Of a stretch of 64,000 nucleotides of DNA, positions 1-64,000 are shown one piece after another. Both the position numbers and the translations under genes were made by a program. Position 1 is the stretch's first letter. Each line of letters opens with the position of its first letter. The DNA is from Halobellus sp. MBLA0158 (GTDB taxonomy: Archaea; Halobacteriota; Halobacteria; Halobacteriales; Haloferacaceae): assembly GCF_041477585.1 (NCBI RefSeq), contig NZ_JBGNYA010000001.1:1550001-1614000 (forward strand). The letters run 5' to 3'. The notes under the pieces are model-generated. The model was not told the origin of the DNA and made no database searches. It saw nothing but the letters and a program-made list of their open reading frames with translations.

Positions 1-773
1 GGGAGCTCGTCGAGGTCGTCTTCGAGCTCGCTCCGTTCGCGCTTCAGCGAGGAGATGCTCTCCTCTTGGCGCTCGATCTTCCGGCGGACGGATTCGAGCT
101 CCGAGCGGGTCTCGCGGAGCTCCTGGAGCTTGTCTTCGAGTTCGGCCTGTTCCTTGCGGCCCTGTTCGACGTCGCGGCTGCTGTCGTCGATGTCCTCTTC
201 GAGGTCGGCCAGTTCCTCGCGCTTGTCTTCGATCTTCTCCCGGAGGGTGTTGCGTCGGCGTTCCAGCTCTGGAAGCTCGCGCTTTTCCGATTCGATGCGG
301 GCGAGTTCGTCGTTGATATCGCCCTTTTCGTCTTCGAGGCGGCGGATCTCCGAGCGGATGGCCTCGACGTCGACGGGGCGCATGATGACGTCCCGGAGTT
401 GCTCGTCGCGAGCGGCGGCCTGGCGGGCGTCGTTCGTTTCGAGGAGGAACGCGAAGAGATCGGCGACCTCGGGGTCGTCGAGGTAGGCTTCCCCCTCGAA
501 CTGGACGCCGTCGCCGACGCGCTTGAGGGTTCGCTCGTAGGTCGTATCGCCGAGCGTGAGTTCGATGCGGCCCCGGTCGGCGTCGCCTTTCAGGGCGACG
601 CGCTCGCTGCCCATCGCACCCATAATCGAGCGGAGGAAGGAGGTCCGATTCGTCGCGTTCTTGCCGGTCAGAACCGTCACGCCGGGCGGAATGTCGACTT
701 CAGTTCGATCGATCCCCCCGACGTTCTCGACGGAGAAGTGAGCGGAGTCAGCCAATTGTTCCGAAGTAGCCAT
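1..773 (-). CDS. Archaea-specific SMC-related protein (3' end outside window)
   Basis: About 257 N-terminal residues are visible; the gene runs off the left edge with no stop. An ABC/SMC-like head begins with a Walker A-like motif at residues 37-45 (GKNATNRTS), followed from about residue 130 by a long Glu/Arg/Leu coiled coil. In canonical SMC/Rad50 proteins the motif ends GKS/T; here the Gly-Lys pair is Asn-Arg. To my knowledge this altered P-loop is typical of the haloarchaeal SMC-related family. A role in DNA handling is inferred from the architecture only. The ATG at 773 lies 22-30 bp from a minus-strand TATA-like box (795-803), which suits a leaderless transcript. Confidence 0.8.
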   Translation of the reverse strand, partial: MATSEQLADSAHFSVENVGGIDRTEVDIPPGVTVLTGKNATNRTSFLRSIMGAMGSERVALKGDADRGRIELTLGDTTYERTLKRVGDGVQFEGEAYLDDPEVADLFAFLLETNDARQAAARDEQLRDVIMRPVDVEAIRSEIRRLEDEKGDINDELARIESEKRELPELERRRNTLREKIEDKREELADLEEDIDDSSRDVEQGRKEQAELEDKLQELRETRSELESVRRKIERQEESISSLKRERSELEDDLDEL

Positions 774-1403
774 ATTTCGTGTAACTACGCTCGTGTATAA
801 ATGCTTTGTGCAACAACTCGACACTGAGTACCCGTTCACGGCGACGCCCGTTCGAGATCATCGAACCGTCGGGCGGTTTCGACCCATCTCTCGTCGGCGA
901 CGCGGCGGGAATCCCTGTCGCGCGCGCCGACCGGGTCCGCGCCGCGGAACGGGGGCCACTACCTCGGGTCGAAGGCCGATTCGTCGGGAGCGAGAGGAAC
1001 CGGGGACAGAATCGGGAGTTCCCGGCCCAGAGACAGAAGATAACAGTCGTACTTCCGTTACGCGTGTAGGACGCGCACGTGGCTCAAGAGTACCGCGCGC
1101 AGTTCCCGTCTCGCAGCGAACTGATCCCGTCGAGGGGGGTCCCACCGAATCCGACGACCTCTCCGAGGAAACCAACGTATCATTCGAATAAACCGAACGA
1201 CATTCAGTAGATACAGAATCGGAGAGAGGGTCCGGAATGCGCCGATTTTGGCCGTTCGAAACGGTTACTACACATATGATAAACGTTCGAAATGACGGAT
1301 CTACGGCGTTTGCGACCGCCTCCCGTCCGTTCGCTACGAGATCGAAATCTGTTCGAGATAACCGCAGTACTTAGGTCGATGGAGTGCAAGCGTCCGCACA
1401 GGA
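774..1403. other. 630-bp intergenic region, divergent promoters
   Basis: No convincing gene is seen here: the open frames are Arg-rich, not acidic, and overlap on both strands. The left end carries the TATA-like box (GTATAAATG at 795-803) for the SMC-related gene on the minus strand. The right end should hold the IclR gene promoter. A pair of CGTTCGAAA repeats lies at 1253-1292. The stretch 1204-1300 is visibly more A+T-rich than the coding DNA around it. Confidence 0.6.
1253..1292. promoter_or_regulatory. Paired CGTTCGAAA direct repeats upstream of the IclR gene
   Basis: CGTTCGAAA occurs at 1253-1261 and again at 1284-1292, 31 bp apart (about three helical turns). The first copy sits in a small inverted repeat, CCGTT-CGA-AACGG (1252-1264). 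The pair lies about 110-150 bp before the regulator start. Operator function is inferred. Confidence 0.35.
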
Positions 1404-2165
1404 ATGACCGACGACGCTCCCCCGCTGAAGACCATCCGTCGGGCCTTCGAGATAATGGACGTGCTCAAACAGCAGAAGCAGGTCGGCGTCGCGGAGCTGG
1501 CGCGCCAACTGGACCTCCCGAAGAGCACGGTCCACGACTACCTCCGGACGCTGCGGACGATGGGCTACGTCGTCAACGACGACGGGACCTATCGGCTCGG
1601 GTTTCAGGTGCTCGAACTCGGCGGCCAGGTGAAGTACCGCAATCGGCTGTTTCACGTCGCGAAGCCGGAACTCGAACGCCTGGTCGAAGAGACCGGCGAG
1701 CAGGCCAGCGTCAACGTCGAAGAGCGCGGCGAGTTCGTGATCCTCCACACGGAGTTCGGCGCCGACTCGCTCCGGCTCGGGATCTATCCGGGGCTTCGGA
1801 CGCCGATTCACACCCACGCGGGCGGCAAGGTGATCCTCGCGCACCTCGACGACGAGCGGATCCAGGAGATCATCGACACGCAGGGGCTCGAAGCGCGCAC
1901 CGAGTACACGATCACCGACCCCGACGAACTCGCCGCGGAACTCGAAGCGATCCGACAGGAGGGCTACTGCGCCGACCGGAACGAACAGGTGGTCGGGATG
2001 GGCGCCGTCGCCGCGCCGGTCACGATCGACGGCCGCGCCATCGGGTCGCTCGGCATCGTCTGTCCGAGCGACCGCCTGCTCGAAGACGACTACCGGGAGA
2101 GGCTCGCCGCCGAGGTACAGAAGTCGGCGAACATCGTCTCGGTCAACTACCAGTACGCTCCCTGA
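1404..2165 (+). CDS. IclR family transcriptional regulator
   Basis: 253 residues, the normal length for IclR proteins. A winged helix-turn-helix spans about residues 8-65 (AELARQLDLPKSTVHDYL as recognition region) and an IclR effector-binding domain about 75-250, including the family-typical stretch HTHAGGKVILAHL. Family members usually repress or activate catabolic genes in response to a small carboxylic or aromatic acid. It stands directly upstream of an acyl-CoA ligase and importer on the same strand, so control of that block is likely. The inducer is unknown. Confidence 0.9.
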   Translation: MTDDAPPLKTIRRAFEIMDVLKQQKQVGVAELARQLDLPKSTVHDYLRTLRTMGYVVNDDGTYRLGFQVLELGGQVKYRNRLFHVAKPELERLVEETGEQASVNVEERGEFVILHTEFGADSLRLGIYPGLRTPIHTHAGGKVILAHLDDERIQEIIDTQGLEARTEYTITDPDELAAELEAIRQEGYCADRNEQVVGMGAVAAPVTIDGRAIGSLGIVCPSDRLLEDDYRERLAAEVQKSANIVSVNYQYAP

Positions 2166-2228
2166 ACGCCGTTCGAGAGTCTCGGACGCTGTCGTGCGGC
2201 GTCGTGGCGCCACGTTCCCCCAGACAGA

Positions 2229-2237
2229 ATATTTAAG
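2229..2237 (+). promoter_or_regulatory. TATA-like box for the acyl-CoA ligase
   Basis: ATATTTAAG lies 28-36 bp before the ATG at 2265, in an A+T-rich patch within G+C-rich DNA. This predicts a very short or absent leader. Confidence 0.5.
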
Positions 2238-2264
2238 ATAGTTAATTACAATCCGCCAATAACG

Positions 2265-3935
2265 ATGGCTGATCCACGCGAACTAGAGAAATACTACTAC
2301 CACGAACGGGATTTCGAGACGATCGAGGAGATCGAAGAGTGGTTCGAGTGGCAGGTCCCAGAGCAGTTCAACATCGCCGAGTACGTCTGCGACCGGTGGG
2401 CCGACGCCCGGAAGAACCGCGTCGCGCTGTATCACCGCTCGTCGGACGGCGAGGAGACGGCCTACACGTTCCGACAGGTCCAGCGGTGTGCGAACCGCTT
2501 TGCGAACTACCTCGTCGAGCAGGGGATCGGACCGGGCGACTGCGTCGCGATCAACGGGACCCAGCGCCTGGAGTCGCTCGCGGGTCACCTCGCGGTGTTC
2601 AAGATCGGCGCCGTCTCGGTGCCGCTCACGGTCCTCCTCGGGACCGACGGCGTCCGCTACCGACTCGACGACTGTGGCGCCGACGCCTTCCTCGTCGACG
2701 AGGGCGCCGTCGACGCCGTCCGCGAGATCCGCGACGACGTCGACTCCCTGGACCTGATCGTCACCAACGACGACTTCGACCGGGAGGACGAAGTGAACTT
2801 CTGGGACGCGATCGAGGGGCAGTCCGCGGACTTCGAGACGGCGGCGACCGACGCCGAGGACCGGGCGTTCATCATCTACACCAGCGGGACGACCGGCAAG
2901 CCGAAGGGCGTGATCCACGCCCACCGGCACCTGCTCGGCGAGCTCCCGCAGTTCCTCAGCCTCCAGGGCGGCAGGACCGACGACGACCAGGTGCTGCGGA
3001 CCGTCTCCGAGTGGTCCTGGATTATGTCGCTCCCCGGCGTCGTGCTGCCGGCGCTGTTCTACGGCGTCCCGGTCGTCGGGTACTCGGGCCAGAGCTTCGA
3101 GCCCGATGTCGAGTTCGAGCTCATCGAGGAGTTCGGCGTCACCCACCTGAACCTCCCGCCGACGGCCGTCCGGATGATGATGCAGGTCGAAGACCCGGCC
3201 GGCCGCTACGACCTCGGGAGCGTCCAGTCGTTCACGACCGGCGGCGAGTCCGCCGACGAGAACATCATCGAGTGGGTGACAGAGACCTTCGAGAACGCCT
3301 CGTTCCTCGAGGGATACGGCACCACCGAGATCGGCGGGCTCATCTCCGACGACCCGGCGGTCGGCCTCGATCACCGGATCGGTTACTTCGGGGTCCCCTC
3401 CGTGGGTCACGACGTCGCCGTCTTCGACCCCGAGACCCGCGAGCGCATCGAGGAGCCCGGCGAGATCGGCGAACTGGCCGTCCGGTACGAGGGCGATCCG
3501 ATGCTGTTCGTCGAGTACCTCGATCTCCCCCGGAAGACGGAGCAGACGGTCCAGGACGGGTGGCTCTTCTCCGATGACCTCGTCTCCTTCGACGAGGACG
3601 GTTACTTCAGGTTCCACTCGCGCGCGGACGACCTCATCATCAGCTCGGGGTACCGCATCGCGCCCAAGGAGATCGAGGAGGCGATGCTCACCCACGCGGC
3701 GGTCCGGAACGTCGGCGTCGCCGGCGTCTCCCACGAGACCCGCGGTGAGATCCCGAAGGCGTTCGTCGTGCTCGACGACGGCTACGAGGCGAGCCAGGAC
3801 CTCGTCGAGGAGCTCCAGGAGTACGTGAAGGACCGCTTGGCGAAGTACGAGTACCCCCGCGAGGTCGAGTTCGTCGAGGACCTCCCGATGACGACCACCG
3901 GGAAGATCAAGCGGCAGTCCCTCCCGGACGAGTAG
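2265..3935 (+). CDS. ACSM-like acyl-CoA (aryl-CoA) ligase, AMP-forming
   Basis: 556 residues of the ANL superfamily. The ATP loop YTSGTTGKPKG is at about residue 205, the EGYGTTE adenylate motif is mid-protein, and the C-terminal catalytic-lysine context TTGKIKR is near residue 548. The N-terminus (FNIAEYVCDRW) resembles medium-chain/benzoate-type acyl-CoA synthetases. The reaction would be carboxylic acid + ATP + CoA to acyl-CoA + AMP + PPi. It follows the IclR gene and precedes an organic-acid importer, so it may activate the imported acid, possibly an aromatic or phenylpropanoid acid. The exact substrate cannot be read from sequence. Confidence 0.88.
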   Translation: MADPRELEKYYYHERDFETIEEIEEWFEWQVPEQFNIAEYVCDRWADARKNRVALYHRSSDGEETAYTFRQVQRCANRFANYLVEQGIGPGDCVAINGTQRLESLAGHLAVFKIGAVSVPLTVLLGTDGVRYRLDDCGADAFLVDEGAVDAVREIRDDVDSLDLIVTNDDFDREDEVNFWDAIEGQSADFETAATDAEDRAFIIYTSGTTGKPKGVIHAHRHLLGELPQFLSLQGGRTDDDQVLRTVSEWSWIMSLPGVVLPALFYGVPVVGYSGQSFEPDVEFELIEEFGVTHLNLPPTAVRMMMQVEDPAGRYDLGSVQSFTTGGESADENIIEWVTETFENASFLEGYGTTEIGGLISDDPAVGLDHRIGYFGVPSVGHDVAVFDPETRERIEEPGEIGELAVRYEGDPMLFVEYLDLPRKTEQTVQDGWLFSDDLVSFDEDGYFRFHSRADDLIISSGYRIAPKEIEEAMLTHAAVRNVGVAGVSHETRGEIPKAFVVLDDGYEASQDLVEELQEYVKDRLAKYEYPREVEFVEDLPMTTTGKIKRQSLPDE

Positions 3936-3975
3936 CGCGTCGGCTCCTCTCCTCCGTCTTCGGAAAGCAGTAGAA

Positions 3976-3984
3976 AGATATATG
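3976..3984 (+). promoter_or_regulatory. TATA-like box for the HAAT binding protein
   Basis: AGATATATG lies about 26-34 bp before the ATG at 4010. The binding-protein gene therefore probably has its own promoter behind the ligase gene. Confidence 0.45.
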
Positions 3985-4009
3985 TAATGCCGAACTATCA
4001 CTAACTTCT

Positions 4010-5329
4010 ATGTCATCTGGTAACACCAGTGGGATTGACTCGACAGACCGACGTAATTTCTTGAAACTGACCGGCGCCAGCGTCGTTGCCGGCTCGCTCG
4101 CCGGGTGTATGGGCGGCGGTAACGGCGGCGGCAACGGAGACGGCGGCGGTGACGGTGGCGGCGGCGACGGAACCACCGGTGGCGACGGCGCCACCACCGG
4201 CAGCAGCGGCGGCGAGGGCGACATCGTCGTCGGCGGCCTCCAGCCGTACACGGGGCCGTACGCCCAGACCACCCAGGAGTTCGTCGACGGCTTCAACTTC
4301 CGACGCGAGGAGATCAACGCCGACGGCGGCGTGCTCGGCCGCAATCTGGCCTTCGAGGACCGGGACACGCAGCTGGATCCCGCGGAGGCGAGCACCCTCG
4401 CGACCGAGCTCATCGAGGCCGAAGACGCCGTCGCGCTGACCGGGTCGATCTCCAGCGACATCGGGCTGACCGTCGCGCCGATCGCAGAGCAGAATCAGGT
4501 GCCGCACGTCCCGCAGTTCGTCGGGAGCTCGGAGTTCCTCTCGCGGGACTCCCGCTACAACTTCCGGATGGGCCTGGCACCTGCCCCGACGAACGCCCGC
4601 GCGGTGAGCCAGTTCATCGAGGACCAGGGCTTCCAGAACGTCGGCGCCATCATCGCCGACTACTCCTACGGCCGCGCCTGGGAGCAGAGCATCAACGCGA
4701 TCTTCCCCGACGACATCAACGTGCATATGGAGGTCGCGCCGTTCGGCGAGAGCTCCTTCACGACCTACCTCCGCGCGATGCCGGACGACCTGGACCTGCT
4801 CATCACGGCGAGCCACCCGCCGGGCGTGTTCACGATCTACAATCAGCTCCAGGGGCTCTCGAACGTCAATCCCGACTACGTCATCGGTCGCAGCGACGCG
4901 AAGCTCTCGGCCAACGCGCTCGGCGACTCGGTCACCCAGGGCTTCCTCGCGCAGACCCAGCCCGACCCGTTCTCCGACCAGTACGCCGAGGTCGCCCAGC
5001 GCTTCTACGACCAGACGGGCGGTTGGTTCGGCGTCCTGAACGCCGTCGGCTACGTCGTCGCCGACCTCATCGCGGCCGCGATCGAGGACGCCGGCGAGGC
5101 CAACCCCGTCGCCGTCGCCGACTCCATCCGGAACATCGAACTCGACACGCTGTTTGCCTCGCCGCTGCAGTACACCGAGTGGGGCGAACTCCAGAACCTC
5201 GTCCAGCTGATGGTCGGCTTCGAGTCCGGCGCGCCGGAGTACTACCCCGACGGCAGCGTCAATCTGACCGAGCAGTTCCGCTCCGAGCCGCTGCCGGCCT
5301 ACGATCCGTCGAGCGACATCCTCTCGTAG
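4010..5329 (+). CDS. HAAT-type ABC importer substrate-binding lipoprotein (set A)
   Basis: 439 residues. The Tat signal has Arg14-Arg15 (RRNFLKL) and a lipobox ending at Cys33 (SLAGC), followed by a Gly/Asp-rich linker to about residue 72. The rest is a Leu/Ile/Val-binding-protein fold of type I. It should be exported folded, anchored to the membrane by lipid, and pass ligand to the LivH/LivM permeases encoded at 6886-8744. In catabolic clusters such proteins often bind aromatic or short organic acids rather than amino acids. That reading rests on the neighbouring CoA ligase and beta-oxidation genes. Confidence 0.9.
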   Translation: MSSGNTSGIDSTDRRNFLKLTGASVVAGSLAGCMGGGNGGGNGDGGGDGGGGDGTTGGDGATTGSSGGEGDIVVGGLQPYTGPYAQTTQEFVDGFNFRREEINADGGVLGRNLAFEDRDTQLDPAEASTLATELIEAEDAVALTGSISSDIGLTVAPIAEQNQVPHVPQFVGSSEFLSRDSRYNFRMGLAPAPTNARAVSQFIEDQGFQNVGAIIADYSYGRAWEQSINAIFPDDINVHMEVAPFGESSFTTYLRAMPDDLDLLITASHPPGVFTIYNQLQGLSNVNPDYVIGRSDAKLSANALGDSVTQGFLAQTQPDPFSDQYAEVAQRFYDQTGGWFGVLNAVGYVVADLIAAAIEDAGEANPVAVADSIRNIELDTLFASPLQYTEWGELQNLVQLMVGFESGAPEYYPDGSVNLTEQFRSEPLPAYDPSSDILS

Positions 5330-5350
5330 AAACGTAACAGAACCGCTCCG

Positions 5351-6055
5351 CTATCCGCGGAGATACCCTTCTTTGATCGCGTCAGAGTGGAGCAGTTCCT
5401 CGCCGGTCCCCTCGGTCTGGATCCGGCCGTTCTCCAGGAGGTACCCGCGGTCGGCGAGGCCCAGCGCGCGGTCGACGTGCTGTTCGATCAGCACGACCGT
5501 CACGTCGTCGGAGATCTCCTCGATCGTCTCGAAGACCTGTTCGGCCAACTGCGGCGCGAGCGCGTTCGAGGGCTCGTCGAACGCCAGCACCTTCGGTTCG
5601 GCCATCAGCCCGCGGCCGATCGCGAGCATCTGCTGCTCGCCGCCGCTGAGCGTCCGCGCCTTCTGGTCGCGCCGCTCTTCGAGGACGGGGAACATCTCGA
5701 ACACCATATCGCGGTTCTCCTCGAAGGCCTCACGCTTGGTGAACGAGCCCATCCGGAGGTTCTTCTCGACCGAGAGGTCGCCGAACAGATTGCGCTCCTC
5801 GGAGACCTGGACGAAGCCGCGCTCGACGATGTCGTCGGAGGGTGCCTCGGTGACGTCCTGACCGAGCACCTCGACGCGGCCGTTCGTCGGCGTCAGGATG
5901 CCCGAGAGCGTCTTGAGGAGGGTCGTCTTCCCCGCGCCGTTCGGCCCGACGATCGAGACGACCGAGTCGTCCTCGCGGACCTCAAGGGAGACGTCCCAGA
6001 GGACCTGGAGTTCGCCGTAGTGGACGTCCAGGCCATCGACGTCGATGAGGCTCAC
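5351..6055 (-). CDS. livF: ABC transporter ATP-binding protein, LivF type (set A)
   Basis: 234 residues, the usual LivF length. Walker A GPNGAGKTT is at residues 37-45, the signature LSGGEQQML is near residue 138, and the Walker B region is VLAFDEPSNAL. Its start overlaps the end of the LivG gene by 4 bp, so the two ATPases are one minus-strand operon. They point opposite to their binding protein and permeases. It energises import through LivH/LivM in the cytoplasm. Confidence 0.92.
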   Translation of the reverse strand: MSLIDVDGLDVHYGELQVLWDVSLEVREDDSVVSIVGPNGAGKTTLLKTLSGILTPTNGRVEVLGQDVTEAPSDDIVERGFVQVSEERNLFGDLSVEKNLRMGSFTKREAFEENRDMVFEMFPVLEERRDQKARTLSGGEQQMLAIGRGLMAEPKVLAFDEPSNALAPQLAEQVFETIEEISDDVTVVLIEQHVDRALGLADRGYLLENGRIQTEGTGEELLHSDAIKEGYLRG

Positions 6056-6777
6056 GAGTCCACCTCCCCCAGGTACGCCTGGGTGACTTCCTCGTTCGAG
6101 CGGATCTCTTCGGGAGTCCCGTCGGCGATCTTCTCGCCCTGATTGAGGACGATGATCCGGTCTGTGACGCTCATGATCGCCTCCATGATGTGTTCGATCC
6201 AGAACACGGAGACCCCGCGCTCGTCGCGGGCGCGTTCGAGCGTCTTGGTGATCTCGTCGATCTCCGCGGGCGTCAGCCCCGCGCCGATCTCGTCGACGAG
6301 GATCAGCCTCGGCTCGGCGGCCAGTCCCTTCGCGAGTTCGAGCTGCTTCCGGTCGGCGATGGTCAGCGAGCCGGCCTCTTCGTCCGCGCGGCCGTCGAGG
6401 CCAACGAAGGCGAGCGCCTCGCGGGCGCGTTCTTCGGCCTCGTCCATCGGCACCGACTCGTCGTTGCCGAAGACCGCGCCCATCAGGACGTTGTCGAGGA
6501 CGCTCGATTCGTTGAACGTCCGGACGGCCTGGAAGGTCCGGGCGACGCCGAGCTGGGCCACCTGGTTCGGCGTCTTGCCGACCAGTTCCTCGCCGTCGAA
6601 GGTGATCGAGCCCTCGTTGGGCGGGTGGACCCCGGTGATCGTGTTGAACAGGGTCGTCTTGCCCGCCCCGTTCGGCCCGATCAGGCCCACGATCTCCTCG
6701 TCGCCGATGTCGAAATCGACGCCGTCGACGGCGACTAGCCCGCCGAATCGCTTGGTTACGTTGGTGGCGGTTAGCAC
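6052..6777 (-). CDS. livG: ABC transporter ATP-binding protein, LivG type (set A)
   Basis: 241 residues. Walker A GPNGAGKTT is at 34-42 and Walker B is LILVDEIGAGL. The signature region reads SLTIADRKQLELAKGLA, where the usual LSGGQ is replaced by LTIAD. Related divergent signatures occur in some LivG proteins, so this is probably functional. First gene of the minus-strand livGF pair, facing livH across a short divergent promoter. Partner permeases are at 6886-8744. Confidence 0.9.
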   Translation of the reverse strand: MLTATNVTKRFGGLVAVDGVDFDIGDEEIVGLIGPNGAGKTTLFNTITGVHPPNEGSITFDGEELVGKTPNQVAQLGVARTFQAVRTFNESSVLDNVLMGAVFGNDESVPMDEAEERAREALAFVGLDGRADEEAGSLTIADRKQLELAKGLAAEPRLILVDEIGAGLTPAEIDEITKTLERARDERGVSVFWIEHIMEAIMSVTDRIIVLNQGEKIADGTPEEIRSNEEVTQAYLGEVDS

Positions 6778-6885
6778 AGGTCCGGCTTTCCCACGATTCT
6801 ACATAAATAATTCGATGGAGTAGGTGCCGAAGCCGCCGTTGCGATATCCATAATATTTATACACACAGTACAACGATGGCCCAGT
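6778..6885. promoter_or_regulatory. Divergent promoter between livG and livH (set A)
   Basis: The 108-bp gap holds an A+T-rich box for each direction. ACATAAATAATT (6801-6812, read on the minus strand) lies 24-35 bp from the livG start. TAATATTTAT (6851-6860) lies 26-35 bp before the livH ATG. A second ATG at 6876 is out of frame with LivH. Confidence 0.55.
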
Positions 6886-7740
6886 ATGCTTGCCAGAGGC
6901 ATAGAACTGCTTATCGACGGACTGGCGAGGGGAATGATCCTCTCACTCTTCGGGCTGGGGATCACGCTCGTCTTCGGGTTGGGGGGCATCCTCAACCTCC
7001 TGATCGGCGTCTTCGCCGTGGTCGCCGTGATCGCCTGTTCCCTCATCCTGGGAACGGTCCCCGAGCTGCTCGTCGCCGGGCTCGGCGGCGTCGCCGCCGT
7101 CGCGTTGTTCGCGTTCGTGTTGGATCGATCGGTCATCTCCCTGGTCTACAGGGAAGAGGGCGAAGACCGGGTGCTGCTCGGCATCTTCGTCACGCTCGGC
7201 CTGTCGCTGCTGTTCGAGGGACTGCTCTTCGTGTTCTTCGCGGAGAGCTACTTCCTCGAAAGCAGCGTGTCCTCGGTGTCGCTCGCCGGGGTGAGCATCA
7301 CGGGGTCGTCGCTCGCGGTCATCGCTGCGGCCGGCGTCCTGTTCGGGCTCATCTACTACTTCTTCAACCACACGTACCTGGGGATCGCGACCCGGACCGT
7401 CATCCAGGACGAGACCGGGGCGATCCTCTGTGGGATCCGTCCCCGCCGCGTCCAGTCGATCGTGTTCGTCCTGAGCGCGGCCATCGCCGGGGCGGGCGGC
7501 GTCCTCTACGCGCTTGACGCCGAGGTGACGCCCGCGAGTTCCTTCGAGCTCACGACCTTCGCGATTATGGTCTCGATCGTCGGTGGCGTCGACAGCATCC
7601 GCGGCACGGTCGCGGCCGGGGTCGTCCTCGGTATCGTGATCACCGTCGCGGGCGCGCTGTTCGGCTCGTACCTCGCCACCGTGACGCTGTTCGCCGCTGC
7701 AATCGCCGTACTGATCTACAAACCGGAGCAGATATCATGA
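6886..7740 (+). CDS. livH: Branched-chain-type ABC permease, LivH family (set A)
   Basis: 284 residues, strongly hydrophobic, with about eight membrane segments and the LivH-type N-terminal segment (LFGLGITLVFGLGGILNL). It forms the membrane channel with LivM and receives ligand from the lipoprotein at 4010-5329. The stop overlaps the livM start by 4 bp, implying coupled translation. The ATG at 6886 is favoured because the TATA-like box is about 30 bp upstream. Confidence 0.92.
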   Translation: MLARGIELLIDGLARGMILSLFGLGITLVFGLGGILNLLIGVFAVVAVIACSLILGTVPELLVAGLGGVAAVALFAFVLDRSVISLVYREEGEDRVLLGIFVTLGLSLLFEGLLFVFFAESYFLESSVSSVSLAGVSITGSSLAVIAAAGVLFGLIYYFFNHTYLGIATRTVIQDETGAILCGIRPRRVQSIVFVLSAAIAGAGGVLYALDAEVTPASSFELTTFAIMVSIVGGVDSIRGTVAAGVVLGIVITVAGALFGSYLATVTLFAAAIAVLIYKPEQIS

Positions 7741-8744
7741 ACGTGAACGTCACCCGCGACCGGCTCCCGACCGTCATCGTGTTCGCAGTGCTGCTCGCCA
7801 TTCCGCTCGTGTTCTTCGACCCCTCGACGACCTACATCTCGCGGCGGTTCATCCGCGTGATGATCTTCGCCATCCTCGCGATGGCGCTGAACATCATCTT
7901 CGGCGAGACCGACCAGCTGATCCTCTTTATGGGCGGGATCGCCGCCGTCGGCGCGTACACGACCGCGCTGACCGCGGACGCGCTCGGGATCTCCCCGTGG
8001 CTCACGCTCTTCCTGGGGGCGCTCTTCGCTGGCGTCTTCGGCGCGCTGGTGTGCTACGTGGCCGCCCGCCGGCAGTTCACGGTGATCGTGCTGGCGATCG
8101 TGACCTTCGCCTCTCAGATGATCATCTCCGAGCTCCTGGTCGGCCTGCGGGACATCACCCGCGGCAGCACCGGCTTCCCGTTCAGCGGGCTCCAGCTCCC
8201 GGCCATCGAGCAGGCGACGGGGCTCGGCTCCTACGCGATCCAGTTCTACGTGCTGGTCGCGATCTTCGCCGGCGTGCTCGGGCTGTACACGTGGCTGCGG
8301 CGCTCGAAGTACGGGCTGGCGTTCGCCGCGATCCGGCAGGACGAGTTCGCCGCCCGCGCGACCGGCGTCGACGTGATCAAGCTGAAGGTGTTCGCCGGGT
8401 TCATCGCCACCTTCGTCATCGGGCTCGTCGGGCCGTTCTACGGCCAGACGACCGGGATCATCATCCCGTCGCTGTACAGCTTCAACTCCATCGACGTGCT
8501 CGTGCTGATCGTGCTCGTCCTCGGCGGGCTGCGCTCGCGATACGGGCCGCTCGTCGGCGCCGCGGTGATCATCTACATTGACAACATCCTGGGGAACTTC
8601 GGCCAGTGGCGGACCGTCGCGTTCGGCCTCCTACTGACGATCCTGTTCCTCTACTTCCGGGACGGCATCGTCCCCTCGGCGACGGAACTGCTCGCCGAGC
8701 GGACCCCCCTGGGATCGGTCCTCGACCGCGGGAAGGCCGAATAG
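7737..8744 (+). CDS. livM: Branched-chain-type ABC permease, LivM family (set A)
   Basis: 335 residues with nine or so hydrophobic segments. It carries the cytoplasmic-loop region found in LivM proteins, which contacts the ATPases (YGLAFAAIRQDEFAARATG). It pairs with LivH, whose gene it overlaps by 4 bp. It is the last gene of the set A importer and is followed by a 155-bp gap before the beta-oxidation genes. Confidence 0.92.
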   Translation: MNVNVTRDRLPTVIVFAVLLAIPLVFFDPSTTYISRRFIRVMIFAILAMALNIIFGETDQLILFMGGIAAVGAYTTALTADALGISPWLTLFLGALFAGVFGALVCYVAARRQFTVIVLAIVTFASQMIISELLVGLRDITRGSTGFPFSGLQLPAIEQATGLGSYAIQFYVLVAIFAGVLGLYTWLRRSKYGLAFAAIRQDEFAARATGVDVIKLKVFAGFIATFVIGLVGPFYGQTTGIIIPSLYSFNSIDVLVLIVLVLGGLRSRYGPLVGAAVIIYIDNILGNFGQWRTVAFGLLLTILFLYFRDGIVPSATELLAERTPLGSVLDRGKAE

Positions 8745-8867
8745 CGCTCCGACCCGACTGATTTTCGCCGCCGATCGAATCGTGTAGCGTCGCATCGCGT
8801 AGCCTCGCCTCGCCCCGCATTGTCTCGCCTTCGGCGACGCTCGCTCCGCGCGATGCTGGCACCGACA

Positions 8868-8876
8868 CATTAAATA
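8868..8876 (+). promoter_or_regulatory. TATA-like box that decides the start of the hydroxyacyl-CoA dehydrogenase
   Basis: CATTAAATA lies 24-32 bp before the ATG at 8900 but overlaps the earlier in-frame ATG at 8876. Archaeal TATA geometry therefore favours 8900 as the start of a leaderless message. Confidence 0.5.
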
Positions 8877-8899
8877 TGAACGATCCGAAGTTTCAACTG

Positions 8900-10846
8900 A
8901 TGGACGCAGAAATCGAGAGCCTCGCAGTCCTCGGAGCCGGCAGTATGGGTCACGGTATCGCGGAAGTGGCCGCCATCGCCGGCTACGATGTCGTGATGCG
9001 CGACATCGAGGAGGACCTCGTCGAGGAGGGGTACGACAACATCGAGTGGAGCCTCGGCAAGCTCGCCGAGAAGGACCAGATCGACCAGGAGCCCGAAGAG
9101 GTGCTCGCGCGGATCTCGACCACCGTCGACCTCGAAGCGGCCGTCGAGGACGTCGACCTCGTGATCGAGGCCGCGCCCGAGGACCTGGAGATCAAGCGCG
9201 ACGTCTTCGCCGACGTGGACGCCGCCGCGGGCCCGGAGACGATTATGGCGACGAACACCTCCAGCCTCCGAGTGAGCGACATCGCCGAGGCGACGGACCG
9301 ACCGGAGTACGTCTGCGGGATGCACTTCTTCAATCCGCCGGTGAAGATGGACCTCGTCGAGGTCGTCTCCGGCGAGAAGACCAAAGCAGAGGTCGTCGAC
9401 GCCGGCATCGAGTTCGTCGAGTCGCTTGACAAGACGCCGATCCGCGTGCGCAAGGACGTCCCGCAGTTCGTCGTCAACAACGTCCTGACGCCGTTCATGG
9501 GCGAGGCCGGCTACATGCTGGACGAGGGCGACGTCGAGATCCAGGACGTCGACGCCGCGATGGTGTTCCAGCGCGGCTACCCGATGGGCCCCTTCGAGCT
9601 CAACGACTTCGGCGGACTGGACATCTTCTACCACAGCCGCGAGCAGTGGGACGATCCGGTCCCCGAGTCGATCGAGTCCCGCGTCGAGAACGACGACCTC
9701 GGTCGGAAGACGGGCAAGGGCTTCTACGACTACGAGGACGGCGAGGGTGTCAACTACGAGCCGACCGACGGCGAGGGGATCGACACCCTCCGCATCGAGT
9801 CGGTGATGATAAACGAGGCCGCGAAGCTGATCGGCGACGACGTCGCCGACCCCGAAGACATCGACATCGGGATGCGCCTCGGCGGCGGCCTCCCCGAGGG
9901 GACCTGCCGGACGGGCGACAAGCTCGGCCTCGACCGCGTGCTGGAGAAACTGGAGGACCTCCACGAGCGCACCGGCGACGAGCGCTACGAGCCCGCAGAC
10001 TACCTCGTCGAACTGGTCGAGAACGGCCACACCGGCGAGAAGGGAGGCAAGGGCTTCTACGACTACCGCGACGGCGGCCCGTACCACTACATCACCCACG
10101 AGCTGAAGGACTCCGGCGAGCTCCACGTCCTCTTCGACCGCGAGGAGCGCCTCAACGCCTTCTCGACGGATATGTTCGACGAGGTCAAGCGGGTCCTCGA
10201 AACCGTCGACGACGAGGAGGTCTCGTGTGTCGTCTTCGAGGGCGCGGGCGACCGCGCCTTCTCGGCCGGCGCCGACATCACCGGCTTCACGACCGCCGAA
10301 CCGACCGACCTCGCGTCGGTCGACCAGACCGTCGAGACGATCTACGAGTACCCGCGGCCGACGATCGCGAAGATCGACGGCTTCTGTCTCGGCGCGGGGC
10401 TGGAGATCACGCTCGCGTGTGACCTCCGCTACGCGACCGAGGGCTCGCGGCTCGGCAGCCCCGAGATCGACCTCGGCCTGATCCCCGGCGGCGGCGGCAC
10501 CCAGCGGCTGGTCCGCCTCGTCGGCGAGCCCAGAACGAAGGAGCTGATCTACCGCGGCAAGCAGCTCTCGGCCGAAGAGGCCGAAGACTGGGGCATCCTC
10601 AACGGCGCCGTCCCCGAAGACGAGTTCGAGGAGACGATCGACGACGTCGTCTCGGACCTCACGAACGGCCCGCAGAAGGCCCTGGAGGTCGCGAAGCAGG
10701 TGATCCAGGAGGGCCAGAACGCCAGCCTCGACACCGGCCTCTCGCTCGAAGCGCAGGGCTTCGGCCTGCTGGCGACGACCGACGACATGCTCGAAGGCGT
10801 CGCGGCGTTCAACCAAGACCGGGAACCCGACTTCGGGGGTGACTGA
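8900..10846 (+). CDS. Bifunctional 3-hydroxyacyl-CoA dehydrogenase / enoyl-CoA hydratase
   Basis: 648 residues. An NAD-binding dehydrogenase domain begins VLGAGSMGHGIAE near residue 10, followed by the two helical HCDH C-terminal repeats (each ending GKGFYDY). A crotonase domain starts at about residue 400 and contains FSAGADI and GLIPGGGGTQR. It hydrates 2-enoyl-CoA and oxidises (S)-3-hydroxyacyl-CoA in the cytoplasm. The domain order is dehydrogenase first, the reverse of E. coli FadB. Stop and next start adjoin (TGA then ATG), so it is operonic with the thiolase. The start at 8900 is chosen on TATA spacing; an in-frame ATG exists at 8876. Confidence 0.9.
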   Translation: MDAEIESLAVLGAGSMGHGIAEVAAIAGYDVVMRDIEEDLVEEGYDNIEWSLGKLAEKDQIDQEPEEVLARISTTVDLEAAVEDVDLVIEAAPEDLEIKRDVFADVDAAAGPETIMATNTSSLRVSDIAEATDRPEYVCGMHFFNPPVKMDLVEVVSGEKTKAEVVDAGIEFVESLDKTPIRVRKDVPQFVVNNVLTPFMGEAGYMLDEGDVEIQDVDAAMVFQRGYPMGPFELNDFGGLDIFYHSREQWDDPVPESIESRVENDDLGRKTGKGFYDYEDGEGVNYEPTDGEGIDTLRIESVMINEAAKLIGDDVADPEDIDIGMRLGGGLPEGTCRTGDKLGLDRVLEKLEDLHERTGDERYEPADYLVELVENGHTGEKGGKGFYDYRDGGPYHYITHELKDSGELHVLFDREERLNAFSTDMFDEVKRVLETVDDEEVSCVVFEGAGDRAFSAGADITGFTTAEPTDLASVDQTVETIYEYPRPTIAKIDGFCLGAGLEITLACDLRYATEGSRLGSPEIDLGLIPGGGGTQRLVRLVGEPRTKELIYRGKQLSAEEAEDWGILNGAVPEDEFEETIDDVVSDLTNGPQKALEVAKQVIQEGQNASLDTGLSLEAQGFGLLATTDDMLEGVAAFNQDREPDFGGD

Positions 10847-12037
10847 ATGACGCGCAACGTCGGTATCGTCGGCGGCGGCCACACCAAGTGGGGCGTCCGC
10901 GAGGCCAGCTACAAGGACCTGATCCAGGAGGCCGGCAAGGCCGCCTTCGACGACACCCCCGGAGTAGAGCCCGGAGACGTCGAGGGGCTCTTCGTCGGCT
11001 CGGTCCAGCCCGAGCGGTTCGCGTTCCAGACCCACGTCGCGCCGATGGTCGCCGAGTTGGTCGGCGTCGACGTCGACAGTATGATCGCGCGGACCGAACT
11101 CGCCTGCGCGAGCGGGCAGGCCGCGCTCCGCTACGCGTGGCTCGCCATCGCGGCCGGCCAACTCGACACGGCGCTCGTCTTGGGCGTCGAGAAGATGAAC
11201 CTCCCGCGGGAGTACTCCGCGGAGGCCCAGACGAGTATGGCGAACGTGATGGACCGGGAGTTCGACGGCGTCAACGGCTTCAACGCGCCGCCGTACTTCG
11301 CGATGATCGCCCAGCGGCACATGCACGAGTACGGCACCACGCGCGAGCAGCTCGCGCAGGTCGCCGCGAAGAATAAGACCCACGCCGCCTCCAACGCGTT
11401 CGCGCAGTTCCAAAAGGAGGTCTCCGTCGAGGACGTCTACGACTCCTTCGAGCTGTCGCCGCCGCTGTGCCTGTACGACTGCAGCGGCGTCACCGACGGC
11501 GCCGCGGCGCTGGTCCTGATGAGCGAGGAGAAAGCGCGCGAGGTCACAGACGAGGCCGCCTGGATCACCGGCAGCGGTCAGGCGTGCTTCGCGAGCAACT
11601 CCATCAACAATCTCCCCTCGTTTTCGGCGTGGCCGCAGGCGACCACCGCGGCCGAGCAGGCCTACGACCAGGCCGGCATCGACGACCCCGTCGACGAACT
11701 CGACGTCGCGGAGGTCCACGACTGCTTCTCGATCAGCGAGATCGTCGAGTACGAGGCCCTCGGCTGGGCCGAGGAGGGCGAGGGCGGCAAATTCATCGAG
11801 GAGGGCCGAAGCGAACTCGACGGCGACATCGCCGTCAACCCCCGCGGCGGGCTCCTCGGCTGTGGCCACCCGCTCGGCGCGACCGGCGTCTCCCAGGCGC
11901 TGGAGGTGTACAATCAGTTCCGCGGCACCGTCGAATCGGAGCGGCAGGTGCCCGACCCCGAAAACGGCCTGATCCACAACCTCAGCGGGAGCGCCTCGGT
12001 GCATAGCGTGATGACTCTCTCGCGGGAGCGACCGTAA
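10847..12037 (+). CDS. SCP2-type thiolase (acyl-CoA acyltransferase)
   Basis: 396 residues of the thiolase superfamily, SCP2/SCPx-like branch. The nucleophile is Cys87 (ELACASG) and the active-site His is His341 (GCGHPLGATG). The next gene encodes a DUF35 Zn-ribbon/OB-fold protein. That pairing is known in archaeal acetoacetyl-CoA thiolase complexes, steroid side-chain enzymes and BbsAB, which cleaves an aromatic 3-oxoacyl-CoA. In this beta-oxidation block it probably performs the final thiolysis. A mevalonate role is less likely because no HMG-CoA synthase gene is adjacent. Confidence 0.88.
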   Translation: MTRNVGIVGGGHTKWGVREASYKDLIQEAGKAAFDDTPGVEPGDVEGLFVGSVQPERFAFQTHVAPMVAELVGVDVDSMIARTELACASGQAALRYAWLAIAAGQLDTALVLGVEKMNLPREYSAEAQTSMANVMDREFDGVNGFNAPPYFAMIAQRHMHEYGTTREQLAQVAAKNKTHAASNAFAQFQKEVSVEDVYDSFELSPPLCLYDCSGVTDGAAALVLMSEEKAREVTDEAAWITGSGQACFASNSINNLPSFSAWPQATTAAEQAYDQAGIDDPVDELDVAEVHDCFSISEIVEYEALGWAEEGEGGKFIEEGRSELDGDIAVNPRGGLLGCGHPLGATGVSQALEVYNQFRGTVESERQVPDPENGLIHNLSGSASVHSVMTLSRERP

Positions 12038-12039
12038 CA

Positions 12040-12582
12040 ATGACCGAAAACGACATCGACACCGACGCGGACAACGATACCGGCGCGGACGCCGGCGCGG
12101 CCGTCACCGACGGCGGCCGCGACGTCGTCGAACTGCCCGACCAGATCGAACTGCCCCGGCTCTTGGACTTCTACGAGCTCCAGACCGAGGACACAACGAA
12201 GATCGCGGAGTTCTACGACAACCTCCGCGAGGGCCAGCTGACGACGACCGAGTGCCAGGACTGCGGCGAGATCCACTTCCCGCCGCGGATCGTCTGTCCC
12301 GAGTGCCAAAGCGAGGACCTGGAGTACGTCGACCTCCCTCACGAGGGCGAGCTGTTCGCGTTCTCGACGGTCCGGGCCGGCGCGCCGATGGGGATGGAAG
12401 ACGAGGTCCCGTTCGTGATCGGCATCGTCGACCTCGGTCCGGTGCAGCTCTCGGCCCACGTCGCCGACGCGGAGTACGACGACCTCTCGATCGGCGATCC
12501 CGTGGAGATGAAGGTCGTCGAGATCGACGGCCCGGTCGACCACGAACGGGTTTTTTACCGGTTCACGCCCAAGGAATCGTGA
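12040..12582 (+). CDS. Zn-ribbon OB-fold protein (DUF35), thiolase partner
   Basis: 180 residues. An acidic N-terminal tail of about 30 residues leads into a helical segment, a zinc ribbon with Cys72, Cys75, Cys86 and Cys89, then an OB fold. DUF35 proteins form heteromeric complexes with SCP2-type thiolases and are thought to bind or channel the CoA ester. It starts 2 bp after the thiolase stop and ends 1 bp before the next CoA ligase, so it lies inside one operon. Confidence 0.88.
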   Translation: MTENDIDTDADNDTGADAGAAVTDGGRDVVELPDQIELPRLLDFYELQTEDTTKIAEFYDNLREGQLTTTECQDCGEIHFPPRIVCPECQSEDLEYVDLPHEGELFAFSTVRAGAPMGMEDEVPFVIGIVDLGPVQLSAHVADAEYDDLSIGDPVEMKVVEIDGPVDHERVFYRFTPKES

Positions 12583-12583
12583 T

Positions 12584-14206
12584 ATGAAGGACTACGAACT
12601 CACCATCACGAAGTTCCTCCAGCGGGCGGTCGACCTCTTCGACCACAAGGAGATCGTCTCCAAGCTCCCGGACGGCTCGCTCCACCACTACACCTACGGC
12701 GACGCCTACGAGCGGATCTGCCAGCTCGCGCACGCGCTCGACGACTACGGCCTGGAGATGGGCGATCGGGTGTCGGTGATGGCGGTGAACCACTACCGCC
12801 ACTACGAGCTGTACTTCGGCCCCTCCTGCAGCGGCCGGAGCATCCACACGACGAACCACCGGCTGCCGGAACACCACCTCACGGAGATCATCAACGAGGC
12901 CGAAGACCGCCTGCTGTTCGTCGATCCCGCGTTCGTCGAGACCGTCGAGGCCGTCGCCGACGACCTCGAAACGGTCGAGCAGTACGTCGTCCTCGACGAC
13001 GAGGTGCCCGAGACGTCCCTGGAGTCAGTGGTCGACTACGAGTCGTTCATCGCGGGCTACGACACCGAGTACGACTGGCCCGAACTCGACGAGGACCGCG
13101 AGTTCGCGCTGTGTTACACCTCCGGGACCACGGGACTGCCGAAGGGCGTCCAGTACCGCCACCGGCGGATGTTCCTCCATACCCTCGTCCACGGCCACGT
13201 CGACGTGTTCGGCGTGAGCGAAAACGACACCGTGATGCCGGTCGTCCCGATGTTCCACGTCAACGGCTGGGGCTTTCCCTACTCGGGCACGTTCTACGGC
13301 TCGAAGCTCGTCCTCCCGGGCCAGCACACGAGCCCCGAGGCCGTCGCCGACCTGATCGACGCCGAGGACGTGACCGTCGCGGCCGCGGTCCCGACCGTCT
13401 GGATCGATATGGACGGCTACCTCGAATCCAGCGAGGGCGAGCCGCTCGCCTCGCTCGACCGCGTCCTGACGGGCGGGAGCGCGCCGCCGGCCTCGCTGAT
13501 GCAGAAGTTCGAGGAGGTCTACGAGGCGCCGATCTACCAGGGCTACGGGATGACGGAGGCGTCGCCCCACCTGGCGAACACCTTCGAGACGACCGAGATG
13601 CAGGACCTCCCCGAAGACGAGCGCTACGAACTCAAGCGGAAGGCCGGGATCCCCGCGCCGGGCGCGCGCATCCGCCTGCGGACGCAGGACGGCGAGCCGG
13701 TGCCCCACGACGGCGAGACGCCGGGCGAGATCCACGCCCGCTCGCCGTGGCTCACCGACGGCTACTTCGAGCGGCCGGAGGCCAACGAGCGGTCCTTCGA
13801 GGACGGGTGGTTCAAGACGGGCGACATCGGCACCATCGACGAGTACGGCTACCTCGACATCGTCGACCGCATCGACGACGCGATCAAGAGCGGCGGCGAG
13901 TGGATCTCCTCCGTCGAGTTGGAGAATTCGCTGATCGACGCCGAGGGCGTCGCCGAGGCGGCCGTGATCAGCGTCCCCCACGAGAAGTGGCAGGAGCGGC
14001 CGGTCGCGTACGTCGTCGCGGAGGACCCCTCGATCGACGAGGCGTACCTGCGCGAGCACCTCCTGGAGACGTTCCCCAAGTGGTGGCTGCCCGACGAGTT
14101 CCGGTTCATCGACGAGATCCCCAAGACGACGACACAGAAGTTCAACAAGAAGGACCTCCGCGAGCAGTTCCTCGACGAGGAGGGCGAGCTCCCGCTGGAC
14201 GAGTAA
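12584..14206 (+). CDS. Acyl-CoA ligase, AMP-forming (long/medium-chain type)
   Basis: 540 residues. The ATP loop YTSGTTGLPKG is at about residue 178, GYGMTEASP is the adenylate-binding motif, and DRIDDAIKSGGEWISS is the hinge. It has the length and motifs of the alkyl/medium-chain acyl-CoA synthetase group. It would activate a carboxylic acid for the beta-oxidation enzymes on either side. It is the fourth gene in a tight run (dehydrogenase/hydratase, thiolase, DUF35, ligase), with acyl-CoA dehydrogenase following after 47 bp. Substrate unknown. Confidence 0.88.
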   Translation: MKDYELTITKFLQRAVDLFDHKEIVSKLPDGSLHHYTYGDAYERICQLAHALDDYGLEMGDRVSVMAVNHYRHYELYFGPSCSGRSIHTTNHRLPEHHLTEIINEAEDRLLFVDPAFVETVEAVADDLETVEQYVVLDDEVPETSLESVVDYESFIAGYDTEYDWPELDEDREFALCYTSGTTGLPKGVQYRHRRMFLHTLVHGHVDVFGVSENDTVMPVVPMFHVNGWGFPYSGTFYGSKLVLPGQHTSPEAVADLIDAEDVTVAAAVPTVWIDMDGYLESSEGEPLASLDRVLTGGSAPPASLMQKFEEVYEAPIYQGYGMTEASPHLANTFETTEMQDLPEDERYELKRKAGIPAPGARIRLRTQDGEPVPHDGETPGEIHARSPWLTDGYFERPEANERSFEDGWFKTGDIGTIDEYGYLDIVDRIDDAIKSGGEWISSVELENSLIDAEGVAEAAVISVPHEKWQERPVAYVVAEDPSIDEAYLREHLLETFPKWWLPDEFRFIDEIPKTTTQKFNKKDLREQFLDEEGELPLDE

Positions 14207-14253
14207 CGGACACTGACAGACCTTTCGGACGAGACATACCACGGCCAACAACT

Positions 14254-15405
14254 ATGGAATCAGACATACTCACCGACACGGTGATCCCCGACGAGGCAGC
14301 GGAACTGAAAGCGCACGCGCGGTCGTTCGCCCAGGAGGAGATGGCGCCGGTCGCCGGCGACTACTTCGACTCGGCCGAGTACCCGGTCGACGTCGTCGAG
14401 GCGGCCCACGACGCCGACCTCGTCGCCCAGGAGATCGACGCCGAGTACGGCGGCCCCGGCCGGTCGCTCGCCGAGATCGTCGCGACCGTCGAGGAGTTCT
14501 TCCGCGCGGACGCGGGCCTCGGCCTCGGCATCGTCAGCCAGAGCTTCGGGACCGAGATCCTCCAGGAGTTCGGCAGCGAGAGACAGAAGGAGGAGTACCT
14601 CCGCGCGGTCGCCGAGGGCGAAAAGCGGACGGGGATGGCGATCACCGAACCCGACACCGGAAGCGACCTCGCGGGGATGGAGACGAGCGCCCGCCTCGAC
14701 GGCGACGAGTGGGTCCTCAACGGCGAGAAGTACTGGATCGGCAACGGCGTCTCGGGCGACTACATCACCGTCTACGCCAGGACCGAAGACACCGACGACC
14801 GCCACGCCAACCACTCGCTCATCCTCGTCCCGACCGACGCGCCCGGCTACGAGGCCGAGCCCATCCCGGAGAAGATGGCCTACCGGGCCTCCGAGCAGGC
14901 GCACATCGTCCTCGACGACTGCCGCGTGCCGAGGGAGAACCTCGTGGGCGAGCGCGGCGAGGGCTTCCGGATGGTCGCAGAGTTCTTCAATTCCGGGCGG
15001 GTCCGCGTCGCCGCCCACGGCATCGGCCTCGCGGCGGCCGCCATCGAGGAGGCCTGGGAGTTCGTCCACGAGCGCGAGGAGTTCGGCCGGCACGTCTCGG
15101 ACTTCCAGTCCGTCCAGCACGACCTCGCGGAGATGCGGATGGAGTTCGAGAGCGCTCGCGCCCTGCTGTGGCAGGCCGTCGACCACGTGACGGCCGGCGA
15201 GGACGCCGAGCGCTGGGCCGCGATGGCGAAGGCGAACGCGACCGAAGTCGCCGCCGAGTGCGCCGAGACGGCGATGAAACTCCACGGCGGCCGCGCGCTC
15301 CTGCACGACGAGCGGATCACCCGGGTCTACCGCGACGTTCGGATGCCGATGACCTACGAGGGGGTCGGCGCGGTCCAGCGGGACCTCATCTACCGGAACT
15401 TCTGA
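14254..15405 (+). CDS. Acyl-CoA dehydrogenase
   Basis: 383 residues, the standard family length. It carries the motif GMAITEPDTGSD, FAD-site residues in the middle domain and the C-terminal YEGVGAVQR. There Glu369 sits where the catalytic base lies in most acyl-CoA dehydrogenases. It introduces the 2,3 double bond into acyl-CoA and passes electrons to ETF. With the hydratase/dehydrogenase and thiolase it completes one beta-oxidation cycle in this operon. The open frame extends upstream of 14254 but that part is Arg-rich and overlaps the ligase. Confidence 0.9.
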   Translation: MESDILTDTVIPDEAAELKAHARSFAQEEMAPVAGDYFDSAEYPVDVVEAAHDADLVAQEIDAEYGGPGRSLAEIVATVEEFFRADAGLGLGIVSQSFGTEILQEFGSERQKEEYLRAVAEGEKRTGMAITEPDTGSDLAGMETSARLDGDEWVLNGEKYWIGNGVSGDYITVYARTEDTDDRHANHSLILVPTDAPGYEAEPIPEKMAYRASEQAHIVLDDCRVPRENLVGERGEGFRMVAEFFNSGRVRVAAHGIGLAAAAIEEAWEFVHEREEFGRHVSDFQSVQHDLAEMRMEFESARALLWQAVDHVTAGEDAERWAAMAKANATEVAAECAETAMKLHGGRALLHDERITRVYRDVRMPMTYEGVGAVQRDLIYRNF

Positions 15406-15554
15406 CCCGGCGGCACCGCTTCGGCTTCTCTCCCCAAACTATCAGACCAGTAGGTATTATTCCGATGTGAACAATCGGGGCGCTGCTCGTTCGAGCCACC
15501 GTTGTGACTCAGCCCGGAGCGTCGATAAAATGCGATCGCGAGGGCGGGGCGATC

Positions 15555-16802
15555 TCAGTAGTTGGCGCGGCCGGTCGACGCGATCGGCGGCGGGGTGTGG
15601 GGGCCGTACGGCGCGTCGTCGAGGTACTCGCCGGCGGGCTCGAAGTAGTCGGCGAGCGACGCGGCGGCCTCCTTGCGGAGCACCGTGACAGGGCTGTCGC
15701 CCTGGAGGTAATCGAGCGCCTGGCCAGCGGCGTCGATGTTGTACTCGGCGGCGGTCTGTCGGCGCGCCGCGTAGAGTTCGACCTCGTCGCGGGCGACGGC
15801 CTCGTTTGAGTCGAGCGCGACGGCGATGGCCGAAGCGGCCTCGTCGGCGTCGGCGACACAGGAGTTCATCCCGCGGGCGCCGAACGGCGCCAGCAGGTGG
15901 GCGGCCTCGCCGGCGAGCAGGACGCGGCGGTGCTCGTCGACGAAGGAGTCCGCCTGGACCTGGAGGAACTTGTACGTCGAGGTCCACTTGATGTTGTCGA
16001 CGTACTCCTCGCCCATAATGTCGCGGACGAACTCCCGCATCTGCTCGTCGCTGGCGATCTCGTCGGGGTCGTCGTCGCCGAGACACTGGATGTCGAGCCG
16101 CCAGCCGCCCGTGAAGGGCACGAGCATCACGTTGCGGCCGTCGGCGTTGGGCGAGTCGTAGTGGAACAGCCGCTCGAACGGGATCGGCTCCTCGTCGATG
16201 GAGTTGCCGTCGAGGGTCTCGACGTCGACGATGATGAAGGAGTTCTCCGATTGGGAGCCCTCGAACTCGGCGCCGATTTCCTTTCGCACCTGGGACCCGC
16301 CGCCGTCGGCGCCGATGAGGTACGGCGTCTCCCACTCCTGGCCGTCGGCGGTCTCGACGTGGACCCCGTCGGGCGTCGATTCGACGGACTCGACGCCGGC
16401 GTCCCAGTGGATGTCGATTCCGGCCTCGTCGAGCGCCTCGTGCATGTACTTCTCGGTGGTGACCTGCGGGAGGCTCGAGAAGTGGGGGATCTCGCCGTCG
16501 CCGCCGGGGTTGTCGTAGGTGCGGCGGAAGACCGTCTTGCCGCGCCACTTGGTGTGGCGGGTCGGCCAGACGAGCCCCTCCTCAACGAGGTCCGTGCCGA
16601 GGCCCGGGTGGACCCGTTCGAGCGTCCGGAGCGTCGACCCGTGGACGTAGATCGCCCGGCTCCCGGCGCGGTCCCGGTCTTCGGAGTCCGCTTCGACGAT
16701 CGTCGCGGGCACGCCCCGCGCGTGGAGCGCGAGCGCCGCGGTCATCCCGGTCGGCCCGGCACCGGCAATCAACACTGGGTTCTCGGAGTCAGTTTCACTC
16801 AT
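15555..16802 (-). CDS. Group A FAD-dependent aromatic hydroxylase
   Basis: 415 residues. The FAD GxGxxG is at Gly14-Gly19, the DG motif LIGADGGGSQVR is near residue 164, and the second FAD motif is at about 296-312 (AGEAAHLLAPFGARGMN). The last motif has Gly-Glu (Glu299) where most relatives have Gly-Asp. The HLLAPFGARGMN form recalls 3-(3-hydroxyphenyl)propionate-hydroxylase-like enzymes. Near CoA ligases, a 4HBT thioesterase and gentisate dioxygenase, it is the best candidate to make a gentisyl compound from a hydroxybenzoate or its CoA ester. A 3-hydroxybenzoate 6-hydroxylase is the alternative. It has its own promoter and a strong upstream palindrome. Confidence 0.85.
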   Translation of the reverse strand: MSETDSENPVLIAGAGPTGMTAALALHARGVPATIVEADSEDRDRAGSRAIYVHGSTLRTLERVHPGLGTDLVEEGLVWPTRHTKWRGKTVFRRTYDNPGGDGEIPHFSSLPQVTTEKYMHEALDEAGIDIHWDAGVESVESTPDGVHVETADGQEWETPYLIGADGGGSQVRKEIGAEFEGSQSENSFIIVDVETLDGNSIDEEPIPFERLFHYDSPNADGRNVMLVPFTGGWRLDIQCLGDDDPDEIASDEQMREFVRDIMGEEYVDNIKWTSTYKFLQVQADSFVDEHRRVLLAGEAAHLLAPFGARGMNSCVADADEAASAIAVALDSNEAVARDEVELYAARRQTAAEYNIDAAGQALDYLQGDSPVTVLRKEAAASLADYFEPAGEYLDDAPYGPHTPPPIASTGRANY

Positions 16803-16830
16803 CGTCTCTATCCGACTCTTACGCGAGACT

Positions 16831-16880
16831 CCACATAATTATTGTGGTCGAACGGGGAGAAGACGGCCGTATACGGCCGT
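16831..16880 (-). promoter_or_regulatory. Promoter and 18-bp palindromic operator of the hydroxylase gene
   Basis: An A+T core (ATAATTAT, 16835-16842) lies 33-40 bp from the hydroxylase start and sits inside an inverted repeat, CCACA...TGTGG (16831-16847). Upstream of it is a perfect 18-bp palindrome, ACGGCCGTATACGGCCGT, at 16863-16880. The position behind the TATA box suits an activator site, but the protein that binds is unknown. Confidence 0.55.
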
Positions 16881-16948
16881 TCAGCGGGATTCAGCTACCG
16901 CTGTTCGATCGGGGCGATGCGACTCTCGGCCGGCGTCGGTGGCAGCGG

Positions 16949-17275
16949 TTACGCGTCCAGTCCGAGCTGCTTTGCGACCCAGTGGTCGCGGGCGGCGAAC
17001 ACCAGTTCCTCCTCGTCGTCGAAGCCGGTGGTCTCCGCGACGAACTCGTCCCACTCGCCGTCGGGCACCAGTTCGAGCTCGGCCGCGGACGACGCCGCCG
17101 ACGGGCTGGCGGCGACCATCTCGTCGAAGGTCTCGAAGTCGGTGTGTTCCGCCATGAACTCCGCGTCGAACAGCTCCTCCAGCGGAATCTCCTCGTCCTC
17201 GGCGACGATGTCGCGCGGGTCTGGCAGGTCCTCAGCCTCCTCGGCTGCCGCTTTGAGGTCGTCCGGTTGCGCCAT
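16949..17275 (-). CDS. Small acidic protein of unknown function
   Basis: 108 residues, very rich in Asp/Glu and Ala, with no Cys and no membrane segment. I do not recognise a domain. The composition is that of a genuine haloarchaeal soluble protein, and codon choice favours C/G in third positions. It is divergent from the MaoC gene across 135 bp and ends 146 bp from the hydroxylase start. Function is not inferable beyond its place in the catabolic region. Confidence 0.7.
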   Translation of the reverse strand: MAQPDDLKAAAEEAEDLPDPRDIVAEDEEIPLEELFDAEFMAEHTDFETFDEMVAASPSAASSAAELELVPDGEWDEFVAETTGFDDEEELVFAARDHWVAKQLGLDA

Positions 17276-17410
17276 ACTCGGATCTTTGGACTACCCTATG
17301 TAAACTTTTCCGGTCCGCCCGTGAGACGCTCACAGCCGGCACCCCACTCCGAGCCGCCGGACGTCGACGCCGTCGAAGGATTTTCTACGCGGGCCCGCGA
17401 GAACTCCGAT

Positions 17411-17854
17411 ATGCGATATTTCGAGGACGTCGAGGTCGGATCGACGTCGGTTCACGGCTCCTACGACGTGACTGCGGAGGAGATCAAGGAGTTCGCCGCC
17501 AAGTACGATCCCCAGCCGTTCCACTTGGACGAGGAGGCCGCCGCGGACTCGATGTTCGGCGAACTGGTCGCCTCCGGGTGGCACACGATGGCGATGTGTA
17601 TGCGGATGCTCAATCAGGACCCCGACCCGCTGGCGGCCCTGGCCGGCGTCGGCGCCGACAAGATCCGCTGGCGGAATCCGGTGCAGCCGGGCGACCACCT
17701 CGAACTGCACACCGAAATCCTCGCCAAGCGGCCCTCCGGAAGCCACGAAGACCGGGGCTACGTCACGACTGGCATCGAAGCGCACAACCAACGCGACGAG
17801 GTCGTCGTCAGCTACGAGACGACCGCCCTCGTGAAGGGCCGCGACTACGACTGA
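17411..17854 (+). CDS. MaoC-family (R)-specific enoyl-CoA hydratase
   Basis: 147 residues with a hot-dog fold. The hydratase motif has Asp33 and His38 (AAKYDPQPFH), matching the catalytic Asp/His of R-hydratases. It would hydrate trans-2-enoyl-CoA to (R)-3-hydroxyacyl-CoA, complementing the S-specific hydratase at 8900. The MFE-2-like SDR at 37846 could use the product. The ATG at 17411 is chosen because a TATA-like box (GATTTTCTA, about 17379) lies near -28 and homology starts there; the frame is open much further upstream. Confidence 0.87.
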   Translation: MRYFEDVEVGSTSVHGSYDVTAEEIKEFAAKYDPQPFHLDEEAAADSMFGELVASGWHTMAMCMRMLNQDPDPLAALAGVGADKIRWRNPVQPGDHLELHTEILAKRPSGSHEDRGYVTTGIEAHNQRDEVVVSYETTALVKGRDYD

Positions 17855-17920
17855 TAGCGATTACTCCCGTCGTATGCCGGGCCGTCCCACATCAGTATCA
17901 CCTGTGAAAATCGGCCACAA

Positions 17921-17930
17921 ACATTAATTA
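17921..17930 (+). promoter_or_regulatory. TATA-like box for the transducer gene
   Basis: ACATTAATTA lies 25-34 bp before the ATG at 17955, consistent with leaderless transcription. Confidence 0.45.
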
Positions 17931-17954
17931 GCCGGTGAAGACCATCCCACCGCA

Positions 17955-19337
17955 ATGGCACAACACAGCCCGGCCCCGCAGAACGAGCAGGTCCCGGCCA
18001 CCCAGGAGGCGACGCTCGCCCCCGACTTCTCGCACATCGACGACGAAACCGAACGCTACCGGGCCGAGCGCGACCACTGGCGGCATATGTTCAATCAGCT
18101 CGCCGCGGAGTTCCCCGAGCCCGTGATCGCCGTCGACGACGAGGGGCGACTGACCCACTGGAACGACGCCCAGGAGTCGTTCGTCGGCATCCCCGCCGCG
18201 GAGACCCTCGGCAAGCCCGCCCACGACGTCATTGGGACCGAGGACGTCACCGAGACGCTCGCCGAGAAGGTCGTCCGCACGGGCGAGCGCATCAGGGAGA
18301 CGAACGTCCGGACGATCACGAACACGAACGGCGAGAAGGGCCACGGCCGGGCGATGGGCGTCCCGCTCACCTCGCCAAGCGGCGAGGTGGTGGGCTCCTT
18401 CGAGGTCCTCTACCGGGTGACTGACCTCGTCGAGCAGCGCCAGTCGATGCAGCGCGTCCAAGAGCAGGTCCAGCGGGACCTCGAAGGGACGGTGAGCGGT
18501 CTGGAGACGGCGTCCTCGCAGGTGACGGAGAACGTGAACGTGATCGCAGAAGTTGCCGACGAGGAGGCCGAACACGTCAGAGACGTCGACGACGAGATCC
18601 AGACGTTCAGCGCGACGACCGAGGAGGTCGCCGCGAGCGTCGAGACGATTTCGACCCAGAGCTCCGAGACCGCAGAGCTCGCGACCGAGTCCGAAGAATC
18701 GACGACCGAATTGCTGGAGACGGTCGAGGACGTCGCGGACGCGAGCGACCGGATGGCCGGCGATGCCGAAGATTTGGCAGAGCGCGTCGAGGAGATCGAC
18801 GACGTGGTCGCGGTGATCGACGACATCGCCGATCAGATCAACATCCTCGCGCTCAACGCCTCCATCGAGGCCGCTCGCGCTGGCGAGGCGGGCGAGGGCT
18901 TCGCGGTCGTCGCCGACGAGGTGAAGTCGCTCGCAGCGGAGTCCAAGGAGGAGGCCGAGCGGATCGAGGGGCTCGTCGAATCGATCGCGACCATCGCGAA
19001 CGAGACGGTCGAAGGCGTCGAACAGACGAGCGACCGAGTCGACGAGATCGAGTCCCAGATCGAGGCGGTGAACGCGAATCAGCGGGAGATCCAGGAGGCG
19101 ATCGCGGACGTCTCCGAGCAGTTGGAACAGATCGCGACCGCGACCGACGAGCAGGCGACGAGCGCCGAAGACATCTCGGCGATGCTGAGTTCGACCGTCG
19201 AGGGCGTCGAACGCATCGCCGACGAGGTCGCCGAACTCGCCACGGCGAACCAACAGCAGACCGATCAGGTCGCCGAGATCCGCCGCAGCGTCGAGGAGCT
19301 CGAACGCAACCTCAACTCCGTGATCGAAGACCAGTAA
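17955..19337 (+). CDS. Soluble methyl-accepting taxis transducer with PAS domain
   Basis: 460 residues with no membrane segment. A PAS-like domain lies at about 40-160, followed by a long coiled-coil signalling domain. Its hairpin tip (NILALNASIEAARAGEAGEGFAVVADEV, residues about 295-325) contacts CheA/CheW in this family. It is therefore a cytoplasmic transducer that may sense redox state or a small molecule through PAS. Haloarchaea carry many such soluble Htr proteins. Placement next to catabolic genes suggests, but does not prove, taxis linked to their substrate or to energy status. Confidence 0.9.
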   Translation: MAQHSPAPQNEQVPATQEATLAPDFSHIDDETERYRAERDHWRHMFNQLAAEFPEPVIAVDDEGRLTHWNDAQESFVGIPAAETLGKPAHDVIGTEDVTETLAEKVVRTGERIRETNVRTITNTNGEKGHGRAMGVPLTSPSGEVVGSFEVLYRVTDLVEQRQSMQRVQEQVQRDLEGTVSGLETASSQVTENVNVIAEVADEEAEHVRDVDDEIQTFSATTEEVAASVETISTQSSETAELATESEESTTELLETVEDVADASDRMAGDAEDLAERVEEIDDVVAVIDDIADQINILALNASIEAARAGEAGEGFAVVADEVKSLAAESKEEAERIEGLVESIATIANETVEGVEQTSDRVDEIESQIEAVNANQREIQEAIADVSEQLEQIATATDEQATSAEDISAMLSSTVEGVERIADEVAELATANQQQTDQVAEIRRSVEELERNLNSVIEDQ

Positions 19338-19450
19338 GCGGACGGTTCACGCCGGGCTCGTGTCCGTCTTCTCGCTTCCCGTTTTCAGTTCTGTGCATCC
19401 GATCTTTGCTCCCGCCGACCGGCCGTGAGAACTCGGCGGCGCGGGGCGCG

Positions 19451-19858
19451 TTACTCTTCGTCCTCTGCGGCGCTGCCGCACACCAGGACCGGGCGGTGCG
19501 TGCCGAGGATGATGTCCTGGGTCACGCTCCCGAAGAGCGCCTTGCCGGCGGGCGAGCGCTTCCGTCCGCCGACGCAAATCTGATCGACGTCGTACTCGTC
19601 GGCGAAGCGGAGAATCTCGTCGGAGGGGGATCCGCTTGCCTCCAGCAGGTGGACGTCGACCTTGTCGCTTTCGAGCCGCTCGCGCGCCTCGCGGACGGCC
19701 TCGACCTGCTGGACGGACGCCCCTTCGGGGTTGTCGCCGAAGACGTGGAGGATGTACACCTCCGCGCTCCCCGCCGGTTCGACGATGTCTTTGATCGCGT
19801 TGGTCTGTGCGCGTGCCTGCGGGATGTCGTCGTCGAGTGCGAGCAGTACTCGGACCAT
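19451..19858 (-). CDS. UspA-family universal stress protein
   Basis: 135 residues, one Usp domain. It starts VRVLLALDDD and ends with the ATP-binding pattern GG-RKRSPAG-KALFGSVTQ, typical of ATP-binding Usp proteins. Such proteins act in stress survival or as small regulatory nucleotide binders. It has its own TATA-like box (AATTATAAGT on the minus strand, 19881-19890) 24-33 bp away and is divergent from the gamma-carbonic-anhydrase-like gene. Confidence 0.9.
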   Translation of the reverse strand: MVRVLLALDDDIPQARAQTNAIKDIVEPAGSAEVYILHVFGDNPEGASVQQVEAVREARERLESDKVDVHLLEASGSPSDEILRFADEYDVDQICVGGRKRSPAGKALFGSVTQDIILGTHRPVLVCGSAAEDEE

Positions 19859-20061
19859 ACGTTCACTCTGCCGGCCACCTACTTATAATTCCGCGGTCGT
19901 TTTCTCCGCGTTGGGGCGATCGAAATCCGGTCACGACTCCGACCCGAAGTGTGCGTGGGTATCGAGCGGGACCGCTTCGGCACAGATGTTCGACAGTATC
20001 GAACAGCTGCGGATCGACCGTCGCCGGCCGTTTTATCATCCGAGACGACGAACCGGGCGCT
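19859..20061. promoter_or_regulatory. Divergent promoter region (Usp / gamma-CA-like)
   Basis: The 203-bp gap holds ACTTATAATT (19881-19890) placed for the minus-strand Usp gene. It also holds TTTTATCAT (20031-20039) placed 23-31 bp before the plus-strand ATG at 20062. No gene is seen in the gap. Confidence 0.5.
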
Positions 20062-20574
20062 ATGCAACGAGCGTTCGAGGGTGCGGAACCGCGCGTCGCC
20101 GAGAGCGCGTTCGTCTCGGAGATGGCGTACCTCGTCGGCGACGTCGCCGTCGAGTCCCGCGCGAGCGTCTGGCCGTTCGTCTGCCTCCGCGGGCACGGAA
20201 CGGGCGTCGAGGTGGGCGAGGAGACGAACGTCCAGGAGTTCACGACGCTCCACGGCGCGCGGCTCGGAGACGGCGTCACCGTCGGGCACGGGGCCGTCGT
20301 CGACTACGCCGAGGTCGGCGACCACTGCCTCGTCGGGATGCAGAGCGCGGTGATGCGCGGGGCGACCGTCGAGGAAGGCTCGATCGTCGCGGCGAACGCC
20401 GTCGTCCGGCAGGACCAGACCGTCCCGTCCGGTCATTTGGCGTACGGGACGCCGGCGGAGACCAGGCCCCTCACCGAGGATCAGCGCGAGCAGATCCGCC
20501 GGACGCACGAGACTTACGTCGACCTCGCGGCGCGGTTCCGCGATGCGGGATTGGGCCACGACGAGGCGCCGTGA
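20062..20574 (+). CDS. Gamma-carbonic-anhydrase-like left-handed beta-helix protein
   Basis: 170 residues with hexapeptide repeats of a left-handed beta-helix. In gamma carbonic anhydrases zinc is held by three His, the last two in GHxxxxHG. Here the first two correspond to His64 and His76, but the third position is Asp81 (GHGAVVDYA). It may use a 2-His/1-Asp site or have lost carbonic anhydrase activity; some relatives act on CoA esters or carnitine derivatives (CaiE/PaaY). PaaY is a thioesterase of phenylacetate breakdown, which would fit this region. The ATG at 20062 has a TATA box near -27. Confidence 0.85.
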   Translation: MQRAFEGAEPRVAESAFVSEMAYLVGDVAVESRASVWPFVCLRGHGTGVEVGEETNVQEFTTLHGARLGDGVTVGHGAVVDYAEVGDHCLVGMQSAVMRGATVEEGSIVAANAVVRQDQTVPSGHLAYGTPAETRPLTEDQREQIRRTHETYVDLAARFRDAGLGHDEAP

Positions 20575-20848
20575 CACCGCCGTTCGACGACACCGAACAA
20601 TTTGCGTCAGCCGGTCGATAGGACGCCGACAGTCCGCGCTCTTCCGTGGAAGCGGCCGACGGGTCCGGGCTCCGACTTCTGTTTTGCTCCTGAAAACACG
20701 CGGTCGGGCTGGTAACACCCGTACGGTTGTTATCTCGCGGCTGAGTAAGCCGATTGTTCGATGATGGCGAACAGCTGTGTGCGAGGAGGAACCGACGGCG
20801 GAGGAACGTACACGATAGATTCTTATTTGTTCTCGCGTGAGGAAACGT

Positions 20849-21616
20849 ATGGCACGGCGAGCGTCAGGCGGGCGCGGGATCCAATCCGACGAGACCCTGT
20901 TCGACATCGTCGAACTCCTTCGCGAACGCGACGGCGCGGGCGTGACCGAGGTCGCGGAGGGCCTCGACATCGCCAAGAGCACCGCACACGGCCATCTGAC
21001 GACGCTCACCGACCGCGGGTACGTCGTCAAGCGCGGTCGGGAGTACCACCTCGGCCTGAAGTTCTTCGAGTACGGGCAGTACGTGCGGGGCCAACTGGAG
21101 ATTTTCCAGTCAGGAATGGCCGCCGCCGATCGGCTGGAGGCGGCGACCGACGAGATGGCCTGGCTCATCGCCCACCAGAACGGGAAGCTCATCTACGTCT
21201 ACGGCCGCGCCGGGGACAACGACATCAACGTCAACGCGCTCCTCGGAACCCGGGAGCATATGCACTGCAACTCCGGCGGCAAGGCCATCCTGGCTCACCT
21301 CTCCGAGGAGACCGTCCGGTGGATCCTCGACCGGCACGGCCTCCCCGCGCGGACGGAGAACACGATCACCGACCGCGAGCGGCTCTTCGAGGAGCTCGAA
21401 CGGATCCGAGACCGGGGCTACGCCCTCAACCTCGCGGAGGACCTGGAGGGGATCCACGCCATCGGCGTCCCGCTCATCGTCGACGGCGAGGTCCAGGGCG
21501 CGCTGAGCGTCGCCGGCCCGGCCCACCGGATGTCGAAGGAGCGCTGCGAGACCGAGATCATCGACCACCTCCAGGCCGCGACCGACGAGATCGATCTCTC
21601 GCTCGCGTACCGGTAG
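20849..21616 (+). CDS. IclR family transcriptional regulator (second)
   Basis: 255 residues from the ATG at 20849. A winged HTH covers about residues 12-65 (VAEGLDIAKSTAHGHL) and an effector domain includes HCNSGGKAILAHL. It resembles the regulator at 1404 in layout but is clearly a separate paralogue. A TATA-like box (CTTATTTGT, 20822-20830) at -19 to -27 supports the ATG; a GTG 12 bp earlier is less likely. It probably controls nearby CoA-ligase or transport genes. Confidence 0.88.
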   Translation: MARRASGGRGIQSDETLFDIVELLRERDGAGVTEVAEGLDIAKSTAHGHLTTLTDRGYVVKRGREYHLGLKFFEYGQYVRGQLEIFQSGMAAADRLEAATDEMAWLIAHQNGKLIYVYGRAGDNDINVNALLGTREHMHCNSGGKAILAHLSEETVRWILDRHGLPARTENTITDRERLFEELERIRDRGYALNLAEDLEGIHAIGVPLIVDGEVQGALSVAGPAHRMSKERCETEIIDHLQAATDEIDLSLAYR

Positions 21617-21649
21617 TCGGCTTTTGTCACCGGCCGCACGCCGCACGCT

Positions 21650-22540
21650 TCAGACGATTCCGACCGCTCCGAGCGCCCGAGTTACGAGAGCCGCGCCCGC
21701 ACAGCGGCCGACACACGCCCCGAAGAACAGGAATCCGGCGAAGACGTAGATCAGTCCCATCTGGAGCCGGACCGTGCGTTCGCCCCCCGTCAGCGCCGTC
21801 GCCGCCAGGCAGCCGAGCGGGCCGAGAGCGGCCGCGAGAACGAACGGCGCGTCGACTCCGAGCGCGCCGACGGTGCCGGCGGCCGCGACTCCCAGGGTCC
21901 CGAGCGTTACGAACCCGAAGATCACGCCGGCGACGCGGTCGGCGCGGCGCGGGCCGAGGGCGACGGGGACCGTCCGCTTGTCGATCGAGCGGTCGAAGTC
22001 GGCGTCGAGCGCGTCGATCCCGACCTTGATCCCTGCCAGGAGGCCGAAGAAGAGCGCTGCGACCGCGACGACGCCGGGCGAGGGGTCCGCGCTCTGGGCG
22101 GCGTAACCGCCGACGATCACGAGGGCGATCCCGGCCGGGTAGTCGACGGTCACCGTCACGGGGTGTCTGTCGAGGTAGGGCGCGTGGAGGAGCGCGAGCG
22201 CCAGGAGCCCGGCGATCGAGGCGCCGGCGAGCGGCCCCGCCGCGACGGAGAGGGCGGCCGCGAACGCAGTTCCGAGGGCGACTCCCGCGCGGATACCCCA
22301 CCGGAACGCCGCGACCGAGAGCCGCGGGTCCTCTTCTTCCCGGAAGTGGCCGTCGACGAGGCCGTCCCGGAGGTGCGCGACGAACAGGGCGACGCCGACC
22401 GCGACGGCGTGGAGCGCGACGATACGGGGATCGAACGCGGCGGCCGGAGCGAGCAGCGCGCCGTAGGCGGACATCCCGACCGCCGGGAGCATAAACGTCG
22501 GTCGCACGTAGGCCAGCGCGTCGGCGATCGCCCGCGACAT
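21650..22540 (-). CDS. UbiA-family prenyltransferase (integral membrane)
   Basis: 296 residues, about eight to nine hydrophobic helices. The two Asp-rich Mg-binding motifs of UbiA enzymes are present: RDGLVDGHFREEEDPR in the first half, and DALDADFDRSIDKRTVPV in the second, where family members read NDxxDxxxDxxxGKRT. Such enzymes transfer a prenyl chain to an aromatic or phosphoglycerol acceptor (quinones, archaeal lipids, heme). The acceptor cannot be named. It converges on the IclR gene (33 bp between stops) and is divergent from the CoA ligase. Confidence 0.85.
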   Translation of the reverse strand: MSRAIADALAYVRPTFMLPAVGMSAYGALLAPAAAFDPRIVALHAVAVGVALFVAHLRDGLVDGHFREEEDPRLSVAAFRWGIRAGVALGTAFAAALSVAAGPLAGASIAGLLALALLHAPYLDRHPVTVTVDYPAGIALVIVGGYAAQSADPSPGVVAVAALFFGLLAGIKVGIDALDADFDRSIDKRTVPVALGPRRADRVAGVIFGFVTLGTLGVAAAGTVGALGVDAPFVLAAALGPLGCLAATALTGGERTVRLQMGLIYVFAGFLFFGACVGRCAGAALVTRALGAVGIV

Positions 22541-22675
22541 ACGGGTCGATTCCGGTCGGGAACTGATAAAACCGCGAGATTCGACGCGCGGCGCAGCGGT
22601 CGTCTGCGGCCGTCTCCTTCGGGAATCAAAACAATTAATGTTGCAGTTGGCTTGTCCATTCCTAACACGTCTACT

Positions 22676-24229
22676 ATGAAACTCAACGACGCGCTCGCAC
22701 GCACGGTCCGCTGTCACCCCGACAAGCCCGCGCTCATCACCGACGAGGGCCGCTCGTTCACCTACGCCGAACTCGACGAGCGCAGCACGCGCCTCGCGAA
22801 CGCCCTCACCGACCGGGTCGGCGAGGGCCGGTGTGCGGTACTGACGATCAACGACGTCTCCGCCATCGAGTCGATGTGGGCGGGCAACAAGCGCGGCGTC
22901 TCCACGGTCCAGCTCTCCTACCGCGCAACCGTCGCCGAGCTCAAGAGTATGTCCGACACGGCCGACGCGGAGATCCTCGTCTTCGACGACCACAACGTCG
23001 AGGCCGCCCTGGAACTGCTCGACCGCGACGCCTTCGAGACGGCGATCCACGCCGGCGAGGAGGCGGTCGACCACTCCGACGTCGAGTCCTACGAGGACGT
23101 CCTCGACGGCGCCGACGCCGACCTCGACGCGTCGCTGCCGGCGGGCAAGGAGTGTGCCGTCCTGCACACGAGCGGGACGACGAGCGTTCCGAAGACGGTC
23201 CAGTTCGACCAGGACCAGCTCTGGTACGGCGCGATCCAGCCCGTGATGGAACACGGCATCGACGAGACGGACGTCGCGCTCTGTACCTCGCCGTGGTACC
23301 ATATGGTGACAACAGACGCGTGGCTCTACCCGCACTTCGTCGCGGGCGCGACCGTCGTCCTCCACTCGACGTTCGAGCCCGAGGAGGCCTTAGAGCTCAT
23401 CGAGGAACACGGCGTGACGGGGCTGCTCGCGGTCCCGACACAGCTGAAGACGCTCAACGACATCCAGCGCGGCGAGGGGGCGACCTACGACACGAGCACG
23501 CTGGAGTACATCCGCACCGGCGGCGCGATCGTCACCGAGAACCTCATCGAGGAGACCCACGAGCACCTCTCCGAGCACGTCTACAACACCTACGGGATGA
23601 CCGAGGCCGGCCCGGACCTCACCTTCGCGCACCCGAGCGTCCAGGAAGAACACCCCGGGACCATCGGCAAGGAGTCGTTCACCTGGGAGATCCGCGTGGT
23701 CGAGACCGCGCCGATCGACGAACACCCCGACCCCGAGGCCGAGGTCGACCCCGGCGAGCGCGGCGAGATCATCGCCCGCGGTCCGGGGATGTCCCACGAG
23801 TACATCGACAACGAGGAGGCCTCCGAGCGGTCCTACTTCGACGGCTGGCTCCGCACCCGCGACGTCGCCCGCGTCGACGAGGACGGCTACCTCTACATCG
23901 TCGACCGCGTCGACAATATGATCGTCAGCGGCGGCGAGAACGTCTACCCCGCGGAGGTCGAACGGGTGCTCGGGAACCACCCCGACGTCACCGAGGCCTG
24001 CGTCTTCGGCCGCGACGACGAGCAGTGGGGCCAGGTCGTCACGGCCGTCGTCGTCGTCCCCGAGGGCGTCGAACTCACCGAGGACGAACTCGACGAGTAC
24101 TGCCTCCAGCACGACGGGCTGGCGGACTTCAAGCGGCCGCGCGCGTACGCGATCACGACCGAGGAGCTCCCGCGGTCGGACACGGGAACGATCCTCCGGG
24201 AACAGCTCATCGAGAAGCACTTCGACTGA
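22676..24229 (+). CDS. Acyl-CoA ligase, AMP-forming, with variant ATP loop
   Basis: 517 residues of the ANL superfamily. The ATP loop near residue 165 reads TSGTTSVPKTV, where most members have TSGTTGxPKG. The first change is known in carnitine-CoA-ligase-like enzymes; the second Gly-to-Thr is unusual. The motif YGMTEAG and hinge VDNMIVSGGENVYP are intact. It would form an acyl-CoA from an unknown acid. It is a single gene with its own A+T-rich promoter (CAATTAATG, 22632-22640). The frame is open upstream to 22163 but that part overlaps UbiA and is not protein-like. Confidence 0.87.
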   Translation: MKLNDALARTVRCHPDKPALITDEGRSFTYAELDERSTRLANALTDRVGEGRCAVLTINDVSAIESMWAGNKRGVSTVQLSYRATVAELKSMSDTADAEILVFDDHNVEAALELLDRDAFETAIHAGEEAVDHSDVESYEDVLDGADADLDASLPAGKECAVLHTSGTTSVPKTVQFDQDQLWYGAIQPVMEHGIDETDVALCTSPWYHMVTTDAWLYPHFVAGATVVLHSTFEPEEALELIEEHGVTGLLAVPTQLKTLNDIQRGEGATYDTSTLEYIRTGGAIVTENLIEETHEHLSEHVYNTYGMTEAGPDLTFAHPSVQEEHPGTIGKESFTWEIRVVETAPIDEHPDPEAEVDPGERGEIIARGPGMSHEYIDNEEASERSYFDGWLRTRDVARVDEDGYLYIVDRVDNMIVSGGENVYPAEVERVLGNHPDVTEACVFGRDDEQWGQVVTAVVVVPEGVELTEDELDEYCLQHDGLADFKRPRAYAITTEELPRSDTGTILREQLIEKHFD

Positions 24230-24286
24230 GCCCGGTCGCAGCGGGCTGACCGACTGACGGCGCCCGATTTTCTATCTCAAAACCCT
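24230..24286. terminator. Convergent intergenic segment with T and A tracts
   Basis: The 57 bp between two converging genes contain ATTTTCTATCTCAAAA (about 24268-24283), giving a T-run for the plus strand and an oligo-A run that is T-rich on the minus strand. Archaeal terminators are often such T-tracts. Termination function is inferred. Confidence 0.35.
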
Positions 24287-25693
24287 TCAGAACAGGAGGA
24301 CGAAGATGCCGATCTGGATGGGGAGCAAGATCAGGTACGTCGCGATCGTACAGAGGCTCGCCATCCGGCTGAGTTCGACGGAGTCGACGACGCCCAGGCC
24401 GAGGATCCCGACGAGCACCGCGGACTGATACGGGAAGAAGTAGCCGTTGAGGGCGACGGCCTCGATCATCGCGATCGGCACCAGCGGCAGGCCCGTGCTC
24501 TGGGCGAACGAGACGAACACGGGCGTGATGACGCTCGCGACCGCCAGCCCCTCCATCAGGAACGCGAGGCCGATCGAGATGGCGGTGACGAACACCAACA
24601 CGAGCGGGAGCGACGGGTCCGCGGGGAGGTACGAAAGCAGCGTCTCAGCGGCTAGGTCGGTGAACGCGGTGCGCTGGAGCCCCTCGGCGATGGCGAAGAT
24701 CGTGCCGAGGAAAAAGAGGATGGAGAAGTCCGTCTCGCCGACGGCGGTGTGGTCGACGACGCCGATCTTCGGCGCGAACGAGAGCAGCGCGACCACGACC
24801 GCGCCGAAGAGGGGATGCAGTCCGTGGACGAAGTCCGTCGCCCAGAAGAGCACGCCGACGAGCAGGAACGCGAGCATCCGCCGTTCGGTCGGCGACGGGG
24901 CGGCCGTCTCGACCGCGGAGTCCGAGAGCGCGTCGGATCCGCTCGGCCGGTAGAGCAGATACGTCACGGCGATGATGACGGCCACGCGGCCGACGCCCAT
25001 CACCGGCCCCATATACAGCGCCCACTGCGCCCACGAGATCACGGGGCCGCCCCCGGACTCGACGAGCCCGGTGACGATGATGTTCGCCAGCGACGCGGTC
25101 AGGAAGCCCGAGCCGCCGTAGTACGTCGCGAAGAGCGGGCCGAGAAAGATCCCGATCTTCGCGCTCCGATCGGTGAAGAGGTCGCCCAGCGACTTGAGGA
25201 TCGGCGCGAGGATCAGGACGCGGACGAGCGACGAGGGCACGAGCACCGCGAGCGCGAGGCTCCCGGCCGAGAGGACGACGAGCAGGTAGCGGTACACCGC
25301 GACCGCGTCGGTCGTGATCCGCTCGGGCATCCAATCGAGGGTGACGCGCTCGACGAGGTCGGCCAGCCCGCTCTCGCTCGCGGCCTCGCCGATGAGCAGG
25401 CCGACGACGACGAGCCACGTCGCGGGCGAGCGGAAGCCGAACAGCGCCAGCTCCGTCGAGAAGCCGACGCCGATCAGGCCGATACCGAGCAGCGCCGTGA
25501 ACCACGGCTTGACCGGCGTTCCGATCCAGAGAGCGACACAGAAGACCGTGATGGCGAGCATCAGGGCCGCGTCCGGAGCGAGCGGCGCGAATCCCAGCAC
25601 GCCACCGGCGGCGAGGACACCCGCCGGGAGCGAGAGCCAGGCCGGCTCGAAGGGGAGGGTCGAGGCCGCACGCGCGGAGAGTCCATCGGGCAT
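24287..25693 (-). CDS. SLC13/DASS-type anion transporter
   Basis: 468 residues with about twelve hydrophobic segments in two inverted halves, as in the ArsB/NhaD-DASS ion-transporter superfamily. Segments such as GFRSPATWLVVVGLLIGEA and SLANIIVTGLVESGGG fit SLC13 permeases, which import di- or tricarboxylates, sulfate or other anions with Na+. Substrate not determinable. It stands alone on the minus strand, divergent from the MBL-fold gene. Confidence 0.82.
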   Translation of the reverse strand: MPDGLSARAASTLPFEPAWLSLPAGVLAAGGVLGFAPLAPDAALMLAITVFCVALWIGTPVKPWFTALLGIGLIGVGFSTELALFGFRSPATWLVVVGLLIGEAASESGLADLVERVTLDWMPERITTDAVAVYRYLLVVLSAGSLALAVLVPSSLVRVLILAPILKSLGDLFTDRSAKIGIFLGPLFATYYGGSGFLTASLANIIVTGLVESGGGPVISWAQWALYMGPVMGVGRVAVIIAVTYLLYRPSGSDALSDSAVETAAPSPTERRMLAFLLVGVLFWATDFVHGLHPLFGAVVVALLSFAPKIGVVDHTAVGETDFSILFFLGTIFAIAEGLQRTAFTDLAAETLLSYLPADPSLPLVLVFVTAISIGLAFLMEGLAVASVITPVFVSFAQSTGLPLVPIAMIEAVALNGYFFPYQSAVLVGILGLGVVDSVELSRMASLCTIATYLILLPIQIGIFVLLF

Positions 25694-25803
25694 AGGTCGT
25701 TGTTGCCGAGTCGTCTCGGCGAACGGTAATGAGGATGGCGATGCGTTCGCTGTCCGGAGATTTTCCGCGGCGTCCCCCGCGTCCGCGACGCCGCCGACGT
25801 ACG

Positions 25804-25810
25804 TTTATGA
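25804..25810 (+). promoter_or_regulatory. TATA-like box for the MBL-fold gene
   Basis: TTTATGA lies 25-31 bp before the ATG at 25835 in the short divergent gap with the SLC13 gene. Confidence 0.4.
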
Positions 25811-25834
25811 TCCCCGGCGTCGTATGCACCGCCG

Positions 25835-26470
25835 ATGACAGCCGACGCTCGGATCACCGAGATCGCACCGGACGTGTACGACATCACCGTCAAGGAGGCC
25901 GACGACGCCCGCTGGCGGGTGTTCCTCTTCGACGGCGAGACGCCCACCCTCGTCGACGCCGGCTTCGAGGACACCGTCGACGTCGTCGCCGACGCCGTCG
26001 CGGAGCTGGGAATCACGCCCGAACGAGTCGTCATCACCCACGGCGACCCCGACCACGTCGGCGGCCTCGCGGGCCTGGTCGAGCGCTTCGACCTCGAATC
26101 GTGGGTCCCCGAGGGCGTCGCGGTCGACGTCGACGTCGACCACCGCTTCGGCGACGGCGACAGCGTCGGGCCGTTCACCGCGGTCTCGGTCGCGGGCCAC
26201 GCGCCGGGCCACCACTCCCTCGTCGACGAGGCGCGCGGGATCGCCGTCATCGGCGACGCGCTGTTCGGCTCCGACGCCCGCGGCCTGCCGGAGGGCTACT
26301 ACGTCCTTCCGACCGCCTACTACTCCGCGGACGTGGCCAAAGCCGACGAGGAACTCGCGAATCTCCTCGAGTACGACTTCGAGGTCGGCCTCGTCTACCA
26401 CGGATCGAGCGTCACCGAGGGCGCCAGCGAGAAGATCGCCCGGTTCGTCGACTTCGCGGGCAAGCGGTAG
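25835..26470 (+). CDS. Metallo-beta-lactamase-fold hydrolase
   Basis: 211 residues, a minimal MBL fold. The metal motif reads THGDPDHVGG: the second His of HxHxDH is Asp. Other ligands look kept: His in GHAPGHHS, Asp in GDALFGSD and a C-terminal His in VYHGSS. The nearest family types are glyoxalase-II-like thioester or lactone hydrolases. The altered motif leaves metal content uncertain. It is followed after 88 bp by the acetyltransferase gene. Confidence 0.87.
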   Translation: MTADARITEIAPDVYDITVKEADDARWRVFLFDGETPTLVDAGFEDTVDVVADAVAELGITPERVVITHGDPDHVGGLAGLVERFDLESWVPEGVAVDVDVDHRFGDGDSVGPFTAVSVAGHAPGHHSLVDEARGIAVIGDALFGSDARGLPEGYYVLPTAYYSADVAKADEELANLLEYDFEVGLVYHGSSVTEGASEKIARFVDFAGKR

Positions 26471-26558
26471 CCGGCGGAGGTCGACACGTCGGGAGCGGAC
26501 TGGAATTTTGCGGCCCGCCGAGGAGAACGGCTTTGTGTGACGCCCCGCAGTCCCGGGT

Positions 26559-27116
26559 ATGGACAGCGAGAAGGAGAAGATGCTCGCCGGGGAGCGATAC
26601 GACGCGTCCGACCCCGAACTGGTCGCCGATCGGGAGCGGGCCCGACGGCTCCTCCGACGGTTCAACCGCGCCGCCGTCGACGACGCCGAGACGCGGCGCG
26701 AACTGCTGGGGTCGCTCCTCGGATCCGTCGGCGGCGAGGTCCACGTCGAACCGCCGTTCCGCTGTGACTACGGCTACAACATCCGCGTCGGCGACGGCTT
26801 CTACGCCAACTACGACTGCGTCGTCCTCGACGTCTGCGAGGTCGACGTCGGCGCGGGCTGTCTGCTCGGCCCGGGCGTCCACATCTACACGGCGACGCAC
26901 CCGCTCGACCCGGAAGCGCGGGCCGAGGGGCTGGAGTCCGGCGAGCCGGTGACGATCGGCGAGAACGTCTGGATCGGCGGCCGCGCGGTGATCAATCCGG
27001 GCGTGACGATCGGCGACGACGCGGTGGTCGCGTCCGGCGCCGTCGTCACCGACGACGTCCCCGCGGGCGTCGTCGTCGGGGGAAATCCCGCGACGGTCGT
27101 ACGAGAGATGGAGTAA
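26559..27116 (+). CDS. Maltose/galactoside-type sugar O-acetyltransferase
   Basis: 185 residues. An N-terminal Mac domain ([17 protein letters not shown]) is followed by left-handed beta-helix repeats. The catalytic His lies in YTATHPLDP, and the C-terminal [12 protein letters not shown] is typical of LacA/Maa proteins. It transfers acetyl from acetyl-CoA to a sugar hydroxyl, sometimes as detoxification. No sugar genes lie adjacent. It converges on the LivG gene with 22 bp between. Confidence 0.9.
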
Positions 27117-27138
27117 GGAAGCGCAGTACGGAAGCGCG

Positions 27139-27906
27139 TCAGTCGCCGGCGACGGCGTCGTCGCCCGCGACCGCGTCCGAGAGGTCCTTGCCGGCGTGTT
27201 CGCCGAGGTAGGCCTCGATGACCTCGTCGTCGTTTTGGATCTCGTCGGGGGTGCCTTCGGCGATGAGTTTGCCGTTGTCGAGCACCAGCACGCGCTCGCT
27301 GACGGTCATCAGCGCGCGCATCACGTGGTCGATCAGGAAGACGGTCTTGCCCTCGTCGATGATGTCGCCGACGAGGTCGATGATGCCCTCGGTCTCCTCG
27401 GGGTCGAGGCCGCCGGCGACCTCGTCGAACAGCACCATCTCGGGGTCGGTCGCGAGTACGCGAGCGATCTCCAGGCGCTTGAGGCCGCCGACGCTGAGTT
27501 CGCCGGGATCGGCGTGCATCTGGTCTTCGAGGTCGACGAACTCCAGCATCTCCCGGGCGCGCGCTCGGGTGTCGTCGAACTCGCGGCCGCCGTACTCGGC
27601 GCCGACGACGACGTTCTCTATGAGCGAGAGGCTCTCGAAGGGGCGGACGATCTGGTGGGTCTTCGCGAGCCCGCGGTGGCAGATCTCGTGTTGGGACTTG
27701 CCGGTGATCTCCTCGCCGTCGAAGTAGACCTCGCCCTCGGTCGGCGGATGCACGCCCGTGATCGTCCGAAAGAGCGTGCTCTTGCCGGCGCCGTTCGGGC
27801 CGATCAGCCCGACGGCCTCGCCCCGTTCGACGGTGAAGGAGACGTCCTCGATCGCGACGACCCCGCCGAACTTCTTCGTCAGGCCGCGTCCTTCCAGTAG
27901 CGTCAT
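27139..27906 (-). CDS. livG: ABC transporter ATP-binding protein, LivG type (set B)
   Basis: 255 residues. Walker [10 protein letters not shown] lies near residue 36, the signature [13 protein letters not shown] near 147, and Walker B is [11 protein letters not shown]. The protein ends in an acidic tail with a repeated DAVAGD. It belongs with the binding protein at 32441, the permeases at 33789-35716 and LivF at 36012, though it lies 4.5 kb away, divergent from the ADP-forming synthetase. The ATG at 27906 gives the family-typical N-terminus; the frame is open further upstream. Confidence 0.9.
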
Positions 27907-28027
27907 TGGCGTCCGATATCCCATCCACAATGATAAACTTACGGAATATTCGATGAGGATTCGGTCCCCACCGCCGAACGGCGCCGCGGACCGCTGTCGT
28001 CGTCGGCTCCCGGCCCAGGGGGAAAAC

Positions 28028-28036
28028 GCTTTGATG
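28028..28036 (+). promoter_or_regulatory. TATA-like box for the ADP-forming synthetase operon
   Basis: GCTTTGATG lies 22-30 bp before the GTG at 28058. Its placement resembles the promoter at 25804-25835 and favours that GTG over the ATG at 28034, which overlaps the box. Confidence 0.35.
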
Positions 28037-28057
28037 GAGTTCGGGCTATGTCCGAGC

Positions 28058-29473
28058 GTGACGCTGCAACAGCTGTTCGATCCCTCGGGCGTCGCCGTCG
28101 TCGGCGCGTCGGACACCGAGGGCAAGATCGGATACGAAGCGATGGCGAACGCGGTGGCGTTCGACGGCCCCGTCTACCCGGTGAACCCCTCCGGCGAGGG
28201 CGAACTGTTCGGCCGGGAGTTCGTCGCGTCCGTGACGGAGATCGACGGCGACGTCGACCTCGCGCTCTGCTGTGTGCCGGGGCCGGCCGTCCCGGACGTC
28301 CTCGAAGAGTGCGGCGAGGCCGGCATCGGCGCGGCCGTCATCTACGCCAGCGGCTTCGCCGAGGCGGGCGAGAAGGGCGAGGAGCTCCAGGAGGCGACCG
28401 TCGCGGTCGCCGACGAGCACGACATCTCGCTGCTGGGCCCGAACACGAGCGGCTTCATCGTGCCCGCGCTCGACCTCCGGTGTTCGTTCGCCAGCGGCGC
28501 CGAGGAGATCCCCGCTGGCAACATCGCGGTCGTCGCCCAGAGCGGCGGCGTCGGGCTCGTGTTGGCCTTCCAGGCCCGCCGTCAGGGCCGCGGCGTCTCC
28601 GCGGAGGTCGGCCTGGGCAACCGCGCGAACGTGGGATTCGCCGAGGCCATCGAGTACTTCGACGGCGACGAGAAGACGGACGCGATCGTCCTCCACATCG
28701 AGGGGACGGACGACGGGCGCCGCGTCCTGGAGGCCTGCCGCGCGAGCGACACGCCCGTGATCGCGTACAAGGTCGGCCAGTCCGACGTCGGCGACTTCGC
28801 GGAGTCACACACCGGCGCGCTCACCGGCGACCACGAGCTCTACACCGCGGGCTTCGCCCAGTACGGCGCGCCGACGGTCGACGCCACAGACGACCTGCTC
28901 GATGCGGCCGCCGCGCTCGGGAACTCCCCCGAGCCGGACGGCCCCAACGTCGGCGTCGTCACGGCGCAGGCGGGGCCGGGGATCATCATCACCGACCGGA
29001 TCCAGCGCGCCGGCGGCCGGCTCCCCGAGCTGACGGCCGACACCCAGGAGACGATCGACGAGATCCTGCCGGGGATCACCTACGCCGACAACCCCGTCGA
29101 CACCGGCCGGCCGATGCCGGCGTTCGGCGACATCGTGACCGCCGTCGCCGAGGACGAGCGGGTCGACATCGTCCTCGTCTACGAGCTGTTCGAGGCGTCG
29201 ATCGGCTACCCGATCGAGACGCTCGACGGGCTCGCAGAGCGGGTCGGAAAGCCCGTCCTGTTCGCCAGCGAGGGCATCGAAGAGGACCTCGCCGAGGAGC
29301 GCGCGAAGCTCGAAGCTGCCGGGATCCCCTACTTCCCGACGCCGGAGCGAGCGGCCGACGCCGCGGGCGCGCTGGCCCGGTACGCGAAACTGCACGACGA
29401 CGCCGTCGCGGACGGCGGGATCGCCGCGCTCGATGCCGACGCCGACGGCCGGGAGGTGAGCCGCGATGAGTGA
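28058..29473 (+). CDS. ADP-forming acyl-CoA synthetase, alpha subunit
   Basis: About 471 residues. It has an N-terminal CoA-binding Rossmann domain ([14 protein letters not shown]), succinyl-CoA-ligase-like middle domains and the family motif [13 protein letters not shown]. With the beta subunit it interconverts acyl-CoA + ADP + Pi and acid + CoA + ATP. In archaea this either conserves energy from acyl-CoA or activates acids cheaply. To my knowledge the well-studied haloarchaeal acetate enzyme is a single fused chain, so this split form may be a different, perhaps aryl- or branched-acyl-specific type. The start is uncertain (GTG 28058 or ATG 28034). It overlaps the beta gene by 8 bp. Confidence 0.87.
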
Positions 29474-30176
29474 GTCCGGCGAGCCCGCGCCGATCGCGTC
29501 GGCCCGCGCCGACGGGCGGACCACGCTGACGGAGGCCGAGGGCAAGGAGCTCCTGGCGTCGGCGGGGATCGACACGCCGGAGTTCGCGGTCTGTGCGGAC
29601 GCCGACGCCGCGGTCGACGCCGCCGGAGACATCGGCTATCCGGTAGTCGTCAAGGTCGCCTCGCCCGCGGTCACTCACAAGAGCGACTGGGCCGACGGGG
29701 TCGGGGTCGCGGTCGGCCTCGACTCCGGCGACGCGGTCCGCGAGGCGGCGACCCGGATCTTCGAGGCGGCCGACGAGCGGGGGATCGAGACCGACGTCCT
29801 CGTCGAGGCGGCGCTCGACACCGACCGCGGGACCGAAGTGATCGTCGGCGGGCTCCGGGATCCCTCGTTCGGGCCGGTCGTCCTCACGGGGCTCGGCGGC
29901 GTCTTCACCGAGGTCTTCGAGGACACCAGCCACCGGATCGCGCCGATCGACCGCGCGGAGGCGCGCTCGGCGATCGAGGAACTGCGAGCCGTCGAGCTGC
30001 TCCGGGGATACCGCGGGAGCGAGCCGGCCGACGTCGACGCGCTCGCCGAGGCCGTCGCGGCTGTGGGCGACCTGGTGACCGACCACCCGATCGCCGAACT
30101 CGACGTCAATCCGGTGTTGGCGGGGACCGATGGAGTGATGGCCCTCGACGCGCTTGTCGTGCTTGAGGATCAGTAA
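29466..30176 (+). CDS. ADP-forming acyl-CoA synthetase, beta subunit (ATP-grasp)
   Basis: 236 residues, the usual size of the archaeal beta subunit. ATP-grasp features include [17 protein letters not shown], the [18 protein letters not shown] stretch and the ending ELDVNPVL. It binds ADP/ATP and completes the enzyme encoded by the overlapping gene upstream. The final A of its stop is shared with the start of the thioesterase gene, so synthesis of all three proteins is likely coupled. Confidence 0.9.
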
Positions 30177-30577
30177 TGTTCGAACGCACCTGGACCGTCC
30201 GATTCTCGGACACCGACCCGCACGGCATCGCTCACTACCCGCGCATCGTGGACGCGCTCCACGAGACCTCGGACATGTTTATGCAGGAGATCGGGTTCCC
30301 CTTCTGGGACCTCACGCAGAACTACGACTTCGGCTTCCCGCTCGTGGATATGGGCTTCGAGTTCGAGGCGCCGCTCCACGCCGGCGACGAGGTCCGGATC
30401 ACGCTCACGCCCGATCCGAGCACCCGTGCGGTCCGCTTCGAGTACGAGGCGACCATCGACGACACCGTGGCGTTCTCGGGCTACGAACAGCGCGTCTGCG
30501 CCGAGACGGGCGGCGGCGGCGCGGTAGAGATCCCCGAGGAGATCCACTCGCAGTTCCGCGAGTACGCCGAGGAGTAG
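30176..30577 (+). CDS. 4HBT-family acyl-CoA thioesterase
   Basis: 133 residues with a single hot-dog domain. The motif FSDTDPHGIAHYPRI matches the 4-hydroxybenzoyl-CoA thioesterase family, whose catalytic Asp lies in this DxDPxG segment. It hydrolyses an acyl- or aryl-CoA to the free acid. Between an acyl-CoA synthetase and gentisate dioxygenase, release of gentisate from gentisyl-CoA is an attractive role, as in the CoA-dependent 4-hydroxybenzoate-to-gentisate route. Housekeeping thioesterase activity is the alternative. Confidence 0.88.
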   Translation: MFERTWTVRFSDTDPHGIAHYPRIVDALHETSDMFMQEIGFPFWDLTQNYDFGFPLVDMGFEFEAPLHAGDEVRITLTPDPSTRAVRFEYEATIDDTVAFSGYEQRVCAETGGGGAVEIPEEIHSQFREYAEE

Positions 30578-30578
30578 T

Positions 30579-30654
30579 AGTGAGTATCGCAACCCCCGAT
30601 CGATTTCGCGCCGGACGGCGCGGCGAGAATCGGTGAAACGTTGCGATACTCACT
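30579..30654. repeat. 76-bp hairpin element with 15-bp perfect inverted repeats
   Basis: Arms AGTGAGTATCGCAAC (30579-30593) and GTTGCGATACTCACT (30640-30654) are perfect complements. Between them is a second stem, CGCGCC-GGAC-GGCGCG (30607-30622), with CCGAT/ATCGG arms (30596-30600, 30629-30633) around it. It starts 1 bp after the thioesterase stop and ends 17 bp before the next TATA-like box. It could be a terminator, operator, structured RNA or small inverted-repeat element. Confidence 0.7.
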
Positions 30655-30671
30655 GTAAGCCGAGCGATACG

Positions 30672-30679
30672 CTTTTTAG
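30672..30679 (+). promoter_or_regulatory. TATA-like box for the zinc ribbon gene
   Basis: CTTTTTAG lies 23-30 bp before the ATG at 30702 and directly follows the 76-bp hairpin element. Confidence 0.45.
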
Positions 30680-30701
30680 AGTTACGCGGCAACCGAGGGG
30701 T

Positions 30702-30896
30702 ATGGCGGAGTTCGAGAACCCCTACGCGACGGAGGATCCGTTCGTCGAGGCGCACTTCGACTGTCCAGACTGCGGCGGCAAGCTCTGGGAGTACGCGATC
30801 CAGCGCCAGATGGTCTGTGAGGACTGCCGGAAGCTCTTCACCTCGGCCGAGATCTTCGAGGCCCAGGCGAAGCCACAGGTCGAGGCCGAAGCGTAG
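30702..30896 (+). CDS. Small zinc ribbon protein in the gentisate cluster
   Basis: 64 residues. Four Cys in two CxxC knuckles (CPDC near residue 23, CEDC near 41) form a classic zinc ribbon, with an acidic helix after it. I cannot assign a specific function. It has its own promoter and sits directly before gentisate 1,2-dioxygenase, so a regulatory or protein-partner role in this pathway is possible. Start supported by the TATA spacing; the frame extends upstream through the hairpin but without protein character. Confidence 0.78.
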   Translation: MAEFENPYATEDPFVEAHFDCPDCGGKLWEYAIQRQMVCEDCRKLFTSAEIFEAQAKPQVEAEA

Positions 30897-31033
30897 CCGA
30901 CAGCTCCGTTCCGCGCATCGCTCGTCCGTCCGAGTCGCGGGCGGCCACGGTGGTAACGTCACATCTCTCCTCGGCCGTTTCGGGCCGGTCAGCGGCTGGT
31001 CTGCGATCGATTGGCGTGCCGACGTCCAACACA

Positions 31034-31040
31034 CTTATTA
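31034..31040 (+). promoter_or_regulatory. TATA-like box for gentisate dioxygenase
   Basis: CTTATTA lies 24-30 bp before the ATG at 31064. A short inverted repeat TGCCA...TGGCA (31049-31069) spans the presumed transcript and translation start. Confidence 0.45.
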
Positions 31041-31063
31041 TCGAGTTTTGCCAATATGCCGAT

Positions 31064-32140
31064 ATGGCACAGCAAGAGCCAGAGGAACTCCTAGAGATGA
31101 GTTCCGACACCTGGGACATTCTCGAGGAGCACAACCTCCAGCCGCTGTGGGAGATCGAGGACGATATGGGGAACGCCCTCGAGGATCCCGAGGCGGAGAT
31201 CTGGCGGTGGGAGGATATGCAGGAGGCCATCGACGCCATCGAGCGCGACGTGCCGATCTCGGAGCTACCGCCGGGGTTCCAGCGTCGGGTCGCCGTCCCG
31301 ATCAACACCGCCCACGCGATCTCGAACACGATCTACGTGGGCGTCCAGACCGTCTCGCCCGGCGAGACGGCCCCCTCGCACCGACACGGCGCCAACGCGC
31401 TGCGCTTCACGATCGACGGCCACGAGGACATGAAGACGGTCGTCGCGGGCGAGGAGTTCCCGATGAAGGACAACGACCTCATCACCACCCCGCAGTGGGA
31501 GTGGCACGACCACGTCAACGAGAGCGACGAGACCGCGGCGTGGCTCGACGTCCTGGACCTCCCGCTCGTGCTGGACTCGCTCAACGCCAAGAACACCTTC
31601 GAGTACCACGAGCTCGAACGCCAGCCCGTCACCAAGAGCCAGGGCTACTGGGCCTCCCAGTACGGCCGCGGTCGCGCTCAGGAGGATCTCCAGGGCGACG
31701 ACATCCCCGGGCCGTTCGACGGCATCCGCGAGCCGACCCCGCCGTACCGCTTCCAGTGGGCGAATATGGTGGAGTCGCTCGAACAGCGCGCCGACAACAA
31801 CGATCCGAACCCCCACGACGGCTACAGCCTCTCGTATGTCAACCCCGCGACGGGCGAGCCGCCGCTGTTCCCGACGATGTCCTTCCGCGCCCAGCTGATG
31901 CAGGAGGACACCGATCCCCACTTCCACAACATGACGGAGGTGTTCTTCGTCATCGAGGGCGAGGGCATCACCCACGTCGGCGACGAGGCGCTTGAGTGGA
32001 GCAAGTGGGACACCTTCATCGTCCCGCCGGACGAGATCCACCACCACGAGCCCCACGGCGAGGCGACGCTGCTCGCGATCACCGACCGGCCGGTCTTCGA
32101 GGCGTTCAACCTCTACGCCGAGGCCGAACCGTCCTCCTGA
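31064..32140 (+). CDS. Gentisate 1,2-dioxygenase (bicupin)
   Basis: 358 residues, two cupin domains, standard for gentisate dioxygenases. The Fe(II) site of the N-terminal cupin is visible as His106 and His108 (SHRHGANALRF) and His148 (WEWHDH), which are diagnostic of the family. The C-terminal cupin has HFHNMTEVFFV. It opens the ring of gentisate (2,5-dihydroxybenzoate) with O2 to give maleylpyruvate. It is the anchor for calling this region a gentisate pathway. 1-Hydroxy-2-naphthoate or salicylate dioxygenase activity is a less likely alternative. Start chosen from TATA spacing. Confidence 0.92.
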   Translation: MAQQEPEELLEMSSDTWDILEEHNLQPLWEIEDDMGNALEDPEAEIWRWEDMQEAIDAIERDVPISELPPGFQRRVAVPINTAHAISNTIYVGVQTVSPGETAPSHRHGANALRFTIDGHEDMKTVVAGEEFPMKDNDLITTPQWEWHDHVNESDETAAWLDVLDLPLVLDSLNAKNTFEYHELERQPVTKSQGYWASQYGRGRAQEDLQGDDIPGPFDGIREPTPPYRFQWANMVESLEQRADNNDPNPHDGYSLSYVNPATGEPPLFPTMSFRAQLMQEDTDPHFHNMTEVFFVIEGEGITHVGDEALEWSKWDTFIVPPDEIHHHEPHGEATLLAITDRPVFEAFNLYAEAEPSS

Positions 32141-32440
32141 TCCCGGCTCGCGTTCTCTTTTCGGTCCGCGCGTAACCGACGACTGCGGACGCTATGTAGC
32201 GTTTGCAGCTGATTACACATCCGATCGCACGACAGCGTGCGATCGAGTGGAAGACTCGCAAACGCTACTATCTGGGCTCGACGGGAAACGGCGATCCGGC
32301 GCCGTTGCCGTCGTGTTCGAAATCGAACATTCGGTGCGTGACCGACTGACACGACCGATCCGCGGCCTCGGCGAGACGCGCGACGCCTGCCGCCCGACCA
32401 TATACTTTTATATTCCATAATAATTAACGTCGGATACGGT
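32141..32440. other. 300-bp intergenic region between gentisate dioxygenase and the set B binding protein
   Basis: No gene is seen. It carries the 73-bp nested inverted-repeat element (32189-32268) and, at the right end, a TATA-like box (ACTTTTATAT, 32404-32413) 28-37 bp before the binding-protein ATG. Confidence 0.5.
32189..32268. repeat. Nested inverted-repeat element (73 bp core)
   Basis: Outer arms GTAGCGTTTGC (32196-32206) and GCAAACGCTAC (32258-32268) are perfect complements. Inside are a 9-bp stem, CGATCGCAC-GACAGC-GTGCGATCG (32222-32245), and a hairpin, CGAGT-GGAAG-ACTCG (32244-32258). A further palindrome, ACGCTA-TG-TAGCGT, starts at 32189. Size is tRNA-like but the anticodon and T-arm features of a tRNA are absent. 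It follows the gentisate dioxygenase stop by 55 bp. Confidence 0.65.
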
Positions 32441-33766
32441 ATGGCTCGTGATGACACAATTCCGCGACGGACGTATCTCAAAGGGGCCGGAGCGACCGGC
32501 ACAGTCGCACTCGCCGGACTCGCCGGGTGTACGCTCGGCGGCGGCGGTGACGGCGGGGGCGACGGCGGCGGCGACTCCGGCGGCGACGGCGGCGGCGAAA
32601 CCGACACCGGCGGGGCCACCACGAGCGGTGGCGACGCCGATCCGCTGACGATCGCCGCGACCGTCCCTGAGACGGGCGCGTTCTCCTCGCTCGGGCAGGA
32701 TCTGATGCGCGGCTACGAACTCGGCGTCGAGCGGATGAACCAGAACCTCGACCGCGACGTCGAGCTCATCCTCCGCGACGACGAGAGCGACGCGCAGGTC
32801 GTCCGCGAACAGCTCCAGACGATCGTCTCGAACAACGACGTGAACATGATCTGGGGGAGCTTCTCCAGCCTGCTCGTCACCGCGGGCAGCGCGTTCGCCG
32901 AGAATCAGAACCTCCCGTTCTTCGGCGTCGCGTTCGCGTACGAAGCTCCGCACCGGAACAACAACTACGAGTGGACGTTCGCGCCGTTCCCGAAGTCCCG
33001 GGACGTCGCCCGCTCGACGCTGGGGACGCTGGAGCTGATCCCCGAGGAGAACCGCCCGTCGAACATCGGCATCTGGGAGCCCAACTCCGGGTGGGGCGAA
33101 GAGCAGGCCGACTACTGGGAGGAGACGCTCTCGGATGCCGGTTACAACGTCGTGCTTCGGGAGGTCTTCGAGATCGGCTCCTCGGACTTCTCGACGCTCA
33201 TCTCGCAGTCCCAGAGCGCGGAGGTCGAGGTGCTGCTCTCGAACCCGACCCCGCCGGGCGGCATCACGGCCGTCAATCAGATGCAGTCGAACAACTGGTC
33301 CCCGCAGATGCTGAAGTTCGTCCGCGCGGCCGACCCGACCGCCTGGTGGTCGGCTCTGGGCCAGAAGGGCGCCTACGCGCTGATGTGTCCCGGCTGGGTG
33401 CCGGGCCTGACCGGCAACGGCAACGCGGCGCTCCGCGAGTCGTACAACGCGACGTACGAAAACGACAGCCAGTACCTGCCGGTCATCGTCGGCGGGGCGT
33501 ACAATCTGACGCAGACGGCCGAACAGGCCGTCTCCGCCGCCGGCTCTGTCGCCCCCGACGCGGTCCGCAACGCGCTCTTGGACACGGAGTTCGAGACGGT
33601 CATCGGCAACTTCACCTTCGAGGACAACGGGCTCCCCACCGAAGGCGAGCTGACCTCTCCGGTCGGCCAGTGGTGGGACGGCGTCCAGCGGCTCGCGTAC
33701 CCCGACACGGACTCCGAGCGCGCGCTGGACTTTAGGTTCCCCATCCCGCCGTGGAGCGAGCGATGA
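32441..33766 (+). CDS. HAAT-type ABC importer substrate-binding lipoprotein (set B)
   Basis: 441 residues. The Tat signal has Arg9-Arg10 (RRTYLKG) and lipobox Cys30 (LAGLAGC), then a Gly/Asp linker to about residue 66 and a type I binding fold. It differs clearly from the set A protein and so probably binds another ligand. It is followed closely by livH and livM. Position directly after gentisate dioxygenase makes an aromatic acid such as a hydroxybenzoate a reasonable guess for its ligand. The ATG has an A+T-rich box at about -32. Confidence 0.9.
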   Translation: MARDDTIPRRTYLKGAGATGTVALAGLAGCTLGGGGDGGGDGGGDSGGDGGGETDTGGATTSGGDADPLTIAATVPETGAFSSLGQDLMRGYELGVERMNQNLDRDVELILRDDESDAQVVREQLQTIVSNNDVNMIWGSFSSLLVTAGSAFAENQNLPFFGVAFAYEAPHRNNNYEWTFAPFPKSRDVARSTLGTLELIPEENRPSNIGIWEPNSGWGEEQADYWEETLSDAGYNVVLREVFEIGSSDFSTLISQSQSAEVEVLLSNPTPPGGITAVNQMQSNNWSPQMLKFVRAADPTAWWSALGQKGAYALMCPGWVPGLTGNGNAALRESYNATYENDSQYLPVIVGGAYNLTQTAEQAVSAAGSVAPDAVRNALLDTEFETVIGNFTFEDNGLPTEGELTSPVGQWWDGVQRLAYPDTDSERALDFRFPIPPWSER

Positions 33767-33788
33767 ACGAGGTAGCACACGCCTAACG

Positions 33789-34667
33789 ATGGTCGCAAGC
33801 GACCTGGTCGTTCAGTCGGTCGCGAACGGCCTCCTGCTCGGGGGCATCTACGCCCTCGCAGCGCTGGGGCTGTCGCTCGTGTTCGGCATTATGGACGTCG
33901 TGAACCTCGCGCACGGCCATATGCTGATGGTCGGCGCCTACATCGCGATCCTGATCTTCGCCGCGACCGGCATCACGCCGCTCGTGGGGATGTTCCTCGC
34001 GATCGCGCTGATGTTCGGCTTCGGCGTCCTCCTCCAGAAAGTGCTGTTGCAGCACGTCGTCGACGAGGGGCTCGAACAGCCGATCATCGTGCTGTTCGGC
34101 CTCGCCTTGGTGCTCCAGAACGTGGGCCGCATCCTGCTCGGCGGCGACGCCCGGACCGCGGACCTGGGCATCCCCGGCAACGGGTTCGACCTCGGGTTCG
34201 TGTTCCTGTCGCTGCCGCGGACCGTCACGTTCGTCGTCTCGGTGCTGTTGATCGTGGCCACCTGGGCGCTGCTCCAGTACACGAAGACCGGGCAGGCGAT
34301 CCGGGCGACCGCGCAGAACCGCACCGCAGCGAAGTACATGGGTATCGACACCGACCGCATCTACGTGATCACGCTCGGGATCGGCACGGCGCTCGCGGGC
34401 GCCGCGGGCGCGCTCCTGTCGATGATCTTCCCCATCGACCCCTACGTCGGGTGGTCGTACCTGCTGACGACGTTCGCCGTGGTCGTCCTCGGCGGCGTCG
34501 GTAGCGTCCTGGGGACGCTCGTCGGCGGGCTCGTGATCGGCGTCTCGGAGAACCTCGGGGCGCTGTTCCTCGGCGGCGGCTACCGGAACGTCGTGAGCCT
34601 GCTGATCTTCCTGGGCGTCCTGCTCGTCAGACCGCAGGGCCTCTTCGGCTCGGGGGGTGGCTCGTGA
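33789..34667 (+). CDS. livH: Branched-chain-type ABC permease, LivH family (set B)
   Basis: 292 residues with about eight hydrophobic helices and the conserved N-terminal pattern LGGIYALAALGLSLVFGIMDVVNLAHG. The permease loop with ATPase contact is QAIRATAQNRTAAKYMGID. It lies 22 bp after the binding-protein gene and overlaps livM by 4 bp. It forms the import channel with LivM. Confidence 0.93.
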   Translation: MVASDLVVQSVANGLLLGGIYALAALGLSLVFGIMDVVNLAHGHMLMVGAYIAILIFAATGITPLVGMFLAIALMFGFGVLLQKVLLQHVVDEGLEQPIIVLFGLALVLQNVGRILLGGDARTADLGIPGNGFDLGFVFLSLPRTVTFVVSVLLIVATWALLQYTKTGQAIRATAQNRTAAKYMGIDTDRIYVITLGIGTALAGAAGALLSMIFPIDPYVGWSYLLTTFAVVVLGGVGSVLGTLVGGLVIGVSENLGALFLGGGYRNVVSLLIFLGVLLVRPQGLFGSGGGS

Positions 34668-35716
34668 ACCTCCTCAAGCGCGAAGCGGGCGGCTCGCTCG
34701 CCGAGGACCGCCGCGTGCAGGCGCTCGGCGTCGTCGCGGTGCTCGCGCTGGCGGCCGTGCCGTTCACCACGACCGACGCGTTGACCGGCCTGATCCTGAC
34801 GGGACTGGTCTACATTATGCTGGGCGTCTCCTGGGACCTCATCGCCGGGTACGCGGGCCAGATCTCGCTGGGCCACGCCGCGTTCTTCGGGATGGGCGCG
34901 TTCGTCTCGGCGTGGCTGACCACGCCGGGCGGCGCGGGGCTTCCCCCCTCCGCCCAGTTGCCGCTGCTGGCGGCGATCCTCGTCGGGGGGATCGCCGCGG
35001 CGCTCATCGCGCTGGTGATCGGGCCGATCATCTTCCGGCTGACCGGGCACTACTTCGCGATCGGGACGCTGGCGCTGGCGGCCGTGATCGAGCTGGTGAT
35101 GCTCGACCGCCGGGACCTGACCGGCGGCGCGACCGGCTACTACATCAACGCGGACATCGGCCTGGGCGAGATGATCTCCCACGGCGATATGATGTTCCTT
35201 CTGACGCTGCTGGCGACGGTCATCACCGTGGCGGTCACCTACTACATCGTCAAGGGGCCGGCCGGCCTCGGGATGAAGGCGATCCACGACGACGAGGACG
35301 CCGCCAGCAGCCTCGGGGTGAATCCCCTGAAGTACAAGATGTACGCGTTCGTGGTCTCGTCGTTCTTCGCGGGGCTCGCGGGCGCGCTCTACGCGCACCA
35401 CTCGCTGTACATCAACGCGCAGTCGACGCTGGCGGTGACCTGGACGGTCGACTCGCTCATCGTCGTCATCCTCGGCGGGATGGGCACCTTCGTCGGTTCG
35501 TTCTTCGGCGCCGCGCTGTTCCTGCTCTTGGACAACGGCCTCTCGGCCATCGTCGGCGGCCTCGCGACGACGGTCGAGGGGATCCTGATCATCCTCTTCA
35601 TCATCTTCCTCCCGAGCGGGCTCTACGGCCTCATCGAGGACAATCTGGTCGAGGAGATCTCCGGCTCCGGGGCCGACACCGACGTCGACGCCGACGCCGA
35701 GATCGCCAACGACTGA
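34664..35716 (+). CDS. livM: Branched-chain-type ABC permease, LivM family (set B)
   Basis: 350 residues starting at a GTG that overlaps the livH stop. The LivM hallmark GYAGQISLGHAAFFGMGAF is present near residue 65, with about nine membrane helices and an acidic C-terminal tail (TDVDADAEIAND). Partner ATPases are encoded on the opposite strand at 27139 and 36012. Confidence 0.92.
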   Translation: MNLLKREAGGSLAEDRRVQALGVVAVLALAAVPFTTTDALTGLILTGLVYIMLGVSWDLIAGYAGQISLGHAAFFGMGAFVSAWLTTPGGAGLPPSAQLPLLAAILVGGIAAALIALVIGPIIFRLTGHYFAIGTLALAAVIELVMLDRRDLTGGATGYYINADIGLGEMISHGDMMFLLTLLATVITVAVTYYIVKGPAGLGMKAIHDDEDAASSLGVNPLKYKMYAFVVSSFFAGLAGALYAHHSLYINAQSTLAVTWTVDSLIVVILGGMGTFVGSFFGAALFLLLDNGLSAIVGGLATTVEGILIILFIIFLPSGLYGLIEDNLVEEISGSGADTDVDADAEIAND

Positions 35717-35723
35717 GACCCTT

Positions 35724-35739
35724 CGGAAACTGTTTTCCG
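35724..35739. terminator. Hairpin between convergent genes
   Basis: CGGAAA-CTGT-TTTCCG forms a perfect 6-bp stem with a 4-nt loop in the 35-bp gap between livM and the oppositely oriented small membrane protein gene. It is placed to act as a bidirectional terminator or transcript end. Confidence 0.45.
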
Positions 35740-35751
35740 GCCCCTTGACGG

Positions 35752-35937
35752 TCAGTCGTCGAACCGTTCGCTCCAGCGGACGAACCGCTCGAAGCCGGCG
35801 AAGACGGCGAGAAACAGGACGGCGAAGACGATCCACCGATCGAGATGGAACTGACCGGTGAAGGCGAGGGCGGTGAAGATGTAGGAGACGGAGGCGGCGA
35901 CGAAACCGCTGACGTACAGGACGCGTCGGTCGTTCAT
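35752..35937 (-). CDS. Small two-helix membrane protein
   Basis: 61 residues with two hydrophobic segments (about 7-28 and 33-50) and charged ends. No family recognised. It lies 74 bp after the LivF gene on the same strand. The frame is open far upstream but only this part has protein-like composition. It could be a small membrane accessory protein; real expression is not proven. Confidence 0.6.
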   Translation of the reverse strand: MNDRRVLYVSGFVAASVSYIFTALAFTGQFHLDRWIVFAVLFLAVFAGFERFVRWSERFDD

Positions 35938-36011
35938 ACGGGACCGACACCGCCGGGGTGCATAAGGGTTGCTCGGGAGACAGGTCCGTGCGGGCTCGGG
36001 CTGAGATCGGC

Positions 36012-36716
<705 letters not shown>

Positions 36717-36891
36717 TGACTACCACCCTATTCATCACGGTCTTTCTTAAGCCTACCCTTCGCGGCGCGCTGGTCGCGACGAACGAGAGAGTGCGGGAGG
36801 CTACGACGCTCAGCCTCGGATCGAGATAGAAATCGTGGGAAATCGTGCCGGGATCGAGAACCGATTCAGCGGCGGCCCGGTCGCGACTGCG

Positions 36892-37770
36892 TTACTCCTG
36901 GCCGCCCTTCTGGACGTTGGCGTCGGCGTAGCTGACGTCGCGGCCGGTGACGTCGACAGTCATCGAGCCGACGTCTTCGATCTCGGCGTCGATGGTGTCG
37001 CCGTCGTGGAGTTCGCTGACGCCCTCGGGCGTACCGGTGGTGATGACGTCGCCGACCTCCAGGGTCGCGCCGAGGGAGGCGTACTGGACGACGTCGGCGC
37101 AGGTGTAGACCATGTCGCCGGTGTTCTCGTACTGGCGGCGCTCGCCGTTGAGCTGGAGCTCCATCTGGAGGTCCTGGGGGTCGTCGATTTCGTCGGCGGT
37201 GACGACGCACGGCCCGATGACGGTGAAGGTGTCGTAGGACTTGCGGTTCGAGCGGTCCTGGTCGCCGCGCAGCGAGATGTCGAGCAGGATCGTGTAGCCG
37301 AAGATGTGGTCCCACGCCTCCTCGGCGGAGACGTCCTTGGCCTCCTCGCCCATCACGAAGGCGAGTTCGATCTCGTGGTCGGTGCGGCGGTCCTCGAACG
37401 GGAGCTCGATGCCGTGGTCCGGGCCGACGACGCTGGAGGGTGCCTTCAGGAAGTAGCCCTTGTCCTTGATCGAGAACCACTCGTCGGTGGTGATGTCCTT
37501 GTCGGAGATGGCCTCCTCGATGTGGTTCTCGTAGTTCAGCGGCGCGGCGATGACCTTGCCCGGCCGGCCGACGGGCGAGCCGATCTCGACGTCGTCGACG
37601 TCGTGGTCGGGCTCGGCGCCCTCGTACTCGGCGGCGTCGTAGTCGCCCTCGATGTACTCGACGAGCGGCTCGTCGCCGTCGAGTCCGAGCCGATCGGTGA
37701 GGTCGATGACGCCCTCGCCGTCGTCTGTGAGCAGTCCGAGCTGGTCGCCGTCGTAGCGGACGAAGCGCAT
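36892..37770 (-). CDS. Fumarylacetoacetate-hydrolase-family enzyme (candidate fumaryl/maleylpyruvate hydrolase)
   Basis: 292 residues. A short N-terminal domain is followed by the FAH catalytic fold. Seen motifs are the acidic metal region (RRTDHEIELAFVMGEE), the segment RGDQDRSNRKSYDTF that matches RDxQ...GKSFDTF in relatives, and TTGTPEGVSELHDGD. The family splits acylpyruvates or hydrates oxo-acids. In a gentisate pathway it would cleave fumarylpyruvate, or maleylpyruvate directly, into pyruvate and fumarate or maleate. A TATA-like box near 37795 (minus strand) gives it its own promoter. No maleylpyruvate isomerase gene is adjacent. Confidence 0.87.
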   Translation of the reverse strand: MRFVRYDGDQLGLLTDDGEGVIDLTDRLGLDGDEPLVEYIEGDYDAAEYEGAEPDHDVDDVEIGSPVGRPGKVIAAPLNYENHIEEAISDKDITTDEWFSIKDKGYFLKAPSSVVGPDHGIELPFEDRRTDHEIELAFVMGEEAKDVSAEEAWDHIFGYTILLDISLRGDQDRSNRKSYDTFTVIGPCVVTADEIDDPQDLQMELQLNGERRQYENTGDMVYTCADVVQYASLGATLEVGDVITTGTPEGVSELHDGDTIDAEIEDVGSMTVDVTGRDVSYADANVQKGGQE

Positions 37771-37845
37771 ATCCGGGGTTTCGGCGGAATCGGTGATAAA
37801 AGATTTCTTTCCCGGCCGCGGGCGCTCGCCCCCCGGCGCCGAGAC

Positions 37846-38760
37846 CTACAGGTAGGTCTCGGTCCGCGAGAGGTCGACGTCGTCGGCGACGTCCTCGCGG
37901 AAGTGCTCGGCCAGCGAGTCGAGCGTCCAGCCGTCGGGGCTGACGCCGACCGCCTCCATCCGCGGATCGGCGAAGACGCCGACGCGGTCGCCGCCCGCAT
38001 ACAGCGTACAGCCCGTGATGTCCTCGGCGGCCTCGCTCGCCAGGTAGGCGACGAGCGGCGCCACCTTCTCGGGCGGCATCTCCTCGCGCGTGTAGGGGCG
38101 GTGTTCCTCGGGCACCGTCTCGGTCATCCGGGTGTAGCCGTTCGGGACGAGGGCGTTGACCCGGACGTCCGAGCGGACCAGCTCGTTCGAGACGGTGCGG
38201 ACCATCCCGAGCACGCCGGCCTTCGCGGCCGCGTAGTTGGCCTGACCGAGGCTCCCGCGGGCCGCCCCGCCGCTGACCGCGAGGTAGGAGCGCTGGCGGT
38301 CGAACCCGTCCTCACCGGCGTCCGCTGCGGCCTCGCGCCAGTGGGCCGCCGCCGCCCGGAGCGGCGCGAACTGCCCGGTGAGGTTGGTCTCGATCACCGC
38401 CGACCAGTCCGCTTCGGAGAGTTTGTGTGCCATCCCGTCGCGGAGGATGCCCGCGAAGTTGCAGACGAAGTCGACGCGGCCGAACTCCGAGACCGCATCG
38501 TCGATCAGCGCCTCGGCGTCCGCGAAGTCGGCGACGTCGCCGTGGTGGGCGATCGCCGTCCCGCCGGCGTCGCGGATCTCCGCTGCGACGGCCTCGGGGA
38601 CGGACGCGTCGCTGCCGGTGCCGTCGACGGCCGCGCCGAGGTCGTTGACCACGACGCGGGCGCCCTGTGCGGCAAGCTCGTGCGCGGCGGCCTCACCGAG
38701 CCCGTGTCCGCCGCCCGCGACGACGCAGACCGCGCCGTCGAGTGACTCCGTTCCGGTCAC
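37846..38760 (-). CDS. SDR oxidoreductase, MFE-2/17beta-HSD4-like 3-hydroxyacyl-CoA dehydrogenase
   Basis: 304 residues. The NAD(P) motif GGGHGLGEAAA is near residue 15, the active-site Ser/Tyr/Lys lie in VSGGAARGS and NYAAAKAG, and CNFAGILRD is the structural motif. The ILRD form and the extra C-terminal segment after residue 245 resemble (R)-3-hydroxyacyl-CoA dehydrogenases of multifunctional enzyme type 2. It could pair with the MaoC hydratase at 17411. It starts 3 bp after the aldehyde dehydrogenase stop on the same strand. Confidence 0.85.
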   Translation of the reverse strand: MTGTESLDGAVCVVAGGGHGLGEAAAHELAAQGARVVVNDLGAAVDGTGSDASVPEAVAAEIRDAGGTAIAHHGDVADFADAEALIDDAVSEFGRVDFVCNFAGILRDGMAHKLSEADWSAVIETNLTGQFAPLRAAAAHWREAAADAGEDGFDRQRSYLAVSGGAARGSLGQANYAAAKAGVLGMVRTVSNELVRSDVRVNALVPNGYTRMTETVPEEHRPYTREEMPPEKVAPLVAYLASEAAEDITGCTLYAGGDRVGVFADPRMEAVGVSPDGWTLDSLAEHFREDVADDVDLSRTETYL

Positions 38761-38763
38761 CGC

Positions 38764-40263
38764 TCAGAACGGGTAGTCGCGCGGCTCGTGCTGGAGCGAG
38801 ATCCACTTCTTCTCTGTGACCTCATCGAGGAAGTCGTCGCTGTTGTAGCCGCCGAGGCCGGAGGCCTTCGTTCCGCTGAACGGGACGTGGGCCTCGTCGT
38901 TGATGCCCTGGTCGTTGACGTGGATGTTGCCGGAGTCGATCCGCTTTGCGATCTGGAGCCCGGTGCCGATGTCGCCGGCGTGGACCGATCCCGTCAGGCC
39001 GTACTCGGTGTCGTTGGCGATCTCGACCGCCTCGTCGACGTCCGAGAACGGGATCACGGGCGCGATCGGGCCGAAGTGCTCGTTGCACGCGGCGGCCATA
39101 TCGTTCGTGACGTCCGAGAGGACCGTGGGCTTGACGACCAGCGAGTCGTCGACGCCGTCGAGTTCGACGGTCTCGCCGCCGGTCTCCAGGGTCGCGCCGG
39201 CCTCGACCGTGCGCTCGACGTAGTCGAGCATCTCGTCGCGCTGGGACTCGTTGATGATCGGTCCGACCACGACCTCGCCGTGGGCGCTTCCGGCCGGGAG
39301 CGACTCGGCGCGCGCCGTCAGCTTCTCGACGTACTCGTCGTAGATCGACTCGTGGACGACGTGGCGGTTGATCGAGATGCAGACCTGCCCCTGGTGGATG
39401 AAGGAGCCGAACACCGCGGAGTTGATCGCCTCGTCGAGGTCGGCGTCCTCGGTGACGATGTGGGCGTTGTTGCCGCCGAGCTCCATCGCCGGCACGGCGA
39501 GGTTCTCCGCGGCGAGGCCCGCGACGTGCTGGCCGACCTCGGTCGAGCCGGTGAAGGCGACGACGTCGCTGTCGGGGTGGCTCGCGAGGTGGTCGCCGAT
39601 GTCCGAGCCGGAGCCGGTGACGACGTTGATCACGCCGCCGGGGATGCCGGCCTCCTCGGCCAGGCGGGCCCAGAGCAGGCCGCCGACGATCGGCGCGTCG
39701 GTCGCGGGCTTGAGGACGACCGAGTTACCCGCCGCGATGGCCGGCGCGAGCGCGCGCGCGGTGAGGTTCAGCGGGAAGTTCCACGGCGAGATGACCGTGA
39801 CGACGCCCTCGGGCTCGCGATAGACGAGGTTCTCCTTGCCGGGGATGTTGGAGGCGGCGGTCTCGCCCTTCATCCGCCGGGGGAGCGTCGCGGCCTCCGC
39901 GAGGTGGTCCATCGTGATCTGGACCGCGGTCTCGCCGACGCCGTGGATGCCGCCGATCTCGGTCGTGTTCAGCTCGATGATCTCCTCTTTGTGCTCTTCG
40001 AGCGCCTGGATGAGCCCCTGGACGGCCTCCTCGCGCGCGGCGGGCGGCTGCTCGCCCCACTCCTCTTGGGCCTCGACGGCCGCCTCGTACGCGGCGTCGA
40101 CGTCCTCGGTCGTTCCCGCGGGGACCTCGGTTACGACCTCGCGGGTCGAGGGGTCCTCGACGGGTGTGGACTCGCCGCTCTCGGAGTCGACCCACTCGCC
40201 GCCGATATAGAGCTTGTTCCAATCCGCCTCGATGCTGTATGGAGACTGGCCTTCGAGTGCCAT
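38764..40263 (-). CDS. NAD(P)-dependent aldehyde dehydrogenase, benzaldehyde/vanillin-type
   Basis: 499 residues, full-length ALDH. The catalytic Glu is in MELGGNNAH and the Cys in HQGQVCISINR. HQGQ-C-type active sites are common in benzaldehyde, vanillin and salicylaldehyde dehydrogenases. It would oxidise an aldehyde to the acid that the CoA ligases can activate. It is the first gene of a minus-strand run (ALDH, SDR, then FAH). It faces an MFS transporter gene across a 215-bp divergent region. The substrate is inferred from context and motif style only. Confidence 0.88.
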   Translation of the reverse strand: MALEGQSPYSIEADWNKLYIGGEWVDSESGESTPVEDPSTREVVTEVPAGTTEDVDAAYEAAVEAQEEWGEQPPAAREEAVQGLIQALEEHKEEIIELNTTEIGGIHGVGETAVQITMDHLAEAATLPRRMKGETAASNIPGKENLVYREPEGVVTVISPWNFPLNLTARALAPAIAAGNSVVLKPATDAPIVGGLLWARLAEEAGIPGGVINVVTGSGSDIGDHLASHPDSDVVAFTGSTEVGQHVAGLAAENLAVPAMELGGNNAHIVTEDADLDEAINSAVFGSFIHQGQVCISINRHVVHESIYDEYVEKLTARAESLPAGSAHGEVVVGPIINESQRDEMLDYVERTVEAGATLETGGETVELDGVDDSLVVKPTVLSDVTNDMAAACNEHFGPIAPVIPFSDVDEAVEIANDTEYGLTGSVHAGDIGTGLQIAKRIDSGNIHVNDQGINDEAHVPFSGTKASGLGGYNSDDFLDEVTEKKWISLQHEPRDYPF

Positions 40264-40378
40264 ACAATACCATTAGGCGTAGCACTAATGAAAGTTTGGT
40301 CAGATGGTCGATTTTACCGGCTGTCACCCGGTTACACCGGTGATATCTGGATTTTCGAACCGTCCGGTGGTCCGATCC

Positions 40379-40404
40379 GTTTGCTCGGAAAGCAAACAAT
40401 AAAA
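40379..40404 (+). promoter_or_regulatory. Inverted repeat and TATA-like box before the MFS gene
   Basis: GTTTGCTCGGAAAGCAAAC (40379-40397) has 7-bp perfect arms around a 5-bp centre and abuts AATAAAAG (40398-40405). If that is the TATA box, transcription starts near 40430 and leaves a leader of about 50 nt. The repeat would cover the TFB site, so a repressor site is plausible. Confidence 0.45.
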
Positions 40405-40478
40405 GCGCACAGATTCACCGTTCGCCCACGCCCGACGCGTCGCCGCCGACTCCCCGGTCGGGCCGCGAGGGACACAGT

Positions 40479-41684
40479 ATGACCGAGGCACCGTCCGACG
40501 CCGTCGACTCGCTGACCAGTTGGCTCATCGTCGCGCTGGGACTCGTGATTCTCGTCCTCGATTGGGGGTTCATCTTCACCTTCACCGTCTACTCCGAGGC
40601 GCTCGCGGACGCCTTCGGCCTCTCGGGGCTTCGCGTCTCCTCGGTCTTTTCGATCACGACGGCGACGTTCTACGTCGCGGGCGGCCTGATCGGCGTCGTG
40701 ATCGCGCGCCTGCCGCTCCGCCCCGTCGTCGCGACCGCGGGCGGGGTGTTCGCCGTCGCCGTCGGCCTCCTCCAGGTCACCGACTCCTACCTCGGCCTCG
40801 TCGCCTCGTTCGCGCTCGTGGGGATCGCCGGCGGATCGATGTTCGTCATCGTCGTCTCGCTCGTCCCCCAGTGGTTCGACGAGTACGAGGGCCGCGCGAT
40901 GGGCGTCACGATGATCGGCAACGGCCTCGGCATCCTGGTGCTGCCGCCCGTCTGGGTCCGCCTCCTCTCGCGGACGGACGTCCGCGGCGCGCTGGCCGTC
41001 GTCGGGGGCGCGATGGCGCTCGTGATCTTCGCCGCCAGCCTCGTGTACCGGCGCCCGCCGGGGCGGCGGGCCGGCACGTCTCCGGTCGATCGCTCGTGGC
41101 TGCGCGCGAACCTCACCGATCCCCGGTTCCTGTGCGCGCTGGCGGGGTTCTCGTTCCTGTGGAGCTGGTACTTCGTGCTCTCGGTCGACGCGGTCGGCGT
41201 GCTCACCGCGAACGGGATCGCCCGCTCTGTGGCCGTCACGGCGTTCGGGATCATCGGCGGCGTCAGCGTCGTCGCCCGCGTCGCCAGCGGCGAGTTCGGC
41301 GACCGGGTCGGGATGCGGGCGACGCTCGTCGCCGGCGTGGGGCTGGCGGCGCTCGCGATGGCCGCGCTCCCGTGGACCGGTACCCGCCCCGCGACCTACG
41401 CGCTCTTGATCCTCTTCGGGGTCGGCCTCGGGACGGTCGCGCCGCTCTTTTCGCCGATCATCATCGAGCGGTTCGGCCCGGCGAACGCGACGGCCATCGT
41501 CGGGCTGTTCATCCTCGGGCAGGCCGCAACCTCGTTCACGACGCCCGTCGCGTTGAACGTCCTCTACGACCTCTCGGGCGGGTACGCCGTCCCGCTTGTC
41601 GCGGTCGCGGGCCTGACGCTCCTCGGCGGGGCGATGTTCTACCGCGGCACGGCCCCGACCGACGGCGTCGACGCCGGGGTCTGA
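40479..41684 (+). CDS. MFS transporter (oxalate/formate antiporter-like)
   Basis: 401 residues with twelve predicted membrane helices in two halves. General features such as WGFIFTFTVYSEALADAFG and the cytoplasmic loop between helices 6 and 7 fit the monocarboxylate/OFA branch of the MFS. Likely a carboxylate transporter of the cell membrane. It converges on the D-lactate-type dehydrogenase with 6 bp between stops and is divergent from the aldehyde dehydrogenase, so either could be its functional partner. Confidence 0.85.
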   Translation: MTEAPSDAVDSLTSWLIVALGLVILVLDWGFIFTFTVYSEALADAFGLSGLRVSSVFSITTATFYVAGGLIGVVIARLPLRPVVATAGGVFAVAVGLLQVTDSYLGLVASFALVGIAGGSMFVIVVSLVPQWFDEYEGRAMGVTMIGNGLGILVLPPVWVRLLSRTDVRGALAVVGGAMALVIFAASLVYRRPPGRRAGTSPVDRSWLRANLTDPRFLCALAGFSFLWSWYFVLSVDAVGVLTANGIARSVAVTAFGIIGGVSVVARVASGEFGDRVGMRATLVAGVGLAALAMAALPWTGTRPATYALLILFGVGLGTVAPLFSPIIIERFGPANATAIVGLFILGQAATSFTTPVALNVLYDLSGGYAVPLVAVAGLTLLGGAMFYRGTAPTDGVDAGV

Positions 41685-41690
41685 ACGCGA

Positions 41691-44600
41691 CTACCGCGCC
41701 AGTCCGGCCGCCAGCGCCTCGATCGGCGTCGGCGGTTCCTCCCGCTCGCGGCCGCCGCGGGGGAGCAGCGCCCGGTCGACGGTCGCGCCGAGGTCCGTGA
41801 GCTGCGTCCGGCAGGAGGCGCCGGGCGCGACGACCGACTCCGCGGGACTCGAATCGACCTGTTCCTTCAGCGTCTCGCCGATGGCCGTGCTCATCGCGTG
41901 GTGCTCGGCCTCGTAGCCGAAGCTCCCGGCCATCCCACAGCAGCCCGAGTCCAGGGGATCGACGTCGTAGCCCGCGCGCCGGAGGACGCCGACCGCGTGG
42001 TGGTCCTTCTTCGTCGCCTTCTGGTGGCAGTGGCCGTGGTAGGCGACCGACCGGTCGGGGGCGTCGAAGTCGATCTCCTCGTCGAGCCGGAAGGCGTCGA
42101 GGTACTCACAGACCCCGTAGCTGTTGGCCTGGAGCGTCTCGACGTCTGTGCCGGAAAGGAGGTCGCCGTAGTCCGACTGGAGCATCACCGCGTCGGAGGG
42201 CTCGGCGACGACGACGTCCCAGCCGTCCTCGACGCGGGGCACCAGGGTGTCGACGTTCTCCCGCGCGGTCTCGCGCGCGGCGTCGAGGAAGCCCTTCGAG
42301 AACGCCGGCCGACCGCTGTCGGTGACGTCCGCGAGATCGACGTGGACGCCCGCGGCTTCGAGGACCTCGACGGCGGCCTTGCCCACGTCGGGGTGGCTGT
42401 AGTTCGTGTAGGTGTCGGGCAGGAGAACGACGCGGCGCTCGGCCTCGTCGGGAGCGACCCGCGACCCGCCGCGCGCCTTGAACCAATCTCGCAAGGTCTC
42501 GCGCTCGAACGTCGGGAGCGTCCGCCCGGTCGCGATGCCGACGGTTTTCTCCAGGACGGCGCGAGCCCCGGGGACCTTCGTCGCCCAGTTCGAGACGGGC
42601 GCGAACGCGCTCCCCAGGCTGGCGAGCGTGTCGACGTTGGCGAAGAGCTTCGAGCGGAACGACGAGCCGTGTTCCTGGTGGTGAGCGTGGGTCACCTCGG
42701 CTTTGAGCTTCGCGAGGTCGACCTCGCTCGGGCAGTCGTTCGCACAGCCCTTGCAGCCGATACAGAGGTCCATCACCTCGGTGACGAACTCCTCGTCCGT
42801 GGGGTCATCGGGGAGGTCGCCGCTCATCGCCTGCCGGAGCATGTTCGCCCGGCCGCGGGTGGCGGTGATCTCCTCGTCGGCGGCGCGGTAGGTCGGACAC
42901 ATCACGCCGCCCTCGGACTGCTGGGTGCGACAGCCGCCGCAGCCGTGGCAGAGTTCGACCATCCCCTGCATCCCGTTCTCGTTGTCCCATTCGAGGGCAG
43001 AGTCGAAGCCCGCCTCGAACTCGTAGTCGGGGTCGAACCGGAGGTTCTCGGTGAGCTTCACGTCGCCGCAGACCTGCCCCGGGTTCAGGAGCCAGTCGGG
43101 GTCGAAGGCGGTCTTGAGGTCCCGGAACGCGCCCCACAGCTGGTCGCCGTAGAGCTTCCGGTTCCACTGGGTCCGCGCGCGGCCGTCGCCGTGCTCGCCC
43201 GAGACCGACCCGCCGAGTTCGACGACGAGGTCGGTGACGGCCTCGCCGATGGCCTCCATCGCGTCGAGGTCCGTCTGGGACTTCGTGTTCACGAGCGGGC
43301 GGACGTGCAGGACGCCCGGGCCGGCGTGCGCGTAGAACGACGCGAAGGTGTCGTGTTCTTCGAGGACCTCCTGAAACTCGGAGACGAATCGGGGAAGGTG
43401 CTCCGGCGGGACGGCACAGTCCTCCAGGAAACTGATGTGCTTCGCGTCGCTCGTCCGTCCGAGCAGGATCGGCAGGCCCGATTTGCGAAGCTTCCAGAGC
43501 TCCTTCCGGTCTGCTTTATCGTGGGCCTCAAGCGCGTCGAAGGCGAAGCGCTCGGTTTCGTCTTCGTCGTCCGCGTCGTCCCCCCGTCCGGGCACCCGAT
43601 CCGCGAGCAGTTTCCGCACCTTCTCTCGGCCGTCTTCGTCGTCCTCGGCGTAGAACTCCACGAGCAGCGCCGCCTCCGCGCGGTCGGGGAGCTTCGCGGC
43701 GACGTCTTCGAACTCGGAGGTGTCCGAGGCGAGGTCGATCAGCACGTCGTCGATGAGTTCGACCGCGGCGGGGTCGTGGTCGAGGACGTGGACGACGTCG
43801 CTGACGGTGTCGAGGACGCTGTCGTAGGTCAGGAGCGCGACGGACTTCGTCTCCGGCATCGGCTCCAGAGAGACGGTCGCTTCGGTGACGACCGCGAGGG
43901 TCCCCTCCGAGCCCGCGAGCAGGCGCGCGAGGTTGACGACGCCCGCCTCGCCGTACTCGCCTTCGGCCTCGGCGTGCAGGCGATCGAGGTTGTAGCCCGA
44001 GACGTTCCGCTTCATCTCGGGGTAGCGCTTTTCGATCTCGTCGCCGTGGTCGTCGAGGAGTTCGACGACGCCCGCGGCGACCCGGGCCTCGGCGTCGCCG
44101 TCGGGGTCCGCGCGCTCGCGGAGTTCGTCGACTTCGACCTCGCCGAAGGTGGTGACGGTCCCGTCCGCGAGGACGACCTCGGCCTCCTCGACGTAGTGGT
44201 CGGTCTTCTCGTAGACGAGCGAGTGCGCGCCGGTGGAGTTGTTGCCGATGGCGCCGCCGATGGCGCTGCGGTTGCCCGCCGCGGGGTCCGGGCCGAACGT
44301 CAGGCCGTGCTCGGCCGCGCGGTCGTTGAGGTCCGCCAGCACGGTGCCGGCCTGGACCCGCGCCTCGCGGGCATCGGGGTCGAGGTCGCGGACGGCGTCC
44401 ATATGCCGCGTGAAGTCGAGGACGACGGCCTCGTTGACCGTCTGGCCCGCGAGGCTCGTGCCGCCGCCGCGGGGCAGGACCGGAATCCCCTCGTCGGCGC
44501 AGTAGGCGACGACGCTCGCGACGTCGTCGGTCGAGGTCGGGAAGACGACACCGATCGGCGTCACCTCGTAGGCGCTGGCGTCGGTGGCGTACAGCTGTCG

Positions 44601-44771
44601 CGTGTAGGTGTCGAAGCGGACCTCTCCGTCGACGCGGGCCGAGAGCGCGTCGACGAGGTCCGGCCGTTCGACCGACTCCGAGACGTACTCGTAGTCCGAG
44701 CGGTCGTCTCTCGCCGGCGTCGCTCGCGCCACGCCGCCGTCGGGAACGGCATCGCTGTCGCGATCAGGCAT
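41691..44771 (-). CDS. FAD-linked oxidase fused to Fe-S domain (D-lactate dehydrogenase-like)
   Basis: 1026 residues. The order is a PCMH FAD-binding domain (about 55-290, PRGGGTSLAGQT), the FAD-oxidase C-terminal domain (to about 560), two 4Fe-4S motifs (CHGCGGCRTQQ and CIGCKGCANDCP, about 620-730) and a GlpC-like Cys-rich C-terminal domain ending in GCCGMAGSFG. This GlcD-GlpC fusion oxidises a 2-hydroxy acid, usually D-lactate, and passes electrons to the respiratory chain. Start at 44771 gives the last Met before homology; the frame is open beyond it. It is divergent from the DUF3179 gene. Confidence 0.9.
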   Translation of the reverse strand: MPDRDSDAVPDGGVARATPARDDRSDYEYVSESVERPDLVDALSARVDGEVRFDTYTRQLYATDASAYEVTPIGVVFPTSTDDVASVVAYCADEGIPVLPRGGGTSLAGQTVNEAVVLDFTRHMDAVRDLDPDAREARVQAGTVLADLNDRAAEHGLTFGPDPAAGNRSAIGGAIGNNSTGAHSLVYEKTDHYVEEAEVVLADGTVTTFGEVEVDELRERADPDGDAEARVAAGVVELLDDHGDEIEKRYPEMKRNVSGYNLDRLHAEAEGEYGEAGVVNLARLLAGSEGTLAVVTEATVSLEPMPETKSVALLTYDSVLDTVSDVVHVLDHDPAAVELIDDVLIDLASDTSEFEDVAAKLPDRAEAALLVEFYAEDDEDGREKVRKLLADRVPGRGDDADDEDETERFAFDALEAHDKADRKELWKLRKSGLPILLGRTSDAKHISFLEDCAVPPEHLPRFVSEFQEVLEEHDTFASFYAHAGPGVLHVRPLVNTKSQTDLDAMEAIGEAVTDLVVELGGSVSGEHGDGRARTQWNRKLYGDQLWGAFRDLKTAFDPDWLLNPGQVCGDVKLTENLRFDPDYEFEAGFDSALEWDNENGMQGMVELCHGCGGCRTQQSEGGVMCPTYRAADEEITATRGRANMLRQAMSGDLPDDPTDEEFVTEVMDLCIGCKGCANDCPSEVDLAKLKAEVTHAHHQEHGSSFRSKLFANVDTLASLGSAFAPVSNWATKVPGARAVLEKTVGIATGRTLPTFERETLRDWFKARGGSRVAPDEAERRVVLLPDTYTNYSHPDVGKAAVEVLEAAGVHVDLADVTDSGRPAFSKGFLDAARETARENVDTLVPRVEDGWDVVVAEPSDAVMLQSDYGDLLSGTDVETLQANSYGVCEYLDAFRLDEEIDFDAPDRSVAYHGHCHQKATKKDHHAVGVLRRAGYDVDPLDSGCCGMAGSFGYEAEHHAMSTAIGETLKEQVDSSPAESVVAPGASCRTQLTDLGATVDRALLPRGGREREEPPTPIEALAAGLAR

Positions 44772-44925
44772 ATTGCCTACTACTGAGTGGAAGGGCCACT
44801 TATAGTCGCCGTTGTCGGCACCGCGTCCGGGGCCACGCGCCGCCCGTCGGCACGTGCGGATCTGTCGACCGACCGGAGCGTCGCAGGTACTGTTTTGCCC
44901 TTCGAGCGAGACCGGTCGGGATACG

Positions 44926-46407
44926 ATGTCAGAGGCACCCGACGCGACGACCGAGCGACTGCAGGCGGCGGTCGAGCGACTGCTGACGCGCGACGCCGAC
45001 GTCCACGCCGAAGCGATCGAGGAACTGGCCGCCGCGGCCGACGAGCGGGTCGTCCCCCACCTCGTCGAACTGGTCGTCATCGACGGCATCGCCAACGACT
45101 GGGGCTCGTTCGGCTTCCCCGCGGTGCTCCGCGAGCGCGACCCGCCGCGCTACCTCGAACTCCCGGAGGTGCGCTGGCCGGGCGTCCGCGAGGCGCTCCG
45201 CGAACTCGCCGAGCCCGACTTCGACTCCGACCACGCCTGGGTCGAGTGGGAGTCGTGGTACTCCCAGCAGGAGATCGAGCCGCTCGACGGCTTCGAGGAG
45301 TGGAAACTGCGGCTCTACCGCTCGTACCTTCCGCCCGTGGGCGGTCTGCTGGACTGCGAGCCGCGCGAGTTCGACCTCCAGGGGATCCGCTGGGGCAACT
45401 GCGACCGCTCCTTCCTCGCCGCGCTCAACGCGCCCGACTTCGTCCCCGGCGACGCGGTCGACGCGGGCGGCGGCGCCGACGCACCCGACGACGCCGACGC
45501 CCCCGAGCGCTACCTCGAAGACGACCACGTCGTCTTCGGCTTCGAGATCGAGGGGACCGCCTACGCCGTCCCGCGGTGGGTGCTCTTCCCCCACGAGCTC
45601 CTCAACGCCGAACTCGACGGCGTGCCGGTGAGCCTCACCTACTGCACGCTCTGCAACGCGCCGATCCTCTACGACCGCCGGCTGCCGGGCGACGCCGACG
45701 CGTCCCACGACGTGCTGACCTTCGGGAGCAGCGGGATGCTCGCCTCGGGCAACAAGGTGATGTACGACGAGGAGACTGAGACCCTCTGGGACCAGCACGC
45801 GGGGACGCCGATCGGCGGGTCGATCCTCGACACGGATCCCGATCTGTTCCTCGACCAGTTCGCCGTCACCCAGACCGAGTGGGGCGAGTGGAAGGCCGAG
45901 TATCCCGACACGCTCGCGCTGGACCTCGACACGGGCTACGGCTACGACTACCGCCACTACGACGGCAACATCGACTTCTTCGAGCACTACTGGAACCGCG
46001 AGGAGATCGTCCAGCCGGGAGTCAGGCGCGCCGACGGGCCGCTCCCCGAGAAGGCCTCCGTCTACGGCATCACCGGCGAGGGCCCCGACGAGGTGTGGGT
46101 CGTGCCGGTCGAGGAACTCCGCGAGCGCGACACCGGCGTCGTCGCGGGCGAAGTCGCCGGCCGCGACGTGGTCGCGACGCTCGACGCCACCGACGACGTC
46201 GCGGTCTACGAGGCTCCTGGATCGACGGTCGAGCGCGTCGCGGACGACTCGGGCGTCGCGCTCGTCGGCGACGACGGCACGCGCTGGGACCTGGCGCGGA
46301 ACGAACTCCGCGGTCCCGACGGCGAGACGCGCGATCGGATTCCGGGCCGTCACGGCCTGTGGTTCGCGTTCCGAACGCACTACGAGACGGCGCACGTCCT
46401 GGAGTAG
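44926..46407 (+). CDS. DUF3179 domain protein
   Basis: 493 residues. A helical N-terminal region (about 1-120, acidic, HEAT-like in feel) precedes a DUF3179 domain marked by LTYCTLCNAPILYDR near residue 243 and GSSGMLASGNKVMYD. The two Cys in TYCTLCN are a hallmark of the family, whose role is unknown. No signal peptide, so probably cytoplasmic. It is divergent from the lactate-type dehydrogenase and followed by an oppositely oriented small membrane protein gene. Confidence 0.87.
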   Translation: MSEAPDATTERLQAAVERLLTRDADVHAEAIEELAAAADERVVPHLVELVVIDGIANDWGSFGFPAVLRERDPPRYLELPEVRWPGVREALRELAEPDFDSDHAWVEWESWYSQQEIEPLDGFEEWKLRLYRSYLPPVGGLLDCEPREFDLQGIRWGNCDRSFLAALNAPDFVPGDAVDAGGGADAPDDADAPERYLEDDHVVFGFEIEGTAYAVPRWVLFPHELLNAELDGVPVSLTYCTLCNAPILYDRRLPGDADASHDVLTFGSSGMLASGNKVMYDEETETLWDQHAGTPIGGSILDTDPDLFLDQFAVTQTEWGEWKAEYPDTLALDLDTGYGYDYRHYDGNIDFFEHYWNREEIVQPGVRRADGPLPEKASVYGITGEGPDEVWVVPVEELRERDTGVVAGEVAGRDVVATLDATDDVAVYEAPGSTVERVADDSGVALVGDDGTRWDLARNELRGPDGETRDRIPGRHGLWFAFRTHYETAHVLE

Positions 46408-46425
46408 CTGACAGCCGAGAAGGAC

Positions 46426-46584
46426 TCACTCCCGCTCGGATTCGAGCTCATCGACGCGGCGCTCCAGGTCCTCGATCCGCTCGGTTTCGCCGCCGTCGCG
46501 GTTGAGGAACGCTACGGCGCCGACGACGAGCGGGACCGTCACCAGCCCGAAGACCAGGAGGACGAAGACCGTTTCGGGGGCCAT
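46426..46584 (-). CDS. 52-residue membrane-anchored coiled-coil miniprotein
   Basis: 52 residues: an N-terminal hydrophobic helix (about 5-27, VFVLLVFGLVTVPLVVGAVAFL) followed by a charged heptad-like tail (ERIEDLERRVDELESERE). The pattern of one helix then a short coiled coil is common for small prokaryotic membrane proteins. It is opposite in direction to the DUF3179 gene, with an A+T-rich upstream region. No function known. Confidence 0.6.
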   Translation of the reverse strand: MAPETVFVLLVFGLVTVPLVVGAVAFLNRDGGETERIEDLERRVDELESERE

Positions 46585-46748
46585 ATCACGGGCTCGATCG
46601 GCCGGCTAATTGGATCTTCCGTTGGAGTGTCGACTCGGTCCGAAAGAACATCCGATTTGTTTATTTCAGGACTCCCCACGTACATCGGTACTTGAAGCTC
46701 TGGGTAAGAAGTATACGACGATAGTATAAACTATATATCCGTTTTAGA

Positions 46749-47639
46749 TCACTCTTCCAGCGCCGCTTCGAGGTCGTCGACGAGGTCCTCGCTCCCGACG
46801 TAGACCGGAGTCCGCGCGTGGAGGTCGTCCTTCTCGACGTCGAGGAGCGACTGCGCGCCGTCGGAGGACGCGCCGCCGGCGGTCTCGACGATGTAGCCCA
46901 CGGGATAGCCCTCGAACTGGACTCGGAGTTTCCCCTCGGGCGCGTTCGAGAGCGTCGGGTACGCGAAGATCCCGCCGTAGGTGAGCACCTGATTGACGTC
47001 GCCGATCATCGCGCCGCCGTACCGGAGTTTCATCGACGGATCGGACTCGACCTCGCGGGCGAAGGACTCGAAGTCGTCGACCCAGTGGGGGACGCGCCCG
47101 CCGAAGCCGTACACCGACGGCTCCTCGGGGATGGTGACGTCCGCCTGGGCGATCTCGTACTCGCCGTCGGGATGGACGACGTACTCGGTGACTTCCCCCT
47201 CGCGGGCGACCATCATCGTCGTCGTCGCGCCGTAGAGTACGTACGCCGCGGCGACCAGCTCGTCGCCGGTCGCCGGGAGCGCCCCGTCGTAGACGGCGAC
47301 GATCGTCCCCATCGCGGCGTTGGGTTCGAGGTTCGAGGAGCCGTCGAGCGGATCGACACAGACCGACAGGCCCGAACCGACCTCGACGGGGTCGGGGCGC
47401 TCCTCGCTCGCGTAGACACCGACGCCGTCGATGTCGCCGAGTCGGTCGCAGAGCAGTTCGTCGGCGTAGACGTCGGCGGCCTTCTGGGACTCGCCGGAGG
47501 GGTTCTCCGCCTCGATCGCGGCGCGGCGGCCGGGGAGCCCCTGCCGGATGTCCGGCGCGGAGCGCGCGACGGTGTCGAGGACGGCCTCGACTGTCTCGCC
47601 GGTCGATTCGGCCTCGGTCGGGGTGGCGTCGTCTCTCAT
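46749..47639 (-). CDS. fbp: Class I fructose-1,6-bisphosphatase
   Basis: 296 residues. The metal-binding motif DPLDGSSN is near residue 95, with ASEERP before it and [14 protein letters not shown] and [16 protein letters not shown] after it, all typical of class I FBPases. It removes the 1-phosphate of fructose 1,6-bisphosphate in gluconeogenesis. That is needed when growth is on organic acids, as this window suggests. It is monocistronic, with A+T-rich DNA on its downstream side (46640-46748). Confidence 0.93.
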
Positions 47640-47745
47640 GGCTATCGGATCACGTGGATTAAGAGTCGCTTGGGCCTGCGACCACGACGACTATAAAATC
47701 TTTGTTCGGAAATTCCCGCGTACCAAAGCCTCACGGCCTGAGCCG

Positions 47746-48825
47746 CTACTTTTCGTCGCTCGATTCGTGGTCGCGGGCGCGGTCGCGCCAGGCCCGCACG
47801 CGTTCGGGATCGAGTTCGAGCGCGTCGGCGACGCTCTCGGGGTCGGCCGTCGCGAGCCGGCGGACCGAGCCGATCCCGGCCTTCCGGAGCGTCGTCGTAA
47901 CCTCGCTGTCGAAGCCCGCGACCGCCGTCAGCGGCGTCGGCGCGCTCCGTCGGCGCCACGCGGATTCCGAATCGGTCGCCGTATCGGAGCCGACTGAGTC
48001 CCCCGCCGCGGATTCGTCGTCGTCGGACGCGACGCCGCTCTCGGCGCGCCAGGCGGCTTCTCCGGCGGTCGCGGGCGCCTCTCCGTTTGCGGTCTCGCTT
48101 TCGCTCCCGCTCCTGCTCTCGGCGCCTGATGACGACTCGCCGTTCCCTGCTTCCGGGACGCCGGCGTCGGTCTGGGCCCGCCAAGCGGCCTCGCCAGCGG
48201 TCGCGTCGCCCGAACCGTCGGTCTCGGCGGCCGCGTCGTCCTCGCCGCCGGTGGACCACCCGGACGACTCGGCGATCCAGGCGCGCTCGGCGTCGTCGAG
48301 GCCGCGGATCTGTGAGGAGCGCCGATCGAGGTCGGTCCCGCCGCCGTCGAGCGACCACGACAGCGAGTGCTCGCGGCGGATCTTGGCGGCGACGCCGGGG
48401 TTGACGCCGGCCTCGGTCAGGTCCCGGTAGGAGACCCGCTTCTCGCAGATGTCGGCGATCGAGACGCCCGAGTCCGCCAGGATCGGCGCGGTCTTCGGCC
48501 CCACGAACCGGAGGTCCTCGAACGAGTCGGGGACGGGTCTGGCCCCGGAGGTCGGGTCGTCGGCGTCGGCCTCTGCCTCGGCGTCGGCATCGGTATCAGT
48601 GTCGTCGGTCGCTTCTTCGGATTCTGTCGCGCTATCCGAGACGGTATTCCACGGAAGCGGAATGTCGGCGGTCCCGACCCCGTTTCCGTCCCCGTCTCCG
48701 TCGTGGTCGCTCTCGCTTTCGCTCCCGACGGCCGGCGCCTCGTCTCCCGGTCCCACGACGGTCTCGGGATCGAGACCGTCACCGGCCGCCTCGCCGTCCC
48801 CCTCGGTCTCCCTGTCTCCGGTCAC
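47746..48825 (-). CDS. Helix-hairpin-helix protein with AWR repeats
   Basis: 359 residues. The N-terminal 95 residues are low-complexity Asp/Glu/Ser. A first HhH-like domain follows (about 95-165, FVGPKTAPILADSGVSIADI), then a disordered middle with repeated Trp motifs (DAERAWIAES, AGEAAWRAQ, AGEAAWRAE, SESAWRRR). A second HhH-like domain is at the C-terminus (about 295-350, VTTTLRKAGIGSVRRLATADPES). The two domains resemble the DNA-binding or protein-binding HhH of helicases and ligases. Specific function unknown. It is divergent from the ABC-2 exporter operon. Confidence 0.8.
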   Translation of the reverse strand: MTGDRETEGDGEAAGDGLDPETVVGPGDEAPAVGSESESDHDGDGDGNGVGTADIPLPWNTVSDSATESEEATDDTDTDADAEAEADADDPTSGARPVPDSFEDLRFVGPKTAPILADSGVSIADICEKRVSYRDLTEAGVNPGVAAKIRREHSLSWSLDGGGTDLDRRSSQIRGLDDAERAWIAESSGWSTGGEDDAAAETDGSGDATAGEAAWRAQTDAGVPEAGNGESSSGAESRSGSESETANGEAPATAGEAAWRAESGVASDDDESAAGDSVGSDTATDSESAWRRRSAPTPLTAVAGFDSEVTTTLRKAGIGSVRRLATADPESVADALELDPERVRAWRDRARDHESSDEK

Positions 48826-48950
48826 GCTTGCCCCCGTTGGCTTGTACCTCCGCGGACGGCAACTTGAGTATTTCCGTCATCGCGCCGACCAGTCTCAGGT
48901 GTGATAGCCGCGGCGGCGACTTTATTCGGGCCGACGCCGTCGCCCCGGTA

Positions 48951-49970
48951 ATGGCGACGATACGCGTCGAGGGGCTCAGGAAGACCTACGGCGATTTCCC
49001 GGCCGTGGTGGGCAGCGACTTCACCGTCGAGGGCGGCGAGATCTTCGGCATTGTCGGGCCGAACGGCGCCGGCAAGACCACGACGCTGAAGATGCTCGCG
49101 GGCCTCGTCGAGCCCTCCGGTGGAACCGCCGAGGTCGCCGGCTACGACGCCGGCGACCCGGAGATGCGGCGGAACCTCGGCTTCCTGCCCGAGGAGTCGC
49201 CCCTCTATGAGGATATGACGCCCCGGTCGTACCTCCAGTTCTTCGCGGACCTCTACGACGTCCCGCGCGAGGCCGCGCGCGAGCGGACCGAGTCGACGCT
49301 CGACCGGCTGGAGCTAGAGCACCGCGAGCGGCGGCTCGGCGATATGTCGAAGGGGATGAAGCGCAAGGTCGCGATCGCGCGCTCGCTCGTCAACGATCCC
49401 GACCTCTTGATCTACGACGAGCCGGCCTCGGGGCTGGACCCGCTGACGACGAACTACGTGCTCGAATTCACCCGCGAGCTCGCCGACCGCGGCAAGACCG
49501 TCGTGTTCAGCGCCCACAACCTCTATCACGTCGAGAGCGTCTGCGACAGAATCGTGATTATGAACCGCGGCGAAATCATCGCCCGCGGGACCGTCCCGGA
49601 GATCCGCGAGGCCTACGGGACCACCCGGTACCACGTCTTCACCACCGTCCCCGTCGCGGGCGCCGACCGCGACGAGCGCGCCGAAGGCGAGCGTTACCGC
49701 GCGGTCGTCGACGATATGGACGCCGTCGAGGAGGTCCGCGAGCGCGCGGCCGCCGCGGGCGGCGAGGTCGTCGACATCCGGACGCGCGAGCAGAGCCTCG
49801 AAGACATCTTCCTCGACCTCGCCGCGGAGACGCCACCCGAGGCCGCCGCGGGGCGCGGACGCGGACCCGCCGAACGCGACGCCGAAGCGGCCGAACCCCG
49901 CGGCGCGTCGACTGGGTCCGTTGCGGGAACGGGAGAAGAACGCGAGCGCAGCGGAGGAGGAACGCGGTGA
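48951..49970 (+). CDS. ABC-2 exporter ATP-binding protein
   Basis: 339 residues. Walker A GPNGAGKTT is near residue 38, the signature MSKGMKRKVAIARSL near 135 and Walker B LLIYDEPASGLDP near 155. After the ATPase domain (about 240) comes a DUF4162-like end and a disordered Gly/Ala/Glu tail. It powers the two permeases that follow, with starts that overlap (4 bp and then 8 bp), so the three genes form one coupled operon. It is likely to move a peptide, lipid or drug; substrate unknown. Confidence 0.9.
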   Translation: MATIRVEGLRKTYGDFPAVVGSDFTVEGGEIFGIVGPNGAGKTTTLKMLAGLVEPSGGTAEVAGYDAGDPEMRRNLGFLPEESPLYEDMTPRSYLQFFADLYDVPREAARERTESTLDRLELEHRERRLGDMSKGMKRKVAIARSLVNDPDLLIYDEPASGLDPLTTNYVLEFTRELADRGKTVVFSAHNLYHVESVCDRIVIMNRGEIIARGTVPEIREAYGTTRYHVFTTVPVAGADRDERAEGERYRAVVDDMDAVEEVRERAAAAGGEVVDIRTREQSLEDIFLDLAAETPPEAAAGRGRGPAERDAEAAEPRGASTGSVAGTGEERERSGGGTR

Positions 49971-51781
49971 GGCGTTCGCTCCGTGATCACCTCTCGGCCG
50001 TCGGGCGGATCGCCCGCTGGGAGGTCGAGCGCTCCGCGGGCGTCCTCGACCGGCGGACGGCGATCCTCACCGTCGTCGCGCTCCTGCTCGCGGGCACCGT
50101 CGTCGGCGCCGGCGTCCTCGCGGGCGGCGTCGCACTCGACCGCGACATCTACCGCGTCGGCGTCGCCGAGGACAGTCCCTACCGCGCGCCCGTCGAGCGC
50201 AGCGTGGCGCTGGAGGCGCGTCCGCCCGACCCCGAGGCGCTCCGCGGCGGCGATCTTGAGGTGCTCATCGGCGACGACAGCGTCCGGATCGCCGACACGC
50301 CGAAGGGCCGCGCCGCGCTGTCGGAGTTCCGCTCGGCGGTGCGGTCCCACAACGTCGGCCTGATGCAGTCCCAGGAGAACGGCTCTGCGGCCTTTCCCGT
50401 CGTGGTCGTCCTCCAGTACGTCTCCCGCTCGTCCGGCCTCCCCGAGGGCGCGACGGTCGACGACGGCGACGGTAGCGGAGGCGGAGGCGCCGGAAGCGGA
50501 TCGGGCGGTGACGGGTCCGGCGGCGCCGCGGACGGCGGGGCCGACGAGGCGGACTCGGACGGCGACGCCGGATCGAGCGGCCCGCTCGGCGTGCCCGCGC
50601 TCGGCGGCATCAATCCGCTCGGGACCGACACGTCCGGATCCCCCGCGGAGATCAGCCCGCCGTTCCCCTTCGGCTCGCTCGTGCTCGCCTTCGCCTTCCT
50701 GGTCCCGATGAACTTCGTCGTCCAGGCCTACGGGAGCACGATGCTCAACGAGCGGATCAACCGTCGCGGCGAACTGCTCCTCGTGGCGCCGGTCTCGCCC
50801 GGCGACATCGTGGCCGGGAAGACGCTGCCGTACCTGGGCGCGATGGTCGCCCTGACTGCGCTCGTCGCGCTCGGCGTCGGCGGCAGCCTCGTCTCCGTCG
50901 CCGCGGTGCTGCCGATCGCGCTCGTGTTCCTGGCGGCGACGTTCGCGGGCGCGATGTTCGCGCGGTCGTTCAAGGAGCTCACCTTCGTCACGGTCACCGT
51001 CTCGGTGTTCCTGACCGCCTACACGTTCGTCCCGGCCATCTTCGCGAACGTGACGCCGATCGCGCTCATCTCTCCGCTCACCATCGTCGTACGCGACCTC
51101 CAGCCCTTCCAGTCTGTGACGCCCGGGGCGTTCCTCTTCGCGACGGCACCGTTCGCGCTCTGTGCCGGGATCCTGTTCCTGCTCGGGATCGGGATCTACC
51201 GCGAGGAGGACCTCTTCACGCAGCGCGCGGTCCCGCTGAAACTGCTGGACGCCCTCGACGCGCGGGTGTCGCGCCCGCGGGACGTCGCCGTCGTCTCGGG
51301 GCTGTCGATCCCGTTCGTCTTCGTCGCCGAACTGCTCGCGGTCGCGGTGCTGTTTGCGCTCCCGGTGTCGATCACGATCCCGGTCGTCCTCGTCGTCGTC
51401 GCGCTCGTCGAGGAAGTCGCAAAGAGCCTCCATATCTTCGCGGCGTTCGAGAGCGGGCGCTTCGACCGGACGCGACGCGTCGCGCTCGGCCTCGGGGCGC
51501 TCTCGGGCCTGGGCTTTTTCGTCGGCGAGAAGTTCACCGCCGTCGCGCAGGTGGTCGGGCTGCCCGAGATCGCGCTGGGGCAGGCCGCGTTCGCGACGAG
51601 CGGGATCGGCGTCTTCTCGGCGCTCGGGCTGCTCTTCGCGCCGCTCGTGCTCCACGTCGTCACCGCGGGCCTCACCGCGCTCGGCGCGCGGCGCGACCTG
51701 CGGTGGTACGCGGTCGCCTTCGTCGGCAGCGTGCTGCTTCACACGGCCTACAACCTCACGGTGGTGAGTCGCTTTGGCTGA
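49967..51781 (+). CDS. ABC-2 permease fused to PrsW-like intramembrane protease domain
   Basis: 604 residues from a GTG. The first 400 or so residues are an ABC-2 permease. It has a helix at about 30-55, a long outside loop with a Gly/Ser/Asp run (165-205), then about six helices. The rest is a second helical bundle with the marks of PrsW glutamic proteases: Glu482-Glu483-x-x-Lys486 (EEVAK), GLGFFVGEKF near 515, and His592...Asn596 (HTAYN). PrsW enzymes cut membrane-bound regulators within the bilayer. Fusion to an exporter subunit suggests processing of the exported substrate or of the complex itself. It overlaps both neighbouring genes. Confidence 0.82.
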   Translation: MRRSLRDHLSAVGRIARWEVERSAGVLDRRTAILTVVALLLAGTVVGAGVLAGGVALDRDIYRVGVAEDSPYRAPVERSVALEARPPDPEALRGGDLEVLIGDDSVRIADTPKGRAALSEFRSAVRSHNVGLMQSQENGSAAFPVVVVLQYVSRSSGLPEGATVDDGDGSGGGGAGSGSGGDGSGGAADGGADEADSDGDAGSSGPLGVPALGGINPLGTDTSGSPAEISPPFPFGSLVLAFAFLVPMNFVVQAYGSTMLNERINRRGELLLVAPVSPGDIVAGKTLPYLGAMVALTALVALGVGGSLVSVAAVLPIALVFLAATFAGAMFARSFKELTFVTVTVSVFLTAYTFVPAIFANVTPIALISPLTIVVRDLQPFQSVTPGAFLFATAPFALCAGILFLLGIGIYREEDLFTQRAVPLKLLDALDARVSRPRDVAVVSGLSIPFVFVAELLAVAVLFALPVSITIPVVLVVVALVEEVAKSLHIFAAFESGRFDRTRRVALGLGALSGLGFFVGEKFTAVAQVVGLPEIALGQAAFATSGIGVFSALGLLFAPLVLHVVTAGLTALGARRDLRWYAVAFVGSVLLHTAYNLTVVSRFG

Positions 51782-52838
51782 GCGCGACCCCCGCTTCACG
51801 ATCGCGCGCCGCGAACTGGGGAGCCTGCGGAAGGAGAAGACGATCGTCCTCGCGCTCGCCCTTCAGTTGTTCATCGCGGCGTTCTCCTCGTTCCTGGTCG
51901 TCGGGCTCGTGTCGCTGTACGACCCCGGTCAGGTCGAGGGCGCCGAGGTCGACGTCGCGGTCACCGGCGACGCCGCCGAGGACCTGATCCGCGCCTCCCG
52001 GGAGGTCCGCGGGGTCGACGCGCAGTACTACCGCTCCGAGGAGACGGCGCTGCGTGCCTTCCACGAGTACGAGGCGACCGGCGTCGACGCGGTGTTGGTA
52101 GCGGAGACGCGCGACGAGCGGGTGTTCGTCAGGGCGGTCGCGCCCGACGGCAACGTCCAGACGACGATCGTCGTCGTCCAGTTACGCGACGTGCTGCGCT
52201 CCTTCGAGCGGCTGGAGCGCACCCAGCGCGCGGCGTACCTCGACTCCCTGCCGCTGGAGCTGCCGCCGGAGGCCTCGTCGAGCCCGTACTTCGGCTTCAC
52301 CTACACCGTGCTCCTGCCGCTCCTGCTCTTCCTGCCGGTGTTCATCTCGGGGTCGATCGCGGTCGACGCGCTGACAGAAGAGATCGACCGCGGCACGCTG
52401 GAACTGCTCCGGGTGGCGCCCGTCTCGCTGACCGACGTCGTCGACGGGAAGCTGCTCGCGGCGGCCGGGCTGGCGCCGGTCCAGGCCGCGCTGTGGGTCC
52501 TCCTCCTGGAACTCAACGGGACGAGCGTCTCCGCGATCCCGGCGCTGATCGCGCTGGTGGCCGCGCTGGCGCTGCTCGTCTGTTCGGTCGGCGCGGCGAC
52601 GGCGCTGCTCGCGCCCGAGCGCCGGAGCGCGCAGTTCCTCTACTCGATCGGCGTCCTGCTCGTCTTTGGCGGGACCGCGGTGTTCCCGAACGGGCCGATC
52701 AACGCCGCCGCGCGGCTCGCCATTGGGAGCGGCGGCACGGTCGAGTACGTCGCGGTCGGAGCGATCGGCCTCGTCGCGGTCGTCGCCTACGGTGGCCTCC
52801 GGCGGCTCGTCGGACGCGTCGACGCCGACGCGCTCTGA
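51774..52838 (+). CDS. ABC-2 transporter permease
   Basis: 354 residues beginning at a TTG that overlaps the previous gene by 8 bp; no later Met fits as well. It has one N-terminal helix (about 20-43), a large extracytoplasmic domain (to about 165), then five or six helices, the NatB-like ABC-2 layout. The motif EIDRGTLELLRVAPVSLTDVVDGK is the coupling region and parallels RINRRGELLLVAPVSPGDIVAGK in the first permease. The two permeases should form a heterodimer driven by the ATPase at 48951. Confidence 0.85.
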   Translation: MAERDPRFTIARRELGSLRKEKTIVLALALQLFIAAFSSFLVVGLVSLYDPGQVEGAEVDVAVTGDAAEDLIRASREVRGVDAQYYRSEETALRAFHEYEATGVDAVLVAETRDERVFVRAVAPDGNVQTTIVVVQLRDVLRSFERLERTQRAAYLDSLPLELPPEASSSPYFGFTYTVLLPLLLFLPVFISGSIAVDALTEEIDRGTLELLRVAPVSLTDVVDGKLLAAAGLAPVQAALWVLLLELNGTSVSAIPALIALVAALALLVCSVGAATALLAPERRSAQFLYSIGVLLVFGGTAVFPNGPINAAARLAIGSGGTVEYVAVGAIGLVAVVAYGGLRRLVGRVDADAL

Positions 52839-52887
52839 TCCGCCGGAAGCCGCAACGCACTCAAACCCCCGGAGTCTGGCATTCGAT

Positions 52888-53211
52888 ATGGGACTCGGAG
52901 GCACGGCGAAGAAGCTCCAGAAGGTGACCGATATGGCAGAGGAGGTCTACACCCGCTTGAACGACCTCCGGGACCAGGTCGTCGAGATGCGCGAGACGAC
53001 CCAGGAGACGAAGGCGCGGGTCGACCGCCTCGAAGCCGAGAGCGCGGAGATGCGCGCGCTGCTCGAAGCGCTCGCCGAGGAGGAAGGCATCGACGTCGAG
53101 AGCGTGACCGCCGAGGCGCACATCTCCGAGGCCGAGCGATCGGACGACGGAGACGGCCAAGCCGACGGCGACGAGCACTCGGACGGAAACTCGGCCGACG
53201 CCGACGAGTAG
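52888..53211 (+). CDS. Coiled-coil protein, DUF5798-like
   Basis: 107 residues. A conserved N-terminal segment (MGLGGTAKKLQKVTDMAEE) leads into a coiled coil (about 20-75) and an acidic disordered tail rich in Asp/Ser. I recognise this as a small haloarchaeal family (DUF5798) without known function. The start at 52888 matches that N-terminus; the frame is open earlier but overlaps the permease gene. Confidence 0.78.
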   Translation: MGLGGTAKKLQKVTDMAEEVYTRLNDLRDQVVEMRETTQETKARVDRLEAESAEMRALLEALAEEEGIDVESVTAEAHISEAERSDDGDGQADGDEHSDGNSADADE

Positions 53212-53238
53212 AGTCGCCCTCGACCGCGCTCGGTGGTC

Positions 53239-53667
53239 TCAGTCCGCGAGCCGCGCGTGTTCGACTTTCATACACTTGTCCTGGACGAAGTCCAGCCCGG
53301 CCTCGGCGGCCCGCTCGCCCGCCTCGTCGTTCGTGATCCCGAGCTGGAGCCAGACCGCCGAGACGTCGCCGACGCTCTCGTGGCGCTCGATGGCGGCGTC
53401 GACGATGTCGCCGGTCTCCTCGCTCGGGCGGAACACGTCCACGGTGTCGATCTCGATCGACTCGGGCACGTCCGCCAGGGAGTCGTAGGCGGTCTCGCCG
53501 AGGATTTCGTCGGCGAAGGGGTTGACCGGGACGACCTCGTAGCCGTGCCGTTGCAGGTACGCCGGGATGTCGTGGGCGGCCTTGCCGGCGGTGGTCGAAC
53601 AGCCGACCACCGCGACCGTCTCGCCGTCCAGGATCGATCGGAGTCCGTCGTCGTCGGTGACGAGCAT
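53239..53667 (-). CDS. CoA-binding domain protein
   Basis: 142 residues, a single Rossmann-like CoA-binding domain. Key parts are VAVVGCSTTAGKAAHDIPAYL and a C-terminal Cys in DFVQDKCMKVEH. The same fold forms the N-terminus of succinyl-CoA and ADP-forming synthetases. Stand-alone members (YccU type) bind CoA and may regulate or store it. It ends 27 bp from the DUF5798-like gene in convergent orientation. Confidence 0.88.
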   Translation of the reverse strand: MLVTDDDGLRSILDGETVAVVGCSTTAGKAAHDIPAYLQRHGYEVVPVNPFADEILGETAYDSLADVPESIEIDTVDVFRPSEETGDIVDAAIERHESVGDVSAVWLQLGITNDEAGERAAEAGLDFVQDKCMKVEHARLAD

Positions 53668-53848
53668 ACGTAAACGGACGTGCGGGGAACGTAAAATACT
53701 GCCGTGGATGGGCGACGCGCCTCGGCGATCCCGACGAAATTGGTACGGAGTTTGTACGCAGTCGGGGGAGATTCGAGCGGAATCCGGTCCGGAGTCCGAT
53801 CCGACCTTGAAAAACGTACTTTCCCCTGTCGCGTCTCCGTCCGCCCGG

Positions 53849-54256
53849 ATGATGGACCCCGACCTCTCACGACGGCGGATGCTGAGCGCCGCAGGCGCGG
53901 CCGCGGTCGCCGCGCTCGCCGGCTGCTCGGGCGGCTCCGGCGGACAGACACCCGACGACGAGACGACAGAAGCGTCGATGAGCGGCGAGACGGCCGAAGA
54001 CTCGATGGGGACGGAGACCGATACCGAGACGATGAACGATTCGATGGGGACCGAGTCGATGGACGATTCGATGACGACTGAATCGATGGACGATTCGATG
54101 ACGACTGAATCGATGGACGACTCGATGGGGACCGAATCAATGGACGATTCGATGTCGACTGAATCGATGGACGACTCGATGACGATGCAATCGACGAACG
54201 AGTCGATGGAGACCGAGACGTCGAACGAGTCCACGAGCACCGAGATGTCGGGGTGA
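53849..54256 (+). CDS. Tat lipoprotein with nine-residue repeats
   Basis: 135 residues. A Tat signal (RRRMLSAAG, Arg8-Arg10) with a lipobox ending in Cys (ALAGC, about residue 26) is followed by a mature part made almost only of Asp, Glu, Ser, Thr and Met. Five tandem TESMDDSMx repeats lie at residues 68-112. The mature chain is probably disordered, acidic and Met-rich, displayed outside the membrane. It ends 3 bp before the molybdoenzyme gene, so the two are likely cotranscribed. Metal (copper) binding or methionine-based redox buffering is possible but unproven. Confidence 0.78.
   Translation: MMDPDLSRRRMLSAAGAAAVAALAGCSGGSGGQTPDDETTEASMSGETAEDSMGTETDTETMNDSMGTESMDDSMTTESMDDSMTTESMDDSMGTESMDDSMSTESMDDSMTMQSTNESMETETSNESTSTEMSG
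54050..54184 (+). repeat. Five 27-bp tandem repeats inside the lipoprotein gene
   Basis: Five consecutive 27-bp units each encode TESMDDSM plus one variable residue (T, T, G, S, T). The units differ mostly at single synonymous or near-synonymous positions. Copy number may vary between strains. Confidence 0.85.
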
Positions 54257-54259
54257 TCG

Positions 54260-55813
54260 ATGATGGATCGTAGACTCAGGCTCGCCGGCGCGGCCGGGAT
54301 CGGGGGCGTCGTCGGCTCCTACGCGGTCGCCGGCTACTCCCGGCAGTTCGTCGTCGCGCCGATCGACGCCTTCGTCGTCCGATCGACCCCGGGTTCGCTC
54401 GTCGCGTTTATGATCACCAACGTCGGCGAGGAGGCGCATCTCCTCCACATCGGGCTCTCTGTGGCCCTCGCGGTCGGCGCGCTCGGTGCGGCCGGGGTGG
54501 CCGGATACGTCGGCGCGCAGCAGATCGGCCGAGCATCGCGGCTCGCGGCGCCGGTACTCGGCGGTGCCCTCGCCTGGGGCGTTGCGGCCGCGCTCACGGC
54601 CCGGCCGGTCTTGTCCCTCGGCGCGGCCGTCCCCGTGGCACTGCTCGTCGCCGTCGAGGCGTCGTCGCTGTCGACCGCGGAGGCGGCGAACCCCTCCGCG
54701 GGCCGGCGGATGCTGCTCTCGGAGGTCGGCTCGCTGGCGCTCGTCGCGCTCGCGGGGGCGCTCGGACTGCTCCGGACGCGGAGAGCGGAATCGACCCCCG
54801 CGGGACCGGAGTCCGACGTCGACACCCCCGCGACCGCGACGCCCGAGGAGATGCAGCAGGCGGACGCCGAGACGGCGACGGCCGAGGCGGACCTGACCGA
54901 GGTCGAGCGGCTCATAGCCGACGCCGAGTCGCAGTCGCTCGACTGGGCGGCCGACGGCCTCCCGGGGCTCGTGAGCGAGATCGGGGGGTTCTACAACGTC
55001 GACATCGCGCAGTTCGACCCCGAGGTCCCCTCCGAGGAGTGGTCGCTGACGTTCACCGGCGCGGTCGGCGAGGAGCGCACCGTCACGTTCGCGGAGCTGA
55101 CAGAGCGCCCGGTCGAACACCGCTACGTCACGCTCCGGTGCGTCGGCGAGAAGCTCAACGGCAAGAAGCTCGACACGGCGGTCTGGACCGGGACGCCGCT
55201 GAAGCCCATCCTGGAGGAGGTCGATCCGGGCGGCGCCTGCGGCTGTGCGATGCTCCGCGCCGAGGACGACTACTTCGTCCAGTTCCCGGTCGACGCGCTG
55301 GAGGACGCCTTCCTCGCGTGGGAGATGAACGGCCAGCCGCTCCCCAAGTCCCACGGCCATCCCGTGCGGGTGCTCGTGCCCGGCCACTGGGGCGAGACCA
55401 ACGTGAAGTGGGTCTCGGAGATCGAACTCCTCGAAGAGGAAGCAAACGGCTACTGGGAGCAGCGCGGCTGGCACGGCACCGGCCCCGTCAACACCGTGGC
55501 GAAACTGTGGAGCACGACGCGGCTGGACGGTGGAGAAATCGAGGTCGCCGGCCACGCCTACGCCGGGACGCGCGGCATCGAGCGCGTCGAGGTCTCGACC
55601 GACGGCGGCGAGACCTGGACCGACGCCGAGCTCTCGGAGCCGCTGCCCGGCGACGACGTCTGGCGGCAGTGGCGCCACGTCTACGCGCCGGAGTCGTCCC
55701 ACGAGGTCGTCGTCCGGGCGATCGACGGGACCGGCGCGGTCCAACCGAAAGAGGAGTCCGACGCCTACCCCAGCGGCTCGACCGGGTGGGTGTCGAAGCA
55801 GGTCGACGTGTGA
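54260..55813 (+). CDS. Membrane-anchored sulfite-oxidase-fold molybdopterin oxidoreductase
   Basis: 517 residues. The N-terminal third has four to five hydrophobic segments (about 5-190). After a Thr/Glu-rich linker comes a sulfite-oxidase-fold domain with the likely Mo-ligand Cys in TLRCVGEKLNGKK (about residue 294) and a C-terminal dimerisation domain (STDGGETW). The Mo domain should face outside. Its job could be oxidation of sulfite or reduction of an oxidised sulfur compound such as methionine sulfoxide. The Met-rich lipoprotein beside it fits the second idea loosely. Start could be 54260 or 54263. Confidence 0.86.
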   Translation: MMDRRLRLAGAAGIGGVVGSYAVAGYSRQFVVAPIDAFVVRSTPGSLVAFMITNVGEEAHLLHIGLSVALAVGALGAAGVAGYVGAQQIGRASRLAAPVLGGALAWGVAAALTARPVLSLGAAVPVALLVAVEASSLSTAEAANPSAGRRMLLSEVGSLALVALAGALGLLRTRRAESTPAGPESDVDTPATATPEEMQQADAETATAEADLTEVERLIADAESQSLDWAADGLPGLVSEIGGFYNVDIAQFDPEVPSEEWSLTFTGAVGEERTVTFAELTERPVEHRYVTLRCVGEKLNGKKLDTAVWTGTPLKPILEEVDPGGACGCAMLRAEDDYFVQFPVDALEDAFLAWEMNGQPLPKSHGHPVRVLVPGHWGETNVKWVSEIELLEEEANGYWEQRGWHGTGPVNTVAKLWSTTRLDGGEIEVAGHAYAGTRGIERVEVSTDGGETWTDAELSEPLPGDDVWRQWRHVYAPESSHEVVVRAIDGTGAVQPKEESDAYPSGSTGWVSKQVDV

Positions 55814-55891
55814 GCGGGCGTCCGGTCGCGGAGGCGGATCGACTCACCGGGACACCTTTACACGAACGGTCTGAATGTCACCCGAATCGCG

Positions 55892-56227
55892 ATGGAGAAG
55901 GCACTCTGGTACCTGCTGGCGGGCACGCGCGGCGGCGCCAACCGGGCGCGGATCATCCGGCTGCTCGACGACCGCCCGCGGAACGCCAATCAGCTCGCCG
56001 ACCTCCTCGACGTGGACTACAACACCGTGCGGCACCACCTCGATATGCTCGTCGACCACGACGTCGTCGAGCCCGGCGGCGAGGACTACGGCGAGCTGTA
56101 CTTCCTCACGGACCGCTTCGAGGCCAACCGGGACGCCTTCGGACGCATCGTCGAGAAGGCGGCGCTCGATACGGACGCCGACACGGATGCGGATACGGAC
56201 GCGAACACGGAGGACGAGACAGAATGA
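55892..56227 (+). CDS. ArsR-like winged-helix regulator
   Basis: 111 residues. A winged helix-turn-helix spans about 12-85 (RIIRLLDDRPRNANQLADLL, then NTVRHHLDMLVDHDVV) and ends in an Asp/Thr repeat tail (DTDADTDADTDAN). This kind is widespread in haloarchaea as a one-domain repressor-type protein. No metal-binding Cys seen, so not a classic metal sensor. It follows the molybdoenzyme and is joined through a tiny ORF to a membrane protein gene, so it may regulate this locus. Confidence 0.87.
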   Translation: MEKALWYLLAGTRGGANRARIIRLLDDRPRNANQLADLLDVDYNTVRHHLDMLVDHDVVEPGGEDYGELYFLTDRFEANRDAFGRIVEKAALDTDADTDADTDANTEDETE

Positions 56228-56289
56228 CTCCCACGACTGACCCGCGCGCACCGATCGCAGACGTTCGCTCTCGCGGAGGCGACCGATGA
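56224..56289 (+). CDS. 21-codon bridging ORF
   Basis: A 21-residue frame (MTPTTDPRAPIADVRSRGGDR) starts within the ArsR-like gene stop and its stop overlaps the next ATG, giving ATGA junctions on both sides. A GGAGG run ends about 6 nt before the membrane protein start. It may serve translational coupling rather than make a useful peptide. Chance is not excluded. Confidence 0.35.
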   Translation: MTPTTDPRAPIADVRSRGGDR

Positions 56290-56576
56290 CGCCGTTCCTG
56301 AGCGTCGCGGCCGCGCTCTCGGCGCTGAACGTCCTGCTCCTCGTCGCCCTGGGCGTCGTCTGGGCCCGGAACTACCGGGCGTTCCGGACGCCGCTCACCC
56401 TCGGACTGCTCGGCTTCGCCGTGGTGCTCGCGATCGAGAACCTCGTCGCGCTGTCGTTCTTCTTCAGTATGGGGATGCTCTACACCGGCTCGGCGGCCGC
56501 CCAGCAGGCGGTCTTGGCGATGCGCGCCCTCCAGTTCGTCGCGATCCTCTTCCTGACGATCGTCTCGATGCGGTAG
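56286..56576 (+). CDS. Three-helix membrane protein of unknown function
   Basis: 96 residues with three hydrophobic segments (about 5-27, 36-60 and 72-94) separated by short charged loops (WARNYRAFRTP). No domain recognised. Its start overlaps the bridging ORF and a Shine-Dalgarno-like GGAGG precedes it, so it is probably expressed from the ArsR-like operon. Transducing or anchoring roles for the regulator are possible. Confidence 0.68.
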   Translation: MTPFLSVAAALSALNVLLLVALGVVWARNYRAFRTPLTLGLLGFAVVLAIENLVALSFFFSMGMLYTGSAAAQQAVLAMRALQFVAILFLTIVSMR

Positions 56577-56598
56577 CCGGCGGGGTCGGAACGGCGAC

Positions 56599-57255
56599 CT
56601 ACGCCGACCGCGCGCGCTCGATCGCCTCGCGGAAGGACGCGGCGCGCTCGCGGATCGCCCCGTACTCCTCGGCGGCGACCGCCTCGCCGTCGACGAGGGA
56701 ACTCCCGACGCCGACGCCCGCGGCGCCCGCCTCGATGAAGTCCGCGACGTTGTCGAGGTCGACCCCGCCGGTCGGGACCAGCGGGAGTTGGTCGAGTGGG
56801 CCGCGGATGCTCCGGACGTGCCCGGGGCCGAGAGTCGACGCGGGGAAGATCTTCAGGAGGTCGGCGCCCGCCTCGTAGGCGGTGAGCGCCTCGGTCGGCG
56901 TCATCACGCCCGGCGCCACAACCGCGCCGTAGCGGTTGCACGCCTCGACGACCCCGCGGTCGAAACTCGGCGTGACGACGAACTCCGCGCCCGCGCGGAG
57001 CGCGGCCACGGCCGTCTCGCTGTCGAGGACGGTCCCGGCGCCGACGAGCACCTCCGAGCGGTCGAAGACGTCGCTGAGGCGGGAGATCGTGTCGAGCGCG
57101 CCGTCGGTGTCGGCGGTGACTTCCACGACGTCGACGCCGCCGGCCGCGAGCGCCTCGACCACGTCGATCGTCTTCGCCTCGGGGACGCCGCGGAGGATCC
57201 CGACGATCCCCGTCTCTCGGATCCGACCCAAATCCGCGTGTCGCTTTCTGCTCAT
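56599..57255 (-). CDS. KDPG/KDPGal-type 2-keto-3-deoxy-sugar-acid aldolase
   Basis: 218 residues of the class I Eda/DgoA aldolase family. Seen are VEVTADTDGA (region of the catalytic Glu), VGAGTV, and the Schiff-base Lys in LLKIFPAS, then PTGGVDLDN for phosphate binding. It cleaves 2-keto-3-deoxy-6-phospho-gluconate or -galactonate into pyruvate and glyceraldehyde 3-phosphate. Divergent from galactonate dehydratase, which argues for the galactonate form. A kinase for the keto-deoxy acid is not visible in the window. Confidence 0.88.
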   Translation of the reverse strand: MSRKRHADLGRIRETGIVGILRGVPEAKTIDVVEALAAGGVDVVEVTADTDGALDTISRLSDVFDRSEVLVGAGTVLDSETAVAALRAGAEFVVTPSFDRGVVEACNRYGAVVAPGVMTPTEALTAYEAGADLLKIFPASTLGPGHVRSIRGPLDQLPLVPTGGVDLDNVADFIEAGAAGVGVGSSLVDGEAVAAEEYGAIRERAASFREAIERARSA

Positions 57256-57326
57256 ACTCGTCTCTGACCGCTCGCGGCCATAAATCGTCCGACGGGCGGT
57301 CGCTCCGTCTCGGAGCGACAGTGCAG

Positions 57327-57336
57327 ATATTTTTGT
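57327..57336 (+). promoter_or_regulatory. TATA-like box of the dgoD transcript
   Basis: ATATTTTTGT lies 23-32 bp before an ATG at 57359, not before the dgoD ATG at 57436. A leaderless message would thus begin at the short upstream ORF. Confidence 0.5.
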
Positions 57337-57358
57337 ACACGCGTCCGAGTTACGAACT

Positions 57359-57436
57359 ATGGCACCGTCACTCCGTCCGTCCGGATCGGCCGCGTCCCGG
57401 ACCGCAGAGACCGCTCTCCCGGGGGCGATCGCGTGA
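57359..57436 (+). CDS. 25-codon leader ORF upstream of dgoD
   Basis: The frame encodes 25 residues (Ser/Ala/Pro/Arg-rich, no membrane segment) and its TGA overlaps the dgoD ATG (TGATG). The TATA-like box is placed for its ATG, and a GGGGG run about 11 nt before dgoD could serve as ribosome site. A coupling or leader role is inferred. Confidence 0.45.
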   Translation: MAPSLRPSGSAASRTAETALPGAIA

Positions 57437-58584
57437 TGCGGCTCGTCGACTACGACCTCTACCGCGTGCCGCCGCGCTGGCTCTTTCTCCGATTGGAGAC
57501 CAGCGACGGCCGCGTCGGCTGGGGCGAGCCGGTCGTCGAGGGCCGCGCGCGGACCGTCGAGACCGCCGTCGAAGAACTGCTCGATACGTATCTCGTCGGC
57601 GAGGATCCGACGCCGATCGAAGACCACTGGCAGACGATGTACCGCGGCGGCTTCTACCGCGGCGGCCCGGTGTTGATGTCCGCCATCGCCGGGATCGACC
57701 AGGCGCTGTGGGACCTCAAGGGCAAGCAGTTCGGCGCGCCGGTCTACGAACTGCTCGGCGGCCGCGCCCGCGACCGCGTGCGGGTCTACCAGTGGGTCGG
57801 CGGCGACCGCCCCGCCGGCGTCGCGGAGGCCGCCCGCGAGAAGGTCGACCAGGGGTTCACCGCGCTCAAGATGAACGCGACGCCGGAGCTCCGGCGGGTC
57901 GACGCGCCCGAGGCCGTCGACGCCGCGCGCGAGCGCCTGGCGGCCGTCCGCGAGGCCGTCGGCAGCGAGGTCGATATCGGCGTCGACTTCCACGGCCGCG
58001 TCTCGAAGCCGATGGCAAAGCGCCTCACGGCGGCGCTGGAACCCCACGAGCCGATGTTCGTCGAAGAGCCCGTGCTGCCGGAGCACAACGACTGGCTCCC
58101 GGAGCTGGCCGCGAGCACGACGGTCCCGATCGCGACCGGCGAGCGGATGTACTCCCGCTGGGACTTCAAGGAGGTCTTCGAGAGCGGCGCCGTCGACGTG
58201 ATCCAGCCGGACCTCTCCCACGCCGGCGGGATCACCGAGGTGAAGAAGACCGCCGCGATGGCCGAGGCCTACGACGTCGCCGTGGCCCCGCACTGTCCCC
58301 TCGGGCCGATCGCGCTCGCCTCCTGCGTCCAGGTCGACGCCTGCTCGCCGAACGCGCTCATCCAGGAGCAGAGCCTCGACATCCACTACAACGAGGAGAG
58401 CGACGTGCTGGACTACCTCGCGGACCCCTCGGTCTTCGAGTACGACGAGGGCTACGTCGAACTGCCGACCGGGCCCGGACTGGGCATCGAAATCGACGAG
58501 GCGCACGTCCGCGACGTCGCCGGCGACACCGACTGGCACAACCCCGTCTGGCGCCACGACGACGGGAGCGTCGCGGAGTGGTGA
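57436..58584 (+). CDS. dgoD: D-galactonate dehydratase (enolase superfamily)
   Basis: 382 residues, the same length as E. coli DgoD as I recall it. Extended likeness includes PPRWLFL, GWGEPVVEGRARTVE, FYRGGPVLMSAIAGIDQALWDLKG, DFHGRVSKPMAKRL, the metal-site EEPVLPEHN, and HCPLGPIALAS. The C-terminus, ...NPVWRHDDGSVAEW, is DgoD-like. It dehydrates D-galactonate to 2-keto-3-deoxygalactonate in the De Ley-Doudoroff route. The ATG at 57436 is preferred over the GTG at 57433 because it fits family length. The next gene starts 1 bp after its stop. Confidence 0.93.
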   Translation: MRLVDYDLYRVPPRWLFLRLETSDGRVGWGEPVVEGRARTVETAVEELLDTYLVGEDPTPIEDHWQTMYRGGFYRGGPVLMSAIAGIDQALWDLKGKQFGAPVYELLGGRARDRVRVYQWVGGDRPAGVAEAAREKVDQGFTALKMNATPELRRVDAPEAVDAARERLAAVREAVGSEVDIGVDFHGRVSKPMAKRLTAALEPHEPMFVEEPVLPEHNDWLPELAASTTVPIATGERMYSRWDFKEVFESGAVDVIQPDLSHAGGITEVKKTAAMAEAYDVAVAPHCPLGPIALASCVQVDACSPNALIQEQSLDIHYNEESDVLDYLADPSVFEYDEGYVELPTGPGLGIEIDEAHVRDVAGDTDWHNPVWRHDDGSVAEW

Positions 58585-58585
58585 G

Positions 58586-59380
58586 ATGCCGGGAGACAGA
58601 TTCGACGGCCGCGTCGCGGTCGTCACCGGCTCCACCCGCGGGATCGGCGCGGGGATCGCACGGCGACTCGCCGACGAGGGCGCCCGCGTGGTCGTCACCG
58701 GGCGGACGCGCGAGGCCGGCGAGGCCACCGTCGCCGAGATAGAGGACGCTGGCGGCGCGGCGACCTTCGTCCGCGCGGATATGCGCGACCCCGACGACAT
58801 CGAGGCGCTGTTCGAGGCGACCGTCGCGGAGTACGGCCGGCTCGACGTCCTCGTGAACAACGCGGGGGTCGAGACCGAGACCGGGATCGAAGACGCGACG
58901 ATGAATGATTGGGAACTCGTCGTCGAGACCGACTTCCGGGCGTTCTGGCTGTGTGCGAGGGCCGCGGCCGAGCGGATCGACTCGGGTGCGATCGTCAACG
59001 TCTCCTCGAACCACGCGTTCCTGACGATGCCCGAGATGTTCCCGTACAACGCCGTGAAGGCCGGCATCAACGGAATGACCCGGGCGATGGCGCTCGACCT
59101 GGGGCCCCACATCCGCGTCAACACGGTGAACCCCGGCTGGATCGCCATCGAGCGGACGCTCTCGGCGATGGACGACGAGCGGCGCCGCGAGATCGAGTCG
59201 ATCCACCCGGTCGGGCGGCTGGGGACGCCCGAGGACGTCGCGAGCGCGGTCGCGTTCCTCGCCAGCGACGAGGCGGGCTTCGTGACCGGCGCGAACCTCC
59301 TCGTCGACGGCGGCCGGACGGCCGTGATGCAGGACGACACGCTGCCGGACTATCGGGCGCGGCGGGACGATCGGGAGTGA
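58586..59380 (+). CDS. SDR oxidoreductase (candidate sugar 1-dehydrogenase)
   Basis: 264 residues. The NAD(P) motif GSTRGIGAGIA is near residue 16, NNAGVETET near 91, the catalytic Ser in NVSSNHAF and Tyr/Lys in YNAVKAG. It begins 1 bp after dgoD, so it is in the same operon. A galactose/aldose 1-dehydrogenase making the lactone upstream of galactonate is the simplest reading; a keto-acid reductase is possible. Classical SDR length and no targeting signal, thus cytoplasmic. Confidence 0.88.
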   Translation: MPGDRFDGRVAVVTGSTRGIGAGIARRLADEGARVVVTGRTREAGEATVAEIEDAGGAATFVRADMRDPDDIEALFEATVAEYGRLDVLVNNAGVETETGIEDATMNDWELVVETDFRAFWLCARAAAERIDSGAIVNVSSNHAFLTMPEMFPYNAVKAGINGMTRAMALDLGPHIRVNTVNPGWIAIERTLSAMDDERRREIESIHPVGRLGTPEDVASAVAFLASDEAGFVTGANLLVDGGRTAVMQDDTLPDYRARRDDRE

Positions 59381-59444
59381 GCCAGGGTCGGCTCGCGCCG
59401 CCACGGGCCCGTACCTATATGCTCGTGCCATCCGGACCGAGATT

Positions 59445-60713
59445 ATGCGACGACGGACGTTTCTCGCGCTCGGGGTCGGAGCCGGGGGATCGCTCGCGGG
59501 CTGTCTGTCCGAATCGGGGCCGGAGTCGGAGACGGCACCGTCCCCCGAACAGGCGACGGCCTCGGCGACCGGCGGGACACCGACTGCGACTGCGTCGGCC
59601 GACGAGCCGGCGACGCCCCGGGAGAACCCCGAGACGATCTTCGTGAGCCCGGACGGCTCCGATCGGAACGTCGGCACCCGGGACGAACCCGTCGGGCGGT
59701 TACAGACCGCGATCGACGCGGCGCTCCCCGGGCAGACCGTCTACGCTCTCCCCGGCGAATACGGCAGTGGAACGTCGGTTCGAACCGCTCGGGCCGGGAC
59801 GGCGTCCGCTCCGATCACGATCACGGGCCCGCCGGAGGCGGTCTATCGCTCGCGACAGCCCTTCGAGATCAACCACGATCACGTCCATCTGACCGGGCTG
59901 ACGTTCGACGGGCTGTACGACCCCTCGCGCCCCGAAGACCCCGATGCGTACGCCGAATCCCAACTCCAGGTGAACGAGACGTTCTACGAGCGGATCAAGA
60001 GCGGCGAGCGTCCCGACCGGCCGGTCGAAGACGACGAGTACCTCACGGGCGCGGTGGTCAAACCCCACGCCGTCGGCAACTGCCGCGCGGATCTGATCAA
60101 GGTCCACTGGTCGGAGAACGTGGAAGTCGGCGAGTTCCGAGTCCACGGCCCCGCGGGCGTGAAGTACCTCCTCGGCGACGCGGACAGCCACAACGGCGAG
60201 ATCGTCTACGTCGGCAACCCCCCGGGCAAGGGCTACCCCGAAGACGAGACGAACAACGTCCACATCCACCACATCGACGCGAGCGCGGGCCACGGACACG
60301 CTGAGATGGTGGATCTGAAGCCGGGGACGCACCACTGCACCGTGGAGTACTGCACGTCGGCCGGCGGTGGCCTGACTGCCGACGAGACCACGCCGGTCGT
60401 GATCAGTCACAACGGTCACCACAACGTCGTCCGCTGGAACGAGATCTACGGCTGCGCGATGGCGGTTGAGTTCGACGCGGGCTATCCCGAACAGAGCTAC
60501 GAGAACGACCTCTACGGCAACTACTTCCACGACTTCACCGACGTCGCGCTGGGGTTCGAGGACCGAGAGAAGGTCAGTCTGGACGATCAGAGACACGTCT
60601 GCGGGAACCGCGTCGAACCCGACCGGGGACAGCCGCTCACCGCCGAGTGCCGTGGGGACCTCCCCGAGGGATCAGGGGTCGGACACACGGGGGGCGACAG
60701 TCCGTGGGCGTGA
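59445..60713 (+). CDS. Tat lipoprotein with right-handed beta-helix
   Basis: 422 residues. The Tat signal RRRTF starts at Arg2 and the lipobox Cys is at about residue 20 (LAGC). After a Thr/Ala/Pro linker a DUF1565-like segment (IFVSPDGSDRNVGTRDEP) opens a parallel beta-helix of pectate-lyase type, rich in His (NVHIHHIDASAGHGHAE). Such proteins bind or cleave acidic polysaccharides. Outside the cell next to galactonate genes, it may release or bind a galactose- or uronate-containing polymer. Catalytic residues cannot be assigned. Confidence 0.82.
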   Translation: MRRRTFLALGVGAGGSLAGCLSESGPESETAPSPEQATASATGGTPTATASADEPATPRENPETIFVSPDGSDRNVGTRDEPVGRLQTAIDAALPGQTVYALPGEYGSGTSVRTARAGTASAPITITGPPEAVYRSRQPFEINHDHVHLTGLTFDGLYDPSRPEDPDAYAESQLQVNETFYERIKSGERPDRPVEDDEYLTGAVVKPHAVGNCRADLIKVHWSENVEVGEFRVHGPAGVKYLLGDADSHNGEIVYVGNPPGKGYPEDETNNVHIHHIDASAGHGHAEMVDLKPGTHHCTVEYCTSAGGGLTADETTPVVISHNGHHNVVRWNEIYGCAMAVEFDAGYPEQSYENDLYGNYFHDFTDVALGFEDREKVSLDDQRHVCGNRVEPDRGQPLTAECRGDLPEGSGVGHTGGDSPWA

Positions 60714-60797
60714 TCGACGGCGACCTGGGATCGTCCCACGCCTCGGATCCCGCTCGCGACCCGAACAGGTAAGCGTCGCTTCTGCGAACGCCGACCT

Positions 60798-61859
60798 ATG
60801 ACAGCGGAGGATCGAATGACGGTGCTGGAAAAGCGCGATCCGCGGCCGGGAATGACGCTCGCGGAGCGACCGGTCCCGACGCCCGGCGCGGGCGAGGTCC
60901 GGATCGCGGTGGAGTCGGTCGGCATCGACGGCGGCGTCGAGGCGCCGTTCTACCGCTGGGCGGAGTCGTTCCACCGCTACGAACCGCACCTCCCGCAGGT
61001 GTTCGGCCACGAGTTCGCGGGCGTCGTCGACGCCGTCGGCCCGGGCGTCGAGGACTGGACGGGGGGCGAGCGCGTCGCGGTCGAGCCCCGAATCTCCTGC
61101 GGGCGCTGCCGCAACTGCCGCGAGGGGCGGGAGAACCTCTGTACGACCGAGACCGGCTTCTCGCCGCACGGCCGGAAGTCGATCGGTATCGACACGGAGG
61201 TCCAGGGCGCGCTCGCGGAGTACGTGACCGTCCCGGCGCGGAACCTCTACCGACTCCCCGAGGGCCTCTCCTTCGACGAGGGCGTGTTCCTCGAACTGCT
61301 CGCCATCGGCGTCCACGGTCTCGACGTCTCCGCCTTCGCGGCCGGCGACCGCGTCGCGATCACCGGGCCGGGATCGGCGGGCCTGAGCGCACTCATCGCC
61401 GCCGTCGAGGCGGGCGCGAGCGAGGTCGTGATGATCGGTGCGGCAGCCGACGAGGGGACGCGGCTCCCGATCGCCCGCGAGATGGGCGCGGCCGCGACCC
61501 GCACGGTCGGGGAGGGGCCCCTCGACGAGCCGGTCGACGTCTTCGTCGAGGCGTCCGGCCACGAGTCCGCGCTCCGGCTCGCGGAGTCGAGCCTCCGTCC
61601 CGGCGGCGAGCTCGTCCAGATCGGCGTGTACCACGGCGCCGACCGGGTGCCGGTCGACCTCAACGGCCTCGTGAACGAGGAGATCGCGGTCCGGACGGTC
61701 AACGCCCGCCGGGCGACCGACTGGCACCGCACGCTCTCGATCGCGCCGTCTGTCGACCTCGCGCCGGTCGTCGGGCCCGCGTTCGACCTGACCGACTACG
61801 AGGCCGCCTTCGAGGCCGAGGCCGACAGAGCGGGCGTGAAGGTCGTGTTGCATCCCTGA
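60798..61859 (+). CDS. Zinc-dependent medium-chain dehydrogenase (glucose-dehydrogenase-like)
   Basis: 353 residues. It has a GroES-like catalytic domain with GHEFAGVV, a structural zinc cluster of four Cys (CGRCRNCREGRENLC) and the NAD(P) motif GPGSAGLSAL. At the catalytic zinc, the usual Cys of GICGTD is Asp (VGIDGGV). The same change is known in haloarchaeal glucose dehydrogenase. It may therefore be an aldose or polyol dehydrogenase of this sugar cluster. ATG 60798 or an in-frame ATG at 60816 could be the start. Confidence 0.87.
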   Translation: MTAEDRMTVLEKRDPRPGMTLAERPVPTPGAGEVRIAVESVGIDGGVEAPFYRWAESFHRYEPHLPQVFGHEFAGVVDAVGPGVEDWTGGERVAVEPRISCGRCRNCREGRENLCTTETGFSPHGRKSIGIDTEVQGALAEYVTVPARNLYRLPEGLSFDEGVFLELLAIGVHGLDVSAFAAGDRVAITGPGSAGLSALIAAVEAGASEVVMIGAAADEGTRLPIAREMGAAATRTVGEGPLDEPVDVFVEASGHESALRLAESSLRPGGELVQIGVYHGADRVPVDLNGLVNEEIAVRTVNARRATDWHRTLSIAPSVDLAPVVGPAFDLTDYEAAFEAEADRAGVKVVLHP

Positions 61860-62010
61860 CCGGATCGACTGGGACGCCGGCCCCAGTAAGTCCCGGCGGG
61901 GGCGACCGTCCATCGCAGGACGGGACCACACCGAACGCCACCGACGACCCCGCTCCCGCGCTGCGGTCCGCGGTGGGTACCTTCTTGACGCTCCATCGCC
62001 TCCGGCCGGT

Positions 62011-62811
62011 ATGTACGTCGCAGACCGGACCTGGCCGGAACTCGGCGAGTACGTCGCGGAGGAATCGGTCGCCCTGATCCCGCTCGGCTCGACCGAGCAG
62101 CACGGCCCGCACCTCCCGCTCGCGACCGACCACCTCATCGCGGAGGGCCTCGCGCGCGAGGCCGCCGACCGGACGGGATACCTCTGCACGCCGACGGTGA
62201 ACGTCGGCGTCAGCCCGCACCACCGGCAGTTCCACGGCACGATGTGGATCGACCCGCCGCAGTTCCGCGACTACGTCGAGTCGCTGACGCGGAACCTCGC
62301 GTACCACGGGATCGACCGCGTCGTCTACGTCAACGCCCACGGCGGCAACGTCGACCACCTGCGGGAGGTCGGCCGCCGCCTCCGCGACGACGGGACGATG
62401 TACGCGATCGAGTGGATGTGGGACGAGTCGATCCCCGATCTGGTCGAGGAGGTCTTCGAGCACAACGGCCCCCACGGCGGCCCGAAGGAGACGGCGATGA
62501 TCCAGCATCTGGCCCCCGATCTGGTGCGCGAGGACCGCCTCGAAGCCGCGCGGGACGGCGGCCTCGCCGACGTCGAGACCGCGGAATTCCTCCAGAAACA
62601 CGGCGCGCGGACGTTCTACGACGCGATCGAGAACTCCGAGAACGGCGTCTTCGGCGATCAGACGGACGCGACCGCGGAAATCGGCGAACGGCTCTTCGAG
62701 GCCGCGACGGAGCAGTTGGTCCGACTGCTGGAGTGGCTCGACGAACAGCGCCTCGACGACCTGCTGGCGCCGGCGCACGTGGATCCGCAGCCGGGCAGTC
62801 GGCGGGAGTAG
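62011..62811 (+). CDS. Creatininase-family amidohydrolase
   Basis: 266 residues, full family length. Metal ligands are visible in STEQHGPHLPLATD (Glu, His, Asp), VNAHGGN and GGPKETAM. The family includes creatinine amidohydrolase, archaeal FAPy deformylase, MftE-type peptidases and the inositol-pathway 3-dehydro-scyllo-inosose hydrolase. In a sugar-acid cluster a cyclic-ketose or lactam hydrolase similar to the last is conceivable. A TATA-like CTTCTTGA lies about 30 bp before the ATG. Confidence 0.88.
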   Translation: MYVADRTWPELGEYVAEESVALIPLGSTEQHGPHLPLATDHLIAEGLAREAADRTGYLCTPTVNVGVSPHHRQFHGTMWIDPPQFRDYVESLTRNLAYHGIDRVVYVNAHGGNVDHLREVGRRLRDDGTMYAIEWMWDESIPDLVEEVFEHNGPHGGPKETAMIQHLAPDLVREDRLEAARDGGLADVETAEFLQKHGARTFYDAIENSENGVFGDQTDATAEIGERLFEAATEQLVRLLEWLDEQRLDDLLAPAHVDPQPGSRRE

Positions 62812-62826
62812 AAGCGAAGCCAGCGA

Positions 62827-63435
62827 TCAGAAGGGGTCCGAATCCGATTCGTCGACGTCGAAGTCGCCCTCACCGTCGGGGAACGACGCGAACGCGTCGC
62901 GGAAGTCGTCGTCGCTCAGGTCCGCCAGCGTGTCGTCGAGATCCTCGCGGATCTCCTCCATCCGCTGTGTCAGCTCCTGGTACTCGGATTCGTTCTCGAC
63001 GGCGACGTCGGGCGCGGATTCGAGGGCGGCCTTCTTCGAGGCGAGCCGGAAGAACTCCTGGGAGCGCTCGTCGTAGTTCGCCCGGCGGAGGAGGACCTCG
63101 ACGAGGCTGTGGAGGTCGTCCTGGGTGACGGGCTTGACGAGGTAGTCGTCGAAGGGCATCTCGACGATGTCGGTGTCGGGCTCGACCGCGGTGATCATCG
63201 CGACCTGCGCGTCGATGCCGCGGGCCCGGATCTCTTCGAGCACTTCGTCGCCCGTGAGGTCCGGCATCCGGCGGTCCAGGAGGACGATGTCGACGTCGTC
63301 GTCGACGAGTTCGAGCGCGGTCGTGCCGTCGGTCGCCGTCTCCACATCGTACGTATCCGAGAGATAGATGGCATAGAGTTCGGCCAAGTCAGGCTCGTCT
63401 TCGACGACGAGGATTCGGGGAGTAGCGCCGTCCAT
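62827..63435 (-). CDS. HalX-domain response regulator
   Basis: 202 residues. A receiver domain (about 6-120) has acidic residues in VVEDEPD, the phospho-acceptor Asp in VLLDRRMPD and Lys in YLVKPV. The C-terminal HalX domain (about 125-190) is a helical haloarchaeal module following the receiver. No DNA-binding domain is seen, so output is probably by protein contact. No histidine kinase lies next to it in the window. It converges on the creatininase gene with 15 bp between. Confidence 0.92.
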   Translation of the reverse strand: MDGATPRILVVEDEPDLAELYAIYLSDTYDVETATDGTTALELVDDDVDIVLLDRRMPDLTGDEVLEEIRARGIDAQVAMITAVEPDTDIVEMPFDDYLVKPVTQDDLHSLVEVLLRRANYDERSQEFFRLASKKAALESAPDVAVENESEYQELTQRMEEIREDLDDTLADLSDDDFRDAFASFPDGEGDFDVDESDSDPF

Positions 63436-63626
63436 ATCGGTCTATGTACCCCCTCGGAGCCCGCCGTCTAAATTCTTGCCCTACGTCCGTTCTCGCGAAC
63501 AACTCTCCGAAACGCCCGAAATCGGGCGTTTCGGACGAAATTACGTCGTCGCGGGCGGGCGAGGCGCGCGGTCGCTGCCGAGCGATGGCCGTGGCGGTTT
63601 TGTCGTCGCCCTCCCAGGTACGGACG

Positions 63627-64000
63627 ATGACGGTCTGGCTCCTGGGCGATCAGCTCTCTCCCGAGAGCGCGCCGCTCGCCGCGGCCGATCGCGTGCTCCT
63701 GATCGAAGCCCACGCCTTCGCCGACCGACGGCCGTACCACCCGCAGAAGCTCACGCTGGTCTTCAGCGCGATGCGGCACTTCCGGGACGAGCTCCGCGAG
63801 CGCGGCTACGAGGTCACCTACCTCCGCGCGGAGACATTCGGGGAGGCGCTCGACCGCTACTTCGCGTCGAACCCCGGCGACGACCTCGTCGGGCTGGAGT
63901 CGCCGAGTCACGGCGCCGACGAGCGCCGACGGGAGCTCGTCGAGTCGCGCGGCGGCTCGCTGACGCTCGTCGAGAACGACCTCTTTCTGACGAGCCGCGA
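63627..64000 (+). CDS. Photolyase/cryptochrome-related protein (5' part only)
   Basis: About 124 N-terminal residues are visible and the gene continues past the window. The N-terminus (VWLLGDQLS) and YHPQKLTLVFSAMRHFRDEL fit the deoxyribodipyrimidine-photolyase-related (FeS-BCP/PhrB-type) group. Members use FAD, and in characterised cases an Fe-S cluster, for light-driven repair, often of (6-4) photoproducts. The FAD and cluster residues lie outside the window, so the call rests on the N-terminal domain. Confidence 0.82.
   Translation, partial: MTVWLLGDQLSPESAPLAAADRVLLIEAHAFADRRPYHPQKLTLVFSAMRHFRDELRERGYEVTYLRAETFGEALDRYFASNPGDDLVGLESPSHGADERRRELVESRGGSLTLVENDLFLTSR

Follow-up and report, generated by a model that had tools for sequence, protein, structure and literature searches.

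In the window, a stretch of 64,000 nucleotides of the Halobellus sp. MBLA0158 genome, we found a gene that joins an ABC-2 permease to a PrsW-like half in a single polypeptide. Judged by sequence comparison, its C-terminal ~170 residues are PrsW-like and the match exceeds chance. Together with an ATPase and a second permease the gene forms a three-gene unit that is inseparable, the two halves of the fusion being of joint descent and the age of the unit being phylum-wide. We suggest that the three genes encode a heterodimeric ABC-2 exporter, one permease of which carries an active glutamic intramembrane protease of the PrsW type, and that the complex would cleave and then export membrane-embedded peptides. 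This explanation, taken as a whole, is tentative, and we place it a little short of an even chance.

An earlier note on this DNA, made from the letters alone, had described the ORF as an ABC-2 permease fused to PrsW within an exporter operon. The ORF is a real gene for 604 aa lying exactly where the note had put it (Table 1), PF13367 falls on its C-terminal half with a profile alignment to genuine PrsW proteins in register, and an ATPase and a second ABC-2 permease flank it with overlapping frames. The start of the fusion overlaps the ATPase stop by 4 bp and its end overlaps the start of the second permease by 8 bp. Since overlaps of a few bases are a usual sign of cotranscription, we regard the three genes as a single transcription unit.

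Table 1. Coordinates of the fusion gene, its parts and its operon partners, as positions in the window
Feature	Position	Strand	Evidence or remarks
ABC exporter ATPase (DrrA/NatA-like), operon gene 1	48951..49970	+	PF00005 E 7.4e-29, PF13732 E 5.6e-7
ABC-2 permease / PrsW fusion, 604 aa	49967..51781	+	GTG start; one open frame
Permease half: elbow helix, TM1, acidic low-complexity ectodomain (~residues 52-234), TM2-TM6	49967..51250	+	AlphaFold2 helices
PrsW half, five membrane helices, residues 437-603	51275..51775	+	PF13367 at 51308-51769; hhalign
Motif 1, E482-E483-V-A-K486 (EExxK), helix 467-495	51410..51424	+	invariant
Motif 2, F517-F-V-G-E521-K522 (within GLGFFVGEK, 514-522), helix 503-530	51515..51532	+	E521, K522 invariant
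Motif 3, H563, the extra PrsW histidine, helix 549-576	51653..51655	+	invariant
Motif 4, H592-T-A-Y-N596, last core helix	51740..51754	+	H592, N596 invariant
Second ABC-2 permease, 354 aa, without protease half	51774..52838	+	PF12698 E 3.3e-14

The N-terminal half matches PF12698 (ABC2_membrane_3) at residues 236-385 with an E-value of 3.9e-4 and 20.1 bits, below the Pfam cut-off of 31.6. AlphaFold2 predicts for this half a six-helix layout with an elbow helix and an ectodomain, and Foldseek returned weak matches to a mycobacterial efflux pump and to the ABCH and NosFY permeases. The weak PF12698 match, the structure, the operon context and the conservation are together the reason for assigning it as a permease. 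Within the ectodomain, a stretch rich in Gly, Ser and Asp (50440-50650, forward strand, residues 144-223) is of low complexity and predicted to be disordered, and its length varies among orthologues.

For the C-terminal half, a PF13367 (PrsW) search of the genome itself gave 21.3 bits where the cut-off is 23.5, while several close orthologues exceed the cut-off (23.6-33 bits) and 25 of 44 members of the fusion family are matched, with a best E-value of 7.6e-10. In hhalign comparisons with 29 stand-alone haloarchaeal PrsW proteins, the E-value was 2.3e-7 with all four motifs in register, and it reached 9.6e-9 against haloarchaeal PrsW once non-halobacterial fusion sequences were added. The genome also encodes a separate canonical PrsW, whose FAVIEN and GHVIY segments align with motif 2 and H563 of the fusion; its last motif is HATYN, and haloarchaeal PrsW proteins carry HxxYN. 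EEVAK (482-486), GLGFFVGE and HTAYN (592-596), the three PrsW motifs listed in the earlier note, are all present and its numbering of Glu482/Glu483 is correct, but the motifs are four and H563 had been missed.

This histidine bears on family identity. PrsW proteins are described as bearing EExxK in TMH3 and HxxxD in TMH6, with a TMH5 histidine not found in type II CAAX proteases (PMC4602095). Because of the EExxK form and the extra histidine H563, we assign this half to PrsW rather than to CPBP. A CPBP/Rce1 (PF02517) identity was considered and rejected: the sequence reads EEVAKS and not EExxxR, the fusion is absent from the 11 places found by a PF02517 search of its own genome, and the hhalign match to the CPBPs of the genome (E 0.011) covers 46 columns only and not the full length.

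The AlphaFold2 model of the whole protein runs from the elbow helix and TM1 through the ectodomain, with its disordered low-complexity stretch, to TM2-TM6 and the five helices of the PrsW half, the core of which has a pLDDT of 95-98. The charges obey the positive-inside rule and the PrsW loops alternate as expected. Structure prediction had been proposed beforehand as a check, with Glu and His residues lying far apart or outside the membrane as the refuting outcome. This outcome did not appear in the model, where E482/E483, E521, H563 and H592 are all placed inside confident predicted TM helices at a similar depth, ~13-24 Å from the outer end by helix-end arithmetic. Against the PDB, Foldseek gave nothing below E 0.001 for either half, and sequence searches with profiles of both halves gave no matches. 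For the PrsW half, the insignificant fold matches are headed by a multipass translocon chain and include an APH-1B chain at rank 32. The superfamily counts among its relatives both APH-1 and TMEM147, a component of that translocon.

We surveyed 242 Halobacteria genomes and searched the rest of the phylum Halobacteriota. The PrsW half (E < 1e-30) was found in 177 Halobacteria and the permease half in 178, not counting a fragment and three marginal hits; the same 177 genomes carry both. The two sets differ by a single genome, G091 (L138:2070-4096), where one out-of-frame deletion from about residue 395 of the fusion to about residue 52 of the second permease removed the PrsW half and the start of that permease. 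Only remnants of the ATPase, fusion and permease are left in G183, and the permease-only genes of these two genomes are thus apparent, being in reality a deletion and a remnant. In G139 the reading passes through three frames, as frameshifts would leave it, and a long gene in locus L067 turned out to be a run of N. No intact exporter devoid of the protease half was found among the 242 Halobacteria. About 65 of them have no intact system, which makes it dispensable within the clade, and one genome of the same genus as the window (G014) lacks it wholly.

Outside Halobacteria, full-length fusions are found in many further families of the phylum, with frames of ~520-640 aa or more throughout. As 12 of the 19 sampled non-halobacterial carriers have methyl-coenzyme M reductase, most of these carriers belong to the methanogens or are related to them. 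A search of plasmids gave one haloarchaeal hit. The permease and PrsW parts are correlated in their pairwise distances (r = 0.92), and Halobacteria stay together in the trees of both halves, the support being modest (0.83 and 0.47). As far as the sequences tell, this pattern is consistent with a single ancient fusion passed on whole while selection maintained an active site.

The three genes also stay together. In haloarchaea, where 80 loci were compared, the ATPase adjoins the fusion in 77 and the second permease does so in 79; in non-halobacterial loci, the fusion and the second permease are together in all 20 and the ATPase is present in 18. In these latter loci (L142-L158) the ATPase is mostly divergent from the fusion-permease pair; Halobacteria, in contrast, have it as gene 1 of the operon that also contains this pair. 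Halorussus salinisoli has an additional copy of the fusion standing alone (L023:4995-6929), with intact motifs and neither ATPase nor second permease alongside; a rhomboid-like membrane protein lies near it on the opposite strand and a transposase-like ORF downstream.

Beyond these three genes, no gene was conserved when the neighbors of the window were followed through the 80 haloarchaeal loci and the neighbors in the 20 non-halobacterial loci were compared all against all. The same comparisons revealed no conserved substrate gene, in agreement with the earlier observation that none is adjacent. Other recurrent neighbor clusters in the non-halobacterial loci could be put down to regional synteny or to shadow frames. 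As a partner, the coiled-coil protein of 107 aa (DUF5798) suggested in the earlier note does not hold up, being linked to the fusion in 19 of the 80 loci, mostly in relatives that share a wider gene order. Downstream of the operon, at 53567-54256 (forward strand), we observed an ORF predicted to be lipoprotein-like, in which an acidic repeat (SMDDSMTTE...) occurs in tandem and whose opposite strand is also open.

These neighborhoods weigh on two other explanations. The ABC half could sense an envelope insult or a ligand and switch on the PrsW half for the site-1 cut of a membrane-anchored regulator, a role that we regard as rather unlikely. To our knowledge, archaea have no sigma/anti-sigma pairs, no regulator gene is conserved beside the operon in the 80 haloarchaeal and 20 other loci, and the genome already has its separate canonical PrsW. 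Such sensing would suit the large, variable and acidic ectodomain, and site-1 cleavage of an anti-sigma factor, RsiW in Bacillus, is the known role of PrsW (PMC4602095). Alternatively, the fusion could process and export a single peptide whose gene lies at another place in the genome (a pheromone, a bacteriocin-like or a lipoprotein-derived peptide), as the union of protease and exporter in one polypeptide might suggest. However, dedicated exporters usually adjoin their own substrate gene, and here no substrate neighbor is conserved in any of the loci compared. The phylum-wide vertical conservation of the fusion is also a poor match for a specialised product. Even though CAAX/CPBP relatives have been proposed to act in bacteriocin maturation (PMC9263693), such a dedicated role seems improbable to us.

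The catalytic motifs are the most conserved part of the PrsW half. In all 80 haloarchaeal rows, E482, E483, K486, G510, F517, F518, E521, K522, H563, H592 and Y595 are unchanged. Among 25 divergent sequences, only E482, E483, K486, E521, K522, P559, H563, H592 and N596 are invariant in this half, so that residues of the catalytic motifs are nearly its sole invariant ones. Identity in the PrsW half between the window and the non-halobacterial members is 25-38%, and the mean distance within Halobacteria is 0.45 for this half against 0.30 for the membrane part of the permease. From this pattern, the PrsW half is likely an active protease, as predicted from its sequence.

A point against a protease is that some relatives of PrsW, APH-1 among them, serve roles other than proteolysis. 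The fold could, like APH-1 in gamma-secretase, only lend stability to the exporter, as might be supposed from this structural branch of the superfamily and from the APH-1B chain among the insignificant PDB matches. The invariance of the active site, both glutamates included, in a half that otherwise drifts faster than the membrane part of the permease disfavours such a scaffold, to which we give a low probability. Self-regulation, in which the tethered PrsW domain would trim the exporter or its partner permease by self-cleavage or remove misassembled exporter, is the least probable explanation; of its forms, self-cleavage had been proposed in the earlier note. The residues that link the two halves (411-436) are predicted to lie in the cytosol and not to form a membrane segment.

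The cleavage of membrane peptides coupled to their export is the explanation that we prefer. The PrsW domain would cut membrane-embedded peptides within the bilayer, either remnants of leader or signal peptides or other single-span segments, after which the exporter joined to it would use the ATPase to clear the freed hydrophobic fragment out of the membrane or the cell. A single polypeptide may thereby perform what the separate Eep/RseP and EcsAB/PptAB do in Firmicutes, in a role that would be housekeeping rather than dedicated. We infer the catalytic activity, the peptide substrates, the coupling of cleavage to export and the housekeeping role of the fusion. A general substrate or role is favoured because the three core genes are conserved across the phylum with no dedicated substrate gene. 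This absence, the fusion of both activities and the phylum-long retention make a general cleave-and-export machine the simplest reading. In Staphylococcus aureus, both Eep and EcsAB are required to process and export lipoprotein-leader peptides (PMC7157817), and for Streptococcus thermophilus a direct hand-over from Eep to PptAB has been proposed (PMC7564271). The precedent is functional and not homologous, since Eep is a zinc site-2 protease, and serves here as an analogy.

One RefSeq record that we examined names the fusion "ABC transporter permease subunit", and no description of a permease-PrsW fusion was found in the open-access literature searched. It is conceivable, though we would not call it probable, that an ancient archaeal machine which cuts in the bilayer and exports through the same polypeptide, for the general clearance of leader remnants or for the secretion of peptide signals, occurs in the majority of Halobacteria, in many methanogens and in further Halobacteriota and has gone unrecognised because of its annotation as a permease. 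If this is true, it would offer a candidate general function for archaeal intramembrane proteolysis and possibly an archaeal route of peptide secretion. In Firmicutes, protease and ABC exporter act sequentially on leader peptides, with direct hand-over only suggested; here both activities would reside on one phylum-wide polypeptide with an untouched active site, so that single point mutations would suffice to test their coupling in a haloarchaeon amenable to genetics. The fusion is notable for its age, its invariance and this testability.

Among known systems, the fusion shares with the PrsW family (PF13367; MEROPS M82; the B. subtilis and the stand-alone haloarchaeal proteins) four motifs in the same order on consecutive membrane helices, EExxK instead of EExxxR, the second histidine, and HxxYN as in the PrsW of its own genome. 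It differs by its place behind an ABC-2 permease, by the weak Pfam score, by a last motif ending in Asn where HxxxD has been described, and by five helices against about eight, a number that is typical and not defining of PrsW ("most representatives bear eight"; PMC3482391). Exporters of the DrrAB/NatAB type and NosFY resemble the operon in having ABC-2 permeases (PF12698) and an ATPase, that of the window being nearest to the DrrA model; NosFY and ABCH are also among the weak structural matches of its permease half. The DrrAB/NatAB-type and NosFY systems have no protease domain. Eep/RseP (RasP) with EcsAB/PptAB would share with the proposed role an intramembrane protease and an ABC exporter that jointly serve small hydrophobic peptides, although they are separate proteins with a zinc site-2 protease, and the likeness drawn here between EcsB or PptB and the permease of the fusion is one of function. 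The closest counterpart by name and model length is NCBIfam NF041647 (ABC permease subunit/CPBP protease), of ~600 aa and with the permease in front, followed as in the fusion by a glutamic intramembrane protease of the same superfamily. Its protease is CPBP and not PrsW, and our fusion, at 8.9 bits against a cut-off of 435, is not a member, so the two are probably separate fusion events. The union of an ABC permease with an intramembrane protease was therefore already known, and the PrsW version is a novel variant of it.
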